This document shows positions 1 to 64,000 of a stretch of 64,000 nt of DNA, piece after piece. Every line of letters begins with the position of its first letter. Positions within the stretch are counted from its first letter, which is position 1. The translations under genes were made by a program, and so were the position numbers. The stretch is from Acidobacteriota bacterium (GTDB lineage: Bacteria; Acidobacteriota; Vicinamibacteria; Marinacidobacterales; Marinacidobacteraceae): positions 1 to 64,000 of the forward strand of contig JAJEFG010000032.1 of assembly GCA_022820545.1 (NCBI GenBank), written 5' to 3'. A model generated the notes under the pieces. It made no database searches, was not told the DNA's origin, and saw only the letters and a program-made list of their open reading frames with translations.

Positions 1-57
1 CTTTCGCTGACCCCCCGGGCACCCCGGGCACGGCCTCCCAGCGCGGAGCGCCGCGCG

Positions 58-91
58 TGCCGGTCTGGAGACCGGCGTTCCAAGCCGGCGG
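58..91 (+). repeat. Dispersed hairpin repeat, family B
   Basis: The element reads GTGCCGGTCTGGAGACCGGCG followed by TTCCAAGCCGGCGG. It is a short perfect stem with a trailing GCCGGC half-site. Near-identical copies lie at 54399 and 60077, and shorter relatives at 4040 and 46141. The rest of positions 1-224 holds no gene I can support. Confidence 0.6.
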
Positions 92-224
92 CTTCCTGCC
101 CGCGGTGGGCGCCGCCCGCTGCAGCGTGGTGGGCGCCCTCCGCGAGCAGTAGCGGCGGCCGTACCCGCCTCCCGCCGCTACGTCAAGGCGCCTCCTCCCG
201 TGGCGGCAGTGCCGCGGTCAATTG

Positions 225-253
225 TGGACACGCTGTGACTACATCGTTAGAAT
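225..253 (+). promoter_or_regulatory. Sigma70-like promoter of the first vapBC operon
   Basis: TGGACA (225-230) and TAGAAT (248-253) are separated by exactly 17 bp. Transcription would start near 260, just before the GAGGAGG ribosome binding site at 264-270. This supports the GTG at 280 as the antitoxin start instead of the upstream ATG of the ORF track. Confidence 0.5.
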
Positions 254-279
254 GGAGTCTTCCGAGGAGGCGTCGAACC

Positions 280-558
280 GTGGAATTCGCCCTGCGCGAC
301 GCGAAGGCGCGACTCTCTGAACTCGTCGGCGCGGCGGTGGCTGGAGAGCGGGTCGTGATCACGCGGTATGGCGAGCCTGTCGTGGAACTCGTGCGGTGGC
401 GCCGGCGTGGCGCTCTCGATCTCGAGCGGCTCGCGAAGGTGTGCGCGGAGCACGGCATCGAAGAGGCGCCGCTCGACGAAGCCGAGGCGATGATCGCCGC
501 GTTTCACGATCCGGCACTCAGCCGTCAGGTGCTGGGGCTCGAGACGGAAACCGACTGA
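280..558 (+). CDS. Type II antitoxin, Phd/YefM family (VapB role)
   Basis: A predicted antitoxin of about 92 residues that would neutralise the PIN toxin encoded next and repress the operon. The N-terminus VEFALRDAKARLSELVGAA and the following VVITRYGEPVVELV are the typical Phd/YefM DNA-binding fold. The acidic tail (EEAPLDEAEAM) is the kind of segment that wraps the toxin. I chose the GTG at 280 because GAGGAGG lies 9 bp upstream and a good promoter ends at 253; the longer track ORF from 235 would begin upstream of the transcript. The toxin gene begins 14 bp downstream. Family assignment is from motif recognition only. Confidence 0.85.
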   Translation: MEFALRDAKARLSELVGAAVAGERVVITRYGEPVVELVRWRRRGALDLERLAKVCAEHGIEEAPLDEAEAMIAAFHDPALSRQVLGLETETD

Positions 559-572
559 GCGCGAGCCGGTCC

Positions 573-968
573 GTGGGCGTTCTTCTCGACACGTCCTACC
601 TCTACCGGTTGATGAGGGCCCGGGCGAGTCTGTCCGGGAGCGAGCGGCAGTTTCTTGAGCGGCAGGACACTCCGATCCACGTCAGCGCGGTTTCCATTTG
701 GGAAATGCGCCTCAAGTACCAGGCGCGCGACCGGTTGGGCCGGCGCAAGAGCCCCTTCGATCCACGAGAGGTGGTTGCCGCGCTGACCAGGCTGAACGTG
801 GTGCTGCTGCCGCTCACCATGCGCCATGCGGCCGAGCGGCTTCGCGTTCCCATCACGCACCGCGATCCCTTCGACGAGCTGCTCCTGGTCCAGGCCCAGG
901 TGGAGGGGCTGCGTCTGCTGACCGCGGATGAGCACCTGGTCGGCCATCCCCTGGCCATCACCCCGTAG
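573..968 (+). CDS. vapC: PIN-domain toxin VapC
   Basis: A predicted PIN-domain ribonuclease of 131 residues, the toxin partner of the Phd-type antitoxin just upstream. Acidic active-site residues sit where the fold expects them: D in VLLDTSYL near the N-terminus, E in SIWEMRLKY, D in HRDPFDELL, and a final D in LLTADEHL. The GTG at 573 puts the first catalytic strand directly at the N-terminus, as is normal for VapC. The track ORF starting at 396 adds about 59 arginine-rich residues read out of frame through the antitoxin gene and is not credible. The HRDPFDELL form is typical of the YobK/VapC group that pairs with Phd antitoxins. Confidence 0.9.
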   Translation: MGVLLDTSYLYRLMRARASLSGSERQFLERQDTPIHVSAVSIWEMRLKYQARDRLGRRKSPFDPREVVAALTRLNVVLLPLTMRHAAERLRVPITHRDPFDELLLVQAQVEGLRLLTADEHLVGHPLAITP

Positions 969-1029
969 CGGCGCCACGGACGGGCCCCTGAATGGAGCGA
1001 GTGACCGGGATCTCCTGACGCAGGCGGCG

Positions 1030-3153
1030 TCAGTTCAGCCCGCGGCGCCGGAGCAGGGGCTCCACCTCCGGGTCCCGCCCGCGGAAGGTGCGGAAGAGGT
1101 CCATGGCCTCGATGCTGCCCCCCTTCGAGAGCAGCGTCTCCCGGAAGTGGTCGCCGTTCTCCCGCAGGAGGCCGTTGTTCTCCCGGAACCACTCCACCGA
1201 GTCGGCGTCGAGGACCTCGCTCCAGATGTACGAGTAGTAGCCGGCCGAGTAGCCGCTGCTCCAGATGTGGGAGAAGTAGGTGGTGCGGTAGCGCGGCGGC
1301 ACCGGCGCGAAGGCGATTCCCGCCTCCTCGAGCGCCGCTTCCTCGAACGCGAGCACCCCAGCCGCATCGGGGGTCTCGCCGACCCCGAGCTGGTGCCAGG
1401 CGAGGTCGAGCAGGGTGGCGGCCAGGTACTCGGTGGTGGCGAAGCCCTGGTTGAAGGTGCGTGCCGAGAGCACCCGGTCGAGGAGGTCGCCCGGGATCGG
1501 TTCGCCGGTCTCGTGGTGGACGGCGTAGTTGCGGAGCACCTCCGGCCAGGTCGCCCACATTTCGTTCACCTGCGAGGGGTATTCCACGAAGTCGCGCGGA
1601 ACGGAGGTCCCGGCGAAGTAGGGGTAGCGGACGTTCGAGAACAGGCCGTGCAGCGCGTGCCCGAACTCGTGGAACAGCGTGATGACCTCGTCGAAGGTCA
1701 GCAGCGTAGGTTCGCCCTCCGGGGGCTTGGGGACGTTCAGGTGGTTGGCGACCACCGGCTGCGTGCCGAGCAGGCCGGACTGGGAGACGTACGCGTTCAT
1801 CCAGGCGCCGCCCCGCTTCGACGGCCGGGCGTAGAAGTCGCCGATGAAGAGCCCGAGCGGGCTGCCGTCCTCCTCGAACACCTCCCAGATGCGGACGTCG
1901 GGGTGATAGACGGGCAGTTCAGGCCGCTCCTCGAAGGTCAGCCCGAAGAGCTGGGTGGCCGCGAAGAAGACCCCGTTCACCAGCACCCCGTCCATCTCGA
2001 AGTAGGGACGGAGCTCGGAGGCGTCAAAGGAGAACCGCTCGGCTCGCAGCTTCTCGGAGTAGTAGGACCAGTCCCAGGCCGCGATCTCGATGTCGGCGCC
2101 CTCGGAGCGGGCGAGTTCCGCCAGGTCCTCGGCTTCCCGGCGCGCGTTGGCTACGGCCCTCGGCGTGAGACCGGAAAGCCGTCCGTCGACCGCCTCGATG
2201 GTCTGCGCCGTCTGTTCCTCGAGGATGAAGGCGGCGTGGTGCGGGTAGCCGAGGAGCGCGGCGCGCTCGGCGCGGAGGGCGGCGATCTGCACCACCACCT
2301 CCCGGTTGTCGTGCTCGCCGCCGCGGCTCCCCCGCGCGAGCGAGGTCGTCATGATCCGCTCGCGGAGCGCGCGGTCCTCGAGCGAGGACAGGGCGGGTTG
2401 ACCGCTGGTGTTGAGGAGCGCGATGACGTACTTGCCTTCGAGGTCGCGGGCCCTCGCGGCTTCGGCCGCCGCCGCGATTTCACCTTCCGAGAGCCCGGCG
2501 AGTTCCTCGGCGGAATCCACCACCACCGCCGAGGCGTTCACCTCGTCCAGGGTGTTCTCGCTGAAGGCTGCCGAGAGCGAAGCGAGTTCGGCGTTGATCT
2601 CCCGCATGCGGTCCTTTTCGGACTCGGAGAGCAGGGCGCCGGCGCGGGTGAAGTCCCGCCGGTACTGCTCCACGAGGCGCACCTCTTCGGGCGAGAGGCC
2701 GAGGTCGTTCCGGGACTCGTAGAGCGACTCCACCCGGGCGAAGAGATCGGCGTTCAGAAGGATCTGGTCGGAGTGCGCCGCCAGCTTGGGCGCCATCTCG
2801 GCCCGGATCGCGTTGATCTCGTCGTTCGTATCCGCGGAGGAAAGGCTGAAGAAGACCCGCGCCACCCGGTCGAACAGCCGGCCCGACCGTTCGATGGGCA
2901 CCAGGGTGTTCTCGAAGGTGGCCGGTTCGGAGGACGACGCGATGGCCTCGATCTCCTCGAGTTGCTCGGCCATGCCGCGCTCGAACGCCGCCCGGTAGTG
3001 GCCGTCGTCGATGAGGTCGAAATGGGGCAGTCCGTAGGGCAGCGTGCTCTCGGTGAAGAACGGGTTATCGCCCATCACGGTCTCGGGGGTTCCGCCGCAC
3101 CCGGCGGCGAACACGAGAGCCGCTGCTACAGCTCGCAGGGTCCTGCTGGTCAT
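1030..3153 (-). CDS. dcp: M3 family peptidyl-dipeptidase, lipoprotein (Dcp-like)
   Basis: A zinc metallopeptidase of 707 residues that cleaves dipeptides or short oligopeptides, normal full length for the Dcp/oligopeptidase A family. The zinc site HEFGHALHGL is near residue 495, and the downstream glutamate region (FVEYPSQVNEMW) follows as expected. The N-terminus has a short hydrophobic segment ending in FAAGCGG, a probable lipobox, so the enzyme is likely anchored in the envelope. C-terminal YSYIWSEVLDADSVEWF is a conserved M3 stretch. It is a single gene on the minus strand between two TA loci, with no evident operon partner. The family is clear; the choice between Dcp and another M3 subtype is less certain. 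Confidence 0.93.
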   Translation of the reverse strand: MTSRTLRAVAAALVFAAGCGGTPETVMGDNPFFTESTLPYGLPHFDLIDDGHYRAAFERGMAEQLEEIEAIASSSEPATFENTLVPIERSGRLFDRVARVFFSLSSADTNDEINAIRAEMAPKLAAHSDQILLNADLFARVESLYESRNDLGLSPEEVRLVEQYRRDFTRAGALLSESEKDRMREINAELASLSAAFSENTLDEVNASAVVVDSAEELAGLSEGEIAAAAEAARARDLEGKYVIALLNTSGQPALSSLEDRALRERIMTTSLARGSRGGEHDNREVVVQIAALRAERAALLGYPHHAAFILEEQTAQTIEAVDGRLSGLTPRAVANARREAEDLAELARSEGADIEIAAWDWSYYSEKLRAERFSFDASELRPYFEMDGVLVNGVFFAATQLFGLTFEERPELPVYHPDVRIWEVFEEDGSPLGLFIGDFYARPSKRGGAWMNAYVSQSGLLGTQPVVANHLNVPKPPEGEPTLLTFDEVITLFHEFGHALHGLFSNVRYPYFAGTSVPRDFVEYPSQVNEMWATWPEVLRNYAVHHETGEPIPGDLLDRVLSARTFNQGFATTEYLAATLLDLAWHQLGVGETPDAAGVLAFEEAALEEAGIAFAPVPPRYRTTYFSHIWSSGYSAGYYSYIWSEVLDADSVEWFRENNGLLRENGDHFRETLLSKGGSIEAMDLFRTFRGRDPEVEPLLRRRGLN

Positions 3154-3245
3154 CGTTCTTGCTCCTGTCTGGGGGAAACTGTTCGCCCGTGGCGGTCACG
3201 AGCGACACTACCGGGGCCGACACTTCCTGCGGGCCGTACGGGTCG

Positions 3246-3668
3246 CTAGACGGTCTTCCACGGATCGATGACCGACACGCCGCACTCCCGAAAGTCCTCG
3301 GCGTCGCGTGTCGCGAGGGCCGCGCCGTGGGTCTTGGCGATTGCGGCGATCTGACAATCCAGAGAACCAATGGGGTTTCCGGCTTCGCGGCGCCGCGCAC
3401 CGATCTCGCTGAATGCGGCGGCGGCAGCGCGGTCGAACGCCAGGATGCGCCCCGTGAAGGTTGCGCGGAAGAACTCATCGGCCATTGAGGCCAAGTGGCG
3501 TCGTCGTCTCCCGGCCGGCAGGATGGCGATGCCGTAGCGGAGTTCGCCTTCGCTGACGGAAGTGGTGAAGAGTTCGCCGTACGGCTGGAGCCGCGTCCAC
3601 GTGGCAACCCGAAGATCCGGCTCAGGGCGCATCAACTCCGAAATCACGTTCGTGTCAACGATGGTCAC
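3246..3668 (-). CDS. PIN-domain toxin, FitB/VapC type
   Basis: A 140-residue PIN-domain ribonuclease toxin. The N-terminus TIVDTNVISELMRPEP is the FitB hallmark, with the first catalytic D in VDTN. SEGELRYGI supplies the glutamate, and DCQIAAIAKTHGAALATRDAEDF supplies the last two acidic positions. I chose the GTG at 3668; it overlaps the stop of the upstream antitoxin gene by four bases, a standard translational-coupling overlap. The track ORF running to 4586 is an extension through the antitoxin and a repeat and is discarded. Confidence 0.92.
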   Translation of the reverse strand: MTIVDTNVISELMRPEPDLRVATWTRLQPYGELFTTSVSEGELRYGIAILPAGRRRRHLASMADEFFRATFTGRILAFDRAAAAAFSEIGARRREAGNPIGSLDCQIAAIAKTHGAALATRDAEDFRECGVSVIDPWKTV

Positions 3669-3925
3669 GAGAAGTCCTCGGAGCTGAAGTCCGGCGGGTC
3701 GCGCATCGGTTCGCGCGGTGGCAGTTCGAGTTCCACTCCGCCGATGGGGTCGACGATCCGCCGGATCGCGTCGTAGAGGTTCTCTGGCGGGCCGGGATCC
3801 GTCTCCACGGCACTCTTCAGAATGGTTCGCGCCTCGGCCTCCATGGATCGCCCGTTCTCCGCCGCGCGCACACGTAGCCGCTTCTTGGTGGTCTCGTCGA
3901 GGTTGCGGATCGAAAGGCTGGCCAC
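3665..3925 (-). CDS. Ribbon-helix-helix antitoxin, FitA type
   Basis: An 86-residue antitoxin for the PIN toxin whose gene it overlaps by 4 bp. MASLSIRNLDETTKKRLRVRA followed by GRSMEAEARTIL is the ribbon-helix-helix signature of FitA. The C-terminal tail is acidic and proline-rich (PREPMRDPPDFSSEDFS), consistent with a disordered toxin-binding tail. Translation starts at GTG with AGGAG seven bases upstream. A short perfect palindrome lies 33 bp upstream and could be its operator. Confidence 0.9.
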   Translation of the reverse strand: MASLSIRNLDETTKKRLRVRAAENGRSMEAEARTILKSAVETDPGPPENLYDAIRRIVDPIGGVELELPPREPMRDPPDFSSEDFS

Positions 3926-3957
3926 GGGGTTTCTCCTGGGAACTCCGGAATCCTAGC

Positions 3958-3972
3958 GCAGGCAATGCCTGC
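3958..3972. promoter_or_regulatory. Palindrome upstream of the FitAB-type operon
   Basis: GCAGGCA-A-TGCCTGC has 7-bp perfect arms and a 1-base centre, 33 bp before the antitoxin start codon. FitA-type antitoxins autoregulate by binding inverted repeats, so this is a candidate operator. Function is inferred. Confidence 0.35.
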
Positions 3973-4039
3973 ACCGCCTGGAATGAGAGCGTGACGCGTT
4001 GCTGTGAAACGTGCGGCGCTCGATGACGGGGACGGCAGG

Positions 4040-4065
4040 GAGCGCCGGTCTTCAGACCGGCGCTC
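4040..4065. repeat. Hairpin repeat downstream of the sulfatase gene
   Basis: GAGCGCCGGTC-TTCA-GACCGGCGCTC is a perfect 11-bp stem with a 4-base loop, 31 bp past the stop of the minus-strand sulfatase gene. It may act as a terminator, though no T tract follows, and it is related to the other dispersed GC hairpins in the window. Confidence 0.55.
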
Positions 4066-4096
4066 CTGGGCGCCTCAACGTTCTCGCCACCGGCCA

Positions 4097-6400
4097 CTAC
4101 CGCCGGTAGGACTGCGCGCGGCGTACTTCGCGCTCTGCCTCCGCGGTGCGGCCCTGCCGGTTGTAGACGTCCGCCAGTACGAAGTGGCCCAGCGGGGCCA
4201 TCTCCGGGTCGGGCTCGAGCGCGAGCCCCCGAAGCGCCGTCTCTTCCGCCTCGGCGAGTTCTCCCCTGTCGAGCAGCACCTTGGACAGGTAGAGGTAGCC
4301 GATCGCGAATTCCTCGTTGTGCTCGAGGGCGGCACGGAACGACGCCTCCATGCGCTCCGGATCTCCCATCGCCCCGTAGAGCCTGGCGACGTTGAAGTGG
4401 GACCGGAAGTCCCGAGGCGCCATTTCGAGACGGGTCTCGTAGGCCTCGATGGCGCCCGAGCCGTCGCCGCGTTCCTCGAAGAGCAGCGCCAGGTTGTACC
4501 AGGCGTCCGAGAGCTGGTCGTCCATCTCCAGCGCGAGGCGCAGTTCGGCCTCGGCCTCGTCGAGGCGTCCCAGGCTCAGCAGGCACTCGCCCTTCAGGTT
4601 CCGGGCCGGCGCCCGCTCCTCGCCGGTGGCCTCGAGTCCCGCGAGCACTTCGAGCGCCGCTTCGTACTCTCCCTCGGCCGCGTGGATCTCGGCCAGGTGG
4701 TAGTGGGCCTTGTTGTCGTTCGGGTCCAGTTCCAGCAGGCGCCGGTAGCCGGCGGCGGCTTCGTCATACCGCTCCGCCAGCCGGTAGGCGTCCGCAAGCC
4801 CCAGGATCGCGGACTTGTATTCGGGATCGAGCGCCAGCGCTTCCCGGTAGGCGCCGATCGCGCCGTCCCAGTCTTCGCGCTTGACGTGGAGGTTGCCGAG
4901 GATCAGGTGCGCTTCGAGGATGCCGGGATCCTCGGCGAGCACGCGCTGCACCTTGGCCATCGCGTCCTCGATCCGGTCCTCGGTCGAGTCGGTGCCGGCC
5001 GCCTTCAGCAGGTTGTAGAGGACGATCTTGTCCTTGGGGTCGGCGAGTTCCTCACCTTCTGCCACCCGGACGCGCGAGGAGCCGCCCAGGTAGCCGAGCG
5101 CCGCGAGCTGAGCCCGCGTCTCCTCGTCCAGGGTCTCGGGGGCCGCTTCGTCGGCTCCTTCCTTCTCGTACTCGGCCACCAGTCGGTCGAGCCGCGCCTG
5201 GAGCTGGCGCACCTGTCCCGGCCGTTCGGGGGCGAGATTCCGCGTTTGGCCCGGATCCTCGAGCACCTCGAAGAGTTCCGGCCGCGGCGCCGAGATGAAG
5301 TGGAGCAGGCCGTTGCGGAGGGCGCGGAGCGGAGCCCAGCCGTAGTGGTTCCGGGGGTAGAAGCTCTCCGAATACGCCCAGAGTCCCAGGTCGGTCTCCG
5401 TTCCGTCGGCGAGCGGCACGAGGCTCGTGCCCTGCACGTCGCCCGGGACTCCAACCCCCACCAGGTCGAGGACCGTCGGCATCAGGTCGATCCCGCGCAC
5501 CTGGGCGGGGACGCGCAGTCCGCGGCCGATCTGGCGGTAGGGCGCCCGGAGGAGGAAGGGCACCTGCATCGCGGCGTCGTAGATGAAGAACCCGTGCGCC
5601 CCCTCGCGGTGCCGGCCGAGGCTCTCCCCGTGGTCCCCGATCAGGACGAGCAGCGTGTCGTCCGCGAGTTCGTTTTCGTCCAGCCAGTCCAGAAGCTGCC
5701 CGACCAGGGAATCGGTGAACAGCACCTCCGCGTCGTAGGTAGCTTCGGGGTAGCCGCTGACCCGGGACGCCCAGGGCTCCGGCGCCTCGTAGGGCCAGTG
5801 CGGGTCGTAGAGGTGGATCCAGGAGAAGAACCGTTCCTCCTTCACCCCGCCCATCCAGTCGAGCGCCGCATCGAGGACCTCGTCCCCGGGGCGCTGCACG
5901 CTGTCGAGGCTGATCCGCTCGAACTCGCGGAAGTTGAAGTCGTCGAAGTAGCGGTCGAATCCCTGGTCGAGACCCCAGCGGGAATCGACGACGAAGGCGG
6001 CGACGAACGCGCCGGTGCGGTACCCCGCCGCGTTCAACACCTCGGCGAGGGTTTCGGAGTCCTCTCGGACGTAGTAACCGCCGTTGTCGCGCACTCCGTT
6101 GAACATCGGGTAGGTCCCGGTGAACATGGAGGTGTGGGAGGGCAGGGTGAGCGGCACGGTGGCGGTCGCCTGCTCGAAGAGGACGCCCTCCGCCGCCACC
6201 CGTCCGAACCCGGTCGTCTGGATCCGGTCGTTGCCGTACTGGGTCAGGTGACGCGCCGAAAGGGTGTCGAGGGTGACCACCACGACGTTCAGGGGCCGGA
6301 CCTCGTCGGTTCCCCCCGGTAGTCCCGCGCATCCGGCGCCGAGGAGCGCGGCCAGGCCCGCGGCGGCCAGGTCGAACCGAACGTGCGCGCGCGGGAACAT
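4097..6400 (-). CDS. Sulfatase-like (alkaline phosphatase superfamily) lipoprotein with TPR tail
   Basis: A 767-residue protein with a sulfatase-fold domain (about residues 35-430) followed by an array of TPR repeats (about 470-760). Metal-site motifs are present: NVVVVTLDTLSARHL at the start, the nucleophile region TVPLTLPSHTSMFTG, and LVLIGDHGESLGRHREGAHGF. The nucleophile position is Thr (TLPSH) instead of the C-x-P-S-R or S-x-P-S-R of formylglycine sulfatases, so it is more likely a phospho-transferase or hydrolase than a true sulfatase. The N-terminus is hydrophobic and ends LGAGCAG, a probable lipobox. TPR-tailed members are common in Acidobacteria-like genomes. The substrate is unknown. 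No sulfatase-maturing enzyme is seen nearby. Confidence 0.85.
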   Translation of the reverse strand: MFPRAHVRFDLAAAGLAALLGAGCAGLPGGTDEVRPLNVVVVTLDTLSARHLTQYGNDRIQTTGFGRVAAEGVLFEQATATVPLTLPSHTSMFTGTYPMFNGVRDNGGYYVREDSETLAEVLNAAGYRTGAFVAAFVVDSRWGLDQGFDRYFDDFNFREFERISLDSVQRPGDEVLDAALDWMGGVKEERFFSWIHLYDPHWPYEAPEPWASRVSGYPEATYDAEVLFTDSLVGQLLDWLDENELADDTLLVLIGDHGESLGRHREGAHGFFIYDAAMQVPFLLRAPYRQIGRGLRVPAQVRGIDLMPTVLDLVGVGVPGDVQGTSLVPLADGTETDLGLWAYSESFYPRNHYGWAPLRALRNGLLHFISAPRPELFEVLEDPGQTRNLAPERPGQVRQLQARLDRLVAEYEKEGADEAAPETLDEETRAQLAALGYLGGSSRVRVAEGEELADPKDKIVLYNLLKAAGTDSTEDRIEDAMAKVQRVLAEDPGILEAHLILGNLHVKREDWDGAIGAYREALALDPEYKSAILGLADAYRLAERYDEAAAGYRRLLELDPNDNKAHYHLAEIHAAEGEYEAALEVLAGLEATGEERAPARNLKGECLLSLGRLDEAEAELRLALEMDDQLSDAWYNLALLFEERGDGSGAIEAYETRLEMAPRDFRSHFNVARLYGAMGDPERMEASFRAALEHNEEFAIGYLYLSKVLLDRGELAEAEETALRGLALEPDPEMAPLGHFVLADVYNRQGRTAEAEREVRRAQSYRR

Positions 6401-6470
6401 GCTGGGCGGATTATCGCCTCACGCTCGGACGCCGACCTGTTCCGATGGCGCCAAGAGTATGGAGCATCAT

Positions 6471-6486
6471 CCACATAATCATGTGG
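6471..6486. promoter_or_regulatory. Operator-like palindrome upstream of mazE/mazF
   Basis: CCACAT-AATC-ATGTGG has perfect 6-bp arms and ends 12 bp before the antitoxin ATG. A TAATAT hexamer (6487-6492) abuts it and could be the -10 box, which would leave almost no leader. Its position fits autoregulation by the ribbon-helix-helix protein encoded next. Confidence 0.4.
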
Positions 6487-6498
6487 TAATATGCCACC

Positions 6499-6738
6499 AT
6501 GAAGGCGGTGCAGATCAACTTCTCCGAGGACTTGCTCGCCCGTCTCGATGCCGACGAGATCGTCCGCGAGCTCGGTCGTTCCGAGGTCGTCCGGCGGATG
6601 GTGGAGGGCTATCTCCGCCGCCGGGAATCCCAGCGCATCGACGAATCACTGATCCGCGGCTATGGGCCGGAATTCCCGCCCATCGAGGAAGAACTGGAAG
6701 GCTGGACGGAGGCTGCCGCGGCGTGGCGCGAACCGTAA
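6499..6738 (+). CDS. MazE-like / CopG-type ribbon-helix-helix antitoxin
   Basis: A 79-residue predicted antitoxin for the MazF toxin that overlaps its 3' end. MKAVQINFSEDLLARLDADEIV and GRSEVVRRMVEGYLRRRES form the ribbon-helix-helix unit. The C-terminal acidic region (PIEEELEGWTEAAAAW) is the likely toxin-binding tail. There is no Shine-Dalgarno sequence before the ATG, and a -10-like hexamer sits only 6 bases upstream, so the mRNA may be leaderless. Confidence 0.85.
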   Translation: MKAVQINFSEDLLARLDADEIVRELGRSEVVRRMVEGYLRRRESQRIDESLIRGYGPEFPPIEEELEGWTEAAAAWREP

Positions 6739-7082
6739 GGCGCGGAGACCTCTGGCTCTACGAATTCCGTTCCCCCGATCGGCGGCGTCCGGTTCTGGTG
6801 CTGACGCGGGAGGTCATCGTGAATCGGCTCCGCACCGTTACCGTGGCGCCGATCACCTCGACGATTCGCGGGAACGCGACCGAGGTGCGCGTGGGGACGT
6901 TCGAGGGCCTGAAACACGAATCCGTGGTGAACCTCGACCACGTCCAGACGGTCCCGCGGGCGGATCTCCGCCAGTGGATCGGGCGGCTCGGCCCCGGCCG
7001 GATGTTCGAGGTCTGTCAGGCGCTGAACGCCGCTTTCGGATGCGAGGCGACGATGGTTCGCGAGGAGCTCTGGGTGTTCTGA
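6723..7082 (+). CDS. mazF: MazF-family endoribonuclease toxin
   Basis: A 119-residue MazF/PemK-type mRNA interferase. RRGDLWLYEFRSPDRRRPVLVLTRE contains the RGD/RGE strand and the arginine that are hallmarks of the fold. TVAPITSTIRGNATEV and SVVNLDHVQTVPRADL complete the conserved core. The GTG at 6723 overlaps the antitoxin gene by 16 bp, so the pair is translationally coupled. The track ORF starting at 6264 is an antisense extension across the sulfatase promoter region and is not used. Confidence 0.92.
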   Translation: MARTVRRGDLWLYEFRSPDRRRPVLVLTREVIVNRLRTVTVAPITSTIRGNATEVRVGTFEGLKHESVVNLDHVQTVPRADLRQWIGRLGPGRMFEVCQALNAAFGCEATMVREELWVF

Positions 7083-7147
7083 GGGCGGGAGCGCCGACCC
7101 GAGGTGAGTCCGTGGCATCACTCGTTGGCTGCCAGAATCGCTCAGCC

Positions 7148-7387
7148 ATGAAACGACGGGCCACGCTCACCGTCGCCGCCGACGATCTTGAGACGATTCG
7201 CGCCGAAGCCGGGCGACGGGGAGTGTCGTTGAACGCTCTACTCAGCGAGATCGTCGCCGAGCGGGCGGCGGAACTCCGGTCCCGGCGGAAACCCCGCCTG
7301 GGACTCGGTGGTAGCGGAAGTAGCGATCTTTCGCGACAAAGCGTCGAGGACGAAGCCTCTCCGGCTCGCGCTCCCTGGCGCGGTTGA
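7148..7387 (+). CDS. Orphaned VapB-like antitoxin
   Basis: A 79-residue protein whose first 45 residues (MKRRATLTVAADDLETIRAEAGRRGVSLNALLSEIV) look like a ribbon-helix-helix antitoxin. The C-terminal half is arginine- and serine-rich (RRKPRLGLGGSGSSDLSRQS), a common VapB tail. Its TGA overlaps the ATG of the following PIN gene by one base (TGATG), the arrangement of an intact vapBC pair, but that toxin gene is broken. The antitoxin itself looks intact. Confidence 0.75.
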   Translation: MKRRATLTVAADDLETIRAEAGRRGVSLNALLSEIVAERAAELRSRRKPRLGLGGSGSSDLSRQSVEDEASPARAPWRG

Positions 7388-7636
7388 TGGCCTTCGTCCC
7401 CGATACCGGGCCGATCGTCGAACGTGCTCGACTGCGACGATACCGAACCGCTGCGAGCCGTTGAGCTCGGGCGCCAGTACGTGGACCTCGATCTGGGGTT
7501 CGTGGATGCGGCCGTGATCGCCATGTGCGAATCGCTGGGGGAGACGAAAGTCGCGACCCTGGACCGCCGGCACTTCGGCGTCGTCCGCCCCGCGCACTGC
7601 GAACGGCTGCGGCTTCTGCCGGAGGGAAATGCCTAG
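7387..7636 (+). pseudogene. Broken VapC toxin with internal deletion and frame change
   Basis: The ATG at 7387 opens with MAFVPDTGPIV, the PIN-domain first strand with its catalytic D, then degenerates into an arginine-rich frame. From about 7424, in a different frame, come the last two thirds of a PIN domain: YVDLDLGFVDAAVIAMCES and KVATLDRRHFGVVRP. Only a few codons separate the two pieces, where an intact toxin would have roughly 50-60 residues. The gene therefore looks inactivated by a deletion that also shifted the frame. The track ORF of 70 residues at 7424 is only the 3' remnant. Confidence 0.75.
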
Positions 7637-7716
7637 GGCGAGCCCGCGCCCTCTGTTTTGGTCCTTGCCGGTTCCCCAAGCCTCCGCGGGCTTCTCGTTG
7701 CCGGGGTTCCGGCCGG

Positions 7717-7746
7717 TTGACACGCCCCCTCCCGAGTCCATACGGT
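7717..7746 (+). promoter_or_regulatory. Promoter of the TonB-dependent receptor gene
   Basis: A perfect TTGACA (7717-7722) is followed after 16-18 bp by CATACGGT as a weak -10 region. This would give a leader of about 60 bases before the ATG at 7815. No T-rich terminator intervenes. Confidence 0.45.
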
Positions 7747-7814
7747 TCGGAATTGGACCGGAGGCGGTTTCGGCCGTCTTCGGGGTCCGCGACTTCCATC
7801 TTCAGGGGGTTTGG

Positions 7815-10646
7815 ATGACTCAATCTCGAAGGGCAATTGGAGGCCTGCTGGCGCTGGGACTCGTCCTTGCCGCCGGCCCGGCGTTCGGCCAGATCACGGG
7901 CACGATCCTGGGCACGGTCTCCGACGACCAGGGGCTCGTGCTTCCGGGGGCGACGGTGAGCGTCGCCTCGGAACAGCTTCCCGGGGGTCCCCGGATGGCG
8001 GTAACGAACGCCTCCGGGCAATACCGCTTCCCGAACCTGCCTCCCGGCGATTACACCCTCACGGTGGAACTTCCCGGTTTCGGGACCTATATCGAGGAGG
8101 GGATGCAGGTCCTGGTGGGCGGCACCGTGGAAAGGCTCGTCTCCCTCGGCCTTGCCACCGTGGCCGAGACGGTGACCGTCACCGGTGAGACTCCGGTGGT
8201 TGACACCCGGAAATCCGGGGTGTCCACCAACTACTCCAGCGAATACATGGAGAACACGCCGCTGCGGCGGTTCAGCTTCTTCGACTTCACGAAGTCGGCC
8301 CCCGGCATGTCGGCCACGAACCCGACGAGCGGCACGAGCAGCCGGGTTTCGGCGTTCGGCTCCGGGGTGGACGAGAACAAGTACCTGATGGACGGGGTGG
8401 ACTTCACCGCGCCGGTGTCCGGCGCCGCCTGGCCGTGGCCGGCCACCGACCTGATCGAGGAAATGGAGATCGTCTCCCTCGGCGCCTCGGCGGAACACGG
8501 AAGCGCGGCCGGGGCCGTCTTCAACGTGGTGACCAAGCAGGGGACGAACGACTTCACCTTCACCGCCTCCGGTTACAAGCAGCACGCCTCGCTGACCACC
8601 CAGCCCATCAAGCTGAACGACGACGGCGAGGAGGATCCGAACGGCTGGGGATACAACCGGGACCGCTACGACGACTACACGGTCCACGGCGGGGGGCCGA
8701 TCATCCGGGATCGGGCGTGGCTCTACGCCAACTACCAGTATCTCCAGGACTGGGACACCCAGCCCGGAGCCGATCCGGCGAACCCCCGCAAATTCGGCGC
8801 CCATCGCATGTTCTGGAAGCTGACGGCGGACCTCACCCCGAACGTCAAGTTCATGCACACCTACCACGACGACATCTGGGTCATTCCGGCCACGCCGTCG
8901 GTGACGCGTCCCTTTTCCACCATCGCCACCTTCAGCGGGAAAAACCCCTCGGTGACGTTCGGGCGGATCACCCATGTCCTCAGCTCCGAGACCTTCTACG
9001 AGGTGGGGGTCTCGGGTTTCTACTCGCCGCGTGATCTCAGCGAGTCGAACAACCCCGGGGTGCCCAACACCGTCGACATCGACAACGGATTCCAATATGG
9101 CGGGTACGCCTGGTACGACATCTTCAAGCAGGCGCGGACCGATGTGAAGGCGAAGGTCAGTCACTTCGCGAGCGACTGGATGGGCGCCGACCATGACTTC
9201 AAGTTCGGCGTCGTGTACACGGACGGCTCCCACAGCGTGCACGGCGGCTATGTCCCCGGCCCCAACTACCCGGGCGGGGTCCGCTACTACATCAACGGCG
9301 ACGGCAGTCCCTACGGGATCCTCACCGGAACGACGTACAACATCGGGGGGCAGTTCAAGGAGACGTCGGCCTACGTCGAGGACGTCATCAACGTCGGGAA
9401 CCGCGTCACCGTGTCCGCGGGAGTGCGGTTCGAGTCGGTGCAGGGCCTCAGCCAGGACGTGCCCGACCTGCTCGTGAATGACCTCGTCGCGCTCACCTTC
9501 GACGAGCGGGGAACCGTCGCCGGCGCCGGGGAGCAGTTCAGTTGGACCAACATCGGGCCGAGGTTCGGCTTCAACATGCGGCTCGACGATGACGGAAAAA
9601 CCGTTCTCCGCGGCAACTGGGGCCGCTTCTACCGGACCGCCATCACCGGCGAGCTGAGCGGCATTCATCCCGGGCAGGGAAGCCAGCAGGAGTTCTACTG
9701 GAATGAGGAGACCGGGCTCTACGACATTGAGGGGCCGAAGTACGAGGCGAGCACCGACTTCGGGTACGACTCCAATTCCCGATCTCCAGTGACGGACCAG
9801 CTATCGATCGGCTTCGATCGGGAACTCGGAACCAGTCTGGCCTTCAACTTCACCTACGTCCGGAAGGACCAGAACGACCTGCTGGGCTGGAACGTGAGCA
9901 ACGCGACCTACACGACGGCGTCCCACACCTTCGACAATGGCCAGACCATTGAGGTGTATCCCATAACCTCGGATCCCAACGACCGCTTCTACAGTCTGAG
10001 CAACGTGGACTGCGAGGGCGTTTCCTACCGTTGCGATCCGATGTACATGGACTACAACGGCTTGGTGTTCGGTCTCGAAAAGCGGATGTCCGACAACTGG
10101 CAGGCCCAGATCAACTATGTCTGGTCGAAGGCCTACGGGCTCCTGCCTTCGAGCGGGTTCGGGGCGGCGTCCAGCCAGACCACCCGGGTGTTCGGCAGTT
10201 CGCTGGCCCGGGACCCGAACCAGTTCATCAACGCAACCGGCCATTTGCTGAACGACCGCACCCACACCTTCCGGATCACCGGGACGCTGATCCTGCCCTA
10301 CGACATCCTGTTCGGCTGGAACTACGCCTACTTCAACGGCAAGCCGTGGGGGACGTTCGGCAGGGTGGAACGGGACGTCCTGTCCCAGGGCGGCCGCAGC
10401 ATCTATCTCGAGAGCCCCGGCTCGCAGCGGCTCGACGACCAGAACCTGCTGGATTTCCGGGTGTCGAGGACGACGTTCGTTGCCGACACGACCCGGTTCG
10501 AGGTGTTCGTGGACGCGCTGAACCTCCTGAACTCGACGTCAACCGAGGACGTAGCGTCCCAGACCTGGGACTCCAGCGTCTTCGGCATCGGCGAGCGCTG
10601 GGTGGATCCTCGCCGGCTCATGGTGGGCGTCAAGATCACCTACTGA
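7815..10646 (+). CDS. Oar-like TonB-dependent outer-membrane receptor
   Basis: A 943-residue outer-membrane receptor with a signal peptide (LLALGLVLAAGPAFGQ). An N-terminal carboxypeptidase-regulatory-like domain (ITGTILGTVSDDQGLVLPGATVSV, then GQYRFPNLPPGDYTLTVELPGF) is followed by a plug domain around residues 115-240. The remainder is beta-barrel, rich in aromatic residues. I chose the ATG at 7815 because it starts the signal peptide; the track ORF from 7629 adds 62 unlikely residues. It presumably imports a bulky nutrient with TonB energy; the ligand cannot be read from sequence. A strong terminator-like hairpin follows, and the next gene encodes a secreted TPR/FG-GAP protein. Confidence 0.9.
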   Translation: MTQSRRAIGGLLALGLVLAAGPAFGQITGTILGTVSDDQGLVLPGATVSVASEQLPGGPRMAVTNASGQYRFPNLPPGDYTLTVELPGFGTYIEEGMQVLVGGTVERLVSLGLATVAETVTVTGETPVVDTRKSGVSTNYSSEYMENTPLRRFSFFDFTKSAPGMSATNPTSGTSSRVSAFGSGVDENKYLMDGVDFTAPVSGAAWPWPATDLIEEMEIVSLGASAEHGSAAGAVFNVVTKQGTNDFTFTASGYKQHASLTTQPIKLNDDGEEDPNGWGYNRDRYDDYTVHGGGPIIRDRAWLYANYQYLQDWDTQPGADPANPRKFGAHRMFWKLTADLTPNVKFMHTYHDDIWVIPATPSVTRPFSTIATFSGKNPSVTFGRITHVLSSETFYEVGVSGFYSPRDLSESNNPGVPNTVDIDNGFQYGGYAWYDIFKQARTDVKAKVSHFASDWMGADHDFKFGVVYTDGSHSVHGGYVPGPNYPGGVRYYINGDGSPYGILTGTTYNIGGQFKETSAYVEDVINVGNRVTVSAGVRFESVQGLSQDVPDLLVNDLVALTFDERGTVAGAGEQFSWTNIGPRFGFNMRLDDDGKTVLRGNWGRFYRTAITGELSGIHPGQGSQQEFYWNEETGLYDIEGPKYEASTDFGYDSNSRSPVTDQLSIGFDRELGTSLAFNFTYVRKDQNDLLGWNVSNATYTTASHTFDNGQTIEVYPITSDPNDRFYSLSNVDCEGVSYRCDPMYMDYNGLVFGLEKRMSDNWQAQINYVWSKAYGLLPSSGFGAASSQTTRVFGSSLARDPNQFINATGHLLNDRTHTFRITGTLILPYDILFGWNYAYFNGKPWGTFGRVERDVLSQGGRSIYLESPGSQRLDDQNLLDFRVSRTTFVADTTRFEVFVDALNLLNSTSTEDVASQTWDSSVFGIGERWVDPRRLMVGVKITY

Positions 10647-10666
10647 CCGCACGGGTAGTCCGTTTC

Positions 10667-10699
10667 GGGGCGGGGGCCTTCGGGCCCTCGCCCCTTTCT
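10667..10699 (+). terminator. UUCG-loop hairpin between receptor and TPR/FG-GAP gene
   Basis: GGGGCGGGGGCC-TTCG-GGCCCTCGCCCC is a 12-bp stem with one G-T pair and a stable UUCG tetraloop, followed by TTTCTC. It looks like an intrinsic terminator or attenuator. It ends only a few bases before the ATG of the next gene, where a ribosome binding site would normally sit. Confidence 0.65.
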
Positions 10700-10702
10700 C
10701 GT

Positions 10703-12862
10703 ATGGTCCCCGTCGTGAATCGGACGGGTCGGACGCGGCTGGCGCTCGCGCTGGCGTTTGCGGCAGTGCCGTTCACTACCGCCGTAGCGCAGGACGGCGC
10801 CGACATCCGCAAAGGGGAAGCCGAGGAGCACTTCCAGCACGGCCTCCGGATGGTGGGCCTCCGCAACAACGACCGCGCCATCGAACTCTTCCAGTACGCG
10901 ATCGCGCTGGACCCCGACCACGCCGGGGCGCACTTCTACGTGGGCCTCGCCTACATCCAGCGCGGCTACACCAGCCTGCGGCGGGCCGACCACCACCTCT
11001 CGCGCGCCATCGCGGTCGACGGGTCGAACCCGCGGCAGTACCACTGGCGGGGCATCGCCCGCTTGCGGCTCGGGGACTACCCGGCGGCCACCGCCGACTT
11101 CGAGGTGGTGCTCCGAGAGACGCCGGACAGCGCCACCACCCTGCGGGCGCTGGGGGCCGCGCTCCTCCGCATGGGCGCTCCCGGCCCGGCGGCGGCGGCG
11201 CTGCGCCAGGCCGCGGACCTCGAGCCCGAGCTGCTCGAAACGCGCTGGAACCTGATGGTCGCGGCGGAGCGCGCCGGCGACGACCCGGGTGCGCTCCCGG
11301 AGCGCTACCGGCTCGACATCCCGGACCGTGATGCGGTCTCTCCGTTCCGCTTCGAGGAAGTGTCCGCCGAGATCGGGATCGAACGCTGGTCCCGCGCCCG
11401 GGGAAGCGGCTGGGCCGACTTCGACGGTGACGGAGACCTCGATCTCGTTGCCCTCGGCATCCGGGACCCGCACGCGCTCTACCGGAACCGCCTCGTCGAA
11501 GACGGCGCCGCGACCTTCACCCCGGCGGCTCTCGACGCGGCGCTCTTCGACCCGCGCGGCGGCTGGTCGGCGCTCTTTTTCGACTACGACCGGGACGGCG
11601 ATCCCGACCTCCACGTCACGCGGGACGGCTGGGACGGTGAGGACGCGAACAGCCTGTATCGAAACGACGGCGGCCGCTTCGTGGACGTGGGCGCCGCCGC
11701 CGGGGTCGCGAGTTCGGCGGACGGGTTCACGGCGGCGGCCGCCGACGTGAACCGGGACGGTCTGCTCGATCTCTACGTCGCGAACGGGGTCGCCACCCGG
11801 GGCGGCGCCCCCAACGAGCTCTTTCTGGGCGCTCCGGAGGGCCGCTTCGTCGAGCGCGGCGAAGCGATGGGGGTGGCGGACCACGGCCGCTCCGTCGGGT
11901 CCGCCTTCGGGGACTACGACGGCGACGGCTGGCCCGACCTGCTGGTCGTCAACTTCTTCGACGGGCCGGCGCTCTACCGGAACCTCGAGGGCGCCGGATT
12001 CGAGGACGTTTCGGACGTCGCCGGCATCGCCGCTCCCCACGAGGGGTTCGTCGGGTTCTTCTTCGACTACGACAACGACGGCTGGCTGGACGTCTTCATC
12101 GTGGGTTTCACCTCCGACATGGAGACGGCCCTGCAGAGCCAGTTGGAAGGGACGGCGGTCCACGAGGGGAGCCGGCTGGCGCTCTACCGCAACGACCGCG
12201 ACGGCACCTTCACCGACATGACCGCCGAAGCTGGCCTCTCCTGGAACCTGGGCGCCATGGCGGCCACCTTCGGGGACTACGACAACGACGGCTGGCTGGA
12301 CATCTTCATCGGCGTCGGGGCGCCGCCCATGGAGCGGTTCGAGGCGAACCGGCTGTTCCGCAACCGGGGCGACGGCACCTTCGCCGACGTCAGCGCGTCG
12401 GCCGGGGTGGACGATCTGGGGAAGGGACACGGCGCCACCTTCGCCGACCCCGATCACGACGGCGACCTCGACCTCTTCGTGCCCATCGGGGGCGCCTTCC
12501 CGGGCGACCGGCAGCGAAGCCGTTTCTACCGGAATCCGGCGTCCCAGCTCCCGCATCCGAACGGCTGGCTCCACATCCTGCTCCAGGCCACGAGCCTCCA
12601 TCCCGACGCGGTAGGGGCGCAGGTGCTCGTCCGGGCTTCCGACGCGCCCGGCGCGCCGGTCCAGCTTCAGGAAGTCGCGGTCGGTGGAGGTTTCGGGGTC
12701 ACGCCCAGTCCGATCCTGGAGTTCGGCCTCGGGAGGCATCAGACGGTGGCGGAGGTCACCATCCGCTGGCCGGGTGGCGGTCACCGGGTGCTCCGGAACA
12801 TCCCCGCGAACCAGCGGATCCTCGTGATCGAGGACGAGCCGGGGTATCAGGTGCTGGAGTAG
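10703..12862 (+). CDS. Secreted TPR / FG-GAP (VCBS) / UnbV-ASPIC repeat protein
   Basis: A protein of about 719 residues with a signal peptide (ALALAFAAVPFTTAVAQ), TPR units (about 35-200), then FG-GAP/VCBS-type repeats with calcium-binding-like DFDGDGDLDLVAL and DYDNDGWLDVFI signatures. The C-terminus (GGGFGVTPSPILEFGLG, then EVTIRWPGGGHRVL) is the ASPIC/UnbV domain of CRTAC1-like proteins. It probably acts outside the inner membrane, perhaps binding polymers. It lies 56 bp after the receptor gene, separated by the UUCG hairpin. A GTG at 10714 is an alternative start; no Shine-Dalgarno sequence precedes either. Confidence 0.85.
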   Translation: MVPVVNRTGRTRLALALAFAAVPFTTAVAQDGADIRKGEAEEHFQHGLRMVGLRNNDRAIELFQYAIALDPDHAGAHFYVGLAYIQRGYTSLRRADHHLSRAIAVDGSNPRQYHWRGIARLRLGDYPAATADFEVVLRETPDSATTLRALGAALLRMGAPGPAAAALRQAADLEPELLETRWNLMVAAERAGDDPGALPERYRLDIPDRDAVSPFRFEEVSAEIGIERWSRARGSGWADFDGDGDLDLVALGIRDPHALYRNRLVEDGAATFTPAALDAALFDPRGGWSALFFDYDRDGDPDLHVTRDGWDGEDANSLYRNDGGRFVDVGAAAGVASSADGFTAAAADVNRDGLLDLYVANGVATRGGAPNELFLGAPEGRFVERGEAMGVADHGRSVGSAFGDYDGDGWPDLLVVNFFDGPALYRNLEGAGFEDVSDVAGIAAPHEGFVGFFFDYDNDGWLDVFIVGFTSDMETALQSQLEGTAVHEGSRLALYRNDRDGTFTDMTAEAGLSWNLGAMAATFGDYDNDGWLDIFIGVGAPPMERFEANRLFRNRGDGTFADVSASAGVDDLGKGHGATFADPDHDGDLDLFVPIGGAFPGDRQRSRFYRNPASQLPHPNGWLHILLQATSLHPDAVGAQVLVRASDAPGAPVQLQEVAVGGGFGVTPSPILEFGLGRHQTVAEVTIRWPGGGHRVLRNIPANQRILVIEDEPGYQVLE

Positions 12863-12874
12863 CCGGTCGGCCTC

Positions 12875-12916
12875 GGAGCGCCAGCCTCCGGCTGGCATCG
12901 CGCGGGAGCGCGAAAC
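12875..12916 (+). repeat. Dispersed two-hairpin repeat, family A
   Basis: The copy starts GGAGCGCCAGCCTCCGGCTGG, then CATCG and a second stem CGCGC-GGGA-GCGCG, ending GAAAC. The first hairpin is shared with the other copies; the second stem differs but remains paired. It lies just after the stop of the TPR/FG-GAP gene. Confidence 0.7.
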
Positions 12917-13026
12917 CCGCACCCGCTGGCGCTCCTCCCGGTGAACGTGGGCCGATTCGGCTTCTTCCGGGCGGCGTTGCGCCGGTCCGAATTGGGGTCA
13001 CGCCATCGGAACCGGCTGAGGCGTGC

Positions 13027-13071
13027 GTTTCGCGGCCGACGGCCGCGATGCCGGCCGGAGGCCGGCGCTCC
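13027..13071 (-). repeat. Dispersed two-hairpin repeat, family A, inverted copy
   Basis: Read on the plus strand it is GTTTCGCGGCCGACGGCCGCG, then ATGCC and GGCCGGAGGCCGGCGCTCC. It is the reverse orientation of the 12875 copy, about 110 bp away, so the 277-bp gap before the ALDH gene is bracketed by inverted copies. I see no gene in that gap. Confidence 0.7.
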
Positions 13072-13139
13072 GAGTTCACAGCCGTTTCCGCTATTCGCAT
13101 CCGCAGTAGGCCTGGCCGGCCCCTTACGATACGGGCGGC

Positions 13140-14678
13140 ATGCAAACCGTTCTCGATCGCCTGGGACTCGGGGAGGGCGCTCCGGCCGCCTGCACTGGCC
13201 CGGAGGGCTGGATCCTCACCGGCGAGCGGCCGCTCGTCTCCCTGAACCCCTCGACCGGCGAGCCCATCGCCGCGGTCATTCCCGCGGACGGCAGGGCGGC
13301 CGAGCGGGTCGTGACCGAAGCGGCGAGGGCCTTCCGCTCGTTCCGCGAGTTGCCGGCGCCGAAGCGCGGCGACCTCGTGCGCGATCTGGGGAGCGCGCTG
13401 CGCGACGACAAGGAGCCGCTCGGCGACCTGATCGCGCTCGAAGCCGGCAAGATCCGGGCCGAAGGCCACGGCGAGGTCCAGGAGATGATCGACATCTGCG
13501 ACTTCGCCGTGGGGCTCTCCCGCCAGCTCTACGGGCTGACGATGGCTTCGGAGCGGCCCGGGCACCGGATGTTCGAGCAGTGGCATCCGCTCGGTCCCAT
13601 CGGCGTCATCACCGCGTTCAACTTCCCCATGGCGGTCTGGTCCTGGAACGCGGCGATCGCCACCGTCTGCGGCGATCCGGTGGTCTGGAAGCCGTCGGAG
13701 CACACCCCGCTCTGTTCCGTCGCGGTTCAGAACATCGCCAACCGGGTGATGGACGACCACGGCGTCTCCGGGGTCTTCAACCTGCTCGTGGGCGGCGGCG
13801 AGCTCGGGGCCGCGCTCGCCGCCGACCGGAGGCTGCCGCTGATTTCCTTTACCGGTTCCACGCGGGTCGGGCGGAAGGTGGCCACCGAGGTCGCCGGCCG
13901 GCTGGGCCGCTGCCTGCTGGAGCTTGGCGGCAACAACGCCGTGGTGGTGAGCCGGAACGCCGATCTGGACCTCGCGGTCCGGGCCATCGTCTTCGGATCG
14001 GTGGGCACCACCGGGCAGCGCTGCACCACCACCCGCCGGGTGCTCGCCGACCGGGAGGTCGCCGGACCCCTGGTGGAACGGCTCCGGGACGCCTACCGGC
14101 AGGTCCCCATCGGGGATCCCCTCGATCCGGCCACCCTCATGGGGCCGCTGATCTCGGACGGTGCCGTCGAGGCGATGCAGAAGGCGCTGGAGCGGGTGGT
14201 CGCCGACGGAGGAACCGTCGTCTGCGGCGGCGAGCGGCGTCCCGATATCGGCCCGAATCATGTCGAGCCGGCGATCGTGAGAATGTCCGCCCAGACGCCG
14301 CTGGTGGCCGAGGAGACGTTTGCTCCCATCCTCTATGTCCTGGAAACCGAATCGCTCGAGCAGGCGATCGCCCTCCACAACGACGTGCCGCAGGGGCTCT
14401 CCTCGGCGATCTTCACCGACAGCCTCCGCGAGGCCGAGACGTTCCTCTCGGCGCGGGGTTCGGACTGCGGGATCGCCAACGTGAACATCGGCACCTCGGG
14501 GGCCGAGATCGGTGGGGCCTTCGGCGGCGAGAAGGACACCGGCGGCGGCCGCGAATCCGGCTCGGACGCCTGGAAGGCCTACATGCGCCGCCAGACGAAC
14601 ACCATCAACTGGTCGAAGGACCTGCCGCTCGCCCAGGGGATCGAGTTCGGTGGATCCACCGGCCAAGGAGGCGCGTGA
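13140..14678 (+). CDS. Aldehyde dehydrogenase, ALDH7-like (aminoadipate-semialdehyde type)
   Basis: A 512-residue NAD(P)-dependent aldehyde dehydrogenase. The catalytic glutamate lies in LLELGGNNAVVV and the nucleophilic cysteine in TTGQRCTTTRR; ITAFNFPMAVWSWN is the cofactor-binding Rossmann start. LELGGNN and GQRCTTTRR are the forms seen in the ALDH7/AASADH group, which oxidises alpha-aminoadipate semialdehyde (piperideine-6-carboxylate) in lysine breakdown. Substrate assignment is therefore a family-level inference. The stop codon overlaps the start of the next lipoprotein gene (TGATG), so they are co-translated. Confidence 0.9.
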   Translation: MQTVLDRLGLGEGAPAACTGPEGWILTGERPLVSLNPSTGEPIAAVIPADGRAAERVVTEAARAFRSFRELPAPKRGDLVRDLGSALRDDKEPLGDLIALEAGKIRAEGHGEVQEMIDICDFAVGLSRQLYGLTMASERPGHRMFEQWHPLGPIGVITAFNFPMAVWSWNAAIATVCGDPVVWKPSEHTPLCSVAVQNIANRVMDDHGVSGVFNLLVGGGELGAALAADRRLPLISFTGSTRVGRKVATEVAGRLGRCLLELGGNNAVVVSRNADLDLAVRAIVFGSVGTTGQRCTTTRRVLADREVAGPLVERLRDAYRQVPIGDPLDPATLMGPLISDGAVEAMQKALERVVADGGTVVCGGERRPDIGPNHVEPAIVRMSAQTPLVAEETFAPILYVLETESLEQAIALHNDVPQGLSSAIFTDSLREAETFLSARGSDCGIANVNIGTSGAEIGGAFGGEKDTGGGRESGSDAWKAYMRRQTNTINWSKDLPLAQGIEFGGSTGQGGA

Positions 14679-15439
14679 TGCCGAGAATCTGCCTGATGGC
14701 TCTCTTGATGGGAGCTCTCCCGGGATGCGCCGGCGAGCCGGCGGCTCCCGAGCCCGAGCCGCCGGGGCCCGACGTTTCCGCCGCCGAGGAGCTGATCGCC
14801 AGGTCCATCGCCTACCACGATCCGGACGGACTCTGGGACAGCGGCGAGATCGCGCTCCGGATCATGGAGTCGCGGCCGAACGGGGTCACCCGCACGGTCG
14901 AAGTGGGAATGGCGCCCGGGAGCGGCGCGATGGAGGTGCGTCGCGAGACCGACGCCGCGGTGGTGTCGTTTGCGGTCAGCGGTGAGGAGGTCCTGCGGCG
15001 AGCCGTGGACGGCGACGAGGAACTCGACGAGGCGGCGCTCGGCGAGCACGGCCTCGACGCCGAACGCGTGATGTGGCTGCGGAACTACTACCTGTTCGTC
15101 TGGGGGCTGCCGATGAAACTGCGCGATCCGGGGACCATCGTGGACCCGGAGCCGGTGCCCGAGGCCTACGACGGCCAGGATGCGCTCAAGGTCCGGGTCA
15201 CCTACGACCCCGACGTCGGCGGCGACACCTGGTACTTCTACTTCCACCCGGAGACCGCCCGGATGATCGGCTACCGCTTCTACCACGACGAGTCGGCCAA
15301 CGACGGGGAGTACATCCACCTGGAAGGGGAGATCGCGAACCGCGGACTGCGGCTGCCGGCGAAGCGGAGCTGGTACTTCCATTCGAACGAGGAGTACCTC
15401 GGCGAAGACGAGGCCGTTTCGCTCACCGTGACACGCTGA
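14678..15439 (+). CDS. Lipoprotein resembling DUF6503 family
   Basis: A 253-residue lipoprotein: a short signal ends in ALPGCAGE, a good lipobox. After it comes ELIARSIAYHDPDGLWDSGE, an N-terminal signature I associate with the DUF6503 group, then a beta-rich body (DTWYFYFHPETARMIGYRFY). The ATG overlaps the stop of the aldehyde dehydrogenase gene by one base, so both are in one operon. No biochemical role is known to me. The family name is recalled, not searched. Confidence 0.75.
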   Translation: MPRICLMALLMGALPGCAGEPAAPEPEPPGPDVSAAEELIARSIAYHDPDGLWDSGEIALRIMESRPNGVTRTVEVGMAPGSGAMEVRRETDAAVVSFAVSGEEVLRRAVDGDEELDEAALGEHGLDAERVMWLRNYYLFVWGLPMKLRDPGTIVDPEPVPEAYDGQDALKVRVTYDPDVGGDTWYFYFHPETARMIGYRFYHDESANDGEYIHLEGEIANRGLRLPAKRSWYFHSNEEYLGEDEAVSLTVTR

Positions 15440-15464
15440 CCGGGACGGTCGCGGACCGGCGGCC

Positions 15465-17228
15465 ATGACGGCCTTCGCACTCACTCTGCTGCTGGGAGGA
15501 ATGCCGGGGCCGGCGCAACCGGACGCGCGCTTGCTGACCGAGGTCAGCCAGCTGCTCGCTGACGGGGATTTCGCCTCGGCTCTCGCGGCTCTGGATGCGG
15601 CGGGACCGGACGGATCGCACCCCGCGCTGCTCCGCCTGCGCGCCGAGGCGTACGTGGGACTCCTCGACTACCCGGCGGCCGTCGTCGTTCTCGAGGACGC
15701 GCTCCCGGAACCGGACAGCCTGGCGCTCCGCGCCCGGTTGCTCGCCATGCTGGGCCGGGACGACGAGGTGCGGGCGGCGGTCTCCGAACTGCTGGAGCTT
15801 GATGAGCGGCTCCCGGACGAGTCCCGGGTGGAGCTCGCGGCACAGCTCCGTGAGTCCGGCCTGGCGCCGGAGTCGCGCCGCGTCCTTGGTCCTCCGGTGC
15901 CCGGCGAGTCCGCCGCGGCGGTTCTGGAGCGCGCGAGGCTGCGAATCGAGGAGGACGACTATGAGGGAGCCCTGCCCGTCCTCGAAGCCGTCCTCGACGC
16001 GCCCCGTCCGCCGCCAGGAGCCGCCCATGAGCTCGGTCGCGCCCTTGCGCTCCTCGGCCGGCGCCTGGAAGCCATTCGCTGGCTCCGCCGGGCGGTCGCG
16101 GAATCGGCACAGGACACCGCCGCCCGGTTCCGGCTCGGCCAGTTGCTGGCCCAGGATCCGGATCCCGCCCTCGCCGCCGAGGGGCGGCGCCTCCTCACGG
16201 GCTACGAGGAGAGCCGGCTCCGGGCGCGGCGGCGCGACCTGTTGCTCGCGACGCTCGGTGAAGGGGGCCGGAACGAGTGGGCGGAACTGCTGGGACTCCT
16301 GCTCGACGGTGGGGACCTCGCGGAGGCGGCCCGGGTGGCCCAGGCGGCGTCGATCCGGCATCCGGAGGATCCGGTGTTCGCCATCGGGATGGCTCGGGTG
16401 CACCTGCTGTCCGGAGATCCCGGCGCGGCCGCCGGCTTGCTCGTCCCGCTCGTGCCCGGGCCCGGCGAGCCGCTCGCAGGAGCGTCGCTTAGCGCGGCTC
16501 GCTGGCTCGCGGACGCCCGGCTGCGTGGAGGCGATCCGGCCGCCGCGGCGGTTCTCTTCGACCGCGTTCTGACGGCGGGCGGCGACGCGATCTCCCCCCG
16601 GATTCGCGCCGCCGCCGCCACCGCGTTCGCGATGACGGGGGATCCCGAACGCGCGCTGGCCCTCTTCGACCAGGTGCTCGAACGCACCTCCGGCCCGGCG
16701 CGCGCCGGGCCGCTGGCGGACAGCGCGCTCGTGCTGGAGATGCTGGGGCGTCCCGCGGACGCCGAATCCCGCTACCGGGAATCCCTGGAAGCCGATCCGG
16801 CGAACACGGCGGCGTCGCTGGGCCTTGCCGAACTGCTGTTCCGCACCGGACGAAGCGCGGCCGCCGTTGCCGTCGTGGAAGCCGCGCTGGAACGCGCCCC
16901 CGAGGATCCGGCCCTCCGCGAACTCCTTTCGCGGGTGACGGGACCCGGTGCCGGTCAGGGTTCTTCCGAGGGAGCCCGGGCAGCGGCGAACAACTCGGTG
17001 ACTTCGTTCCAGGCCTCCCTGCCGAGGATGAGCGTCCGGTCGTCGCCCGCCCGGAGCGCCCGCACCTCGCCGCTCGCTGAGACTGTCAGGTGGACCGTTT
17101 CCGGCTCCGTCTCCCCGGTTTCGCCGTCCGTTTCGATTTCTTCGGTGACCGCGATGGTCCAGGCGGCGCCGTCTCCGGAAAGGCCCTCTTCGCCCGCGTC
17201 CTCGGCCTCGGTGGAGTTCAGCTCGTAG
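15465..17228 (+). CDS. TPR-repeat secreted protein with an antisense-overlapping C-terminus
   Basis: The ORF encodes 587 residues: a short hydrophobic N-terminus (FALTLLLGGMPGPAQP) and then many degenerate TPR units to about residue 495 (for example AVVEAALERAPEDPALRELLS). The last 90 residues turn into a serine/arginine/alanine-rich stretch that is exactly antisense to the 3' end of the DUF4340 gene (16955-18352). That tail is probably not a structured domain, and the true end could be nearer 16960 if the sequence has an error. As given, no in-frame stop occurs until 17226-17228. The role is likely protein-protein scaffolding in the envelope. Confidence 0.7.
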   Translation: MTAFALTLLLGGMPGPAQPDARLLTEVSQLLADGDFASALAALDAAGPDGSHPALLRLRAEAYVGLLDYPAAVVVLEDALPEPDSLALRARLLAMLGRDDEVRAAVSELLELDERLPDESRVELAAQLRESGLAPESRRVLGPPVPGESAAAVLERARLRIEEDDYEGALPVLEAVLDAPRPPPGAAHELGRALALLGRRLEAIRWLRRAVAESAQDTAARFRLGQLLAQDPDPALAAEGRRLLTGYEESRLRARRRDLLLATLGEGGRNEWAELLGLLLDGGDLAEAARVAQAASIRHPEDPVFAIGMARVHLLSGDPGAAAGLLVPLVPGPGEPLAGASLSAARWLADARLRGGDPAAAAVLFDRVLTAGGDAISPRIRAAAATAFAMTGDPERALALFDQVLERTSGPARAGPLADSALVLEMLGRPADAESRYRESLEADPANTAASLGLAELLFRTGRSAAAVAVVEAALERAPEDPALRELLSRVTGPGAGQGSSEGARAAANNSVTSFQASLPRMSVRSSPARSARTSPLAETVRWTVSGSVSPVSPSVSISSVTAMVQAAPSPERPSSPASSASVEFSS

Positions 17229-18352
17229 AGCAGGTCCTCGACCGCCACGGTGTCCACGACGACCGGCGCGGCGTCGCCGCGCTCCATCGTCCATTCCCGG
17301 CCTTCCTCTCCCTCCCGGCGGTGGAACGTCGTCTCGCCGTCAGGGGTCCCGAACCGGAGCGCGACGGTCCGGAAGGCCGCGAACCGGAAGAGATCCAGGG
17401 AACGAAGGTTCGCCATTTCGGTCTCGGCCGCGTCGCGGAGCGCATCGAAGAGTGGCTTCCGCGCCACGAAGACGAGAGGATCCGTTCCCAGGCGGGCGAA
17501 GACGCCCGGCGGCGTGCGGCTCTCGCCGCCGAAATGGAGGGTCCGGGAGACGGCCTCTTCCCGCGGCCCGGCGACGAGGTCCAGTTCCGCCGTGAGCCGG
17601 GGCGAAGCCAGACCGAAGGGATCCTCCTCCCCCGCATCCGGTTGCCGCGCCACGCCGGCCATCTCCGCATCCAGCAGTTCCGACGCGAACTGCGAGGCCT
17701 CATAGGGGTCCGCGGCGAAGCGGTAGGGGCGCAGGATGTTCCAGACGCCGTCTTCCCGGGCGACCTCCGCCGTGGTTCCTCCCCCGGTGCTGACCCGGAG
17801 GCGCCGCGCCGCCGCCATGTCCAGCCGGAATACCCGTTTGTCCCGGAGATCCCAGGCGCTTCGGTCGAAGTTGTCCCTGGCGAAGGCGGACGTCACCAGC
17901 ACCCGCTCGCCGAGCTGCAGGTAGCGGTTTCCCGCCGCCGGGGTTTCGTCCCCGAATCGGGCGGTGAGCGGATCGGCGTCCGACTCGGGGAACACCCGCA
18001 ACAGAAGTCCGGACGGATCGAGCCCGAATCCGGCGAGGTCCTCTCCGGCCACGTTCTCGATCTCCCGCTCGAAACGCAGCGAGGCGGCGTTCTGGAGGAA
18101 GAGGTCCGCCTCCCCGGCGTCGGCGGCCGACTCCGGGCCATCGCCTTCGCCGACGACGAACCCCTCACCGTCCCGGGCCAGGCGGACGGTCGGTTCGCCG
18201 GGGCGCTCGATCTCGATGGCCTGGATCCCGGACTCGTCGAGGCCGAAGGCCGGGTGTCCCTCGTCGCCGGCGCCCTCTTCGCGCTCGAACAGCGCGATCC
18301 AGCCGGCGACCGCCAGCGCGGCCAGGAGCGCGAGGAGCGTTGTCCTCCGCAC
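16955..18352 (-). CDS. DUF4340 protein of a Gld-type ABC cluster
   Basis: A 465-residue protein with an N-terminal membrane anchor (TTLLALLAALAVAGWIALF) and a long periplasmic region of repeated beta-rich modules, as in DUF4340 proteins. These are regularly encoded after GldG-type genes. It is the last gene of the operon ATPase-permease-GldG-DUF4340 on the minus strand, beginning 6 bp after the GldG stop. Its 3' end overlaps the convergent TPR gene by about 270 bp. The function of DUF4340 is unknown; a role with the exporter is inferred from context. Confidence 0.85.
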   Translation of the reverse strand: MRRTTLLALLAALAVAGWIALFEREEGAGDEGHPAFGLDESGIQAIEIERPGEPTVRLARDGEGFVVGEGDGPESAADAGEADLFLQNAASLRFEREIENVAGEDLAGFGLDPSGLLLRVFPESDADPLTARFGDETPAAGNRYLQLGERVLVTSAFARDNFDRSAWDLRDKRVFRLDMAAARRLRVSTGGGTTAEVAREDGVWNILRPYRFAADPYEASQFASELLDAEMAGVARQPDAGEEDPFGLASPRLTAELDLVAGPREEAVSRTLHFGGESRTPPGVFARLGTDPLVFVARKPLFDALRDAAETEMANLRSLDLFRFAAFRTVALRFGTPDGETTFHRREGEEGREWTMERGDAAPVVVDTVAVEDLLYELNSTEAEDAGEEGLSGDGAAWTIAVTEEIETDGETGETEPETVHLTVSASGEVRALRAGDDRTLILGREAWNEVTELFAAARAPSEEP

Positions 18353-18358
18353 CTCACC

Positions 18359-19867
18359 TCACCTTCGCGACCACCAGACGGTGACGCCCCAGATCAGGAA
18401 GAACCCGGGGAGGAACACCAGGCTCAGCAGCACCACGTTCCGTACCTGCGCCGATGTCATGGTGATCCGCCGGTCCTCGGCCGCGCGCGGACGGATCGCG
18501 ATGAGGTCCTCGTCCTCGGTGAGCCAGTTCACCATGTTGAGGAACAGATCGGCGTTGCCGAGCGGCGCGAGGGCCAGGTTGTTCCCGATGAAGTCGGAGT
18601 CCCCGACGATGACCAGGCGCCCCTCCGGGGTTTCGGCGGGTTCCTCGTCCGACGACGCGTCCTCAGGGCGCGCCTCCTCCGCCGGATCTTCCGAATCACC
18701 GGTCGGAACGTGGACCGCGTAGGCGAGCCTCAGCGGTCCGGCCCGCTCGTCCTCTCCGGCGTTCACTTCGCCGGTCTCCAGTTCCTCGGGATCGACTTCT
18801 CCCCACGCGACGTCGGAGCTGAGGACGAGCTCCGAGAGACGCATCCCCCGCGGAAGTTCGTCGGGCGGGGTGGCGATGAGGCTCTGCGCGAGCGGAAAGA
18901 CGGTGGCCGCGTTCACGAAACCCCGGGTGATCGGATGGAATCCGTAGGAGGCGGCGAGGGGAACCTCCACCCCGAAGCCGAAGAGCTGACCCACCCCGCT
19001 GGCGTCGATCACCACGTCCCCGGCCGGCGTCGCCCCGAACTCTCCCGCCAATCCGGTGAGCTCCTGCATTTCGTCGGGGGTTCCCGGCGGATCCGGTGGA
19101 TCGAGGAGCAGCATGGCCTTCCCGCCCGCCCGGACGTGGGCGGCGAGGGCCGCGGCCTCCGCCTCCAGGAGATCGAGGCGGGGACCGGCGACGATCACGA
19201 CGGCCGCATCCTCGGGAATCCGGACCTCGCCGTCCTCGATGTGCTCGAGCAGCGCCAGCGCGGCAACCTCGTAGTTGGACTCCTCGAGCCGCGACCCGAT
19301 GGCGGAGAGGCCGCCGGCGCCCGTCTCCTCGAGCGACCGCTCCTGGTGCCCGGTCGTGAAGTAGACCTTCCTGGTCTCGCCCTTCAGGATCTTCACGATG
19401 GCGTTCGTGATGTCCTGCTCCTGGGGCGCGGCGACGCGTTCCTGCCGTTCGCCGCTTTCCACGACGATGGTGCCGAAGGGGATTCCGGCTTCGGCGGTCG
19501 CCTGGTAGGCCCGGGCGCGGGCGGGTTCCGCCTCCTGGTCGATGACCTCCCAGGCGACCCGGTCGCTCCGGTCGGCGTAGCGCTCGAAGAGTTCGACGGT
19601 GCGTCCGGCGGCGCGCGGCTGGTCGAGCACGACGAGGCGTATGTCGCGGTCGAGTTCTTCGAGAATGCGGACCGTCTGCGGGGAGAGGCTGAACTGGCCG
19701 CCGGCTGTGAGGTCCCAGGAGACACTGCGCCGGTTCGCCACGTAGTTGACCCCCACCAGGACGCCGAGGAGCAGGAGCGCCGTCACCCCGAGGTTCGCCC
19801 CTTCGCGCGCGCTCCGCCTGCCGAAGGCGGTGCGCAGCCGGGCGAGCGGACCGCTCATCCGCGCCAC
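18359..19867 (-). CDS. GldG-family ABC transporter auxiliary protein
   Basis: A 502-residue protein with an N-terminal membrane segment (NLGVTALLLLGVLVGVNYVA), a large GldG/ABC-auxiliary domain starting with SWDLTAGGQFSLSPQT, and a C-terminal membrane helix (VVLLSLVFLPGFFLIWGVTVWW). FSLSPQTVRILEEL and the DLLEAEAAALAAHVRAGGKAMLLLDPP stretch are typical of GldG proteins. The gene overlaps the permease stop by about 13 bp; the ATG at 19858 (MSGPLARL) is an equally good start. It belongs to the uncharacterised Gld-type exporter, which in most phyla is not tied to gliding. Confidence 0.87.
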   Translation of the reverse strand: MARMSGPLARLRTAFGRRSAREGANLGVTALLLLGVLVGVNYVANRRSVSWDLTAGGQFSLSPQTVRILEELDRDIRLVVLDQPRAAGRTVELFERYADRSDRVAWEVIDQEAEPARARAYQATAEAGIPFGTIVVESGERQERVAAPQEQDITNAIVKILKGETRKVYFTTGHQERSLEETGAGGLSAIGSRLEESNYEVAALALLEHIEDGEVRIPEDAAVVIVAGPRLDLLEAEAAALAAHVRAGGKAMLLLDPPDPPGTPDEMQELTGLAGEFGATPAGDVVIDASGVGQLFGFGVEVPLAASYGFHPITRGFVNAATVFPLAQSLIATPPDELPRGMRLSELVLSSDVAWGEVDPEELETGEVNAGEDERAGPLRLAYAVHVPTGDSEDPAEEARPEDASSDEEPAETPEGRLVIVGDSDFIGNNLALAPLGNADLFLNMVNWLTEDEDLIAIRPRAAEDRRITMTSAQVRNVVLLSLVFLPGFFLIWGVTVWWSRR

Positions 19868-20625
19868 CTGCGGGAGCGCACCGACTCCCGGGCGAGGTAC
19901 AGCCAGAAGGCGGCGAACGACAGGTAGAACACGAGGTCCCGCGTCGTGATCACCCCGCGCGCGAAGCCCTCCATGTGTCCGGTCACGGACAGATAGGCCA
20001 GGACGCGCCCGAGATCGCCCCCGCGAGCCCCCGCGAACTCCACCAGCCAGAGGACGAGCACCGCCCCGAAGGTCAAAAGCCCCGCCACGATCTGGTTCCG
20101 GGTGAGGCTCGAGAAGAAGAGGCCGAGCGCCAGCAGACCGGCCCCGAGGAGCAGCAGACCCAGATAGGCGGCGAGGACGGGCGCGATCTCGGGCCGGGAA
20201 AACCAGAACAGGACGCCCACGTGGAGTCCCGTGAGCGCCAGCATCCCGGCGTAGAGGGCGAACGCGGCCAGGAACTTGCCCACCACGATCTGGCCGTCGG
20301 TGATCGGCGCGGTGAGCAGCAGCTCCATGGTGCCCGAGCGGATCTCCTCGGACACCGTGCGCATGGAGAGCAGGGGCAGCAGGAAGAGCACCAGAATCGC
20401 GGTGCTCGCCATCAGCCAGCGGAGCAGGTCGGTGTTCACGTTCAGCGTTCCGCCGCTGAAGCCACCCATCTGGCTCATCCGCATCCCGGCCTCCACGAAG
20501 CTCTGGAGGTAGTCGGCGAAGAAGTACCCGTAGAGGAAGGCGAAGGCGCCGAAGAGGACGTAGGCCACCGGCGAGGCCAGCGCGGCCCCGATCTCGCGCC
20601 GGGCGATGGTCAGCGCGTTCCTCAC
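19855..20625 (-). CDS. ABC-2 type transporter permease, GldF-like
   Basis: A 256-residue inner-membrane permease with about six hydrophobic helices, including VAYVLFGAFAFLYGYFFADYL and ILVLFLLPLLSMRTVSEEIRSGTMELLLTAPI. That TMELL(L)TAPI element is the ABC-2 coupling region. I chose the GTG at 20625, which gives VRNALTIARREI, the usual cytoplasmic start of GldF. It overlaps the ATPase gene by 4 bp. The track ORF from 20757 adds an unlikely charged leader read through the ATPase C-terminus. Confidence 0.88.
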   Translation of the reverse strand: MRNALTIARREIGAALASPVAYVLFGAFAFLYGYFFADYLQSFVEAGMRMSQMGGFSGGTLNVNTDLLRWLMASTAILVLFLLPLLSMRTVSEEIRSGTMELLLTAPITDGQIVVGKFLAAFALYAGMLALTGLHVGVLFWFSRPEIAPVLAAYLGLLLLGAGLLALGLFFSSLTRNQIVAGLLTFGAVLVLWLVEFAGARGGDLGRVLAYLSVTGHMEGFARGVITTRDLVFYLSFAAFWLYLARESVRSRRWRG

Positions 20626-21638
20626 GGGTGTTCCTCCGGAGGTCCGGGCGTCTCCGTGCGGTCGCCGGTCCCGTTCGCCTCCGTCTCCTCGGTGGTGAGC
20701 GCCAGGAAGACGTCCTCGAGGCTCGCGCCGCCCCGGCGCAGGCCGTAGAGCGGACATCCGGCTTCGAGGAGCGCCCGCGCCAGGCCGGTGGCGATCGCGC
20801 GGTCTCCGGCCGCTTCGACCTGGAGCACCAGCGTCCGCTCCGCCGTCTCGGGGCCCGCCTCCACCCGGGCGACGCCGGGGACGGCCCGCAGCGCGGCCTC
20901 CGCCGCCTCCGCCGCCGGCGCCGTTTCGATTTCCCAGGCTCCGCGGCCGCGCTCGGCGGCGCCCAGCCGCGCCACCAGCCTCTCGGGAGTGTCTTCGGCG
21001 CGCAGCCGGCCGCCGGCGATGATGACCACCCGGTCGCAGGTGACGGCGACCTCGGGAAGGATGTGCGTGGAGAGCACCACGGTCCGTTCCCCCGCCAGGG
21101 TGCGGATCAGCTTGCGCGTCTCGTGGATCTGCTTGGGGTCGAGGCCGGCGGTCGGCTCGTCGAGGACCAGCAGCTCGGGTTCGTGGACGAGCGCCTGCGC
21201 GAGGCCCACCCGCTGGCGGTAGCCGCGGCTCAGCTTCCCGATGATGCGCTCCCGGGCCTCCCCGAGGGCGCAGCGCTCGATCGCGCGCTCCACGGCCGGC
21301 CGGATCCTGGTCTTCGGGACGCCCCGGAGCCGCGCCGCGAAATCGAGGAAGGCGGTGACCTCCATTTCCGGGTAGAGCGGCGGGTTCTCCGGCAGGTACC
21401 CGATCCGCCGCCGGACCTCGAGCGGGGCCTCCGCGATGTCCAGACCGCCGACGAGCACCCGTCCTTCGCTCGGCGGCATGAAGCCGGTGATGACCCGCAT
21501 GGTCGTCGTCTTCCCGGCGCCGTTCGGTCCCAGGAAGCCCAGGACCTCGCCCTTCGCGACGCCGAAGCTGAGGTCCGCTACCGCGAGCGTTCTCCCGTAG
21601 CGCTTGGCGACTCGCTCCACCAGGACGAGGGGTTCCAC
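20622..21638 (-). CDS. ABC transporter ATP-binding protein, GldA-like
   Basis: A 338-residue ATPase with Walker A GFLGPNGAGKTTTMR, signature LSRGYRQRVGLAQALVHEP, Walker B LLVLDEPTAGLDP and the switch histidine in VLSTHILPEV. YLPENPPLYPEMEV is the Q-loop-downstream form typical of GldA-like ATPases. The GTG at 21638 (VEPLVLVERVAKRYG) is the best start; no ATG lies between it and the divergent lipoprotein promoter. The C-terminal extension (about residues 225-338) is the usual regulatory tail. It energises the permease encoded next; the substrate is unknown. Confidence 0.92.
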   Translation of the reverse strand: MEPLVLVERVAKRYGRTLAVADLSFGVAKGEVLGFLGPNGAGKTTTMRVITGFMPPSEGRVLVGGLDIAEAPLEVRRRIGYLPENPPLYPEMEVTAFLDFAARLRGVPKTRIRPAVERAIERCALGEARERIIGKLSRGYRQRVGLAQALVHEPELLVLDEPTAGLDPKQIHETRKLIRTLAGERTVVLSTHILPEVAVTCDRVVIIAGGRLRAEDTPERLVARLGAAERGRGAWEIETAPAAEAAEAALRAVPGVARVEAGPETAERTLVLQVEAAGDRAIATGLARALLEAGCPLYGLRRGGASLEDVFLALTTEETEANGTGDRTETPGPPEEHP

Positions 21639-21764
21639 GGCTGTTTCGAGGGGAGGGTTCTCGATGACGTTCGCTACTCGCCGGCTCGGGTCGCTCGGGT
21701 GGACGGGAGGTGGCCGGCCCGGCAGTCTATACTGGCGGCGGGGCGGTTCCCGCCCGAGACTGCC

Positions 21765-22415
21765 ATGCGTTTTCGCCGCCTGCTTCTCCCGTCCGGCGTC
21801 GGCTTGGCCGTGCTGCTGGCCGGCCTGCTCCCGGTCGCGATCGCGGCTTCCGGCTGCGTCAACCAGGAGGACAACGCGACCGCCTCGCGGATGCGGCTGA
21901 CCGAACTCGTCGCCTACTGGGCGGTGCGCGGCCGGGATTCCGAGGGGAACAACTACATCCGGCCGGCGGTCCGTTTCCGGGTCACCAACACGAACGCGGA
22001 ACCGGTCGAGTACGTCCAGGTGATGTCCGTCTTCCGCCGCGAGTCCGCGCCGGACGAGGCCTGGGGTACCGGGTACGTTCACTCGGTCGCCGACGAGGCG
22101 CTCTCTCCGGGCGAAGCGAGCGGGGAACACACCCTGCGGGCGGATTCCAACTACCTCTCGCAGGGCGCGCCGGAGCGCATGTTCGAAAACGAACTCTGGG
22201 AGGACGTCGAGGTCGAGATGTTCGTGCGGGTGGGCGCTTCTTCGTGGATCTCACAGGGGAAGACCGTGGCGCTCCGCCGGCTCGGTCCGCCCGGGGTCGA
22301 GAAGTACCTCGAACCCATCGAGGACGAGCCCATCTACGGCATCGCTCCGGGGCCGGATGACGTGCAGGAGCCCGAACCGGAGCCGTCGCCGGAAAACCCT
22401 TCGGAACAGCGCTGA
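21765..22415 (+). CDS. Lipoprotein with an immunoglobulin-like/DUF region
   Basis: A 216-residue lipoprotein: signal MRFRRLLLPSGVGLAVLLAGLLPVAIAASGC with a clear lipobox. The mature part (LVAYWAVRGRDSEGNNYIRPAVRFRVTNTN, then EYVQVMSVFRR) reads like a single beta-sandwich that stabilises secreted partners, but I do not recognise a named family. It ends in a proline/glutamate tail (PEPEPSPENPSEQR). It is divergent from the ABC operon, 126 bp away, and convergent with the dGTPase gene. A TATACT-like -10 box occurs near 21728. Confidence 0.7.
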   Translation: MRFRRLLLPSGVGLAVLLAGLLPVAIAASGCVNQEDNATASRMRLTELVAYWAVRGRDSEGNNYIRPAVRFRVTNTNAEPVEYVQVMSVFRRESAPDEAWGTGYVHSVADEALSPGEASGEHTLRADSNYLSQGAPERMFENELWEDVEVEMFVRVGASSWISQGKTVALRRLGPPGVEKYLEPIEDEPIYGIAPGPDDVQEPEPEPSPENPSEQR

Positions 22416-22429
22416 CGCCGCCGGCGTCA
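22413..22429. terminator. Palindrome joining the stop codons of two convergent genes
   Basis: TGACGCCG-C-CGGCGTCA is a perfect inverted repeat with 8-bp arms. Its first TGA is the stop of the lipoprotein gene and its last TCA is the stop of the minus-strand dGTPase gene. It may act as a small bidirectional terminator; no T tract is present. Confidence 0.4.
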
Positions 22430-23560
22430 ACGGGCGCCGGATTCGCCGAAGCGCCGCTGGTGGTCCCAGGTGGCGAAGCGGTCGGTCATGCCGGCGATGT
22501 AGTCGCAGACCACCCGTTCCCGCGAGGATCGCCCGATCCGCTGCCGGAAGTGAGCCGGCAGGTCCTCCGGCCGTTCCAGGTAGTGGCGGAAGAGACCGGG
22601 CAACCGCCGCGTTTCGGCCTCGGTCGTGTCGGCTACGCGCGGGTGGCGGTAGAGGCGCTGGTGGAGGATTGCCTTGAGTTCCCGGAGTTCGCCGTCGTGT
22701 CGGGCCGGAAGCTCGACGACGGGTGACGCGGACCCGGGCGCCTCCGGACCGCTTCCGCCAGGTTCCTCGATTCCGGCGTCCCGAATGCGCCGCTCCGTCT
22801 CGCCGACGAGCGCGATCACGAGGTCGGCGATGACCGCGCGAAGCAGGGTGCGGACCTTGACGCGCCCGTAGTGCTGTCCCTTCTCGAAGGATCCCGGCCA
22901 GTGCCTCCGGAAGAGCGCCGCTTCCTCCAGGTCCGAAACGCCGATCAGCCCCGAGGAGAGGCCGTCTTCCATGTCGTGGGCGCTGTAGGCGATCTCGTCG
23001 GCGAGGTCCGCGACCTGCGCCTCGAGGGGCGGCGGCCCGAGACCCTGAAGATCGTCCGGAACGAATCCCGCCCGGCTCGAGTGGGCGAAGATCCCGTGCC
23101 GCGATTCGCGGGTCAGATTGAGGCCCGGGAAGCCCGGATAGGCGCGTTCGAGTTCGTCCACGATGCGGAAGGACTGGATGTTGTGCTCGAACCCGCCGTG
23201 GTTCCGCATCAGGCGGTCCAGCACCTCTTCTCCCGCGTGGCCGAAGGGGGTGTGGCCGAGGTCGTGGGCCAGCGCGACCGCCTCGGTGAGGTCCTCGTTG
23301 AGGCGGAGCCTCCTGGCGATCGTCCGCGCGATCTGGGCGACCTCGAGGGTGTGCGTGAGCCGGGTGCGGTAGTGGTCGCCTTCGTGGTTGATGAAGACCT
23401 GGGTCTTGTACTGGAGCCGGCGGAAGGCGCTCGAATGGATGATCCGGTCGCGGTCGCGCTGGTACGCCGTCCGGAACGGGTCGGGTGCCTCCGGCCAGCG
23501 GCGTCCGGCGCTGCGGGTGCTGCGGCAGGCGGCGGGGCGGAGGCCCCTTTCTAGCTCCAC
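22427..23560 (-). CDS. dgt: dGTPase-like HD-domain triphosphohydrolase
   Basis: A 377-residue HD-superfamily deoxynucleotide triphosphohydrolase that would cleave dGTP (or other dNTPs) to the nucleoside and triphosphate. DPFRTAYQRDRDRIIHSSAFRRLQYKTQVF is the conserved N-terminal block; metal ligands are in TRLTHTLEVAQIAR and AVALAHDLGHTPFGHAGEE. A further EIAYSAHDMEDG motif completes the site. I chose the GTG at 23560, 14 bp after the VWA gene stop, giving a normal-length protein. The track ORF starting at 24487 is read antisense-style through the VWA gene and is discarded. Confidence 0.92.
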   Translation of the reverse strand: MELERGLRPAACRSTRSAGRRWPEAPDPFRTAYQRDRDRIIHSSAFRRLQYKTQVFINHEGDHYRTRLTHTLEVAQIARTIARRLRLNEDLTEAVALAHDLGHTPFGHAGEEVLDRLMRNHGGFEHNIQSFRIVDELERAYPGFPGLNLTRESRHGIFAHSSRAGFVPDDLQGLGPPPLEAQVADLADEIAYSAHDMEDGLSSGLIGVSDLEEAALFRRHWPGSFEKGQHYGRVKVRTLLRAVIADLVIALVGETERRIRDAGIEEPGGSGPEAPGSASPVVELPARHDGELRELKAILHQRLYRHPRVADTTEAETRRLPGLFRHYLERPEDLPAHFRQRIGRSSRERVVCDYIAGMTDRFATWDHQRRFGESGAR

Positions 23561-23574
23561 ACGTACCGGTGCGG

Positions 23575-24522
23575 TTAGCCCGGCGCGTAGTAGCCGAGCT
23601 TCGTCCGCACCCGGAGGTCCGGGCGGTTCGTCTGCACCACGATGCGCCGCCAGGCGCCGTCCTGCCGGGGATTGTTGGAGATGTAGCCGACGTTGTACTG
23701 GCTCTTGAGTTCTTCGGCGATCCGGGCGTAAACCGAGTCCAGTTCGGCCAGCTCGGCGGGGAAGAACCACTGGCCGCCGGTCTCTTCGGCCAGGTTCTTG
23801 AGGACGTGCTCGGCTTCGGAGAAGCGTCTTCCGCGCCGTCGCGCGGTGTTCTGCAGCGAGATGGAGTAGATGACGACGTCCGTGTCCTTGGTCAGGTCGA
23901 GCACCTGTTCGAAGGTGACGAGCGAGCTGGTGTCCCGGCCGTCGGACAGCAGGATGATGGCCTGCCGGCGAGCCTCCATCCGCTGGCGTTCGAGCGAGCG
24001 GAGCGAGATGTACATGGCGTTGTGCAGCTTGGTGGTGCCGCCCGCCTGGGTCATCCGGATGGCGTGCTCGAGTTCGCCGTGGTCGTTCGTGAACTTCTGC
24101 AGGATGTTGGCGTTGCTGCCGAACTCGACCACCTGCGCCACGTCCTCCAGCCGCAGGGTCTGGGTGAACCGGACCGCCGCCTCCTGGGCGAAGTTCATCT
24201 TGTCCACCATGCTCGCCGAGGTGTCGAGCAGCAGCACCATGCGGATCGGCAGGTCCTCGCGGGAGAAGGCCTCGATTTCCTGCAGGATCCCGTCCTCGTA
24301 GACCGAGAAGTCCTCTTCGATCAGGTCCGTGATGAACCGCTCGCGCGCGTCGGTGACGGTCACGTTGAGCGAGATCAGGTCCACCGTCACCCGGAACTGG
24401 TAGGCCTGCTGGACGAGAGGACCGGCCGCCGCGGCCAGGCCGCCGAGGACGAGGGTCAGGGCGCCGGCGGCGACGATCCCCCGCCATCCCCGAAAGGACC
24501 GGCGGCCCGCGCGGAATTCCAT
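23575..24522 (-). CDS. VWFA-related secreted protein
   Basis: A 315-residue protein with an N-terminal hydrophobic signal (GIVAAGALTLVLGGLAAAAGP) and a von Willebrand factor A domain. The MIDAS motif is VLLLDTSASMVDK (DxSxS), and LSDGRDTSSL supplies the threonine/aspartate element. The pre-domain FRVTVDLISLNVTVTDARERFITDL is the form found in the VWFA-related family abundant in Acidobacteria. The ATG at 24522 begins the signal sequence. The dGTPase gene follows 14 bp downstream. The role is probably metal-dependent protein binding in the periplasm. Confidence 0.88.
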   Translation of the reverse strand: MEFRAGRRSFRGWRGIVAAGALTLVLGGLAAAAGPLVQQAYQFRVTVDLISLNVTVTDARERFITDLIEEDFSVYEDGILQEIEAFSREDLPIRMVLLLDTSASMVDKMNFAQEAAVRFTQTLRLEDVAQVVEFGSNANILQKFTNDHGELEHAIRMTQAGGTTKLHNAMYISLRSLERQRMEARRQAIILLSDGRDTSSLVTFEQVLDLTKDTDVVIYSISLQNTARRRGRRFSEAEHVLKNLAEETGGQWFFPAELAELDSVYARIAEELKSQYNVGYISNNPRQDGAWRRIVVQTNRPDLRVRTKLGYYAPG

Positions 24523-24610
24523 GAGCAACCCGCTATTCTGACGCAATTCCCGCGCCCTCTCCCGTGTTCCCCGTCCCTTTTCCGGGCTTGCCGGAAAGCC
24601 GCCAATCCGG

Positions 24611-25162
24611 GTGACGGTGTCCGATCCCTCCGGACCGGGCGCCGGCGCCGCGGTCTCGGACCCGACCGCCGCGGTTCTGACCGCGAGCGACGGGTGCGCC
24701 GCCGGGGTGGTTCCCGACCGTTCGGGGGTCGTCGCCCGCCGGATCCTCCTTGAACTCGGGTTTCGCATCGCCGACTCGGCGATCGTGCCCGACGAGGTGG
24801 ACGCCATCCGGGAAAAGGTGAGCGGCTGGGCCGCGTCCGGCATTCGCCTGGTGCTGACGACCGGCGGCACCGGGCTCGGCCCCCGGGACCGCACGCCGGA
24901 GGCGGTTAAGCCCCTGCTGGACCGTGAACTCCCCGGCTACGGCGAATTGCTGCGGTCGGAGGGTCTCCGGGACACGCCCATGGCGGTCCTCTCCCGGAGC
25001 CTCGCGGGGAGCATCGGCGCCACCCTGGTGATCGTCCTTCCGGGGAGTCCGCGGGCCGTCGAAAGCGGGCTCCGGACGCTGGCTCCGACGGTGCCCCACG
25101 CGCTGCAACTCCTGGCCGGAGATACCGCGCATCCGCGTTCCGTAAACGCTCGTAACGATTGA
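24611..25162 (+). CDS. Molybdopterin biosynthesis protein MoaB/MogA family
   Basis: A 183-residue MoaB/Mog domain protein that would adenylylate molybdopterin during cofactor synthesis. The family motif LVLTTGGTGLGPRDRTPEAVKPLLDRELPG is intact, and LPGSPRAVESGL is the second conserved loop. The N-terminus is about 20 residues longer than usual if the GTG at 24611 is right. No other molybdenum-cofactor genes lie in the window. It is divergent from the VWA gene. Confidence 0.88.
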   Translation: MTVSDPSGPGAGAAVSDPTAAVLTASDGCAAGVVPDRSGVVARRILLELGFRIADSAIVPDEVDAIREKVSGWAASGIRLVLTTGGTGLGPRDRTPEAVKPLLDRELPGYGELLRSEGLRDTPMAVLSRSLAGSIGATLVIVLPGSPRAVESGLRTLAPTVPHALQLLAGDTAHPRSVNARND

Positions 25163-25187
25163 TATACTTGGCCAATTCCAGCGCGTC

Positions 25188-25208
25188 GCACCCGGCTTGA
25201 GCCGGTGC
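25188..25208 (+). promoter_or_regulatory. Hairpin in the leader of the DksA/TraR-type gene
   Basis: GCACC-c-GGCT-TG-AGCC-GGTGC is a 9-bp stem with one bulged C, between a TATACT-like -10 box (25163-25168) and the ATG at 25222. It may shape translation of a gene that otherwise lacks a Shine-Dalgarno sequence. Confidence 0.35.
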
Positions 25209-25221
25209 GCAGACTCCGAAA

Positions 25222-25554
25222 ATGACACCCGAAGAACTGCAACTGCACGAGGCGAACCTTCTTGCCAAGAAGGCCGCCATCGAGAAGCTCGTGCACACGC
25301 GCGCCTTCTCGCGGACCCCGCCGCACGGAGATGACGGGGACCGCTCGATGGTGGCGAACGACGACGAGATCGTGATCCAGCTTCAGCAGAACGACGCGAA
25401 GCTGCTCCGAGCCATCGACAAGGCGCTCGCCCGTATCGAGGCCGGCGAGTTCGGCATCTGTTCCGACTGCGAGGAGGAGATTCCGCGCCTCCGGCTGGAG
25501 GCGGTTCCCTGGACGCGCGTCTGCGTCCCCTGCAAGGAACGGCAGTACTCCTGA
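25222..25554 (+). CDS. DksA/TraR-type zinc-finger transcription regulator
   Basis: A 110-residue protein with an N-terminal coiled coil (about 1-80) and a C-terminal C4 zinc finger: CSDC, then CVPCKERQY near the end. GEFGICSDCEEEIPRLRLEAVPWTRVCVPC is the DksA/TraR signature. It probably binds the RNA polymerase secondary channel with or without ppGpp. The coiled-coil tip should carry two acidic residues in DksA; here the VANDDEIVIQLQQND stretch has several. No Shine-Dalgarno sequence is visible; the start is preceded by CCGAAA. Confidence 0.88.
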   Translation: MTPEELQLHEANLLAKKAAIEKLVHTRAFSRTPPHGDDGDRSMVANDDEIVIQLQQNDAKLLRAIDKALARIEAGEFGICSDCEEEIPRLRLEAVPWTRVCVPCKERQYS

Positions 25555-25566
25555 CCGCGCCGGTTC

Positions 25567-25608
25567 GGAGCGCCGGCCTCCGGCCGGCATCGCGCGGTAG
25601 CGCGAAAC
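25567..25608 (+). repeat. Dispersed two-hairpin repeat, family A
   Basis: GGAGCGCCGGCCTCCGGCCGG, then CATCG and the second stem CGCGC-GGTA-GCGCG, ending GAAAC. It lies in the gap between the DksA-type and SDR genes. Confidence 0.7.
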
Positions 25609-25653
25609 GCGCCCCCACAGCCCCAAGCCAGGCGAACCAGGGCTGACTCCCGC

Positions 25654-26445
25654 ATGGACCTCGGGATCGCCGGCCGCGCCGCCGTCATCGCCGCGGGAAG
25701 CCAGGGACTCGGCCGCGCGGTCGCCGAGGCGCTGGCGGCGGAGGGAGCCCGGGTCGCGATCGGCGCGCGGGGCCGGGACGCGCTCGAGCGCACGGCCGCG
25801 GAGATCCGGGACCGGCACGGGGTCGAGGTCCTCGCGCACCGGGTGGACGTCGGCGATCCGGATGCCGCCTTCGGGTTCGTCCGGGCGGCGGAGGAGCGCT
25901 TCGGGCAGGTGGACATCCTGGTGACGAACGCGGGAGGGCCCCCGCCGACCCGGCTGAAGGACACGACGCCCCAGCAGTGGCGCGACGCGCTGGAAGCGAA
26001 CCTGCTCTCCTGCGTGAACCTGGTGCGCGCCGCCCTTCCGGGCATGATCTCCCGCCGCTGGGGGCGGATCCTCGCCATCGCCTCGGTCTCGGTGAAGCAG
26101 CCGGTCCCGGACATCATCCTGTCCAACACCGCGCGGTCCGGGATCGCCGGTTTCATGAAGTCGCTCGCCAACGAGGCTGCGCCCCACGGGGTGCTCGCCA
26201 ACGTGCTCTGTCCCGGGTACACGCGCACCGCGCGGCTCGTCGAGCTGGCGGACCACATAGCGGCGAGGCGCGGCTGTTCCGTGGACGAGGTGTACGCCGA
26301 ATGGTCCGCGGACATCCCTCTCGGACGGGTCGGAGAACCCGAGGAGTTCGCCGCCGCGGCCGCCTTCCTCGTTTCCGAGCGCGCCAGCTACATCACGGGG
26401 ACAGTGCTCGCCGTGGACGGCGGCCACATCAAGAGCGTCACCTGA
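25654..26445 (+). CDS. Short-chain dehydrogenase/reductase with altered active site
   Basis: A 263-residue SDR-fold protein. The cofactor loop is AAGSQGLGRAVAEAL (variant of TGxxxGxG), followed by DVGDPDAAF and NAGGPPPTRL. At the catalytic position, where YxxxK is expected, the sequence is ILSNTARSGIAGFMKSLANE: the tyrosine and lysine are replaced by Ser/Asn and Arg. This variant exists in a subgroup of SDRs. The C-terminal YITGTVLAVDGGHIKSV is normal. Substrate unknown; it may bind NAD(P) without classical oxidoreduction. Confidence 0.85.
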   Translation: MDLGIAGRAAVIAAGSQGLGRAVAEALAAEGARVAIGARGRDALERTAAEIRDRHGVEVLAHRVDVGDPDAAFGFVRAAEERFGQVDILVTNAGGPPPTRLKDTTPQQWRDALEANLLSCVNLVRAALPGMISRRWGRILAIASVSVKQPVPDIILSNTARSGIAGFMKSLANEAAPHGVLANVLCPGYTRTARLVELADHIAARRGCSVDEVYAEWSADIPLGRVGEPEEFAAAAAFLVSERASYITGTVLAVDGGHIKSVT

Positions 26446-26494
26446 TCGCCGTAGTCCGGAAATCTCGGAGGACCGGCCGGATCGGGGCTCCCGA

Positions 26495-26932
26495 TCACGC
26501 GGGGAGAGTCTCGAAAGGACTCACCACCCGAGCCCCGAGCGGTGCAAAGTCCCGTGCGTTGCGGGTGAGAACCGTCAGTTCCCTACTCTCGGCAGTCGCC
26601 GCGATGGCGACATCGGCAAGACCCGGGGCGCGGCCCGATGCCCGCGCCCGGTCGAGCAGCCTTCCGGCGATGCGGGCTGCTGCCACGTCAAACGGCAGTA
26701 CGCGGCCACCGTAGAGATGGAGAACCAGATCCAGCCAGTCACTGAGGCGGGTGGCCCTGCCGGCTGCCCCGGCACGCTTTACCCTGGCGATTCCGTCGCA
26801 GACTTCGGCCACCGTGATCGTGGACAGGAACAGCGCCTCTGAATGGGCGTCCATCCAGGGGACCCAGCCGGCGGGCGCTTCCCGGCTGTCGGGTGCTCCG
26901 ATGGAGAGAATGTTGGTATCGACCAGATACAC
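26495..26932 (-). CDS. vapC: PIN-domain toxin VapC
   Basis: A 145-residue PIN-domain ribonuclease toxin. YLVDTNILSIGAP gives the first aspartate, TITVAEVCDGIARV the glutamate, and GLADVAIAATAESRELTVLTRNARDF the last acidic residues. I chose the GTG at 26932; the track ORF from 27079 adds residues read through the antitoxin gene. The antitoxin gene ends 7 bp upstream. Confidence 0.9.
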   Translation of the reverse strand: MYLVDTNILSIGAPDSREAPAGWVPWMDAHSEALFLSTITVAEVCDGIARVKRAGAAGRATRLSDWLDLVLHLYGGRVLPFDVAAARIAGRLLDRARASGRAPGLADVAIAATAESRELTVLTRNARDFAPLGARVVSPFETLPA

Positions 26933-26939
26933 GAGCCGG

Positions 26940-27182
26940 TCAGAACGGTGGCGGACGAGCGGGGCTCGGGCTCCGCGGCGCAAGGTCAGCGTCCTCCAGC
27001 CCGGACGAGCACAGGAGCCGGCCAAAGGAGGGGACGCTCCGGAGCCGTTCCCATTCGGCAACTCCGAGGAGGACCGCACGCGGTTGCCCGCGACGGGTGA
27101 TCAGGGCGGCCTCTCCGTGCGCCGCTCCCTCAACGAGGGCCGACAGCGTGGCCTTGGCATCACGCAACTGGATTCTCCGCAT
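26940..27182 (-). CDS. Phd/YefM-type antitoxin
   Basis: An 80-residue antitoxin for the VapC encoded 7 bp downstream. MRRIQLRDAKATLSALVEGAAHG and AALITRRGQPRAVLLGVAEWERL are the Phd/YefM fold. The C-terminus (DLAPRSPSPARPPPF) is short and proline-rich. The ATG at 27182 has GGGAGG 6 bases upstream. The track ORF extending to 27773 runs antisense through nuoL and is discarded. Confidence 0.9.
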   Translation of the reverse strand: MRRIQLRDAKATLSALVEGAAHGEAALITRRGQPRAVLLGVAEWERLRSVPSFGRLLCSSGLEDADLAPRSPSPARPPPF

Positions 27183-27215
27183 GGAACCTCCCAAAAGAAC
27201 CAATGTAGTCATCTT

Positions 27216-27239
27216 GGCAGTCCGCGGAATTGGACCGCC
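27216..27239. promoter_or_regulatory. Inverted repeat upstream of the second vapBC operon
   Basis: GGCAGTCC-gcggaatt-GGACCGCC has 8-bp arms with one mismatch, 34 bp before the antitoxin ATG on the minus strand. A candidate autoregulatory operator. Confidence 0.3.
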
Positions 27240-27260
27240 GGACGCAATGCCATCAACGCC

Positions 27261-27302
27261 GTTTCGCGCTCCCGCGCGATGCCGACCGGAGGTCGGCGCT
27301 CC
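27261..27302 (-). repeat. Dispersed two-hairpin repeat, family A, inverted copy
   Basis: On the plus strand it reads GTTTCGCGCTCCCGCGCGATG, then CCGACCGGAGGTCGG and CGCTCC. The first hairpin uses ACCGG..CCGGT-type pairs in place of GCCGG, again compensated on both sides. It lies between the vapBC operon and nuoL. Confidence 0.68.
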
Positions 27303-27389
27303 AGGCCGACAGCGCCATCTGCGCCGGTTGAGGGATCGCGGGGACGGAATTTCGCGGCAATTGGCCGGCGTTCCAGCGACTTCCCCACG

Positions 27390-27418
27390 TTGACCTAAAG
27401 CCCCCGATCCGGTACCTT
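27390..27418 (+). promoter_or_regulatory. Promoter of the nuoL-atpE gene cluster
   Basis: TTGACC (27390-27395) and TACCTT (27413-27418) are separated by 17 bp and would start transcription about 40 bp before the nuoL start codon. The vapBC operon upstream is on the other strand, so nuoL must be the first gene of its transcript. Confidence 0.4.
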
Positions 27419-27465
27419 CCGCGCGCCGTCCGTTCCCGTATTTCAGGAGTGCTCCGTAGCCCGTT

Positions 27466-29490
27466 TTGAACTCCCTGCTCTGGCTCATCCCGGTCCTTCC
27501 CGGGGTGGGTGCCGCGATCAACGGTCTCTTCGGAAACCGCCTCGGCAAGCGGCTCAGCGGCCTGCTCGCCTGCGGGTCGGTGGCCGCCTCCTTCCTGATC
27601 GCGCTGGGGTTCTTCTTCACGGTCTTCCTCGCCGAGGGCGGGGCGTCGGCCAGGGTCGAGCAGTCGCTCTTCTCCTGGATCCCGAGCATGGGGGTGGACT
27701 GGGCGTACCGCCTCGATTCGCTCTCGATGCTGATGACCCTGGTGGTCACCGGGATCGGCCTGCTGATCCACATCTACTCGCTCGGCTACATGAGCCACGA
27801 CGCGGGTTTCAGCCGGTTCTTCAGCTACCTGAACCTGTTCACCTTCTTCATGCTGAACCTGGTGCTGGGCGCGAACATGCTGCTCCTGTTCATCGGCTGG
27901 GAGGGAGTGGGGCTCTGCTCCTACCTGCTGATCGGGTTCTGGTTCGAGCGGCCGGCGGCGGCGCAGGCAGGGAAGAAGGCGTTCATCGTGAACCGGATCG
28001 GGGACGCCGGCTTCATCATGGCGGTGTTCCTCACCTTCGTCACCTTCGGGACGCTCGACTTCTACGGGGTGATGGGGCAGATCTCCGCTTCGGAGATGCA
28101 CGGCGGGGTGCTGACCGCGATCGGGGTGCTGCTCTTCGTCGGCGCCGCCGGCAAGTCCGCGCAGATTCCCCTCTACGTCTGGTTGCCGGACGCGATGGAG
28201 GGCCCGACCCCGGTCTCCGCGCTGATCCACGCGGCGACCATGGTGACCGCGGGCGTCTACATGGTGGCCCGCAGCGGCGTCCTCTTCTCGCACGCTCCGG
28301 CGGCGATGGCGCTGGTCGCCACGATCGGGGCCCTGACCGCGATCTTCGCGGCGTCCATCGCGCTCTTCCAGAACGACATCAAGAAGGTCCTCGCCTACTC
28401 GACCGTCTCGCAGCTCGGCTACATGTTCCTGGGCGCGGGCGTCGGGGCCTTCGCGGCGGCGATCTTCCACCTGATGACCCACGCCTTCTTCAAGGCCTGC
28501 CTCTTCCTCGGTTCCGGCAGCGTGATCCACACCATGGAGCACGCCGAACACGCCTCCGGCGGGCATCGCCACTACACCGAGATGCAGGACATGCGGAACA
28601 TGGGCGGCCTCGCCCGTCACATGCCCCGGACCGCGTACACCTTCATGATCGCGACCGTCGCGATCGCCGGGATTCCGCCGCTCGCCGGGTTCTTCAGCAA
28701 GGACGAGATCCTCTGGAAGACCTTCGAGGGCGGCCACTTCGCCCTCTGGGCGCTCGCCGCGGCGGCCGCCGCGATGACCGCCTTCTACATGAGCCGCCAG
28801 GTGATCATGACCTTCTGGGGCGACTTCCGGGGCGGCGCGGCGATGGAGAAGCACCTCCACGAGTCGGCGCCCTCTATGACCGTCCCGCTGATCGTCCTGG
28901 CGGCCGGCTCGGTGGTCGCCGGCTTCGTCGGCGTCCCCGCGGCGCTCGGCGGGGCGAACCGCATCGAGCACTTCCTCGAGCCCGCCATCTACGTCGGCGG
29001 TCACGGCCCGGCCCCGATCCCCCACGCCTCCTACGCCGTGGAGTACGCCCTGATGGGGCTTTCGGTGGCGCTGGCGGCCGCCGGAATCTTCTACGCCTAC
29101 CGCCGCTACTGGACCGGACCGACGCGGGACTCGGCGCTCGCCGGGAGCCGCGCCTACCGCACGCTGCTCAACAAGTACTACGTGGACGAGATCTACGACG
29201 CGACCGCCGTCTCCGGCACGGTGCGCGGCGGCGAGGGCCTCTTCCGCTTCGACCAGAAGGTGGTGGACGGGGCCGTGAACGGTTCCGCGTCGCTCACCCG
29301 CCTCGGCGGGGACCTTTCCGATCTGAGCGATCAGAACCTCGTGGACCGGGCCGTGAACCTGGTCGCCGAAATCCTGGCCGCCGCCTCCACGCGGTTCCGG
29401 CGGCTCCAGACCGGGCTGTTCCAGAACTACGCCCTTCTCATGCTGTTCGCCGTGGTCCTGCTCGCCGGGGCCCTCACCCTGTGGAGTTGA
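27466..29490 (+). CDS. nuoL: NADH-quinone oxidoreductase subunit L
   Basis: A 674-residue membrane subunit of respiratory complex I with many transmembrane helices; it forms part of the distal proton-pumping arm. LLLFIGWEGVGLCSYLLIGFWFERPAAA, PLYVWLPDAMEGPTPVSALIHAATMVTAGVYM and KKVLAYSTVSQLGYMFLG are the antiporter-domain signatures, with the conserved lysines and histidines. The C-terminal part includes VDEIYDATAVSGTV, the NuoL C-terminal region. The start is TTG at 27466 (MNSLLWLIPVLPG). It heads a cluster with nuoM and F0 ATP synthase genes; no other complex I gene is in the window. Confidence 0.95.
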   Translation: MNSLLWLIPVLPGVGAAINGLFGNRLGKRLSGLLACGSVAASFLIALGFFFTVFLAEGGASARVEQSLFSWIPSMGVDWAYRLDSLSMLMTLVVTGIGLLIHIYSLGYMSHDAGFSRFFSYLNLFTFFMLNLVLGANMLLLFIGWEGVGLCSYLLIGFWFERPAAAQAGKKAFIVNRIGDAGFIMAVFLTFVTFGTLDFYGVMGQISASEMHGGVLTAIGVLLFVGAAGKSAQIPLYVWLPDAMEGPTPVSALIHAATMVTAGVYMVARSGVLFSHAPAAMALVATIGALTAIFAASIALFQNDIKKVLAYSTVSQLGYMFLGAGVGAFAAAIFHLMTHAFFKACLFLGSGSVIHTMEHAEHASGGHRHYTEMQDMRNMGGLARHMPRTAYTFMIATVAIAGIPPLAGFFSKDEILWKTFEGGHFALWALAAAAAAMTAFYMSRQVIMTFWGDFRGGAAMEKHLHESAPSMTVPLIVLAAGSVVAGFVGVPAALGGANRIEHFLEPAIYVGGHGPAPIPHASYAVEYALMGLSVALAAAGIFYAYRRYWTGPTRDSALAGSRAYRTLLNKYYVDEIYDATAVSGTVRGGEGLFRFDQKVVDGAVNGSASLTRLGGDLSDLSDQNLVDRAVNLVAEILAAASTRFRRLQTGLFQNYALLMLFAVVLLAGALTLWS

Positions 29491-29531
29491 CCGTAGTCCG
29501 CGACTAGCGCCGCCCACTCCGGATAAGCCGA

Positions 29532-31121
29532 ATGTTCGAGAACAACCCCTTCAACTTCCCGATCCTTTCGCTGGTGGTCTTCTTCCCGGCGATCGCGGCG
29601 CTCTTCATCCTGTTCTTCGTCAAGAAGACCGACGAGGACCGGATCCGCTGGCTCGCGAACGGCGCGGCGCTCATCGGGTTCCTGATCTCGCTGCCGCTGT
29701 GGTTCGCGTTCGACGCGGCCGGGCCGCAGTTCCAGTTCGGAGAGCGCTACGAGTGGATCCCGAGCATCGGCGTCGAATACAACCTCGGCCTCGACGGGAT
29801 CAGCCTGCTGCTGGTCCTGATGACCACGCTGCTCGGCTTCATCGCCATCCTGTCGTCCTGGAAGGCGGTCACCGAGCGGGTCAAGCAGTACTACGTCTTC
29901 CTGCTGCTGCTGCAGACCGGAATGCTCGGCGTCTTCGTCGCGCTCGACTTCTTCCTCTTCTACGTGTTCTGGGAAGTGATGCTGGTCCCGATGTACTTCC
30001 TGATCGGGGTCTGGGGCGGCCCGAGGAAGCTCTACGCGGCCATCAAGTTCTTCCTCTACACGCTGGTGGGCAGCGTCCTGATGCTGCTCGGCATCCTGGC
30101 GCTCTATTTCGCCCACCACGGGGCGACCGGCGAATACACCTTCGACCTGCTCCGCCTCATGGAGACCTCATACGCGTCGGGTCTCCAGTTCTGGGTGTTC
30201 CTCGCCTTCTTCATCGGGTTCGCGATCAAGGTCCCGATGTTCCCGTTCCACACCTGGCTTCCGGACGCCCACGTCGAGGCGCCCACCGCCGGCTCGGTGA
30301 TCCTGGCCGGGGTGCTGCTGAAGATGGGGACCTACGGTTTCGTGCGGTTCTCGATTCCGCTCCTGCCGGAAGCGAGCCGCGAAGCGGTGTGGTGGGTCGC
30401 CACCCTCGCGATCATCGGGATCATCTACGGAGCGCTGGTCGCTCTCGTGCAGAAGGACTGGAAGAGCCTCGTCGCCTACAGCTCGGTGAGCCACCTCGGG
30501 TTCGTGATGCTCGGCGTCTTCGCCCTGAACACCCTGGGGCTCGAGGGCGGCATCCTCCAGATGATCAACCACGGTCTCTCCACCGGGGGACTCTTCCTGC
30601 TCGTCGGCATCATGTACGAGCAGCGCCACACCCGGGACATCGCGGCCTACGGCGGGATCGCCAAGGTGGTGCCGAAGTACGCGGCGCTCTTCCTGATCAT
30701 CGCGCTCGCCTCCATGGGTCTTCCCATGCTGAACGGGTTCATCGGCGAGTTCCTGATCCTGCAGGGCGTCTTCCAGGTGGACTGGGTGTACGCCGCGTTC
30801 GCCGTCTCCGGAATCGTGCTCGGCGCCGCGTATCTGCTGTGGCTCTACCAGCGGGTCATGTTCGGCAAGCTGGACAAGGAAGAGAACAAGTCGCTCGCCG
30901 ACGTGACCAGCCGCGAGAACGCCACCCTGGTCCCGATCGTCGCGCTCTGCATCTTCATCGGCGTCTATCCCAAGCCGTTCCTCGACAAGCTCGCCGTTCC
31001 GGTGGCCGCCATCGTCGAGCGCGTCTCTCCCGAGAGCGCGCAGACCGCCGAGGCGCCGCCGCTGCCGGCCGAGCTGGAGGAGGAGCTTCGGGACGCCGCT
31101 CCCGTTCCGAGCGACGACTGA
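29532..31121 (+). CDS. nuoM: NADH-quinone oxidoreductase subunit M
   Basis: A 529-residue complex I proton-pumping subunit. DFFLFYVFWEVMLVPMYFLIGVWGG carries the key glutamate of TM5, HTWLPDAHVEAPTAGSVILAGVLLKMGTYGF the TM7 region and WKSLVAYSSVSHLGFVMLG the TM8 region. It begins 41 bp after nuoL. NuoN would normally follow but is absent; the next gene encodes an ATP synthase assembly protein. The C-terminus has an extra charged tail (PAELEEELRDAAPVPSDD). Confidence 0.95.
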   Translation: MFENNPFNFPILSLVVFFPAIAALFILFFVKKTDEDRIRWLANGAALIGFLISLPLWFAFDAAGPQFQFGERYEWIPSIGVEYNLGLDGISLLLVLMTTLLGFIAILSSWKAVTERVKQYYVFLLLLQTGMLGVFVALDFFLFYVFWEVMLVPMYFLIGVWGGPRKLYAAIKFFLYTLVGSVLMLLGILALYFAHHGATGEYTFDLLRLMETSYASGLQFWVFLAFFIGFAIKVPMFPFHTWLPDAHVEAPTAGSVILAGVLLKMGTYGFVRFSIPLLPEASREAVWWVATLAIIGIIYGALVALVQKDWKSLVAYSSVSHLGFVMLGVFALNTLGLEGGILQMINHGLSTGGLFLLVGIMYEQRHTRDIAAYGGIAKVVPKYAALFLIIALASMGLPMLNGFIGEFLILQGVFQVDWVYAAFAVSGIVLGAAYLLWLYQRVMFGKLDKEENKSLADVTSRENATLVPIVALCIFIGVYPKPFLDKLAVPVAAIVERVSPESAQTAEAPPLPAELEEELRDAAPVPSDD

Positions 31122-31163
31122 GCCAGCACTTCACCGGTCCCTGCTGGCGGGAGACCTCCGCCC

Positions 31164-31421
31164 GTGACGGGCGAGCCGCCGGTGGCGCCGCGCGCCCGGT
31201 TGTTGACCTTGCTGAGCCTCGGCTTTTCGGTGCCCATGGCGATCGTCATCGGTGGCGGAGCCGGCTGGCTGCTCGACCGCTGGCTCGGGACGGCGCCGTG
31301 GCTCTTCCTGGTTTTCCTGGCCTTCGGGATCGTCGCCGGCCTCCGGAACGTGGTCCGGGCCGCCTCGGCGGTAGCGGACAGCGACGCGCCGCCTGAGGAT
31401 TCGGGCGGAGAGGGCTCGTGA
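31164..31421 (+). CDS. atpZ: AtpZ/AtpI-like F0F1-ATPase accessory membrane protein
   Basis: An 85-residue protein with two hydrophobic helices (LSLGFSVPMAIVIGGGAGWLLDRW and WLFLVFLAFGIVAGLRNVV). The Gly-rich first helix ending in LLDRWLGTAPW is typical of AtpZ (also named AtpI/Q) proteins encoded before ATP synthase genes. These are thought to help with c-ring assembly or Mg2+ supply. The GTG start has GGGAGA upstream, and the stop overlaps the next GTG by four bases. Confidence 0.8.
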   Translation: MTGEPPVAPRARLLTLLSLGFSVPMAIVIGGGAGWLLDRWLGTAPWLFLVFLAFGIVAGLRNVVRAASAVADSDAPPEDSGGEGS

Positions 31422-31864
31422 CGGATTCGGGGAAGCCGGCGGAAGTGGGCCGCGAAGAGCGGCTCACGCGGCGGGCGCTCGCCCTCGGAGCGGCCGCCGC
31501 GCTGATCGCACTCGCTTTCGGCCCCCGCATCGGGCTCTCGGTGCTGGGCGGGGCCACCATCTCCGTCCTCAACATCGTCGCGCTCCGCCGGGTGGCCGCC
31601 GGTCTGACCGCCGACCACTCCGCCCGGTCGGCCATCGTGCTGGCCGCGCTTACCGGGGTTCGTTATCTCTTGCTCGGCGGCGCGCTGGTTGCGATAATTG
31701 CCGTCTGGAACGCCGACGTGATCGGCGTCGTGTGCGGGTTGGGCGCGCCGAACCTGGCCGTCCTGCTGGAACTGCGAAACGGGGGCCTCCGGGGCCTTCG
31801 TGCACCGCAGGCCTCTCCTCCCCCGGATGATCCGGAGGACAGGGAGAACCCGCCAGGCATCTGA
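31418..31864 (+). CDS. atpI: ATP synthase subunit I-like protein
   Basis: A 148-residue protein with about four hydrophobic helices (RALALGAAAALIALAFGPRIGLSVLGGATI, YLLLGGALVAIIAVW). It has the size and position of the poorly conserved AtpI proteins upstream of atpB. The GTG start overlaps the atpZ stop by 4 bp, and atpB begins 23 bp downstream. The assignment rests on context and topology more than on sequence motifs. Confidence 0.65.
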   Translation: MTDSGKPAEVGREERLTRRALALGAAAALIALAFGPRIGLSVLGGATISVLNIVALRRVAAGLTADHSARSAIVLAALTGVRYLLLGGALVAIIAVWNADVIGVVCGLGAPNLAVLLELRNGGLRGLRAPQASPPPDDPEDRENPPGI

Positions 31865-31887
31865 ACGCACGTACTCCCGGCCCGACC

Positions 31888-32577
31888 ATGGAAATCCACC
31901 ACTACTCAGCCTTCACCCTCTGGATCGAGGAGTGGTTCCATGTCCATCCGCCGGACCACGTCGTGATGGCGGTCTTCGTGGCGCTTTTCCTGTCCGGGTT
32001 CGCGATCTTTTTCCGCCGCCGGATCTCGGTGGAGAACCCCGGCCGGCTCCAGTTGATCCTCGAGGCGCTCGTCGGGGGCCTGCTCTCGCTCCTGCGCGAG
32101 AACGTGGGTCCGAAAGGCCGGCGGTTCCTCGGCCTGGTGGGCACGCTCGCCCTCTTCATCTGGATCAGCAATCTGTGCGGGCTGGTGCCCTATCTCTCAT
32201 CCCCCACGGTGAGCATCAACATGCCGGTGGGATGCGCGATCGTCGCGTTCCTCTACTACAACTACCAGGGGATCCGGGCCCACGGAGCGAAGAAGTACTT
32301 CGCCCACTTCCTCGGGCCGAGCCCCTGGCTCGCGATCGTGATGCTGCCGGTCGAGATCATCAGCCATGTCAGCCGCATCCTCTCGCTTTCGGTCCGCCTC
32401 TTCGGAAACATCTTCGGTGAAGAGCTGGTCGTCATCGTGCTGGCGTTCCTGATCCCGTTCGTGGTGCCGCTCCCGATGATGGCCTTTGGCGTCTTCGGCA
32501 GCACGCTGCAGGCATTCGTCTTCACCATGCTCACTGTCATCTATCTCGGCGGCGCGGTCGCGGCCGAGGAACATTGA
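31888..32577 (+). CDS. atpB: ATP synthase F0 subunit a
   Basis: A 229-residue membrane subunit that forms the proton half-channels beside the c-ring. The essential arginine is in LSLSVRLFGNIFGEELV, and EIISHVSRILSLSVRLFGN is the conserved helix. GTLALFIWISNLCGLVPYLSSPT is also characteristic. It lies 35 bp before atpE in the same operon. Confidence 0.95.
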   Translation: MEIHHYSAFTLWIEEWFHVHPPDHVVMAVFVALFLSGFAIFFRRRISVENPGRLQLILEALVGGLLSLLRENVGPKGRRFLGLVGTLALFIWISNLCGLVPYLSSPTVSINMPVGCAIVAFLYYNYQGIRAHGAKKYFAHFLGPSPWLAIVMLPVEIISHVSRILSLSVRLFGNIFGEELVVIVLAFLIPFVVPLPMMAFGVFGSTLQAFVFTMLTVIYLGGAVAAEEH

Positions 32578-32612
32578 TTCGGCCGCGTAATCAGTTCAAG
32601 GAGAAAAGAATC

Positions 32613-32936
32613 GTGTCCAAGAAGTTTCGGACGACCCTGCTGGCTGGCTTCGGCGTGCTCGCCGCGTCCCCGGCCTTCGCCCAAGGGGCCTGGGATCCGG
32701 TAGTCAGCCAGTGGGCGCTGATCTCGGCGGGTGGCGCGATCGCCATCGCCGCCGCCTTCGGCGCCACGGCGCAGGGACGCGCGGTGGTCGGCGCCTGCGA
32801 GAGCCTCGCCCGGAACCCCGGCGCCGCGCCGCAGATCCGGTTCTCGCTGCTTCTCGGCCTGGTGCTGATCGAGTCCCTCGTCATCTACGCCTTCGTCACC
32901 GCGCTGATCATCTTCTTCGTTCTCTGGAACGGCTGA
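32613..32936 (+). CDS. atpE: ATP synthase F0 subunit c with signal-like leader
   Basis: A 107-residue c subunit. The mature hairpin has two helices joined by the polar loop LARNPGAAPQIRF; the ion-binding glutamate is in LVLIESLVIYAFV. The first 24 residues (SKKFRTTLLAGFGVLAASPAFAQ) look like a cleavable signal peptide with an A-F-A site, as in some other bacterial c subunits. I chose the GTG at 32613, which has AAGGAGA upstream; the track ATG at 32574 overlaps atpB and lacks one. No F1 genes follow; a strong hairpin does. Confidence 0.93.
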   Translation: MSKKFRTTLLAGFGVLAASPAFAQGAWDPVVSQWALISAGGAIAIAAAFGATAQGRAVVGACESLARNPGAAPQIRFSLLLGLVLIESLVIYAFVTALIIFFVLWNG

Positions 32937-32948
32937 GTCCGAACTGGT

Positions 32949-32974
32949 GTGGAACGGGCACTGGCCCGTTCCAC
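32949..32974 (+). terminator. Hairpin after atpE
   Basis: GTGGAACGGGC-ACTG-GCCCGTTCCAC is a perfect 11-bp stem with a 4-base loop, 12 bp after the atpE stop. It lacks a T tract but is well placed to end the nuoL-atpE transcript. Confidence 0.6.
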
Positions 32975-32992
32975 TCCAGTCGGACTCAGTTC

Positions 32993-33040
32993 GGAGCGCC
33001 GGCCTCTGGCCGGCATCGACCGCCGGGAGGCGGTCGAAAC
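32993..33040 (+). repeat. Dispersed two-hairpin repeat, family A
   Basis: GGAGCGCCGGCCTCTGGCCGG, then CATCG and the second stem CGACCGCC-GGGA-GGCGGTCG, ending AAAC. The second stem is unrelated in sequence to the GCGC type yet fully paired. Confidence 0.7.
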
Positions 33041-33076
33041 CGCCTGCGTCAGGCCCTCGCACGGCGTCCGCGGCTT

Positions 33077-33111
33077 GGAGCGCCGCCCTCCGGCTGTCAT
33101 GGCCGTACGCG
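33077..33111 (+). repeat. Degenerate family A repeat
   Basis: GGAGCGCCGCCCTCCGGCTGTCATGG resembles the first half of the family A element but has lost pairing at several positions. It lies between two better copies, making a small cluster before mtnA. Confidence 0.45.
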
Positions 33112-33148
33112 TGCGATAGCCGCGTGCCGCGCCGCTGGATCAAGGGTT

Positions 33149-33195
33149 GTTTCGCCTCCCTTCGGTCGGCGATGCCAGCCGGAGGCTGGCGCTCC
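33149..33195 (-). repeat. Dispersed two-hairpin repeat, family A, inverted copy
   Basis: On the plus strand: GTTTCGCCTCCCTTCGGTCGG, then CGATGCC and AGCCGGAGGCTGGCGCTCC. It ends 20 bp before the mtnA start, so the 279-bp gap between atpE and mtnA is filled by one terminator-like hairpin and three repeats. Confidence 0.62.
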
Positions 33196-33215
33196 GAGAC
33201 TGGTAGGGTGAACCC

Positions 33216-34289
33216 ATGGTCCGCCCCTTCCGCTGGGACTCCGAGCGCAAGGTCCTCCACCTCCTGGACCAGCGCCGGCTCCCCTCCGAGGAGACGTGGA
33301 TCGAGTGCGCCGAAGCGGACCAGGTTGGGGACGCGATCCGCGAGATGGTCGTTCGCGGGGCCCCGGCCATCGGCATCGCGGCCGCGTACGCGCTGGTGCT
33401 GGGGTTCGTCCGTGACGCCGGGGACTCGCCCGCGGCCCGGTTCGAGGACCTGGCCGCCGGACTGCTGAATACCCGGCCCACCGCCGTCAACCTGGGGGCC
33501 GCTATCGCGCGCATGCGCACCCGGCTGGAAGCGCTCTCCAGCGCTTCGGCCGCGGAACGGGTTCGCGGACTGGAGGCGGAGGCGGACCGGATCGCCGCCG
33601 AGGACCTGCAGGCGAACCGCCGCCTTGGCGCGCTCGGCGCCGGCCTGCTGCCTCGCGAGGGGCCAGCCCGCGTCCTGACCCACTGCAACGCGGGAAGCCT
33701 CGCCACCTCGGGCTACGGGACCGCCCTCGGCGTCGTCCGGGCGCTGGTCGAGTCGGGCCGCGAGGTGCAGGTATTTGCCCCCGAAACCCGGCCCTATCTG
33801 CAGGGCGCCCGGCTCACCGCCTGGGAACTGATGGCGGACCAAATCCCGGTCACCCTCGTCACCGACGGAATGGTTGGTTCCCTGCTCGCCGGCGGGGACA
33901 TGGACGCCGTCATCGTGGGCGCCGATCGGATCGCGGCGAACGGGGATTCCGCCAACAAGATCGGCACCTACCAGGCTGCGGTCCTCGCGAAGGAACACGG
34001 CGTGCCGTTCCTGGTGGCCGCGCCCTTTTCGAGCGTGGATCTCGAGACGCCCACCGGTGCGGAGATCCCCATCGAGGAACGCCAGCCCGAGGAAATCGTG
34101 GAGATCGCCGGAAGGCGGATCGCCCCGGAGGGCGTTCCCGTCTGGAATCCGGCCTTCGACGTGACTCCGGCCCGCTACATCACCGCGATCGTCACGGAAC
34201 GGGGCGTCGCCCGCCCGCCTTTCGCGGCATCCCTCGCCCGTTTTGCCGCGACTCCCGGAAACGCGCCAGCAGATATGACAGCGATTTGA
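33216..34289 (+). CDS. mtnA: S-methyl-5-thioribose-1-phosphate isomerase
   Basis: A 357-residue isomerase that converts 5-methylthioribose 1-phosphate to 5-methylthioribulose 1-phosphate in methylthioadenosine salvage. The catalytic cysteine lies in LTHCNAGSLATSGYGTALGV and the catalytic aspartate in VIVGADRIAANGDSANKIGTY. VVRGAPAIGIAAAYALVLG is the substrate-phosphate region. Length and motifs are those of true MtnA and not of eIF2B. It lies on the same strand and 1.9 kb upstream of the RuBisCO-like/cupin gene, with the antitoxin-nuclease fusion and tsaD between them. Confidence 0.95.
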   Translation: MVRPFRWDSERKVLHLLDQRRLPSEETWIECAEADQVGDAIREMVVRGAPAIGIAAAYALVLGFVRDAGDSPAARFEDLAAGLLNTRPTAVNLGAAIARMRTRLEALSSASAAERVRGLEAEADRIAAEDLQANRRLGALGAGLLPREGPARVLTHCNAGSLATSGYGTALGVVRALVESGREVQVFAPETRPYLQGARLTAWELMADQIPVTLVTDGMVGSLLAGGDMDAVIVGADRIAANGDSANKIGTYQAAVLAKEHGVPFLVAAPFSSVDLETPTGAEIPIEERQPEEIVEIAGRRIAPEGVPVWNPAFDVTPARYITAIVTERGVARPPFAASLARFAATPGNAPADMTAI

Positions 34290-34305
34290 TAACGTATCGA
34301 TGTCA
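34276..34305. promoter_or_regulatory. Operator-like inverted repeat before the antitoxin-nuclease fusion
   Basis: TGACAGCGAT-ttgataacgt-ATCGATGTCA has 10-bp arms with a single mismatch and a 10-bp spacer (one helical turn between half-sites). It overlaps the mtnA stop codon and ends 21 bp before the ATG of the fusion gene. Its geometry fits a ribbon-helix-helix operator. It also covers the upstream ATG at 34300, arguing that the real start is at 34327. Confidence 0.55.
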
Positions 34306-34326
34306 AACCGCTGCGGAGGTGCTGTC

Positions 34327-35034
34327 ATGGGTAACCTTACGATCCGAAACTTGGCCGATTCTGTAATTCAGGCGCTCAAGGCGGAGGCCAGGGCGAACGA
34401 ACGTTCGATGGAAGCCGAGGCTCGCCGCGCGCTGACCGAGCGATTCGACCGGATCCAGCGGATGGTTCGGCTTCGGGAGCGCACCGATGCGCTTTCGCGG
34501 GCCACCGAAGGGATTCCACAAACCGATAGCGTCCTGCTGCTGCGCGAAGACCGAACGAGCCTGAAGGAGAAGTCAGTTGCCGAACTCCTCGCTCTCCAAG
34601 TCGCGGTCTTGAAGAAGCTGCGCGCGCGCAGAGTGCTGAGAACGGAGAACAATCCGACCGGCGATCTTGCGGAGTACCTGTTTTGCGCCGCCTACGGGTG
34701 GGAACATGAACCCGGGAAAGCGCTTGATGCGACAGACGCGGATGGCAAGCGGTACCAGATCAAGGGACGCCGCCTCGCTCGCCGCGATTCCTCTCGGCAG
34801 CTTTCGGCAATCCGCGATCTCGACGGGTTCGACATCCTTGCCGCGGTGCTATTCGACGAAAACTACCGCGTGGTGCGGGCGGCCCTGATCCCGGTCGGCG
34901 TCGTTCGCGACCATTCCAAGTACGCCGAGCACACAAACAGTCACACGTTCCTTCTGCAGGACCAGGTGTGGGACGCGCCCGATGTCATCGACGCCACGGA
35001 TTGTCTCCGGGTGCAGGAAGCGCTCTATTCTTGA
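34327..35034 (+). CDS. FitA-type antitoxin fused to a PD-(D/E)XK-like domain
   Basis: A 235-residue protein. Residues 1-45 (MGNLTIRNLADSVIQALKAE, SMEAEARRAL) are a FitA/Arc ribbon-helix-helix domain, and residues 60-76 (ATEGIPQTDSVLLLREDR) match the toxin-binding tail of such antitoxins, so the antitoxin is complete. Residues 85-235 are not PIN-like. They contain E116 (GDLAEYLF), D134 and Q144-x-K146 (KALDATDADGKRYQIKGRR), the order expected of a restriction-endonuclease fold, followed by DGFDILAAVLFDENYRVV. GGAGGT precedes the ATG at 34327. There is no separate toxin gene. Nuclease activity is inferred, not shown. Confidence 0.7.
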   Translation: MGNLTIRNLADSVIQALKAEARANERSMEAEARRALTERFDRIQRMVRLRERTDALSRATEGIPQTDSVLLLREDRTSLKEKSVAELLALQVAVLKKLRARRVLRTENNPTGDLAEYLFCAAYGWEHEPGKALDATDADGKRYQIKGRRLARRDSSRQLSAIRDLDGFDILAAVLFDENYRVVRAALIPVGVVRDHSKYAEHTNSHTFLLQDQVWDAPDVIDATDCLRVQEALYS

Positions 35035-35121
35035 TTCGGGATCCAGGATGCCAGCGTACCGTCGTTGCACGTTGAGGCAGCAGGGGTACGACCGGCTACT
35101 CGACGCTGCTCCATAACTGCC

Positions 35122-36186
35122 ATGCTCATCCTCGGCATCGAGACCTCCTGCGACGAGACCTCGGCGGCAGTGGTCCAGGACGGCCGGCGCATCCTGTCGA
35201 ACGTCGTCTCGTCCCAGGTTGCCCAGCACGCGCAGTTCGGAGGGGTGGTGCCCGAGATCGCTTCCCGGCAGCACCTCCTCAACCTGTCGCCGGTGGTGCG
35301 GCAAGCGCTGAGCGAGGCCGAGGTTGGCCTCGATGACATCGAGGCGGTGGCGGTCACGAACGGTCCGGGCCTCATCGGAGCCCTGCTTGCCGGCGTCTCC
35401 TTCGCCAAGGCGTTTGCCTTCGCGCGCGGGATTCCGCTCGTGGGCGTGGACCACATCGAAGGGCACATCCGGGCTTGCTACCTCGAAGGCGGCGAGGTTC
35501 CCCATCCCGCGCTCGCGCTCGTGGTCTCCGGGGGGCACACGAACCTCTTCCTGCTCGAGGCCGAGAGTTCCTACCGGTTGCTCGGCAAGACCCGCGACGA
35601 CGCGGCGGGGGAGGCCTACGACAAGCTCGCCAAGCGGCTCGGGCTCGGGTACCCGGGGGGTCCGATCCTCGACCGGTTGGCGCAGCGCGGCAATGCGAGC
35701 CGCCACCTCTTCTCGCTCCCGCACTTTTCGGACGGGGCAAAGCTGGACTTCAGTTTCTCGGGCCTCAAGACCCAGGTTCTCCGGCTCATCGAGCACGAGG
35801 GCATCGAGCCGCTCGCCGAGGGCGACGATCCTTTCGCCCGCGAAGACCTCCGCGACCTCGCCGCCAGCTTCCAGTCGGCGGTCGTCCGCGCCCTGCGCCG
35901 GTCGGTGGACCGGGCGCTTCGCATGTTCGAGGTGAAGGCCGTGCTGTTGACCGGCGGGGTCGCCGCCAACTCGGCCCTGCGGGCCAACTTCCAGACGCTC
36001 GGCGAGGAGCGCGGCCTGCCGGTCTTCTATCCCACCATCGCCCTCTCCACCGACAACGCCGCCATGATCGCGGCGGCCGGTCACCTGGCGCTTCTCCGCG
36101 GCGAGACCGCGGGCCCCGATCTCACCGCGGATACCGAACTGCGGCTCGGCGAGACCGGGCCACGCCGGTCCCGGCGCCACCGCTGA
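35122..36186 (+). CDS. tsaD: tRNA threonylcarbamoyladenosine synthase subunit TsaD
   Basis: A 354-residue ASKHA-fold enzyme that transfers the threonylcarbamoyl group to A37 of ANN-decoding tRNAs. LILGIETSCDETSAAVV is the N-terminal signature, VDHIEGHIRA holds the metal-binding histidine pair, and VVSGGHTNLFL and LTGGVAANSALRANF bind nucleotide. Normal full length. Only 2 bp separate its stop from the GTG of the RuBisCO-like/cupin gene, so the two are co-transcribed. The track ORF from 35065 adds an unlikely leader. Confidence 0.96.
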   Translation: MLILGIETSCDETSAAVVQDGRRILSNVVSSQVAQHAQFGGVVPEIASRQHLLNLSPVVRQALSEAEVGLDDIEAVAVTNGPGLIGALLAGVSFAKAFAFARGIPLVGVDHIEGHIRACYLEGGEVPHPALALVVSGGHTNLFLLEAESSYRLLGKTRDDAAGEAYDKLAKRLGLGYPGGPILDRLAQRGNASRHLFSLPHFSDGAKLDFSFSGLKTQVLRLIEHEGIEPLAEGDDPFAREDLRDLAASFQSAVVRALRRSVDRALRMFEVKAVLLTGGVAANSALRANFQTLGEERGLPVFYPTIALSTDNAAMIAAAGHLALLRGETAGPDLTADTELRLGETGPRRSRRHR

Positions 36187-36188
36187 TC

Positions 36189-37763
36189 GTGGACCCATAC
36201 GAGAGCCGGCCCGATCCCGACCGGGTCACGGCCGTCTACCGCGTTCGCCCGGGGGCGGCCGCGCCCGAGGAACTCGCCCGCCTCATCGCGATCGAGCAGA
36301 CCGTCGAGATTCCGGAGGCGCTCATTCCGCCGGGGCGGATCCAGGACGAGATCGTCGGCCGGGTCGAGTCGGTGACCTGCGAACCCGAGGACCCGGGCGC
36401 GCACCGCATCACGATCAGCTACGGAGCCGAACTGGCCCGGGATCTCTTCGGACTGCTGGCGGTCGCGATCGGCAACGCCCCCATGTATGGCGGGGTGCGG
36501 CTCGTGGAACTGCAACCGCCGCGGGCGCTGCTCGATTCTCTTCCCGGCCCCAATCACGGCGTGGAGGGTGTGCGGCGGATGTGCGGAGTCCTGGGACGGC
36601 CGCTGCTGGCCACCGCGCTCAAGCCGCAGGGATCGAGCGTCGCCGAACTTGCGGCCATCGGCGAGGCGTTCGCCCGCGGCGGCGGCGACCTGGTGAAGGA
36701 CGACCAGAACCTCACCGATCCCTTCGAGGCCTTTCGCTCCCGCGTGCTCGCGTGCGCCGAGGCCGTGGACCGCGGCAACCAGGCCACCGGCCGGAGGTGC
36801 CTCTACCTCCCACACGTCGGCGCCCGCGCCGAGGAACTCGAGCGGTACGTCGAGTTCGTCGCCGAGGCCGGGCTTCCCGGGGTCCTGGTCTGTCCGATGA
36901 TCACCGGGCTCGACGCCGTGCGCGCCCTGGCGGAGCGCTATCCGCTCATCTTCCTGGGACATCCGTCGCTGACCGGGGTCTATACCCATGCCCCCGACCA
37001 CGGGGTGGGCCACGGCGTTCTTCTGGGGACCCTGTTCCGGCTGGCCGGCGCCGACGTTTCGGTGTTCCCGGACGCGGGCGGCCGCTTTCAGTACACCGAA
37101 GCTGCCTGCGCGGAGATCAAGAGCCGCCTCCGCGAGCCGCTCGGAGGGCTCCGGCCCGCGTGGCCGGCGCCCGCCGGCGGGATGGGACCCGCCGATGTCG
37201 GCCGCATCTCAACGACCTACGGCCCGGACACGGTGCTGCTGATCGGCGGCGCCCTGCTCGGCCATCCAGACGGAATCGAAGCGGGAACCGGCGAGATCCT
37301 CGACCGCATTCGCGAGGTCCACCCGGAGGTGTCCATCGAGCCCGCCGAGACGCCGCTGTCCTCGTTGCCCGAGCCGAGACGCCTGGCCTTCCGGAAGGAC
37401 TGGAACTGGGAGGGCCGGAACAGTTCGCCCTACAAGGACGCCGGCGACCTCGCCTTCCGGGGCGTGCGGCGGGTCGAGCTGGTCGGCAGGTTCGGGGAGC
37501 GCACGCGCTCCGACCTGCGCTACTTCGAGGTCGAGCCGGGCGGCCACACGAGCCTCGAGAAGCACGTCCACACCCACGTCGTCATCGGGGCCCGCGGCGA
37601 AGGGGTCCTCCTGCTCGGAGACCGCCGGATGCCGCTCAAACACCTCGACGTGGCCTGTGTCGGTCCCCTGGAGGCCCACCAGTTGCGGAACGAGACCGAG
37701 GAGCCGTTCGGCTTCTTCTGCGTCGTGGACCACGACCGCGACCGCCCCATGCGGGCGGGATAG
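36189..37763 (+). CDS. RuBisCO-like protein (form IV) fused to a cupin domain
   Basis: A 524-residue fusion. Residues 1-395 are a RuBisCO large-subunit fold: ALKPQ (K145, equivalent to the catalytic lysine of TIKPK), GGGDLVKDDQNLTDPF (K170-D-D-Q), FLGHPSLTG, PAPAGGMGPADVG, and the phosphate loop LLIGGALLGHPDG. The PK lysine is Gln, the KDDE glutamate is Gln, and no GKLEGE loop 6 is visible, so it is not a CO2-fixing RuBisCO. Residues 400-520 are a cupin: KHVHTHVVI gives HxH and GPLEAHQLRN the second-motif histidine. Near mtnA, the pair of domains matches the 5-methylthioribulose-1-phosphate isomerase and methylthioxylulose-5-phosphate methylsulfurylase of the R. rubrum MTA-isoprenoid shunt. 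GTG start, 2 bp after tsaD. Confidence 0.88.
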   Translation: MDPYESRPDPDRVTAVYRVRPGAAAPEELARLIAIEQTVEIPEALIPPGRIQDEIVGRVESVTCEPEDPGAHRITISYGAELARDLFGLLAVAIGNAPMYGGVRLVELQPPRALLDSLPGPNHGVEGVRRMCGVLGRPLLATALKPQGSSVAELAAIGEAFARGGGDLVKDDQNLTDPFEAFRSRVLACAEAVDRGNQATGRRCLYLPHVGARAEELERYVEFVAEAGLPGVLVCPMITGLDAVRALAERYPLIFLGHPSLTGVYTHAPDHGVGHGVLLGTLFRLAGADVSVFPDAGGRFQYTEAACAEIKSRLREPLGGLRPAWPAPAGGMGPADVGRISTTYGPDTVLLIGGALLGHPDGIEAGTGEILDRIREVHPEVSIEPAETPLSSLPEPRRLAFRKDWNWEGRNSSPYKDAGDLAFRGVRRVELVGRFGERTRSDLRYFEVEPGGHTSLEKHVHTHVVIGARGEGVLLLGDRRMPLKHLDVACVGPLEAHQLRNETEEPFGFFCVVDHDRDRPMRAG

Positions 37764-37788
37764 TCTCGACGGCGGCCGGTCTCCCCGC

Positions 37789-38271
37789 TCAGGCTGGATC
37801 CAAAGCGCTCATGAAGCGCTCGAACCGTCCGAGATCTCGTGTGACCAGCGGATGGGCCTGCCGCAGTTTGGCGATGAGAAAATCCAGGCGATCCCAGTCG
37901 TATTCCAGCTCGACGTAGTAGCGCTTGAAGTGGCGGAACCGGAGTAGTTCCGAAAGTGGGGACAACGCAGTCTCCGACACCGCCGCCACCCGCACCCCCT
38001 CGATCTCCAGGGTCATCTTCTCCAGCAGGTCCTTGTGCCAGCGATCCGGCGCGAGATCGTTCTCGAAGTGCTGCGAGATGCGCAGGAAGACGGTCTCAAG
38101 GCAGGTGTAGTAGTTCTTCAGCAGGCCGGCGGCGATGAGAGCAGACGCCGGCGTCCTGCCGAGCCGGACGATCTCGTCGGCGAGCGCGTCCTCGAGGGCG
38201 TCCCGAACTGCTTCCAGCCGCTGCCGGTGGAGGGCGACGAGGGCCGTGAGCTCACGGATCGCTGCGTTCAT
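37789..38271 (-). CDS. HEPN-domain protein, HepT-like (variant active motif)
   Basis: A 160-residue helical protein that pairs with the nucleotidyltransferase encoded upstream; HEPN toxins of this kind are ribonucleases. The region LLRFRHFKRYYVELEYDWDRLDFL aligns with the HepT motif FRHxxRHAYGxELDWxxL, but the catalytic His and the following Tyr of the Rx4HxY motif appear as Tyr and Val. WHKDLLEKMTLEIEGVRVAAVSE is the typical preceding loop. It overlaps the antitoxin gene by 20 bp. It may be a distinct HEPN subfamily or an inactive one. Confidence 0.75.
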   Translation of the reverse strand: MNAAIRELTALVALHRQRLEAVRDALEDALADEIVRLGRTPASALIAAGLLKNYYTCLETVFLRISQHFENDLAPDRWHKDLLEKMTLEIEGVRVAAVSETALSPLSELLRFRHFKRYYVELEYDWDRLDFLIAKLRQAHPLVTRDLGRFERFMSALDPA

Positions 38272-38641
38272 GGACCAGTGCGCCCCCCGTGCGAATGCGC
38301 TCGGCGATGTCCTCGGGCACCTTCTCCAGTTCGATCACGTCCACCGGAAGGGTCGTTCCGTCCGTCGCGATACCAAGCGTCCGAAAGAACTCGGCCGGCC
38401 CGCGCAGCCCCTCAACCGCAATGTCAATGTCCGAGATCTCGCTGAACCGCGACCGATCGAGCAGTGAACCCCACTGGTAGATGCGGCGCGGGTTCACCTG
38501 TTCCGCGATTGCCGCGACGATTGCGCTTGCGTCCCGGGTGGCTCGCTCGAAGCGCACGCCAATTCGCGCCCGGCGACGCCTTTCCTTCTCCGCCTGAAAT
38601 GCCCGGGCTCGATCGAGATCGATGGCGAACTCGTTGTCCAT
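38252..38641 (-). CDS. Minimal nucleotidyltransferase, MntA-like antitoxin
   Basis: A 129-residue DNA polymerase beta-fold nucleotidyltransferase. The active site is YQWGSLLDRSRFSEISDIDIAVEG (GS-x10-DxD), with a third acidic residue in LPVDVIELE. In MntA/HepT modules this enzyme adds AMP to the toxin and silences it. The ATG at 38641 is the likely start; the long N-terminal helix (RARAFQAEKERRRRARIGV) precedes the fold. The toxin-like gene overlaps its 3' end by 20 bp. Confidence 0.85.
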   Translation of the reverse strand: MDNEFAIDLDRARAFQAEKERRRRARIGVRFERATRDASAIVAAIAEQVNPRRIYQWGSLLDRSRFSEISDIDIAVEGLRGPAEFFRTLGIATDGTTLPVDVIELEKVPEDIAERIRTGGALVHERSDP

Positions 38642-38714
38642 CACCTCAGTATAAGTGGCGGAAACGCGCCCTTCCGGCGGCCGGTTCCGGGGATCCGGCC
38701 ACCGGTCCGCCGGC

Positions 38715-41700
38715 CTAAGCGACCTCCTCCGCGTGTTCGCGGAATCGGCAGAACGCGTTGGCGAGCCGCATCTGGTGCGGCGTCTTGCACTCGGGAAAAA
38801 AGAGTTCCGGGCTCGCGACCACGACCGCAAGGCAGCGGGCGCGGGAAGTCGCCACGTTGAGCCGGTTCAGCGAGTAGAGGAAGTCCATCCCCCGCGGGGC
38901 CGCATCCGGGGTCGAGGTGGCGAGCGAGTAGAAGACCACCGGGGCTTCCTGTCCCTGGAACTTGTCCACGGTTCCCACCCGAGCCCGTCCGTCGAGGACC
39001 CCGGCGAGGCGGTCCACCTGGGCGTTGTAGGGAGCGACGATCAGGATGTCCTCGGGGGTGATCCGCCGGGTCGCTCCACCGGCGTCCGTCCAGGAAGCGG
39101 CATCGAGCAGCCCGGCGACGAGCGACGCGATCCGGCCGGCCTCTTCCGGTGACTCGCGCTGGTTCCCGTCGTGCTCGACGGGGACGAAACGAAGCCCGGC
39201 GCCGGGGAGCGGACCTCCGGCAATCGTCTGCCGCTTTAGTCCGGGCCGCGACCCGAGTCGGTCGTCGTAGAAGAGTTCCGAGGTGAACCGGCCGATGTCG
39301 GGGTGCATCCGCCAGGTGTGGTCGAGGAAGAGGCCGCGTTCCGGTGGAATCGTCTTCTCTCCGGCAAGCAGGTGGCCGAGCGCGGAGGCGGAGGATCCCT
39401 CCGGGTGGATCCCCTGGGTGACCTGATCGAGCTGGCGCGGATCGCCGAGCAGGACGAGGCTCGCCGCGGCCGGCGCGGAGGCGAGGGCGCCCGCGAGGGA
39501 GAACTGTCCGGCTTCGTCCACCACCAGCACGTCCACCGCGTCCTGCATGTCCTCCCGCGCCCAGACCCAGGTCGTGCCCGCGATCAGCCGCACATCCGGG
39601 TCTTGGACGGCGTCGACGGCGTTTCCGGAACCCGCCTTCCGTTCGATGCGGTGATCGGCGCAGCCTGCGTGCGAGGCGATCTGAACTCCCTGGAACGCGA
39701 CGCCCTCCTCATCGGCGGCGGCGCAGACCTGGTCGAGCAGGTTGGTGATGACCTGGTGGCTCTGCGCCGTCACCCCCACCCGCCGGCCAGCCGCCAGGAG
39801 CGCAGTGATGACGCGGGCGCCGAGGTAGGTCTTGCCGCTTCCCGGCGGCCCTTGCACCGGCAGCACCTCCCGGTCGAGGCCGAGCGCCAGGCGCCTGGCC
39901 CCGTGAACCAGGTCTTCCCCGGGCTGCACCAGGGGTGTGCCGTTGCCCCCATTCCGCGGCGGAACCCTCCGGAGCAGATCGAACGCGGCGCGCCGCGGGT
40001 GGCCGTCCGGGAATCCCTGCTCGGCAACCAACTCGCCCAGGCGGAACAGGGAATCGCGCATCGTGCGGGTGGGCAGAATGTCCACCGGAACGAGCGCCGC
40101 GGGATGGGGCTGGAGCACCTTCCGGCGGCTGCGCTTCAGGATCAGCGCGTCCTCGGCCATCTCGAAGACCTCGCCGGGCGACGCTCCCGTCGCGGGGTCG
40201 CGGACGCTCGTGCCGACGTCGATTCCATGGTCCTGGGGCGGAAACCGGTAGTGATGGAGTACGGACTGCTTCTCGGGGCCGATCTCCGCCTCGAACGCCA
40301 GACCGCCCAGCGTCGTCCGTTCCTCGAAGAGTTGCTCGGCATCCAGCCCGCAGAGGTGGAAGAACTCCCACCACGCCGATTTGTCCTCCCGCCGGTGGTA
40401 GTCGAGGAGGAATCGCAGGAGTTGCCGGGCCTCGGACTCGTCCGGTGGACCGCCGGACACGAGGCGGGTCCCGAGGTGTTCGACCCGCGCCGCGGCCTCG
40501 CTCTGCTCGAGCTCCTTTTCCGGCGCGATCTCGACGGTCGGGCGACTCCGCGGGCCGATCTCGCGGGTGAGTTCCCGGCGCAGGTCCTCGAGCCAGTCGT
40601 GGAGCGCGAGGGTGGAAAGGCAGTCCTCGCGGTTGTAGCGCCGGATGACCTCCAGGTCGGCCGCCTCCGCGCGGCCGCCCGAGTCCAGTGCGGTGTCCAT
40701 CCGGGCGCGCGCCCGGATGGACTCGATGAGGTCCTGTTTCCGGGTGAACCCGTAGAACCGTTCCATTTCCTTCAGGGAGTAGCTCTCCACCGACGCAACC
40801 AGCCCCTGCCGGACCACCTGGAGGAGGTCCACGAACACGTGGTGGCGAAGGAGCACGTCCATCGCGTCCTCGCGGCTCGCGTAGCGGCTCATCAGGCGCT
40901 TCAGCGCCCCGGTCTCGTAGCCCCCGTAGTGGTAGACGTGGAGACCTCCGAACCGTTCCCGCCGCTCGGCCACCAGGTCCATGAAGGACTCGAAGACCTC
41001 GCGCTCTCCGCCGCGGTCGAAAGCCCAGCGGTCGTCATAGTCGCCGTCCCGATCCACGAGGCCGAAGAGGTACTCGAGGCCGCCGTCCGCCGTCGGCCGG
41101 GAACTCTCGATGTCGAAGAACAGGTCGCCGTCGGAAGGCTCGGGGAGCGCGAGCAGACCGCGGCCCTCCTCCGGCGGTGCGGTCAGCTCGCGAAAGGGCC
41201 GGCCCGACGCGCGCTCGGTGAGCTGCGCCTTCGCCTGGCGATGGATGCGCTTCAGCGAGGCGGGCTGGACCCCGTCGAGCGGCGGGTCGAGGGGCAGGGC
41301 GATCCCGGCCAGCGCCGCCAGGGTCGTGATGCCGCGGTCTTCCAGGCGCCGGCGCTGGTGGCGGGAAGCTCCGGCAACCAGCGAGAGGTGGTCGTCCGCC
41401 CGTCGCCGATCGCGGCACACCTGGGTCCAGTCGCAGCGGGGGCACAGGTCCACGGGCTCCGGATAGGTCGGCCCCGGGTCCGTGCAGTGGCCCTCGAACT
41501 GCCGCCGGAGCGCGCGTTCGAATGCCGCGAAGTCCGCAACGCGGAAAGGCTCCACATCGCCGGCGCCGCCGAGCGCTAGGTGCATTTCGACCGGCGCCGC
41601 TCCCTGCACCTGCTCCAGCAGCCACGAATACACCGCGATCTGCAGGACGGCGTCCGCTTTCGCGACCGCTGCGAGTTTGGCGTCCACCACCTCGTAGGAC

Positions 41701-42083
41701 CAGTCACCGAGCGCGCTCGGGCGTCGGGCGCGGACCAGGAAATCGGGGTAGCCGCCCCACTTCCCGCGGCCGAGCCTCCCCTGGTGGACCACCTCCACGC
41801 CGCGCCGCATGGCGTCGAGGGTCCGCTCGCTTCGTTCCGCGAAACCTCCGGACGCGCCGATGGTCTCGATGGTGCGCCCTCTGATGCGCAATCGCTCGAG
41901 CACTCGGGCCTCGTGCTCCTGCCCTGCCTCGGCGAGCGCGTCGCGGCGGGGGTCTTCGAAGATGGGTGGCGGGGACGTCTCTCCGAGCGCGACGCTCCGG
42001 GAGAGGCTCGTCAGGCGCCGGCAGGCGAGGAAACGGCTGAGGTCGGTGGGAGCGAAGAAGAGTTTGCCGTTTCGTGCGCGCAT
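38715..42083 (-). CDS. RecB-like nuclease / SF1 helicase fusion (TM0106 family)
   Basis: A 1122-residue protein with three parts. Residues 1-250 are a RecB-type nuclease region with a cysteine cluster (CRRLTSLS near the start; CPRCDWTQVC later), likely an iron-sulfur site. Residues 300-480 are an RNase H-like exonuclease segment (DGDLFFDIESSRP, FGLVDRDGDYDDRWAFD). The C-terminal half is a Dna2/UPF1-type SF1 helicase: Walker A VQGPPGSGKTYLGARV near residue 743, DVLVVDEAGQFSLA, LVLLGDPRQLDQV, and GTVDKFQGQEAPVVFYSLATS. It probably acts in DNA repair or end processing. Normal full length. Confidence 0.9.
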   Translation of the reverse strand: MRARNGKLFFAPTDLSRFLACRRLTSLSRSVALGETSPPPIFEDPRRDALAEAGQEHEARVLERLRIRGRTIETIGASGGFAERSERTLDAMRRGVEVVHQGRLGRGKWGGYPDFLVRARRPSALGDWSYEVVDAKLAAVAKADAVLQIAVYSWLLEQVQGAAPVEMHLALGGAGDVEPFRVADFAAFERALRRQFEGHCTDPGPTYPEPVDLCPRCDWTQVCRDRRRADDHLSLVAGASRHQRRRLEDRGITTLAALAGIALPLDPPLDGVQPASLKRIHRQAKAQLTERASGRPFRELTAPPEEGRGLLALPEPSDGDLFFDIESSRPTADGGLEYLFGLVDRDGDYDDRWAFDRGGEREVFESFMDLVAERRERFGGLHVYHYGGYETGALKRLMSRYASREDAMDVLLRHHVFVDLLQVVRQGLVASVESYSLKEMERFYGFTRKQDLIESIRARARMDTALDSGGRAEAADLEVIRRYNREDCLSTLALHDWLEDLRRELTREIGPRSRPTVEIAPEKELEQSEAAARVEHLGTRLVSGGPPDESEARQLLRFLLDYHRREDKSAWWEFFHLCGLDAEQLFEERTTLGGLAFEAEIGPEKQSVLHHYRFPPQDHGIDVGTSVRDPATGASPGEVFEMAEDALILKRSRRKVLQPHPAALVPVDILPTRTMRDSLFRLGELVAEQGFPDGHPRRAAFDLLRRVPPRNGGNGTPLVQPGEDLVHGARRLALGLDREVLPVQGPPGSGKTYLGARVITALLAAGRRVGVTAQSHQVITNLLDQVCAAADEEGVAFQGVQIASHAGCADHRIERKAGSGNAVDAVQDPDVRLIAGTTWVWAREDMQDAVDVLVVDEAGQFSLAGALASAPAAASLVLLGDPRQLDQVTQGIHPEGSSASALGHLLAGEKTIPPERGLFLDHTWRMHPDIGRFTSELFYDDRLGSRPGLKRQTIAGGPLPGAGLRFVPVEHDGNQRESPEEAGRIASLVAGLLDAASWTDAGGATRRITPEDILIVAPYNAQVDRLAGVLDGRARVGTVDKFQGQEAPVVFYSLATSTPDAAPRGMDFLYSLNRLNVATSRARCLAVVVASPELFFPECKTPHQMRLANAFCRFREHAEEVA

Positions 42084-42143
42084 CGCTTGGGGCGGCGAAG
42101 TCTATGGATGCGTTGCGCACCCGCCACCGAGCCGTCTCGCGGC

Positions 42144-43397
42144 CTACTTCGGCGGACGCTCCCACAGCCGCCGGATCGGCACGGCATGGAGCCGCTCACC
42201 GAAGCGGGCGCTCGTCATCCCGTCGTAGAGCACCACGCCGCCCGCGAATCGCTTCCCGACCACACTCGCGAGTTTGCGGAGCCCCCGAAAATCCCGTCCT
42301 CTCACCGTGGACGATGCCTTGACCTCGACCCCGGCCAACGTTCCGCCCGCCCGTTCGAGGACGAGATCCACTTCGACGCCGTCCCGGTCGCGGAAGTGGA
42401 ACAGCCCGGTCGGCTCGTCCCGCCAGCCGGCCTGGCGTTTCAGCTCCTGAAAGACGAACGTCTCGAGAAGCTGGCCCAGCAGGCGCCGGTCCCCGTGCAT
42501 CTCCTCGGCGCCGACTCCGAGTAGCGCGCATGCCAGCCCCGTGTCGGAGAGGTGGAGCTTCGGCGTCTTCACCAGGCGGCTCGCGCCATCGCCTTGCCAG
42601 GATGGAAGGCGCTCCAGCAGGAAGATGCGCTCGAGCAAGGTCAGGTAGCTGCGGATGGTGGGGCGGGTGAGCTGAAAGTGCGATGCGAGATCGTTGGCGT
42701 TGAAGAGCCCGGCGGTCTGGGCGGCCGCGTACCCGAGGAGGCGGGGAAGGGCTTCCAGCTCCCCGATCCTCGCCAGGTTCGGGACGTCGCGCTCCACCAG
42801 CGCCGCCAGGTAATCGCGGTGCCAGCCAGCCCGGCGCCGTCCCGGCGGGAGAGCGAGCGCCGCCGGATAACCACCGGCGGCGATCCGTTCTGCCAGTTGC
42901 CTTCCGAGCCGCTCGCTCGGCGCCAGGGGAAAGCCCTCGCCAAACAGTGCTTCAAGAAAATCGGGTGCCGACTGCGCGATCTCTGCCTGCGACAGCGGGT
43001 GGAGCCGCACGACGCGGAGGCGGCCGGCCAGGGAGTCCGAGAGCCGCGGCAGGAGCAGCACGTGGGTGGAAGCCGCCATCAGGAAACGGCCCGGCGCGCG
43101 TCTCCGGTCGATCTCCATCCTGAGGGTCCGGAAGAGCGCCGGCGTCCGTTGCACCTCGTCCAGGATGACCCGCTCGGGCAGGTCCGCCACGAAGCCGATC
43201 GGATCCGCCTCGGCCGCGTCCCGCAGCGTGTCGTCGTCGAGATCGAGATGGGCGTAACCGCGGTCCTGCCCGACCCGCCGGGCCAGCGTGGTCTTTCCGG
43301 ATTGGCGGGGTCCGTGGATCAGGACCGCCGGAGAATCTTCAAGCGCCTCCGACAGTCGAGGCTCCGCGAAGCGCGGGTAGATGGTGTCCTCGGGCAC
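42144..43397 (-). CDS. AAA ATPase with DUF4143 domain
   Basis: A 417-residue ATPase. Walker A is VLIHGPRQSGKTTLARR, Walker B is RVILDEVQRTPALF, and the central and C-terminal part (TAGLFNANDLASHFQLTRPTIRSYLTLLERIFLLERLPSW, then FHFRDRDGVEVDLVLERAG) is DUF4143, which has a restriction-endonuclease-like core. The function of this widespread family is not established. I chose the GTG at 43397; the track ORF to 43643 has a low-quality leader. A second member lies at 47211. Confidence 0.88.
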   Translation of the reverse strand: MPEDTIYPRFAEPRLSEALEDSPAVLIHGPRQSGKTTLARRVGQDRGYAHLDLDDDTLRDAAEADPIGFVADLPERVILDEVQRTPALFRTLRMEIDRRRAPGRFLMAASTHVLLLPRLSDSLAGRLRVVRLHPLSQAEIAQSAPDFLEALFGEGFPLAPSERLGRQLAERIAAGGYPAALALPPGRRRAGWHRDYLAALVERDVPNLARIGELEALPRLLGYAAAQTAGLFNANDLASHFQLTRPTIRSYLTLLERIFLLERLPSWQGDGASRLVKTPKLHLSDTGLACALLGVGAEEMHGDRRLLGQLLETFVFQELKRQAGWRDEPTGLFHFRDRDGVEVDLVLERAGGTLAGVEVKASSTVRGRDFRGLRKLASVVGKRFAGGVVLYDGMTSARFGERLHAVPIRRLWERPPK

Positions 43398-43572
43398 CGG
43401 CAGATTGTAAAAGTTGGCTTCGGCCAAATGAAAACAGTGCCGCCGGCAGAATGAAAGGTAACCGGTCGGCCAACCGGAAGGATCCTCGAGGGTGAGTGAG
43501 GGTGTCGCCTCCCCGAGGGCGACCCCTCGTGTCGGGCCGGACCAGACCGTGAACCGCGGATCAGGCGCTCGG

Positions 43573-43866
43573 CTACTGCCGTCCCGCCCAATAGGCTGGT
43601 CGTCGTTTGGTGTGCATGACAGCCAGTATCCGAATGTCGTCACCGGTGACCTTGTAGATCACCGCGTAGGGGAAGCCACGCACCAGTCGCTGACGGATGT
43701 CTCCTCGCATGACGCGGCCCGAGCCGGGGAATGCGACGATGGATTGCGTGCAGGCCTCGACTGAGTCCACGAAGAGCGTCCCCAAGCCGCCGCTTCGGCT
43801 CTCGTAGTAATGCGCCGCCTCCGCCAACTCGAACTCGGCGAGACGGTGAAACGCGAGTTCCGGCAA
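43573..43866 (-). CDS. RelE/ParE-family toxin
   Basis: A 97-residue toxin with the RelE/ParE fold: AEFELAEAAHYYESRSGGLGTLFVDSVEACTQSI is the helical hairpin, RLVRGFPYAVIYKVTGDDIRILAVMHTKRRPAYW the C-terminal sheet. The start is TTG, immediately after the antitoxin stop (TAG then TTG). Whether it targets gyrase or mRNA cannot be told from sequence. Confidence 0.9.
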   Translation of the reverse strand: MPELAFHRLAEFELAEAAHYYESRSGGLGTLFVDSVEACTQSIVAFPGSGRVMRGDIRQRLVRGFPYAVIYKVTGDDIRILAVMHTKRRPAYWAGRQ

Positions 43867-44082
43867 CTACGCGAGTTGTTTCCGCAACTCTCCGAAGACC
43901 TGCTCCGCCGGGCGGTCCGCAGACGCGGGTTCTGCGTCCCGCCTGGCAGCCTCTTCCGCCCAGACTGCCTCGTGCTGTTCGGCAGTCAGTTCATCCAGAC
44001 TCTCCAGCAGCCTTCCGGCCAGTCGCGCACGTGACTCCGGGTTGAGTCTGAGGGCTTCCTGCACGAGGTCGTCCAGTCGCAT
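43867..44082 (-). CDS. Addiction-module antitoxin component
   Basis: A 71-residue antitoxin of the small helical type found before RelE/ParE toxins: MRLDDLVQEALRLNPESRARLAGRLLESLDEL, then an acidic stretch ending FGELRKQLA. Its stop codon abuts the toxin start codon. It lacks a recognisable DNA-binding motif, as is common in this antitoxin family. Confidence 0.85.
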   Translation of the reverse strand: MRLDDLVQEALRLNPESRARLAGRLLESLDELTAEQHEAVWAEEAARRDAEPASADRPAEQVFGELRKQLA

Positions 44083-44173
44083 CCATCCAGTTTACCCGGA
44101 CGGAGCCGTCCTCCGGTGCCCGGCACGGTGATATAACGCCGGACCGCCCAACCCCTCACCCCAAGGAGGCGTC

Positions 44174-46120
44174 ATGGCGAACTCATCCGGCAGCACCCGC
44201 GAGTTCACGCTCCGGGCTCTTCTCCTCGGCCTGTTCATGGCCGTCGTGCTGGGAGCCGCGAATGCCTACCTCGGCATCCGCGCCGGCCAGACGGTCGCGG
44301 CCACCTTCCCGGCGGCGGTCGTTTCCATGGTCGTCATCCGGGGGCTCTTCAAAGGCAGCCTGCTCGAAGAGAACATCGCCCGGACCACGGCCTCGGTAGG
44401 CGAGGCGCTGGCCGCGGGGGCGATCTTCACGCTGCCGGCGTTCCTGATGGCGGGCGCCTGGGAAGAGTTCAACTACTGGGAGAGCACCCTGCTGATGCTG
44501 GTCGGGGGTCTGCTCGGCATCCTCTTCGTCGTCATCCTGCGGCGGAGCATGGTCACCGACCCCGAGCTGCCGTTCCCCGAGTCGGTCGCCGCCGCCGAGA
44601 TTCACCGCGCTGGCCAGGGCGCGAGCGGGGGAAGGCTGCTCTTCCAGATGATGGGCGTCGGCGCGCTGATCGAGGTGCTCAAGAACTCGAAGGGGATCCA
44701 GCTCTTCACCGACCGCATTTCGGGGGCCTTCGGTTACGGCTCCTTCCAGGGGTCGGTCGCCGTCGGGGGCCAGTCCTTCGGGGCGGCGGCCCAGCCGGGG
44801 GTCCTGCCGTTCTCGACGCCGGCCGCTTCGCCCGCTTATCTCGGCGTCGGTTACATCATCGGTTTCCGGCTGGCGGCGCTCACCTTCTCGGGCGGGGTCT
44901 TCGCCTGGTGGTTCATGATCCCGGCGGTCCTCTTCTTCAATCCGGAGTTCGCCGACGCGGGCCGGCTGGCGGCGGCGGGCGCCGACTGGACCGCGGTGAG
45001 CACGGTGGTCTGGGCCGAACTCGTGCGGCCGATCGCGGTGGGGGCCATGATCGCCGGCGCGGTCTGGACGCTGCTCCGGATGCGGAAGTCGCTCGGCGAA
45101 GGACTCAAGCGGTCCATCGGCGAGCTGAAGACCGGGCGCCCGGCCGGCTCGGGAGAAGAGAAGGACCGCGACATCCCGTTCAGCTGGACGACCGCCGGGG
45201 TGGTCGCGCTGATCATCCCGACCTTCTTCCTCTACAACTACTACACGGGACAGCCGCTCGGGGCGCTCGGCTCGGCGATCGTGATGATCGTGGCCGGGTT
45301 CTTCTTCTCGGCGGTGGCCGGCTACCTCGTCGGCGTCATCGGCAGCTCCTCGAACCCGGTGTCGGGACTCACGATCTCGACGCTGCTCTTGGCGGCGCTG
45401 CTGATGACCTTCCTCGGGGTCACCGGGACCGAAGGCGTGGCGGCGGTGCTCGGGGTCGCCGCGGTCGTCTGCTGCGCCTGCGCGGTCGCGGGGGACATGC
45501 TCCAGGACCTGAAGGTGGGGCAGATCCTCGGCGGCACACCGTTCCGCATGGAGTGGGCCGAGATCATCGGCGTGGTCTTCGCGTCGATGTTCCTGGTGCT
45601 GCCGATGATGCTGCTCCACCAGGGGGACATCGCCGCGGGCGGCATCGGGGTCGGCGGGGAAGAGCTGCCGGCGCCCCAGGCGGGTCTGATGGCCCTCCTT
45701 TCCCAGGGAATCGTCGGCGGCGACATGCGCTGGCCGCTCGTGGTCTTCGGGATCGCGCTCTGCTTCTTCCTGATCCTGATCCAGGCCCCCTCCCCGATGC
45801 TGATCGCGGTGGGGATGTACCTGCCGCTCCAGACCACCTTCGCGATCTTCGTCGGCGGTTTCTTCCGCTGGCTCAGCGACCGTCAGATGGCGAAGCTGCC
45901 CGCCGAACGGCGAACGCTTGGAGAAAGCGCCGGGACGCTCATCGCATCCGGGCTCATTGCCGGCGAGGCGTTGATGGGCGTCGGGCTGTCCGGGTTCGCG
46001 GTCGCGGAGTTCCAGTTGCCGGTGCTGGTGTCCACGCCCTCCGGCATCCCGGGATTCCTGGTGTTCGTCGTGCTCGGGTGGTTCCTGATCCGGATCCCGT
46101 TCCGCCACGCGCGGGGGTAG
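44174..46120 (+). CDS. OPT-family oligopeptide/metal transporter
   Basis: A 648-residue inner-membrane transporter with some 15 hydrophobic helices. FTLRALLLGLFMAVVLGAANAYLGIRAGQTVAATFPAAVVSM is the N-terminal signature of OPT proteins, and IGSSSNPVSGLTISTLL is the conserved central motif. LKVGQILGGTPFRMEW is also characteristic. The substrate (peptide or metal chelate) is unknown. The ATG has AAGGAGG upstream, and a GATATAAC element near 44132 could be the -10 box. Confidence 0.93.
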   Translation: MANSSGSTREFTLRALLLGLFMAVVLGAANAYLGIRAGQTVAATFPAAVVSMVVIRGLFKGSLLEENIARTTASVGEALAAGAIFTLPAFLMAGAWEEFNYWESTLLMLVGGLLGILFVVILRRSMVTDPELPFPESVAAAEIHRAGQGASGGRLLFQMMGVGALIEVLKNSKGIQLFTDRISGAFGYGSFQGSVAVGGQSFGAAAQPGVLPFSTPAASPAYLGVGYIIGFRLAALTFSGGVFAWWFMIPAVLFFNPEFADAGRLAAAGADWTAVSTVVWAELVRPIAVGAMIAGAVWTLLRMRKSLGEGLKRSIGELKTGRPAGSGEEKDRDIPFSWTTAGVVALIIPTFFLYNYYTGQPLGALGSAIVMIVAGFFFSAVAGYLVGVIGSSSNPVSGLTISTLLLAALLMTFLGVTGTEGVAAVLGVAAVVCCACAVAGDMLQDLKVGQILGGTPFRMEWAEIIGVVFASMFLVLPMMLLHQGDIAAGGIGVGGEELPAPQAGLMALLSQGIVGGDMRWPLVVFGIALCFFLILIQAPSPMLIAVGMYLPLQTTFAIFVGGFFRWLSDRQMAKLPAERRTLGESAGTLIASGLIAGEALMGVGLSGFAVAEFQLPVLVSTPSGIPGFLVFVVLGWFLIRIPFRHARG

Positions 46121-46140
46121 AGCTGTGGTGGAGCCCGGGA

Positions 46141-46180
46141 CCGCCGGTCTTCAGACCGGCACCGCCAGCCCAAGGCTGGC
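46141..46180. repeat. Double short hairpin, related to family B
   Basis: GCCGGTCTTCAGACCGGC and then GCCAGCCCAAGGCTGGC are two adjacent hairpins 21 bp after the OPT stop. They may terminate that transcript and belong to the same loose family as the hairpins at 58 and 4040. Confidence 0.5.
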
Positions 46181-46226
46181 GAAGCGCGCGGCGCTGTGCT
46201 GCCCTTGAAGAGGAGTTGATGCCAAG

Positions 46227-47018
46227 ATGGCTGACATGACGTGGCACGCTGCGATTCAAAAGGTCCTCGGTGCGTCACCCACCCCGCTCCACTACAAGCA
46301 AATCACGGAGCGGATTCTGGAAGAGGGCCTCAGGAAGAAGGTTGGGGCGACCCCGGAGGCTACGGTGAACGCTCAGATCGCGGCGTCCATCAAGCACGAC
46401 GGCGAAGACTCTCCCTATCGACGGGTGGACAAGGGCACATATGTACTGAGCGATTCGCCCCCGCCTCCGCCACCCACGGAAGACCCGGATGACAATGAAG
46501 ATGGAGTGGTCATCTCGTTCGGGGCTTTCTGGGAGCGCGACAAAGTGAACTGGAAGGCAAACCCTCGTCTGCTTGGCGTGTTTCAGACTGAGGGTGCCAC
46601 CAAGGCCAATCCGACCCAGGTGGATTTCTCCGGTCAGCACGGTGTGTACCTGCTTCACGACATCCGTGAAGTCATCTACGTCGGACGCACCACGGACGGC
46701 GATCTCGGAAAGCGACTCCTTGCACATACCCAGGGCCGGTTGCAGGGAAGGTGGAGTCGGTTCTCGTGGTTCGGCTTTCGTCCGGTGTCCACCGAGGGAA
46801 AACTGGGCGACAAGATGCAGTCTCTTCCGACCGCCTACGGAATGGAAAACCTGATCTTCACGCTCGAAGCCGTTCTCATCGAGTCGCTTGAGCCCCGACA
46901 AAACCGAAAAAGGGGGGATCGGGTACCGGCAGTGGAGTATCGGCAGGTCCAGGATCCCGAGATAGCGAAGCGAGCGCGCAAGGAACTGCTCGAACGCATG
47001 ATGCGCGACGCGACCTGA
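46227..47018 (+). CDS. HARE-HTH domain plus GIY-YIG nuclease-like protein
   Basis: A 263-residue protein. Residues 1-75 (WHAAIQKVLGASPTPLHYKQITERILEEG, YRRVDKGTYVLS) are a HARE-HTH wing domain. After a proline-rich linker (PPPPPPTEDPDDNEDG), residues 130-250 contain HGVYLLHDIREVIYVGRTTDGDLGKRL, a GIY-YIG motif with the expected arginine, and ENLIFTLEAVLIESLEPRQNR with the metal-binding Glu. The base composition is visibly less GC-rich than its neighbours, suggesting transfer. No methyltransferase is adjacent. It may be a stand-alone restriction or anti-phage nuclease. Confidence 0.8.
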   Translation: MADMTWHAAIQKVLGASPTPLHYKQITERILEEGLRKKVGATPEATVNAQIAASIKHDGEDSPYRRVDKGTYVLSDSPPPPPPTEDPDDNEDGVVISFGAFWERDKVNWKANPRLLGVFQTEGATKANPTQVDFSGQHGVYLLHDIREVIYVGRTTDGDLGKRLLAHTQGRLQGRWSRFSWFGFRPVSTEGKLGDKMQSLPTAYGMENLIFTLEAVLIESLEPRQNRKRGDRVPAVEYRQVQDPEIAKRARKELLERMMRDAT

Positions 47019-47210
47019 CGCCATGATGGAGGCATTGCCGACCAATCTGGCTGAGGCTGAAGAGACACGGAAAACTGACGCAGTCGGGAGACACCTCCTC
47101 TTGAGCGCCCCGGGTTTCGGGCCGGAAGGTCGTTTCGGGTCGGCGAAGGGCGAGGCGGACGGAGCGGAGCGGCCGGCGCTACGCCGCGCCCGGTCGGCGC
47201 GGCCGTCCGG

Positions 47211-48584
47211 TCAGCCGGGGCCGCCGAGCCGCCCCGCGACGCTCCCGGGGTTTTCCAGCATCCATTCGTAGGCTGGCTGCACGATCACCTCCGGCGGCGG
47301 GTCGAGCGGGAGTGGCTCGCCGGTCAGGGTGAGCAGCCGTCTGCGGGCGCGGGGAAACATCGCGCCCGCCTCGACGAGTCCCCGGATCTCCCGCTCGGCA
47401 ACCGCCGGGTCGAAGACGTCCGCACTCACCTGGATGAGTTCCTCCGTTCCATCGGGAGTGCGCGCCAGAAAATCCACTTCCCTCCCCGCCGGCGTGCGTA
47501 CGTAGGTCACCCTGACGCCTCTCCGTTCGAGTTCCGCGTGCACCGCGGTCTCCAGGGCGCGGCCCCGGTTGTCCCGGCCGACCCGTTCCCACGCCGCGAT
47601 GAGGCCGGAGTCCACCGGATAGGCCTTGCGGGGATTCACCATCCGCTGGCGTGCTGACGCGGACTCCATCCACACCAGGCGGATGAGGAAGCAGTCCGCC
47701 AGATACGCCAGCAGTTCATGCACGGTGTCCTTCGAGATCGCAAGGCCCTCGGCACGCATTCTCCGGTGGAACTTCTCCGCGCTGAAGAGCCCTGCCGGCG
47801 ACCCGAGGAGCTGCCCGACCAGCCAGCGAAGCGCCGTCGGATTCCGGACGCTATGGCGTTCGATGACGTCGCGAAGCACCGCGATGTCCACATAGTCCCG
47901 CAACAACCGGACGCGGTTCTCGACATCGAGGCCCTGGGCTTCGGGGAATCCGCCGGTGGCGAGCCAGTTGCGGAAGAATCCCTCCAGCCTGGCGCGCGCC
48001 GCCCCCACGAGACCAGACGCGTCCGCTGGAACCGGCTCCCCGTGGTGGCGGAGCGCCTCCTCGAACGAGAACGGAAAGATGCGCACTTCCCATCCACGAC
48101 CCCGGAGCGAAGTCGCGACCTCACGCGACAGGAGGGCGGCGGAGGACCCGGTCACGACGACTTCGGTTCCACCCGAATCCAGCAGCCGGCGGACGAAGGT
48201 CTCCCATCCGGGGACGTTCTGTATTTCGTCGAAGTGCCAGACGACGGGGCCGCGCTCCCTGGCGTTCAGGAAACGGCGGGCGCGTTCATCCTCCAGGAAG
48301 CCAAGGTCGCTGCCGTCAAGGCCCCGGAGCCGTTCGTCCTCGAAGCTGACGTAGGGCACGTTCTCCGGGGACAGGCCGCCGGCCAGACGCTCGCGCCGCA
48401 GTTGATGGACGAAGGTGGTCTTTCCGGCGCGCCGCATCCCGACCACCGCCGTGGCCTTGCCCGCAAAGCGGACGAGGCCGGGAATGCGCCGCCGGGTTCC
48501 GGGATCGGCTGGGATTTCCGGCGACGCCGCAACGCTCTCGACCAAGGCTTCGCGCAGTCGTGGCGACAGGTGGTGGAGAACCAT
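47211..48584 (-). CDS. AAA ATPase with DUF4143 domain
   Basis: A 457-residue ATPase of the same type as 42144. Walker A is AVVGMRRAGKTTFVHQL, Walker B is VWHFDEIQNVPGWETFV, the sensor is VVVTGSSAALLSREVATSLRGR, and DUF4143 follows (FSAEKFHRRMRAEGLAISKDTVHELLAYLADCFLIRLVW, YVRTPAGREVDFLARTPDG). The ATG has AAAGGAGAAAC just upstream. A long inverted repeat at 48591-48637 occupies the promoter. The 192 bp between it and the HARE-HTH gene show no gene. Confidence 0.88.
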   Translation of the reverse strand: MVLHHLSPRLREALVESVAASPEIPADPGTRRRIPGLVRFAGKATAVVGMRRAGKTTFVHQLRRERLAGGLSPENVPYVSFEDERLRGLDGSDLGFLEDERARRFLNARERGPVVWHFDEIQNVPGWETFVRRLLDSGGTEVVVTGSSAALLSREVATSLRGRGWEVRIFPFSFEEALRHHGEPVPADASGLVGAARARLEGFFRNWLATGGFPEAQGLDVENRVRLLRDYVDIAVLRDVIERHSVRNPTALRWLVGQLLGSPAGLFSAEKFHRRMRAEGLAISKDTVHELLAYLADCFLIRLVWMESASARQRMVNPRKAYPVDSGLIAAWERVGRDNRGRALETAVHAELERRGVRVTYVRTPAGREVDFLARTPDGTEELIQVSADVFDPAVAEREIRGLVEAGAMFPRARRRLLTLTGEPLPLDPPPEVIVQPAYEWMLENPGSVAGRLGGPG

Positions 48585-48590
48585 GTTTCT

Positions 48591-48637
48591 CCTTTGTGCG
48601 AGGATGTTGGATTATTACATTTATCCTCACACTAAGG
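48591..48637. promoter_or_regulatory. Long AT-rich inverted repeat at a DUF4143 ATPase promoter
   Basis: CCTTTGTGCGAGGAT and ATCCTCACACTAAGG form 15-bp arms with 13 matches, separated by an AT-rich 17-bp spacer. The left arm overlaps the ribosome binding site of the minus-strand gene. It looks like an operator for a dimeric repressor. Confidence 0.5.
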
Positions 48638-48656
48638 AGATATATGGTTCGCCGGC

Positions 48657-49817
48657 TCACTCCACGGCGCAGGTCGGCTCGGATCCGATCCGGCTCCGGT
48701 TGCGGGCGACGAGGTCGTACGCCGCCTGGCCGATCCGGTCGAAAGCCGGGAAGAAGAACGCGATCATGCCGGCGATCGCAAGGCTCCGCGCCCACGCCGG
48801 ACCCCAGTGCAGGCTCAGGAGGACCCCGAGCATCACGAAGTAGGTGACCGGGTTGTAGAGCAGCATCAGCTTGAAGGCCTGGAAGCCATCGGCGATGCGC
48901 TCCCCGTCAACGACGACGTGCAGGCGCTTCGCGAGGGCGTCCCGGGAGATCCCGAAGCGGTCGCCGGCTCCGCTCTGGAACGTGGTCCACCGGAAGGCTC
49001 CCTCGAAGTCGAGAGCCTCGAACCAGCGCTTCGTCTTCGCGCAGATGCCGCAGTCGCCGTCGTAGATGACCTCCGTCGTCGTCCTGGGCCAGCGGGCGAA
49101 GGCGAAGTAGGCGGCTGGCGCCACGTAGAGGAACAGGACGAAGGTGATCCCGGTGAAGAGCGTCATCGCCGCGTGAAAGAGGATCCCGAGCCAGATCGCG
49201 AAGACCCACAGCCGCGGCCACGCGAAGCCCGTGAAGAGGCTCCACTCGGTCGCGATCGTGGCCCAGCACATGAACTTCGACAGCGCCATCGGCGGCAGCA
49301 GCGCCGCGGCGCGCAGGTAGAGGTCGTGCTCGAGGTTGACGGTCCAGTGCTCGAAGAACTGGCCGGAGAGCCAGTCGGGGTCGAGGATCTTGTTGAGTCC
49401 GGCGCCGAAATAGATCATCGCTACCTGGATCCGCAGGAGCCAGACCGACCGCTGCGACGTGTAGAGGCCGATCAGCGTGAGCACCGCCCCCATGAAGAAG
49501 GTGTTGTTGGCCCAGTAGACCCTCGACGACGCGATCCCCACGAGGATCGTCATGCCGACCACGAAGGAAGCGAGCCGCACCCCGCGGTTGAAGAGCAGCG
49601 CGGCCGAGCCGGCGAGGAACAGGACCTGCAGCGCGGTTCGGAAAAGCTCGGGATCGCCGATCCGGTCGAAGATCGACAGGAAGGGAAGGAACGGATCCGG
49701 AAGCGTCGTCACGTGGCCGGTCGCCAGCATCGTGACCACGAGGAGCTTCGCCGCCAGCAGGAGCGGCACGGGGAGCGCCGTACCCGCGAGCCGCAGCGGG
49801 TTCCACGACGGTGTCAC
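48657..49817 (-). CDS. HTTM-like membrane protein fused to a DCC thiol-disulfide domain
   Basis: A 386-residue inner-membrane protein. About eight helices in residues 1-240 resemble HTTM (vitamin K carboxylase-like) proteins, with LRIQVAMIYFGAGLNKILDPDWLSG as the clearest motif. Residues 248-340 are a DCC1-like domain: EVIYDGDCGICAKTKRWFEALDF has the DxxCxxC active site. Two more helices end the protein. The DCC cysteines would face the cytoplasm or periplasm depending on topology. It follows the 113-residue membrane protein gene by 7 bp in the symporter operon. Confidence 0.85.
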   Translation of the reverse strand: MTPSWNPLRLAGTALPVPLLLAAKLLVVTMLATGHVTTLPDPFLPFLSIFDRIGDPELFRTALQVLFLAGSAALLFNRGVRLASFVVGMTILVGIASSRVYWANNTFFMGAVLTLIGLYTSQRSVWLLRIQVAMIYFGAGLNKILDPDWLSGQFFEHWTVNLEHDLYLRAAALLPPMALSKFMCWATIATEWSLFTGFAWPRLWVFAIWLGILFHAAMTLFTGITFVLFLYVAPAAYFAFARWPRTTTEVIYDGDCGICAKTKRWFEALDFEGAFRWTTFQSGAGDRFGISRDALAKRLHVVVDGERIADGFQAFKLMLLYNPVTYFVMLGVLLSLHWGPAWARSLAIAGMIAFFFPAFDRIGQAAYDLVARNRSRIGSEPTCAVE

Positions 49818-49824
49818 GGCGATT

Positions 49825-50166
49825 TCAGCGGGGCGGCCAGGTCCAGGTCTCCTCCGGATGCCCGTTGACGGTGTAGGTGACGACGACCTCGGCGCCGTCG
49901 TCCCGGCCGTAGGTCTCCTCGTACTGCCGGACCTTGTCGAGCGCGTGCTGGATGGCCTGCCAGTTGCCTCCCTCGGCCGGTTGGCGGTAGCGCGCCTCGA
50001 TCTCTTCGGGCCCGAGCTCGCGGCCGTCGATGACCACCGCGATCGAGTAGAGGTTCTGCGAGTCCATCGGCGCCCAGCAGAAGTAGCGGGACGGGACGAA
50101 GCGCGCGTAGCCGATCATGGCAACCTGGAAGGCGAGGAGCGCGATCGCGGCGAGCGTGCGGGTCAT
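49825..50166 (-). CDS. Small membrane-anchored protein of unknown family
   Basis: A 113-residue protein with one N-terminal helix (TLAAIALLAFQVAMIGYARF) and a soluble part (PMDSQNLYSIAVVIDGRELGPEEIEARYR, ending EVVVTYTVNGHPEETWTWPP). I do not recognise the family. Its start overlaps the symporter stop by 4 bp and its stop is 7 bp before the HTTM-like/DCC gene, so the three are co-translated. It may assist the DCC protein. Confidence 0.7.
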   Translation of the reverse strand: MTRTLAAIALLAFQVAMIGYARFVPSRYFCWAPMDSQNLYSIAVVIDGRELGPEEIEARYRQPAEGGNWQAIQHALDKVRQYEETYGRDDGAEVVVTYTVNGHPEETWTWPPR

Positions 50167-51686
50167 GAACCGAGCGTACCCCGCCGCGGCTTCGGGTTTT
50201 CCCACACCGTGCTCACGGCCCAGCCGACGGCGACCTGGACCAGGAGCGACGCCGAGGCGACCCACTGGAAGCTCACCGGGTCGCCCCCGGTCTCGGGGTC
50301 GAAACCGAAGATGGGCCCGGAGAAGGCGACGAGCGCCGCCGCGACGATGCCCGCGACGGTGCCGGCGGCCGCTCCGATGGCGCGCACCCGGGGGATGAAC
50401 AGCGCGAAGAGGAAGAGGCCGAAGATGGGCCCCGTCAGGAGGTTCGACGTCTTGGACGTCACCTCGGTGATGTTGCCGGGGACCAGGTCCATGACGAAGC
50501 TGCCGAGCACGATGAGTCCGCCGGCCGCTGCGGCGAGCCAGCGGGCCTGCCGGAGTTCCTTCGCGTCGTCGCGCTCGCGCTTCCGGAAACGTCCCACGAA
50601 GTCGGTCAGCACCACCGCCGAGATCGAGTTCACGCCGGAGTCCACGCTGGACATGGCGGCCGCGAACATGGCGGCGACCACGAGTCCCGCGACGCCGGCC
50701 GGAAGCCGGTTGGCGATGAAGAACGGGAACACGTGGTCCGCGTCGGCGCGGAGCGACATGCCCTCGCCAAGCTGCGCGGGGAAGGCCTCGAAGTAGCCGA
50801 GGAGCGCCACGCCGACCAGCGCGAGCACGATCGTGACCACCGCGATGGCCAGGAGCTGGGTCCCGTAGGCCCGCCGGGCCGCGCGCAGGTCGGTCGTCGC
50901 CATGAATCGCTGCACCGAGACCTGGTCGCCGCCCGCGGTGGCCGCGTACCAGACCATCGTGGAGACGACCGTCCCGAACGCCGTCACCCGCGTGGCCGGG
51001 TCGAAGCTGAACAGGGGCTGCGTGTCCCAGTTGGCCTGCCAGGTCGTCGGGAACCACCCGAAGCCGCCGAGCTCCACGGTCACGATGCCGAGCACCAGGA
51101 GGGCCCCTCCGAAGAGGAGCAGGGACTGGATGCAGTCGGTGACGACGACGGCCCGCAGACCTCCGAGGGATGTGTAGATGACGGCCACGGTTGCGGTGAA
51201 GAGGACGACGAGGGGTACTGCCGAGGGGCCGGCGCCGATCATCACCGTCAGCGCCACCGCAGCCGCGTAGACCACGAGCGACATCCACGCGAGCCGCAGC
51301 ACGATGAACATCGAGGCGCCCAGAAGCCGGACTCCGGGGCCGAGACGCACTTCGAGAAGCTCGTAGGCGCTCGTCACCCGGTGCTTCATGTAGACCGGCA
51401 GCAGGCCGTAGCAGACGACGAAATAGACGAGGGGAAGTCCCAGGAGCTGGACGAGCAGCACCGGCCCCCGCCCGAGCGTTTCGCCCGGCACGGAGAGGTA
51501 GGACACCGTGCTGACGAGGGTCGCGAACAGCGAGACCCCCACCGCGACAGGGTGGAGCCGGCCGCCCCCGATGAAGTACTCCTCTGTCGAGGACTGGCGC
51601 CGGCCGTAGAACCAGCCGAGCCAGAGGGTGAGGCCCGCGTAAGCCGCGAGCACGAGCCAGTCGATGGCGGCCAGACCCTGATTCAT
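50163..51686 (-). CDS. Sodium:solute symporter family protein
   Basis: A 507-residue SSS-family transporter with about 13 helices. FYGRRQSSTEEYFIGGGRLHPVAVGVSLFATLVSTVSYLSVPGE is the N-terminal region with the sodium-site residues of helix 1, and YTSLGGLRAVVVTDCIQSLLLFGG is the SSS signature. The substrate is not evident; a divergent DapA-like aldolase gene starts 47 bp away, so a keto acid or sugar acid is possible. Confidence 0.9.
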   Translation of the reverse strand: MNQGLAAIDWLVLAAYAGLTLWLGWFYGRRQSSTEEYFIGGGRLHPVAVGVSLFATLVSTVSYLSVPGETLGRGPVLLVQLLGLPLVYFVVCYGLLPVYMKHRVTSAYELLEVRLGPGVRLLGASMFIVLRLAWMSLVVYAAAVALTVMIGAGPSAVPLVVLFTATVAVIYTSLGGLRAVVVTDCIQSLLLFGGALLVLGIVTVELGGFGWFPTTWQANWDTQPLFSFDPATRVTAFGTVVSTMVWYAATAGGDQVSVQRFMATTDLRAARRAYGTQLLAIAVVTIVLALVGVALLGYFEAFPAQLGEGMSLRADADHVFPFFIANRLPAGVAGLVVAAMFAAAMSSVDSGVNSISAVVLTDFVGRFRKRERDDAKELRQARWLAAAAGGLIVLGSFVMDLVPGNITEVTSKTSNLLTGPIFGLFLFALFIPRVRAIGAAAGTVAGIVAAALVAFSGPIFGFDPETGGDPVSFQWVASASLLVQVAVGWAVSTVWENPKPRRGTLGS

Positions 51687-51733
51687 CAGGCCTCGGATAT
51701 AACACAGACGCCCAGCGAAGGGAGACCCGCACC

Positions 51734-52669
51734 ATGACGCCGGCGGACGCCAGAAAGACCATCTGTGGACCGTTGATTCCGGTCATCACCAACTACGCGG
51801 ACGACCTCAGCGTCGATCACGACGCCATCCGCGAGAACGTCAACCACGTCGTGGACCGGGGCGTCCGCACCGGCAGCGGGGCGCTCCTCGCCGCCGGCGC
51901 CGGGGGCGACTTCCCGATGCTGACGCTCGACGAGCGGAAGGCGGTGAGCGAGACCATCCTGCGGGCCGCCGCCGGCCGGACCCCCGTGCTCGTGGGAGCC
52001 CAGGACACGAACCCCGCCGTGTCCGTCGAGCTCGCGCGCTTCGCCGAGGACATCGGCGCCTGGGGCATCCAGCTCGCGCCGGGCTACTACTACGAGTCGT
52101 CGCCGGAGGACTGCTACCGGCTGTTCGAGACGGTGCACGAAGCCACCAGCACGCTGGGGATCATGATCTACAACACCCACTGGGAGGCCTACGACATGTC
52201 GCTCGACGATGTCGAACGGCTCGCCGAGCTGCCCCGCTGCCTCGCCCTCAAGTGGTCCACCGCGCGCGGCACCCTGGACTACCAGCGCGGGGTGGTGCGT
52301 TTCCGGGACCGCCTCGCCGTCATCGACAACCACGGGGTTCAGGCACTGACCCACATGCTCGGCGGGCGGGGATACATCACGCACCTGTGCACCGTCTGGC
52401 CCGAGCACGACCTCGAGGTTTTTCGGCTCATGGAGGCGGGCGACTACGCCGCGGCGCAGAACCTTCTCAGCACCGTCAACTGGCCGTGGTACGACTTCCG
52501 GGTGCGGATGTGGCGCCGCACCGGAGCCGAGAGCCCCGTCGTCAACGCGGCGCTCGAGTTGACCGGGCGGAAGGGCGGGCCGAGCCGGCTCCCCACCCGC
52601 CGCCTCGACGAGTCCGAGCGCGAGGAACTGCGAACGCTCCTGATCGAGATCGGGGTTCCCGGCGCTTAG
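51734..52669 (+). CDS. Dihydrodipicolinate synthase/N-acetylneuraminate lyase family aldolase
   Basis: A 311-residue TIM-barrel class I aldolase. The Schiff-base lysine lies in CLALKWSTARG, the tyrosine in GIMIYNTHWEAYD, and the substrate-carboxylate region GALLAAGAGGDFPMLTLDERK has AGAGGDF in place of the usual GTTGE. That change and the WSTARG motif indicate a substrate other than pyruvate plus aspartate semialdehyde. It is divergent from the SSS symporter, suggesting a shared catabolic role. A GATATAAC element at about 51699 could be the -10 box. Confidence 0.88.
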   Translation: MTPADARKTICGPLIPVITNYADDLSVDHDAIRENVNHVVDRGVRTGSGALLAAGAGGDFPMLTLDERKAVSETILRAAAGRTPVLVGAQDTNPAVSVELARFAEDIGAWGIQLAPGYYYESSPEDCYRLFETVHEATSTLGIMIYNTHWEAYDMSLDDVERLAELPRCLALKWSTARGTLDYQRGVVRFRDRLAVIDNHGVQALTHMLGGRGYITHLCTVWPEHDLEVFRLMEAGDYAAAQNLLSTVNWPWYDFRVRMWRRTGAESPVVNAALELTGRKGGPSRLPTRRLDESEREELRTLLIEIGVPGA

Positions 52670-52755
52670 GGAGCGTCCACTTTCAGTCGGCACGCGCTGG
52701 CCGGGGCCAGCGCGTCGTCTCTCCTACTTCGGACCCCCAATGCTGTTTGCGCTCT

Positions 52756-52789
52756 AGCGTATAATGGTGAGACATACGCTGTGGCGTAT
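52756..52789. promoter_or_regulatory. HipB-type operator overlapping the promoter
   Basis: AGCGTAT-aatggtgagac-ATACGCT is a perfect inverted repeat, and a third half-site GCGTAT follows at 52784-52789. The first half-site overlaps a TATAAT -10 box (52760-52765). Binding would block transcription of hipBA. The promoter also places the ATG at 52764 outside the transcript. Confidence 0.6.
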
Positions 52790-52802
52790 TCCAGGCAGCA
52801 CC

Positions 52803-53051
52803 ATGGAGCCCATCGCGACAAGTCCGCGTGGCCTCGGCCAGGCCATCCGCGTCCTCCGGCGGCGGCAGGGCATGACCCAGGCCGAATTGGCGGAAGCGTG
52901 CGTCCTGCGGCAGGCGACCGTTTCCGCCGCCGAGAACGGCGCGCCGGGAACGCGGCTGGACACGGTCTTCCGACTGCTCGCGGTGCTCGGCCGCGAAGTG
53001 GCCCTGCGAGACCGCGAACAAGTACTCGGTGAACCGGATCGTCTCGAATGA
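52803..53051 (+). CDS. hipB: HipB-type XRE antitoxin/repressor
   Basis: An 82-residue helix-turn-helix protein: GLGQAIRVLRRRQGMTQAELAEACVLRQATVSAAENG is the XRE domain, and DTVFRLLAVLGREVALRDRE is the C-terminal dimer part of HipB. I start it at the ATG at 52803 because the TATAAT box lies at 52760; the track start at 52764 is inside the promoter. It probably represses its own operon through the GCGTAT half-sites and binds HipA. Confidence 0.9.
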   Translation: MEPIATSPRGLGQAIRVLRRRQGMTQAELAEACVLRQATVSAAENGAPGTRLDTVFRLLAVLGREVALRDREQVLGEPDRLE

Positions 53052-53067
53052 ATCGGAGCTGTCGAAC

Positions 53068-54366
53068 ATGAGGTCTGCGGTTCGGACCCTCCAACTCTTC
53101 GAGAACGGAAGGCGTCTCGGGAAGCTCACCCGAACGGCGTCGGGACTCGCGCTCCAATACGACCCGGATTGGCTCGCCTGGGAGGGCGCCACGCCGGCCT
53201 CGCTCTCTTTACCGCTTGACCCGGCCGGCCACCGAGGCGAGCCGGTATTCCGGTTTCTCGACAATCTGCTGCCCGACTCCGAAGGGATGCGTGCTCGGCT
53301 GGCAGTGCGCGTGGACGCGCCGGACACGCACCCGTACACCCTGCTCGCCTATCTGGGCCGGTGTTCGGCCGGCGCCCTGACCTTCGTTCCGGACGGGGAG
53401 GATCCCGGCCCGCCCGGCGCTGTCGCCGGAACGCCCGTTTCGGACGAAGAGGTGGCGAGATTCGTCTCGGAGTTGGATCGGCGTCCACTCGGAGTCGGTC
53501 CGCGCTTTCGTATCTCGCTTGCCGGGGCACAGCGGAAGACAGCGCTGCTGTTCGCGGATGGGATTTGGCAATTCCCGCTCGGATTCACGCCGACGACCCA
53601 CATCCTGAAACCCCAGATCGGTTCGCTACCGGGAGTCGACTTCAGCCAGAGCGTCGAGAACGAGTTCCTGTGCCTGCGCGTGGCGTCGGCGTTCGGGTTG
53701 GATGTGGCGCCTGCCCGCATTGCGGACTTCGATGAGGTCCGGGTGTTGGTGGTCGAACGATTCGACCGGCGCTGGACGAACGATGGACGGCTCCTGCGGG
53801 TTCCCCACGAAGATCTCGCCCAGGCGCTCGCCGTGCCGTCCGGGCGGAAGTACGAGATGGACGGGGGACCGGGCATGACCCGGCTACTCGGCTTGCTCGA
53901 GGGCTCGGCGTCCCCCGACGCGGACCGTCAAGGTTTCCTGCGGGCGCAGATCGTCTTCTGGCTGCTCGCGGCGATTGACGGCCACGCCAAGAACTACAGC
54001 CTCCGACTGCTCCCGCGCGGCCGATTCCGGCTGGCGCCGTTCTACGACGTGGTGTCCGTCCAGCCCGCGCTCACCGGAGGGGAACTTCCCGAGGACGAAG
54101 CCGTGATGTCCCTCGCCGCAGGAAACGCGGGGATTCGGGGAGTGGCGCATATCGAGCCGGAGCATTTCGTCGAGAGCGGGAGAGCCGCCGGTGTTCCGAA
54201 GCGTGCGGTTCGCGGTCTGTTCGCGGACTTGGTCGAAGGCCGCGCCGGAGCCTTCGATACCGTTCGCGCGAGCCTGCCGGAGAACTTCCCGCCGGCGCTG
54301 GAGGCTGTGGTCTTCGATGCCGTCACCGTTCGTCTAGGGCAAATCGAGCGCTATCTGGCCGGATGA
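53068..54366 (+). CDS. hipA: HipA-type serine/threonine kinase toxin
   Basis: A 432-residue HipA-family kinase. The N-terminal subdomain (RTLQLFENGRRLGKLTR, then FRFLDNLLPDSEGMRARLA) is normal. ISLAGAQRKTALLFADG is the ATP-loop region, WLLAAIDGHAKNYSLRLL the catalytic loop with the aspartate and HAKN, and FRLAPFYDVVSVQP the metal-binding DFG-like segment. The ATG at 53068 has GGAG upstream and avoids the 22-bp overlap of the track start (53029). In other bacteria HipA phosphorylates glutamyl-tRNA synthetase; the target here is unknown. Confidence 0.93.
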   Translation: MRSAVRTLQLFENGRRLGKLTRTASGLALQYDPDWLAWEGATPASLSLPLDPAGHRGEPVFRFLDNLLPDSEGMRARLAVRVDAPDTHPYTLLAYLGRCSAGALTFVPDGEDPGPPGAVAGTPVSDEEVARFVSELDRRPLGVGPRFRISLAGAQRKTALLFADGIWQFPLGFTPTTHILKPQIGSLPGVDFSQSVENEFLCLRVASAFGLDVAPARIADFDEVRVLVVERFDRRWTNDGRLLRVPHEDLAQALAVPSGRKYEMDGGPGMTRLLGLLEGSASPDADRQGFLRAQIVFWLLAAIDGHAKNYSLRLLPRGRFRLAPFYDVVSVQPALTGGELPEDEAVMSLAAGNAGIRGVAHIEPEHFVESGRAAGVPKRAVRGLFADLVEGRAGAFDTVRASLPENFPPALEAVVFDAVTVRLGQIERYLAG

Positions 54367-54377
54367 GGGTGAACCAC

Positions 54378-54426
54378 CCGCGGCGCTGTGCGCCGCGGTG
54401 CCGGCTGAAGCCGGCGTTCCAAGCCG
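54378..54426. repeat. Tandem hairpins after hipA (family B copy)
   Basis: CCGCGGCGC-TGT-GCGCCGCGG is a perfect 9-bp stem. It is followed by GTGCCGGCTGAAGCCGGCG and TTCCAAGCC, a family B copy. They lie 12 bp after the hipA stop and may end its transcript. Confidence 0.6.
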
Positions 54427-54494
54427 TTTCCGCCATTTGTCATGCCGGGAATTGCGGGGGGATCCGATGATCGGAGTTCCTCCGCCGAGGTGCC

Positions 54495-55895
54495 CTAACG
54501 CGCGGCGTGGCGGGCGACGACCGTGGCCACCGCTTCCGTGAGGCGCTTGGCGTAGGCGATCTCGAGGAACTCGTTGGGCCCGTGGGCGTTCGAGTTCGGG
54601 CCGAGCACGCCGGTGATCACGAACTGCGCCTCGGGGAACTGCTCGCCGAGCATGCCCATGAAGGGGATCGAGCCGCCCTCGCCCATGTACATGGCCGGCT
54701 TGCCGTAGGCGCCCATCGAGGCGTCGTGGAGGGCGTCGCCGAGCCACGGCGCGAGCGCGGGAGCGGACCAGCCCTGGGCGGGCTCGTGGAAGTGCAGGGT
54801 GACCTTCGCGCCGTAGGGCGGATCCGGTTCCACGACTTCCCGGATCGCTTCCTGGGCCGCCCGGGGGTCCACCGTCGGGGGAATCCGGATGGAGAGGTTC
54901 AGCGTCACCTGGGGCAGCAGGACGTTACCGGCCTTCTCGAGCGACGGCAGCCCGCCCTGTCCGGTCACCGCGAGGTTCGGGCGCCAGGTGCGGTTCAGGA
55001 TCAGTTCGCTGGTGGGGACTCCCGGTCGGCCGGTGTTTCCCGCCCAGGGGAAACGCGTGAAGGTGTCCGCGCCCAGGGTCTCGGCCGCGGCCTCCGCCTG
55101 GGCAATCCGTTCCGCGGGGATCTCGGCGTGGAGCGCCTCGGGAATGATGCGGTCGGTCACCGGGTCCTCGAGCCGGTCGAGCAGCTTGCGCAGGATCAGG
55201 AAGGGCGGGGGCACGACTCCGCCGGCGTCGCCCGAGTGCACGCCCTCGGTGAGCACCTCGGCCTGCAGGGTGCCGCCCACCATCCCGCGGAGCGAGGTGG
55301 TGGACCAGAGCTGGTCGTAGTTGCCGGCGCCCGAGTCGAGGCAGATCACGAGGTCGGGGCTGCCGATGACGTCGGCGAAGGACTCCATGTAGGCGGGCAG
55401 GTCCGGGGAGCCGCTCTCCTCGGAGAACTCGACGAGCAGGACCACGCGGGCGCGCTTCTTGCCCTCGCGGCGCACCGCCTCGAGCGCGGCGAGCGCGCAG
55501 TAGAGCGCGTACCCGTCGTCCGCGCCGCCCCGGCCGTAGAGCTTGTCGCCCTCGCGGACCGGGCTCCAGGGGCCGAGCCCCTCCCGCCAGCCGACCATCT
55601 CGGGCTGCTTGTCGAGGTGGCCGTACATCAGGATCGTGCCGTCTGCCTCGCCCGGGCAGTCGAGCAGCAGCAGGGGCGTCCTTCCCGGGATCCGTCCCAC
55701 GTGGAGGGTCGCGTCGTCCGGGGCGTGCTTGTCCATGAACGCCTTGCCCATCTGGAGCGCGTCCTCCATGTGGCCGTTCGCCTCCCAGTTCGGGTCGAAC
55801 AGCACCGAGACGTTGGGGACGGCGACGTACTCGGTGAGGGAGGGGAGGATCTCGTCCTCCCAGAAACGGTCCAGGAACTCGCGGGTGTCGGTCAT
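54495..55895 (-). CDS. M20 family dipeptidase
   Basis: A 466-residue zinc peptidase. Metal ligands and catalytic residues are in ILMYGHLDKQPEM (H, D), YGRGGADDGYALY (bridging D), VLLVEFSEESGSPDL (catalytic E and ligand E) and the C-terminal ITGVLGPNSNAHGPNEFL (H). This is the carnosinase-like M20 group that cleaves dipeptides with a free N-terminus. No signal peptide. It is convergent with hipA. Confidence 0.93.
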   Translation of the reverse strand: MTDTREFLDRFWEDEILPSLTEYVAVPNVSVLFDPNWEANGHMEDALQMGKAFMDKHAPDDATLHVGRIPGRTPLLLLDCPGEADGTILMYGHLDKQPEMVGWREGLGPWSPVREGDKLYGRGGADDGYALYCALAALEAVRREGKKRARVVLLVEFSEESGSPDLPAYMESFADVIGSPDLVICLDSGAGNYDQLWSTTSLRGMVGGTLQAEVLTEGVHSGDAGGVVPPPFLILRKLLDRLEDPVTDRIIPEALHAEIPAERIAQAEAAAETLGADTFTRFPWAGNTGRPGVPTSELILNRTWRPNLAVTGQGGLPSLEKAGNVLLPQVTLNLSIRIPPTVDPRAAQEAIREVVEPDPPYGAKVTLHFHEPAQGWSAPALAPWLGDALHDASMGAYGKPAMYMGEGGSIPFMGMLGEQFPEAQFVITGVLGPNSNAHGPNEFLEIAYAKRLTEAVATVVARHAAR

Positions 55896-55920
55896 GGCCG
55901 GCGATTGTAGGGCGCAGGGC

Positions 55921-55965
55921 GGAGCGCCGGCCTCCGGCCGGCATCGCTCGCGCAGCGAGCGAAAC
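55921..55965 (+). repeat. Dispersed two-hairpin repeat, family A
   Basis: GGAGCGCCGGCCTCCGGCCGG, then CATCG and the second stem CGCTCGC-GCA-GCGAGCG, ending AAAC. It lies just upstream of the dipeptidase gene. Confidence 0.7.
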
Positions 55966-56040
55966 TCCAGGCCTCACGTTGGCGTATGGCGCAACGTCAC
56001 ACGGGATGGCGCCACGCCATGCGGGAGAGCGCCGGCACGC

Positions 56041-56085
56041 GTTTCGCGGCCTGCGGCCGCGATGCCGGCCGGAGGCCGGCGCTCC
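56041..56085 (-). repeat. Dispersed two-hairpin repeat, family A, inverted copy
   Basis: On the plus strand: GTTTCGCGGCCTGCGGCCGCG, then ATGCC and GGCCGGAGGCCGGCGCTCC. Together with the 55921 copy it brackets the gap between the dipeptidase and TRAP genes in inverted orientation, as at 12875/13027. Confidence 0.7.
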
Positions 56086-56135
56086 GAGCGGCCGCTCCGG
56101 TAGAGTCGCCAGCGGCCCTCCGCCATGCAGGACTC

Positions 56136-56603
56136 ATGAACCGCCTCTGGCGAGCGCTCGAGACCGGGGCGGCGATCGCCCTCGGACTCATGGCGGCGCT
56201 CGTGATCTACCAGGTGGGGGCCCGCTACCTCTTCGGGAGTCCACCGAGCTGGACCGAAGAACTCGCGCGCTTCCTGCAGGTCTGGCTGGTGCTGCTGGCG
56301 TCCCCGATCTGCGTGCGGCGCGGGATGCACCTCGCGGTGGACTACGTGACGCCGCGCCTGCCGCCGGGGGCGGCGCTGGCCCTCCGGACCGGCGTGCTGC
56401 TGATCTCGGCGCTGTTCTGCCTGGGACTGGCTTTCTACGGAATTCGTCTGCTGGCGGTCGCGGGCCTCCAGACCTCGCCGGCCCTCGGGATCTCGATGGT
56501 CTGGCCCTATCTGGCGGTCCCGGTCAGCGGAGTCCTGATGGCGGCGGCCGCTGGGGTCCTCATCGTGTCCGGACTCCGCCGGAGCGAGGACGACGAGCGG
56601 TGA
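56136..56603 (+). CDS. TRAP transporter small permease (DctQ-like)
   Basis: A 155-residue protein with four helices (GAAIALGLMAALVIYQVGARYLF, WLVLLASPICVRRG and two more). SWTEELARFLQVWLVLLASPICVRRGMHLAVDYV is the conserved DctQ core. The stop overlaps the large permease start by 4 bp. The ATG at 56136 is used because the upstream in-frame sequence covers a repeat. Confidence 0.9.
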   Translation: MNRLWRALETGAAIALGLMAALVIYQVGARYLFGSPPSWTEELARFLQVWLVLLASPICVRRGMHLAVDYVTPRLPPGAALALRTGVLLISALFCLGLAFYGIRLLAVAGLQTSPALGISMVWPYLAVPVSGVLMAAAAGVLIVSGLRRSEDDER

Positions 56604-57883
56604 TCCCGGCCCTCCTCATCACCCTCGCCGTCCTGCTCCTGCTCGGGGTGCCGGTCGCCTTCGCGATCGGGCTGAGCGGCATGGCGGCGCTCGTCGCCGA
56701 CGGTCAGATCCCCTTCGAGATCATCCCGCAGCGGGCCTTCGCGGCGCTGAACTCCTGGGCGCTCATGGCGGTGCCGCTCTTCATCTTCGCCGGGGAACTC
56801 ATGAACGCCTGCGGGATCTCCCGGCGGACGGTCGAGGTGGTGGGACGGCTGCGCGGCGGGCTCCCCATCGTCTCGGTGGTCTCGTCCATGTTCTTCGCGA
56901 GCATCTCCGGCAGCTCGAGCGCCAGCACCGCGGCGGTGGGCTCCATGATGATCCCGGCGATGCAGGAGCGGGGGTATCCCACCGGCTTCGCCACCGCGCT
57001 CCAGGCGGCGGGCGGGGCGCTGGGGCCGATCATTCCGCCGAGCATCATCATGATCGTGATGGGCTACGTGACGGAGACCTCGATCGCGGCGCTCTTCGTG
57101 GGCGGCATCGTGCCCGGATTCCTCATGGCGGCCGCGCTGATCGGCATCAACATCCGGCGGTCGCGCCGCTACGAGGCCGCGTTCGCGGCGTCCGGAAACG
57201 CGCCCCCCGCCCAGGACGGCTCCCTCGGCCGGGCGATCCTGGGGGCGGTGCCGGCGCTCGGGATGCCGGTGGTGGTGCTCGGCGGCATCCTGGCCGGCAT
57301 CTTCACCGCCACCGAGGCCGCCGGGGTGGCGGTCGCCTACGGCCTCGCGGTGGGGTTCTTCATCTACCGGGAACTCCGTCTCCGGGACCTGCGCCCGCTG
57401 CTGGTGAGCGCGGCGCTCCGTTCCTGCGTCGTGCTCTTCGTCGCCACCAGCGCCTTCCTGCTCGCCTGGATCATCGCGGTGGGCCGGGTGCCCGATCAGG
57501 TGGGAGGACAGGTGGAAGCCCTGGCCGGCGGCCAGCTCTCCTTCCTGATCGTCTGCAACATCATCCTCATCGTGGTGGGCATGTTCATGGAGAGCATCTC
57601 GGCGATCATCGTGATCATGCCCATCCTGTTCCCGCTGGCGCTCCAGCTCGGGGTCGATCCGATCCACTTCGGGGTGCTGGCTTCGGTCAACCTCTGCATC
57701 GGCATGGTGACGCCCCCTTACGGCGCGACCCTGTTCGTCGCCTGCACGATCGCCAAGCGGAGCATCAGCGACATCGCGGGATGGACGGTGCGTCCGGTGC
57801 TCGCCATGGTGGCGGTGCTGGTGCTGATGACCGTCTTCCCGGACGCGGTGACGGTCCTGCCGCGTTGGCTGGGGATGCTGTGA
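56600..57883 (+). CDS. TRAP transporter large permease (DctM-like)
   Basis: A 427-residue permease with about 12 helices. FAIGLSGMAALVADG, SSMFFASISGSSSASTAAVGSMMIPAM and LGPIIPPSIIMIVMGY are DctM signatures, with GMVTPPYGATLFVA near the end. The GTG at 56600 overlaps the DctQ stop by 4 bp, and its own stop overlaps the DctP start by 4 bp. Import would be driven by a sodium or proton gradient. Confidence 0.95.
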   Translation: MIPALLITLAVLLLLGVPVAFAIGLSGMAALVADGQIPFEIIPQRAFAALNSWALMAVPLFIFAGELMNACGISRRTVEVVGRLRGGLPIVSVVSSMFFASISGSSSASTAAVGSMMIPAMQERGYPTGFATALQAAGGALGPIIPPSIIMIVMGYVTETSIAALFVGGIVPGFLMAAALIGINIRRSRRYEAAFAASGNAPPAQDGSLGRAILGAVPALGMPVVVLGGILAGIFTATEAAGVAVAYGLAVGFFIYRELRLRDLRPLLVSAALRSCVVLFVATSAFLLAWIIAVGRVPDQVGGQVEALAGGQLSFLIVCNIILIVVGMFMESISAIIVIMPILFPLALQLGVDPIHFGVLASVNLCIGMVTPPYGATLFVACTIAKRSISDIAGWTVRPVLAMVAVLVLMTVFPDAVTVLPRWLGML

Positions 57884-58869
57884 CGGTGCGCCCGTTCCTT
57901 CCCGCCGTCGCGGCTCTTGCAATGTTCGCCGGCTGCGCGCCGCCGGAAGAGCGCCGGATCACGATCAAGGCCAGCACCAGCACCGCCGCGAACGAACCGG
58001 CGGTGAAGGGGCTCGAGGTGTTCGCGGAAGAGGTCGCCGCCGCCACCGATGGCCGCATCGCGGTCGAGATCTACCCGAACAACGCGCTCGGGAACGAGCG
58101 GGACGTCATCGAGCTCACGATCATCGGAGCGGTCGAGCTCACCACGCCCTCAAACGCCCCGCTCGCGACTTTCGTGCCCGAGCTGCTCGTCTTCGACCTG
58201 CCCTACCTGTTCCGTGACCGCCCGCACATGTACGAGGTGCTCGACGGCCCGATCGGGCGGCGTTTCGAGGGACCGCTCGCGGAGCGGGGGCTGGTGCTGC
58301 TCGGCTACTTCGAGGCGGGACTCCGCCACGTGATGACCCGGGACCGGCCGGTCGAGAGAACGGAGGACCTCGCGGGGCTCAAGATCCGGACCATGGAGAA
58401 CCCGCTCCACCTGCGGGCCTTCGAGGCATTCGGCGCGAACCCGCTGCCGATGGCCTACGGGGAGGTCTACACGGCGCTCGAACAGGGGGTCATCGACGGC
58501 GCCGAGGCCGCCCGCTCGAACTACCTTTCGAAGCGCTTCTTCGAGGTGGCGCCCAACTGGTCGGAGATCGGCTGGATGTACCTCGTGCAGCCGCTGGTGA
58601 TGAGCGAGCGGTTCTTCTCGTCGCTGTCCCCGGAAGATCAGGCAGCGGTCCGCGCGGCGGCCCGGAAGGCGGTGGACGCCGAGCGCGAGGAGTACCAGCG
58701 TCAGGACGCGGAGGCGCTCACCACTCTCGAAGCCGCGGGGGTGCGGTTCTCCCATCCGGAAACCGGCGTTCTCCTGGAGTTGGCGCGCGAGGTGTGGCGG
58801 AACGCGGGGGACGACGTGGACCTGACGCTCGTCGAGGCCATCACGGGGCACGACGTCGAAGCGCCGTAG
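57880..58869 (+). CDS. TRAP substrate-binding lipoprotein (DctP-like)
   Basis: A 329-residue solute-binding protein. The signal ends in ALAMFAGCAPP, a lipobox, so it is a lipoprotein instead of a free periplasmic protein. TSTAANEPAVKGLEVFAEEVAAATDGRIAVEIYPN is the DctP start, LAGLKIRTMENPLHLRAFEAFGANPLPMAYGEVYTALEQGVIDGAE carries the conserved carboxylate-binding arginine. The ligand is probably an organic acid. GTG start overlaps DctM; an M20-like gene follows by 3 bp. Confidence 0.94.
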   Translation: MTVRPFLPAVAALAMFAGCAPPEERRITIKASTSTAANEPAVKGLEVFAEEVAAATDGRIAVEIYPNNALGNERDVIELTIIGAVELTTPSNAPLATFVPELLVFDLPYLFRDRPHMYEVLDGPIGRRFEGPLAERGLVLLGYFEAGLRHVMTRDRPVERTEDLAGLKIRTMENPLHLRAFEAFGANPLPMAYGEVYTALEQGVIDGAEAARSNYLSKRFFEVAPNWSEIGWMYLVQPLVMSERFFSSLSPEDQAAVRAAARKAVDAEREEYQRQDAEALTTLEAAGVRFSHPETGVLLELAREVWRNAGDDVDLTLVEAITGHDVEAP

Positions 58870-58872
58870 GCC

Positions 58873-60087
58873 ATGGACCCCCGCCGCGCGCTGGAACTGG
58901 CGGAGGGTTCTCGCACGGAGCTGCTTCGGCTCCTCCAAGCACTGATCGAGGCGCCGAGTCCGTACGGCGCGTCCGGCAGGGAGGCCCAGGAACGGTTTGG
59001 GGCCTACCTGGAGCGGAACGGGTTTGCGGTTGAAACGACCGGGGACTCGCGGGAACCGCTTCGCGATCACGCCGAGTTCAGCCCGCCGCCCGCAGCGGTC
59101 GAGGCGCCGGTGAACCTTGTCGCCGAGCCTCCGGAGTCCTCGGGCCTCACGCTCTTTGCCCACGTGGACACCGAGGCCGCATCGGAGGGCTGGAGTTCGC
59201 CACCCACCCGTGCCACGGTGCGCGACGGACGCGTCCACGGTCTGGGTGCGGCGGACGACAAGGGCGGGCTTGCCGCGGCGGCGGTGGCCGCCGCGGTCCT
59301 CGCGCGGGACTCAGGGAAAGCGCCCCGGGTGGCGAGCGTCCACGGCAAGGGCGGCGGAGCGCGGGGGACCCTCCCGGTCTTTTCCCGGATGGAGCCGGGA
59401 GACTCCGTCTACGTGCATCCGCCCGAGAACGGGGCGGGGCTCGGCGTGCTCAAGAGCGCGAGCCGGGGGGTCGTGGACCTGCATCTCCGGGTCACCGGCT
59501 GGTCCGGGCGGCCTCGGGAGATCGGGACCCCGGAGAGCGCACCCTTCGCGGAGGGCGGCGACGCGCTGGCGGCGTGCCTCCGCTGGGTCGAGCGTCTGCG
59601 CCGGGGCGAGCTTTCCGACTCCGAGATCAACCTCGGGCGCGTGGTTGCCGGTCAAGCCGCCGGACTGACCCCGGTTCGGTGCGAAGCCGAGGTCCGGGTC
59701 CTTTTCCGCGGGAAGAACACGGCGCGCGGGGTGCTGGAGGCCTTCCGCCGTGCCGCCGAAGATCAGCCGGCACAGGCGTCCGGAGGACGCTTCGGGTACG
59801 AGGCGACAGCCCCCGGACTCCGCGCGAACCCGGCCGAGACCGGCTGGGACGATTCCCCCGCCATCGAGTTGCGTTCCGCGGTCGTCGGCATCACGGGCCG
59901 CGAACCGGTCCCCTACGCCGATCACCTGGCGAGCGACATCCGCTTCCCGATCCGGCTTTGGGACGCGGCGTCGCTCGGAATCGGATCGCTGGGCGGGAAC
60001 TTCTACGGCCCCGACGAATGGGTGGACCTGGAAGACCTGGTGCGCCTGGTCGCGGTGCTGGTGCTCTTCGTCGCGCGTGCCGGCTGA
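58873..60087 (+). CDS. M20-fold protein lacking canonical catalytic residues, TRAP-linked
   Basis: A 404-residue M20-type protein (lid-domain and catalytic-domain sequence order). The first metal motif is intact (LTLFAHVDTEA) and the bridging aspartate is present (GLGAADDKGGLA). Where the catalytic Glu-Glu pair is expected the sequence is SVHGKGGGARGTLPV, so both acids are missing. The C-terminal His motif is also changed (GNFYGPDEWVDLEDL). The gene begins 3 bp after the TRAP binding-protein gene, implying a role with the imported compound. It may be a non-metal or inactive relative, or a subfamily with shifted residues. Confidence 0.75.
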   Translation: MDPRRALELAEGSRTELLRLLQALIEAPSPYGASGREAQERFGAYLERNGFAVETTGDSREPLRDHAEFSPPPAAVEAPVNLVAEPPESSGLTLFAHVDTEAASEGWSSPPTRATVRDGRVHGLGAADDKGGLAAAAVAAAVLARDSGKAPRVASVHGKGGGARGTLPVFSRMEPGDSVYVHPPENGAGLGVLKSASRGVVDLHLRVTGWSGRPREIGTPESAPFAEGGDALAACLRWVERLRRGELSDSEINLGRVVAGQAAGLTPVRCEAEVRVLFRGKNTARGVLEAFRRAAEDQPAQASGGRFGYEATAPGLRANPAETGWDDSPAIELRSAVVGITGREPVPYADHLASDIRFPIRLWDAASLGIGSLGGNFYGPDEWVDLEDLVRLVAVLVLFVARAG

Positions 60088-60109
60088 AGCTGGCGTTCCA
60101 GGCCGGCGG
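60077..60109 (+). repeat. Family B hairpin overlapping a gene end
   Basis: GTGCCGGCTGAAGCTGGCG and TTCCAGGCCGGCGG, a copy of the element at 58 and 54399. It overlaps the last codons and stop of the M20-like gene, so those residues (ARAG) may be repeat-derived. Confidence 0.6.
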
Positions 60110-60122
60110 CGCCATCACGTCC

Positions 60123-60917
60123 CTACCGCGTAGCCAGCAGGAAGAGACGCGGGAACGGATACACCGTCGAGCCGTCCGCACGGCGCGGATACGCGTCACG
60201 CAGCCTTTCCCGGTACACCTTCAGGAACCGCTCGAGGTCGGCGCCGGCCAGTCCATTCAGGACCGGCCGCAGCCCGGTCGCCCTGACCCATTCGAGGACG
60301 GCGTCCTCACCCTCCAGCCGGTGGAGGTATTCGGTCTCCCAAACGTCCAGCTCCGAGGAGTGCGGGGCCAGCAGTTCGTAGTACGCACGGGAATCGAGTA
60401 CCCAGTCGCGCGCAGCGGCGGCCGCCACCGCTTCGTCCCCGAGCGGCGACCCGCCGATCCCCCCGTTCACCAGGGTCTCGCACATCAGCGTGTGGGATTG
60501 CTGGGCGTGACTGAGCGGCATCTGCACCGCGAGGCAGCCGCCCGGCGCGAGAGCGCCGAGCAGCCGGGGAAACAACCCGGGGTGATCCTCGAGCCAGTGG
60601 AGGACGGCATTGGAGAAGATGAGGTCCGGGGCCCGTTCCGGTTCCCACTCCGTGATGTTGCCCCGCACCCATTCGATGCGGCCCGGTTCCGCGCGCACCC
60701 TCGCCAGCATCTCGGCAGAACTGTCGAGACCGATCACGCGGGCGCCGGGGAACCGCTCCGCGATGATCCGGGTGACGGCCCCCGAGCCGCAGCCGAGGTC
60801 GTAGACGAGCGACGCCCGGGTGATGGGAACCCGGTCCAGGAGCTCGAGCGCCGGCCGGAGGCGAAAGTCGCGGAACCTGTCGTACTGGGCCGGATCCCAA
60901 TCGGCGCCCGGCATCAC
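60123..60917 (-). CDS. tam: Trans-aconitate 2-methyltransferase-like enzyme
   Basis: A 264-residue SAM-dependent methyltransferase. The SAM-binding motif is VYDLGCGSGAVTRIIAERFPGARVIGLDSS, followed by DLIFSNAVLHWLEDHPGLFPRLLGALAPGG. DWDPAQYDRFRDFRLRPALELL is the N-terminal signature of Tam, which methylates trans-aconitate to protect aconitase. Length is normal. Confidence 0.88.
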   Translation of the reverse strand: MMPGADWDPAQYDRFRDFRLRPALELLDRVPITRASLVYDLGCGSGAVTRIIAERFPGARVIGLDSSAEMLARVRAEPGRIEWVRGNITEWEPERAPDLIFSNAVLHWLEDHPGLFPRLLGALAPGGCLAVQMPLSHAQQSHTLMCETLVNGGIGGSPLGDEAVAAAAARDWVLDSRAYYELLAPHSSELDVWETEYLHRLEGEDAVLEWVRATGLRPVLNGLAGADLERFLKVYRERLRDAYPRRADGSTVYPFPRLFLLATR

Positions 60918-60960
60918 CCGGATGCAGCGAGGACCACGCGGAGCACGCCGTCGGCGTACG

Positions 60961-62052
60961 TCATTCCCCCGACACTTCCGCGAAGAGATTCACGAAGTCG
61001 GTGTGAATGTAGTAGGCGTTTCGGCCAGCGCGAACTTTCCTCACGAAACCGTGTCGTGTGAGCAGCTCCAGGTACTTGGTCGCCGTGGCGCGACTGACGT
61101 TCAGATCGGCTTGTACGAACGCGGTCCGTGTATACGGGTGCCGGAACAGGTTGTTCAGCAGGTCCTGCGAGTAGAGGCGCGGCAGTTCGGAACGCATCCG
61201 TTCCTTGACGGCCGCCATCTGCTCCCGGATCCCGTCGACCAGACGTAGCGTCACTTGCGCTGTTTCGGCGACCGCTTGCAGCATATAGAGGATCCAGTCC
61301 TCCCACGCGTCGTCGGTCCGGACGGCTTGCAGGAGCCGGTAGTAGTCGGGTTTCGTGCGGGTAATGTGGCGGCTCAGATAGAGGATGGGCAGCTCGAGCA
61401 ACCCGGTGCGCGTGAGATAAAGGACGTTGAGGATGCGCCCGATCCGTCCGTTGCCGTCGAAGAAGGGATGGATCGATTCGAACTGGTGATGGATGAGCGC
61501 CATCTTGACGAGGGGATCGAGGGGGCTTAGTGAATCGTCGTTGACGAACCGCTCGAGCGCAGTCATGGAATCCCGGACCTCGTTCGCGTCCTGGGGTGGC
61601 GTGTAAACCACCGCTCCGGTCGCCTGGTTCCGCAACACCGTGCCAGGCACCGTGCGGAAACCAGCGCTGCTCTGTTTCAGCAACTGGAACATCTCGATGA
61701 GGGTGCGATTGCTGAGGATTCCCTGTCTCTCGCGCAACTGCCGGTATCCCAGATTCAGCGCTTCGCGATAGCGGGCGACCTCTTTCGCCGCCGGGGATCC
61801 GGCGCCGTTCGGCTCGAGGCTGGCCCGGAACAACTCGTCCTGCGTAGTTACGACGTTTTCGATCTCCGAACTTGCTCTCGCCTCCTGCAGAGTGAGGGTG
61901 TCGATCAGGATGCGCTGGTTGGGGATGGCGGCGGCCCGACCCTTGAGTTCGGCGAGCCCGCGGGTCGCGGTCGCGAGCGCCTTCAGAATGGGTACCGTTT
62001 CCAGATCGACCGGCGGCGGCAGGGGCGGGAGCGACTGGGTTTGGAGGCTCAT
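60961..62052 (-). CDS. Fic family protein with winged-helix tail
   Basis: A 363-residue Fic-domain AMPylator. The active-site loop is HPFFDGNGRIGRIL (complete HxFx[D/E]GNGRxxR). The N-terminal inhibitory motif is ARASSEIENVVTT (S-x3-E-N), placing it in the self-inhibited class. Residues 290-360 (TRTAFVQADLNVSRATATKYLELLTRHGFV) form a winged helix-turn-helix domain, suggesting DNA binding and autoregulation. A perfect 34-bp palindrome lies 30 bp upstream of the start. Confidence 0.93.
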   Translation of the reverse strand: MSLQTQSLPPLPPPVDLETVPILKALATATRGLAELKGRAAAIPNQRILIDTLTLQEARASSEIENVVTTQDELFRASLEPNGAGSPAAKEVARYREALNLGYRQLRERQGILSNRTLIEMFQLLKQSSAGFRTVPGTVLRNQATGAVVYTPPQDANEVRDSMTALERFVNDDSLSPLDPLVKMALIHHQFESIHPFFDGNGRIGRILNVLYLTRTGLLELPILYLSRHITRTKPDYYRLLQAVRTDDAWEDWILYMLQAVAETAQVTLRLVDGIREQMAAVKERMRSELPRLYSQDLLNNLFRHPYTRTAFVQADLNVSRATATKYLELLTRHGFVRKVRAGRNAYYIHTDFVNLFAEVSGE

Positions 62053-62081
62053 GGCGTGGACAGGAGACAGATTCAGGTAGT

Positions 62082-62115
62082 TTTCTAGGCAGGTCAGGCC
62101 TGACCTGCCTAGAAA
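62082..62115. promoter_or_regulatory. Perfect 34-bp palindrome upstream of the Fic gene
   Basis: TTTCTAGGCAGGTCAGG is followed directly by its exact reverse complement CCTGACCTGCCTAGAAA, with no spacer and no mismatch. It lies 30 bp before the Fic start codon on the minus strand and could be the operator for its winged-helix domain, or an RNA hairpin in the leader. Confidence 0.65.
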
Positions 62116-62312
62116 TCGACGTTATTTTGACAAATCACACTCAACGTGTAAACGAAATCACCGTATCGTTGACGAGTGCTTTCACGGCTACCTCGGGAGC
62201 ACATGGGGCGCGTCGTTCCCTGGCTACGGGGTCGAACGTGCGCACAGATCGGCCTTTTCTGGACATGTGACGTCGGACATGTCAACGATTCGGGCATTTG
62301 GTTGACACGTAT
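62116..62312. other. AT-richer gene-free stretch with short repeats
   Basis: About 200 bp without a credible gene, visibly less GC-rich than its surroundings. It contains TCAACG..CGTTGA (62141-62171), two direct GGACATGT copies at 62261 and 62275, and TTGACA-like hexamers on both strands. On the minus strand TTTACA-18 bp-AAAATA could be the Fic promoter. Confidence 0.4.
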
Positions 62313-62798
62313 TCACTGCTCGCTCAGCACCACGTAGAGCGCGCCGCTGCCCCCGTCCTCCCGGCGCGCGTGGCCCCAGGCGGCGACCAGTTCCGGCTTC
62401 CATTCGGCGAGCCATTCGGGCACGCGGCGCGCCAGCACCGGCTGGCCATCGGGAGAGCTGTAGCCCTTCCCGTGGATCACGCTTACGAAGCGGTCTCCCC
62501 GGATCTGCCGGGCGCGGAGGAAGTTCTCGAGGAGCCGTCGCGCCTCTTCCCGGGTCTTCTGGCGCAGCGAGATCGCGCAGTCGTCCCGCACCCGGCGTCG
62601 GCCGCTCTGCAGTTCGCGGAGCAGCGTGTGCGGCGAAGGGAGCGCGACGGCCACCGGCAGGTCGCGGACGGCGACCACGAGTTCCGCCGGAGTTTCGGCA
62701 ACCGCCTCGGCGAACTCGGCCCGATCGCGTTCCGTCGGGCCCTCCGCCTCGGGGAATTCCAGGCGAGGCGGCTTGCGTTTCCTCGATGGGTCAGGCAC
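62313..62798 (-). CDS. Smr-domain protein
   Basis: A 161-residue protein with a C-terminal Smr domain (about residues 65-155). VSVIHGKGYSSPDGQPVLARRVPEWL carries the HGKG motif; the usual LDLHG motif is not evident. ALYVVL is the last strand. Stand-alone Smr proteins nick or bind branched nucleic acid or act on stalled ribosomes. The GTG at 62798 is the best start; the track ORF from 62951 runs into the divergent gene. Confidence 0.85.
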   Translation of the reverse strand: MPDPSRKRKPPRLEFPEAEGPTERDRAEFAEAVAETPAELVVAVRDLPVAVALPSPHTLLRELQSGRRRVRDDCAISLRQKTREEARRLLENFLRARQIRGDRFVSVIHGKGYSSPDGQPVLARRVPEWLAEWKPELVAAWGHARREDGGSGALYVVLSEQ

Positions 62799-62848
62799 GC
62801 ATAGACTCCGAAAAAGGCGACCGGCTCGGTTCGAGGGAGGGTATCGCC

Positions 62849-64000
62849 ATGAGGAAGTGGAGGAATGAGGCCTTCTTCGGCGCAGTTTGCGCCGTCCTGC
62901 TCCTGCTTGCGGCCGTCGGTTGCGGGGTGCAGGTCGGTGACCCGGATTCACTCCGATCCGCCGGCGCGGACTACGGCATCCCCGACTCGAAGGAGCGCTT
63001 CGCCATCCAGCGGGACGCCATCGCCGAGAAGCTCCGGACGGCGCTCCTGCCGGCGATGCGGAACCACGGGATCGACATGTGGATCGTGCTGGACCGGGAG
63101 AACAACGAGGAACCGCTCCACGTCGAACTCGGAGGCGGCTTCGCCGGGGTGCGCGGCGCCTTCATCTTTCACGACAACGGCTCGGACACGGTCGAGAAGC
63201 TCTACTACGGCTCGCACGAGCAGCCGGCGAACTCGGTCATCGCCCAGGTCTACGACGAGACCATCTACTACGGCTACAGCCGCGAAGGTTTGACCCCGCA
63301 CCTCCGGAAGGCGGTCGAGGACCGGGACCCGCAGCGGATCGGGGTGAACACCTCGCACACGCTCCCCGAGGCGGACGGCCTCACGGTGGGCCTCAGGAAC
63401 TTCCTGGTCGACGCCATCGGCCCCGAGTACGCGAGCCGCCTCGTCTCCGCCGAGTTGCTGGTCCGTGATTTCCGGCTGCGGCGGACCCCCGCGGAGACGG
63501 TGATCTACACCCAACTGCTGGAGTGGACCGCCCGCTGGATGGAGGAGGCGCTCTCCACCGGGAACGTGACCACCGGGGTCACCACCGCGGAGGACGTCGC
63601 CTGGTGGCTGCGGGACCGGGCGCTCGAACTGGGGCTTACCGGCGGGGGCACCGTGCGCGTCGTGCGGGAGGGCGAACTGCTCCCGATCCACGATCCCGAC
63701 ATTCCGCTCGAGCCCGGCGACATCGTCGGGATCGACGGCGGTCTGCGTTACCTCCACTACGCGATCGACATCAAGCGGACCGCCTACATCCTCCGGCCCG
63801 GTGAGACGGAGATGCCGGAGAGCCTCCAGGAGGTCTGGCGCACCACCCACGAGATCGGCGACTACTACGCGAGCCTGATGGTGCCCGGCGCCGTCGGTTC
63901 CGAGACCTGGTCGGCGATCGGCGCCGAGATGTCGAGCCGCGGCTACCGGGCCGTCGGCCCCGACGCCGGCGGCGACGCGGTCACCACCACGGAACCGGAG
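62849..64000 (+). CDS. M24 family (Xaa-Pro aminopeptidase-like) lipoprotein, partial
   Basis: The frame opens at ATG 62849 (GAGGGAGG upstream) and stays open to the window end, so it is cut at 384 residues; the ORF track omits it because it has no stop. The N-terminus (GAVCAVLLLLAAVGCGV) has a lipobox. IGVNTSHTLPEADGLTVGL is in the creatinase-like N-domain; DIVGIDGGLRYLHYAIDIKRTAYI holds the first two metal-binding aspartates of M24. The remaining His and Glu ligands lie beyond the edge. It probably trims proline-containing peptides in the envelope. It is divergent from the Smr gene. Confidence 0.9.
   Translation, partial: MRKWRNEAFFGAVCAVLLLLAAVGCGVQVGDPDSLRSAGADYGIPDSKERFAIQRDAIAEKLRTALLPAMRNHGIDMWIVLDRENNEEPLHVELGGGFAGVRGAFIFHDNGSDTVEKLYYGSHEQPANSVIAQVYDETIYYGYSREGLTPHLRKAVEDRDPQRIGVNTSHTLPEADGLTVGLRNFLVDAIGPEYASRLVSAELLVRDFRLRRTPAETVIYTQLLEWTARWMEEALSTGNVTTGVTTAEDVAWWLRDRALELGLTGGGTVRVVREGELLPIHDPDIPLEPGDIVGIDGGLRYLHYAIDIKRTAYILRPGETEMPESLQEVWRTTHEIGDYYASLMVPGAVGSETWSAIGAEMSSRGYRAVGPDAGGDAVTTTEPE

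Follow-up and report, generated by a model that had tools for sequence, protein, structure and literature searches.

One gene in the 64,000-nucleotide stretch of DNA from an uncultured acidobacterial lineage analysed here (the window) encodes a near-complete FitA antitoxin joined in frame to a domain that is almost certainly a BisI-family restriction endonuclease. We hold with moderate confidence, as a joint reading of the evidence, that a methylation-dependent restriction enzyme has taken over the promoter and autorepressor of a toxin-antitoxin system. The features of the locus are collected in Table 1. A Shine-Dalgarno sequence, GGAGG, lies at 34315-34319, 7 nt 5' of the ATG at 34327; an alternative in-frame ATG at 34300 would yield a 244-residue protein but does not sit at this Shine-Dalgarno sequence. 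No canonical in-frame start codon occurs between residues 47 and 95 of the fusion, so the nuclease is not readily produced unless at least some of the antitoxin is produced with it. A 235-residue fusion is also encoded by a second genome of the same genus (MPMW01000001, locus L023; hereafter G001, with the window genome as G000). Because the junction in G001 is identical and the gene lies between the same two neighbours, an assembly artefact is excluded and the antitoxin-nuclease fusion is confirmed as genuine, the known fusion sequences being two in number and both from metagenome-assembled genomes, one of which is 66% complete.

Table 1. Features of the fusion locus, in window coordinates.
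Feature	Position	Strand	Basis
Left neighbour mtnA (S-methyl-5-thioribose-1-phosphate isomerase)	33216..34289	+	NCBIfam TIGR00512, E 2e-130
Candidate FitA-family operator position	34286..34300	.	TTGATA-ACG-TATCGA in the window; upstream comparison
FitA-BisI fusion gene	34327..35034	+	235 aa plus stop; open frame with Shine-Dalgarno; full-length orthologue in L023, 79% identical
Near-complete FitA antitoxin, residues 1-76	34327..34554	+	Pfam PF22513, E 3.3e-13; 92-93% identity with the standalone FitA proteins of G003 and G007
Tail, residues 60-76, TEGIPQTDSVLLLREDR, PIN-toxin-binding segment in FitAB	34504..34554	+	FitA alignment
Predicted complete BisI-family endonuclease domain, residues 77-235	34555..35031	+	PADLOC, PDB and Foldseek matches
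Predicted catalytic E116 (NhoI Glu50)	34672..34674	+	NhoI alignment; invariant in 10 BisI sequences
Predicted catalytic D134 of the 'PD' motif (NhoI Asp70)	34726..34728	+	NhoI alignment; invariant in 10 BisI sequences
Predicted catalytic Q144-I-K146 (NhoI QVK, Gln80/Lys82; Eco15I QIK)	34756..34764	+	Alignment; K invariant, Q replaced by E in 2 of 10
H202-T203, internal-methyl pocket motif (H/R)(V/I/T/M) (NhoI H139-V140)	34930..34935	+	Alignment
Remnant similar to the PIN-toxin gene at its 3' end	35062..35121	+	41/60 identical to the 3' end of the G007 PIN gene
Right neighbour tsaD	35122..36186	+	NCBIfam TIGR03723, E 7.8e-121

The assignment of the C-terminal half is drawn from sequence matches and from a structural model. 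Residues 78-229 match the PADLOC model mREase_II (PDLC03212, BisI-type, 'Type II methyl-directed restriction enzyme') with an E value of 2.7e-51, and the PDB sequence matches are Eco15I (8q5m, E 1.9e-28) and NhoI (8q5n, E 4.3e-21), both of the BisI family. No Pfam model reaches this domain in the window protein, and its relatives give a weak match to DUF6998 that lies under the Pfam cut-off. A Foldseek search with an AlphaFold2 model, in which the BisI core is usable and the remainder weak (mean pLDDT 66, with better values in the nuclease core), returned chains of NhoI and Eco15I as its top 12 matches (target TM 0.64-0.80; E 5.7e-15 for NhoI), followed by DpnI and PvuII; a PvuII-like fold as in NhoI is thus predicted. 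The initial annotation had recognised a PD-(D/E)XK nuclease core in E116, D134 and Q144-x-K146, and its proposal is borne out by the NhoI-like fold, by an alignment in which these positions coincide with the catalytic residues of NhoI (numbering of catalytic and pocket residues from PMC11347163), and by one of the window protein with nine BisI relatives, in which the glutamate, aspartate and lysine are invariant. Residues that contact or line the methyl pockets are nearly all kept as well: R148, Q158, S160, R163 and H202-T203 are equivalent to R84, Q96, S98, R101 and H139-V140 of NhoI, the last pair falling within the pocket motif defined in PMC11347163, and N108 aligns with NhoI N42. Among the contacts checked, NhoI S65 is changed to P129 and S137 to A200, both of which are water-mediated and concern the outer base pair; the G001 fusion has L in place of the pocket residue Q158. 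BisI-family enzymes cut DNA only where the sequence GCNGC bears several 5-methylcytosines (PMC11347163), and from the conserved residues we infer that the fusion product is a modification-dependent restriction enzyme with this predicted activity. The gene is an orphan in that no methyltransferase gene lies beside it, its neighbours being mtnA and tsaD.

The intact FitA-type antitoxin described by the initial annotation is likewise present, with its boundary at residue 76 and its toxin-binding tail kept. Residues 3-38 match FitA-like_RHH (PF22513), a ribbon-helix-helix (RHH) domain, beyond the Pfam gathering cut-off, and the fused portion comprises 76 residues as compared with 78 in the standalone FitA proteins of the genus. 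Every residue of the RHH domain and tail that is invariant across the FitA alignment is retained in the fused FitA halves; those in the tail (P64, Q65, D67, S68, L71, R73, D75 and R76) are the same in fused and unfused proteins alike. Structural claims are not made for this half, which is poorly modelled by AlphaFold2 (as a monomer, from five sequences). A FitA-like RHH antitoxin is present in the fusion, but the adjacent PIN toxin is absent and BisI stands in its position. An ordinary FitA-PIN pair is found elsewhere in the window, at 3249-3925 on the minus strand (FitA 86 aa, PIN 141 aa). That antitoxin and nuclease are both intact in one chain had suggested a single-chain toxin-antitoxin, in which the FitA half inhibits the nuclease in cis. 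This proposal fails on several counts and is extremely improbable: the FitA tail inhibits PIN RNases, whose fold is unrelated to that of BisI, BisI enzymes cut methylated GCNGC only and are not general toxins that need an antitoxin in cis, and BisI-type enzymes have been expressed in E. coli without an antitoxin and have standalone relatives that lack one.

The sequences upstream of the gene bear on how it may be regulated. In Neisseria, FitA binds DNA upstream of fitAB, and FitB tethers FitA dimers, which stabilises the pair (PMC3920265). A site resembling TGCTAGCA, with at most one mismatch, lies 5' of 13 of 25 FitA loci in this and related genomes, as compared with 0.8 expected in shuffled sequence; the corresponding sequences are TGCTAGCAT at -41 in G003 and G007 and TGCTAACAT at -40 in the G001 fusion. 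By analogy with the Neisseria system and from these upstream comparisons, the FitA half is most likely a built-in autorepressor that would act through a predicted operator just upstream of the gene. The main weakness of this reading is that the site has drifted in the window, where TGATAACGT is found within a different near-palindrome and differs from TGCTAGCA by three mismatches. No sigma-70-like promoter was found upstream of the window fusion, and a perfect 8-bp inverted repeat around the fusion start (ATGACAGC/GCTGTCAT) was discounted, since chance could yield such a repeat at that search size. The upstream regions of more distant FitA loci (L017-L022) bear a clear paired operator, GGTATCA-N(3-6)-TGATACC, unlike the TGCTAGCA type, and the class of operator seems to vary with the FitA subfamily.

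The DNA-binding capacity of the antitoxin had also led the initial annotation to envisage a nuclease targeted by its RHH domain. In this reading the antitoxin would direct or strengthen cutting at particular sites besides the methylated one. In its favour, the RHH domain binds DNA as a dimer and BisI works as a dimer, which makes their symmetries compatible, and the DpnI group has effector-like sensor domains; such targeting is not needed, however, as BisI enzymes have their own sequence and methyl recognition. The extra domain of Eco15I, moreover, gives no detectable specificity, and the only RHH site that can be predicted is the upstream region of the gene itself, so that we regard RHH guidance as very unlikely.

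A further account is that of a neutral scar: BisI landed in frame by chance and uses the FitA start, and the FitA half is simply carried along, with some aid to solubility or dimerisation at best. It is in keeping with the operator drift in the window and with the standalone BisI relatives, which need no such domain, but is countered by the pattern of selection between the fusions of G000 and G001. Both halves are under purifying selection, and the FitA half is more constrained (ω 0.18) than the BisI half (ω 0.45); all invariant RHH and tail residues have been kept through about as much divergence as tsaD shows. We consider a purely neutral origin of this kind quite unlikely. A tree of mtnA and tsaD does not place G000 and G001 as sister species, and synonymous divergence (dS) between the two genomes is 0.32 ± 0.06 for BisI, 0.43 ± 0.05 for tsaD and 0.61 ± 0.07 for mtnA. 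Since the BisI value is about equal to, or somewhat below, those of the flanking genes, the fusion is, as judged from these sequences, not very recent; the same values leave a recent transfer between G000 and G001 unsupported.

The history of the locus can be followed in eight genomes of the genus, in which the mtnA-tsaD site exists in three states. It is empty, with mtnA and tsaD almost adjacent, in G002, G004, G005 and G006; it holds a gene for a 78-residue FitA, overlapped by a 250-codon gene for a PIN-domain toxin, in G003 and G007; and it holds the FitA-BisI fusion in G000 and G001. The PIN toxin of G003 and G007 (L026:6234-6983 and L025:1748-2497) has an unusual extension of ~110 aa with a weak, sub-threshold match to DUF3775. 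In both fusions the join falls at the same base, and this identity of the junction rules out independent fusion in two species. The join sits 32 residues N-terminal of an NNPTGD motif, and the start codon of most relatives lies ~31-36 residues before that motif, so the join coincides with the point at which BisI enzymes that stand alone naturally start. Beyond the BisI stop codon, both fusions retain a segment that resembles the last 60 bases of the G007 PIN gene (35/60 identical in G001), a likeness beyond that of all 20,000 shuffles; the segment is missing from the empty sites of G004 and G006. Chance insertion in an empty site would leave no PIN remnant, and displacement of the PIN toxin body by BisI is thus the most likely course. 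Taken alone, the remnant may also be compatible with the opposite order, in which PIN replaced BisI. FitA-PIN is the usual arrangement (PMC2701414), and a FitA relative in G008, from the same family of genomes, is likewise followed by PIN, both of which favour the order in which BisI replaced PIN. The PIN partner in G008 measures ~138 aa.

The two occupied states suggest a different benefit of the fusion. The fusion and FitA-PIN are alternative alleles of one site in sister species, and it can be proposed that, after a swap of FitA-PIN for FitA-BisI by recombination in mtnA and tsaD, the fused antitoxin neutralised leftover PIN in trans and the cell survived it, with BisI as defence cargo. Chromosomal antitoxins are documented to act in anti-addiction (PMC10305079), and the PIN-binding residues of the tail are unchanged in both fusions despite diverged synonymous sites. 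Against this, the window genome holds no close relative of the PIN toxin at E <= 0.001, retention of the tail could reflect folding or repressor assembly, and the ω of the tail is imprecise, the segment being short. We judge this protective role to be unlikely. Similarly doubtful is a combined form, in which a toxin-antitoxin system was converted to a restriction system in one step: the toxin would be swapped for a modification-dependent nuclease, and the fused antitoxin would both autorepress the gene and neutralise the displaced toxin allele, which would let the exchange survive post-segregational killing.

Capture of the promoter and autorepressor, the reading that we favour, would proceed as follows. 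A BisI-type gene for a 5-methylcytosine-dependent enzyme would have entered a chromosomal FitA-PIN operon, displaced the PIN body and become fused in frame to the C-terminal end of the antitoxin, an entry and replacement step that is reconstructed from the eight-genome comparison of the locus. The FitA half, which supplies the start signals, is difficult to dispense with, and its RHH dimer would bind the predicted operator. As BisI enzymes dimerise via the helix that directly follows the position of the join, the BisI dimer may take on the bridging role of the PIN-toxin dimer in FitAB. Enzyme levels would stay low until bound protein was diluted or lost, at which point the gene would be derepressed. 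Judging from the family and its conserved residues, the dimer would cleave multiply methylated or hydroxymethylated GCNGC in incoming DNA and spare unmodified DNA.

Such an enzyme would threaten its host if a resident C5-cytosine methyltransferase methylated GCNGC. The window genome encodes two of these, in restriction-modification loci on other contigs (L066 and L067) and neither near the fusion gene; one adjoins a SacI-like endonuclease and the other adjoins DUF4928. Their specificities can at best be guessed, and freedom from self-cutting is assumed here. The SacI site, GAGCTC, does not contain GCNGC, so the SacI-like methyltransferase should not endanger the host.

Few genomes of the phylum carry BisI-type genes (6 of 396, by a BisI profile). 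The nearest relatives of the nuclease half are standalone copies: one, 72% identical, lies in another genome of the class, and others occur in contigs assigned to viruses (45-69%) and on plasmids of Alphaproteobacteria (~50-62%); these relatives carry no antitoxin. Comparison of homologues with and without the N-terminal domain, as proposed in the initial annotation, yields the G001 fusion on one side and standalone BisI proteins on the other. The other BisI domains examined begin near their own N-terminus or bear a C-terminal extension (G345); the G345 protein (L055:4065-5129) has an extension of ~190 aa that is without a Pfam match. No third antitoxin-BisI fusion was returned by comparison of the fusion protein with 198 relatives, 396 phylum genomes, plasmids, phages and viral contigs, or by a BisI profile search of 396 phylum and 193 class genomes, and a FitA scan of viral contigs yielded nothing. 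The G+C content of the BisI half is 0.62, as compared with 0.71 for mtnA and tsaD, and that of the FitA half is likewise lower.

Parallels are often drawn between toxin-antitoxin and restriction systems, both viewed as addictive and mobile modules. With the before, after and empty states preserved in one genus, a toxin-antitoxin system appears to turn into a restriction locus at a fixed chromosomal site, which offers a directly testable route. It also suggests that recruitment of an antitoxin as repressor is one way in which a restriction enzyme can become self-regulating. No description of an antitoxin borrowed in this way was found among the papers searched.

Comparison with known systems places the two halves of the fusion in separate families. 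The C-terminal domain is homologous to NhoI and Eco15I over its full length (33-40% identical residues when the folds are compared) and shares their E/D/QxK residues, pocket motif and predicted fold, in agreement with the Foldseek result, in which these enzymes are the nearest structures; however, the window protein bears a FitA domain at its N-terminus, whereas NhoI is a single-domain enzyme and the extra domain of Eco15I is C-terminal. BisI-like proteins with an N-terminal extension before the BisI-like C-domain are known, and an antitoxin is not mentioned in the passage that describes them. With the VapBC-type FitAB system of Neisseria gonorrhoeae and the FitA-PIN pairs of G003 and G007, the fusion shares the RHH domain, the toxin-binding tail and the position of an operator-like site upstream, and with the latter two it also shares its genomic locus. 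It differs from all of these in that PIN is absent and a DNA nuclease, whose fold is unrelated, is covalently attached to the antitoxin. The modification-dependent endonucleases of the DpnI type that contain a winged helix similarly combine a DNA-binding domain and a modification-dependent nuclease in one chain, but in those enzymes the extra domain serves as a sensor of the modified base (PMC11037411), whereas in the fusion it is a transcriptional antitoxin.
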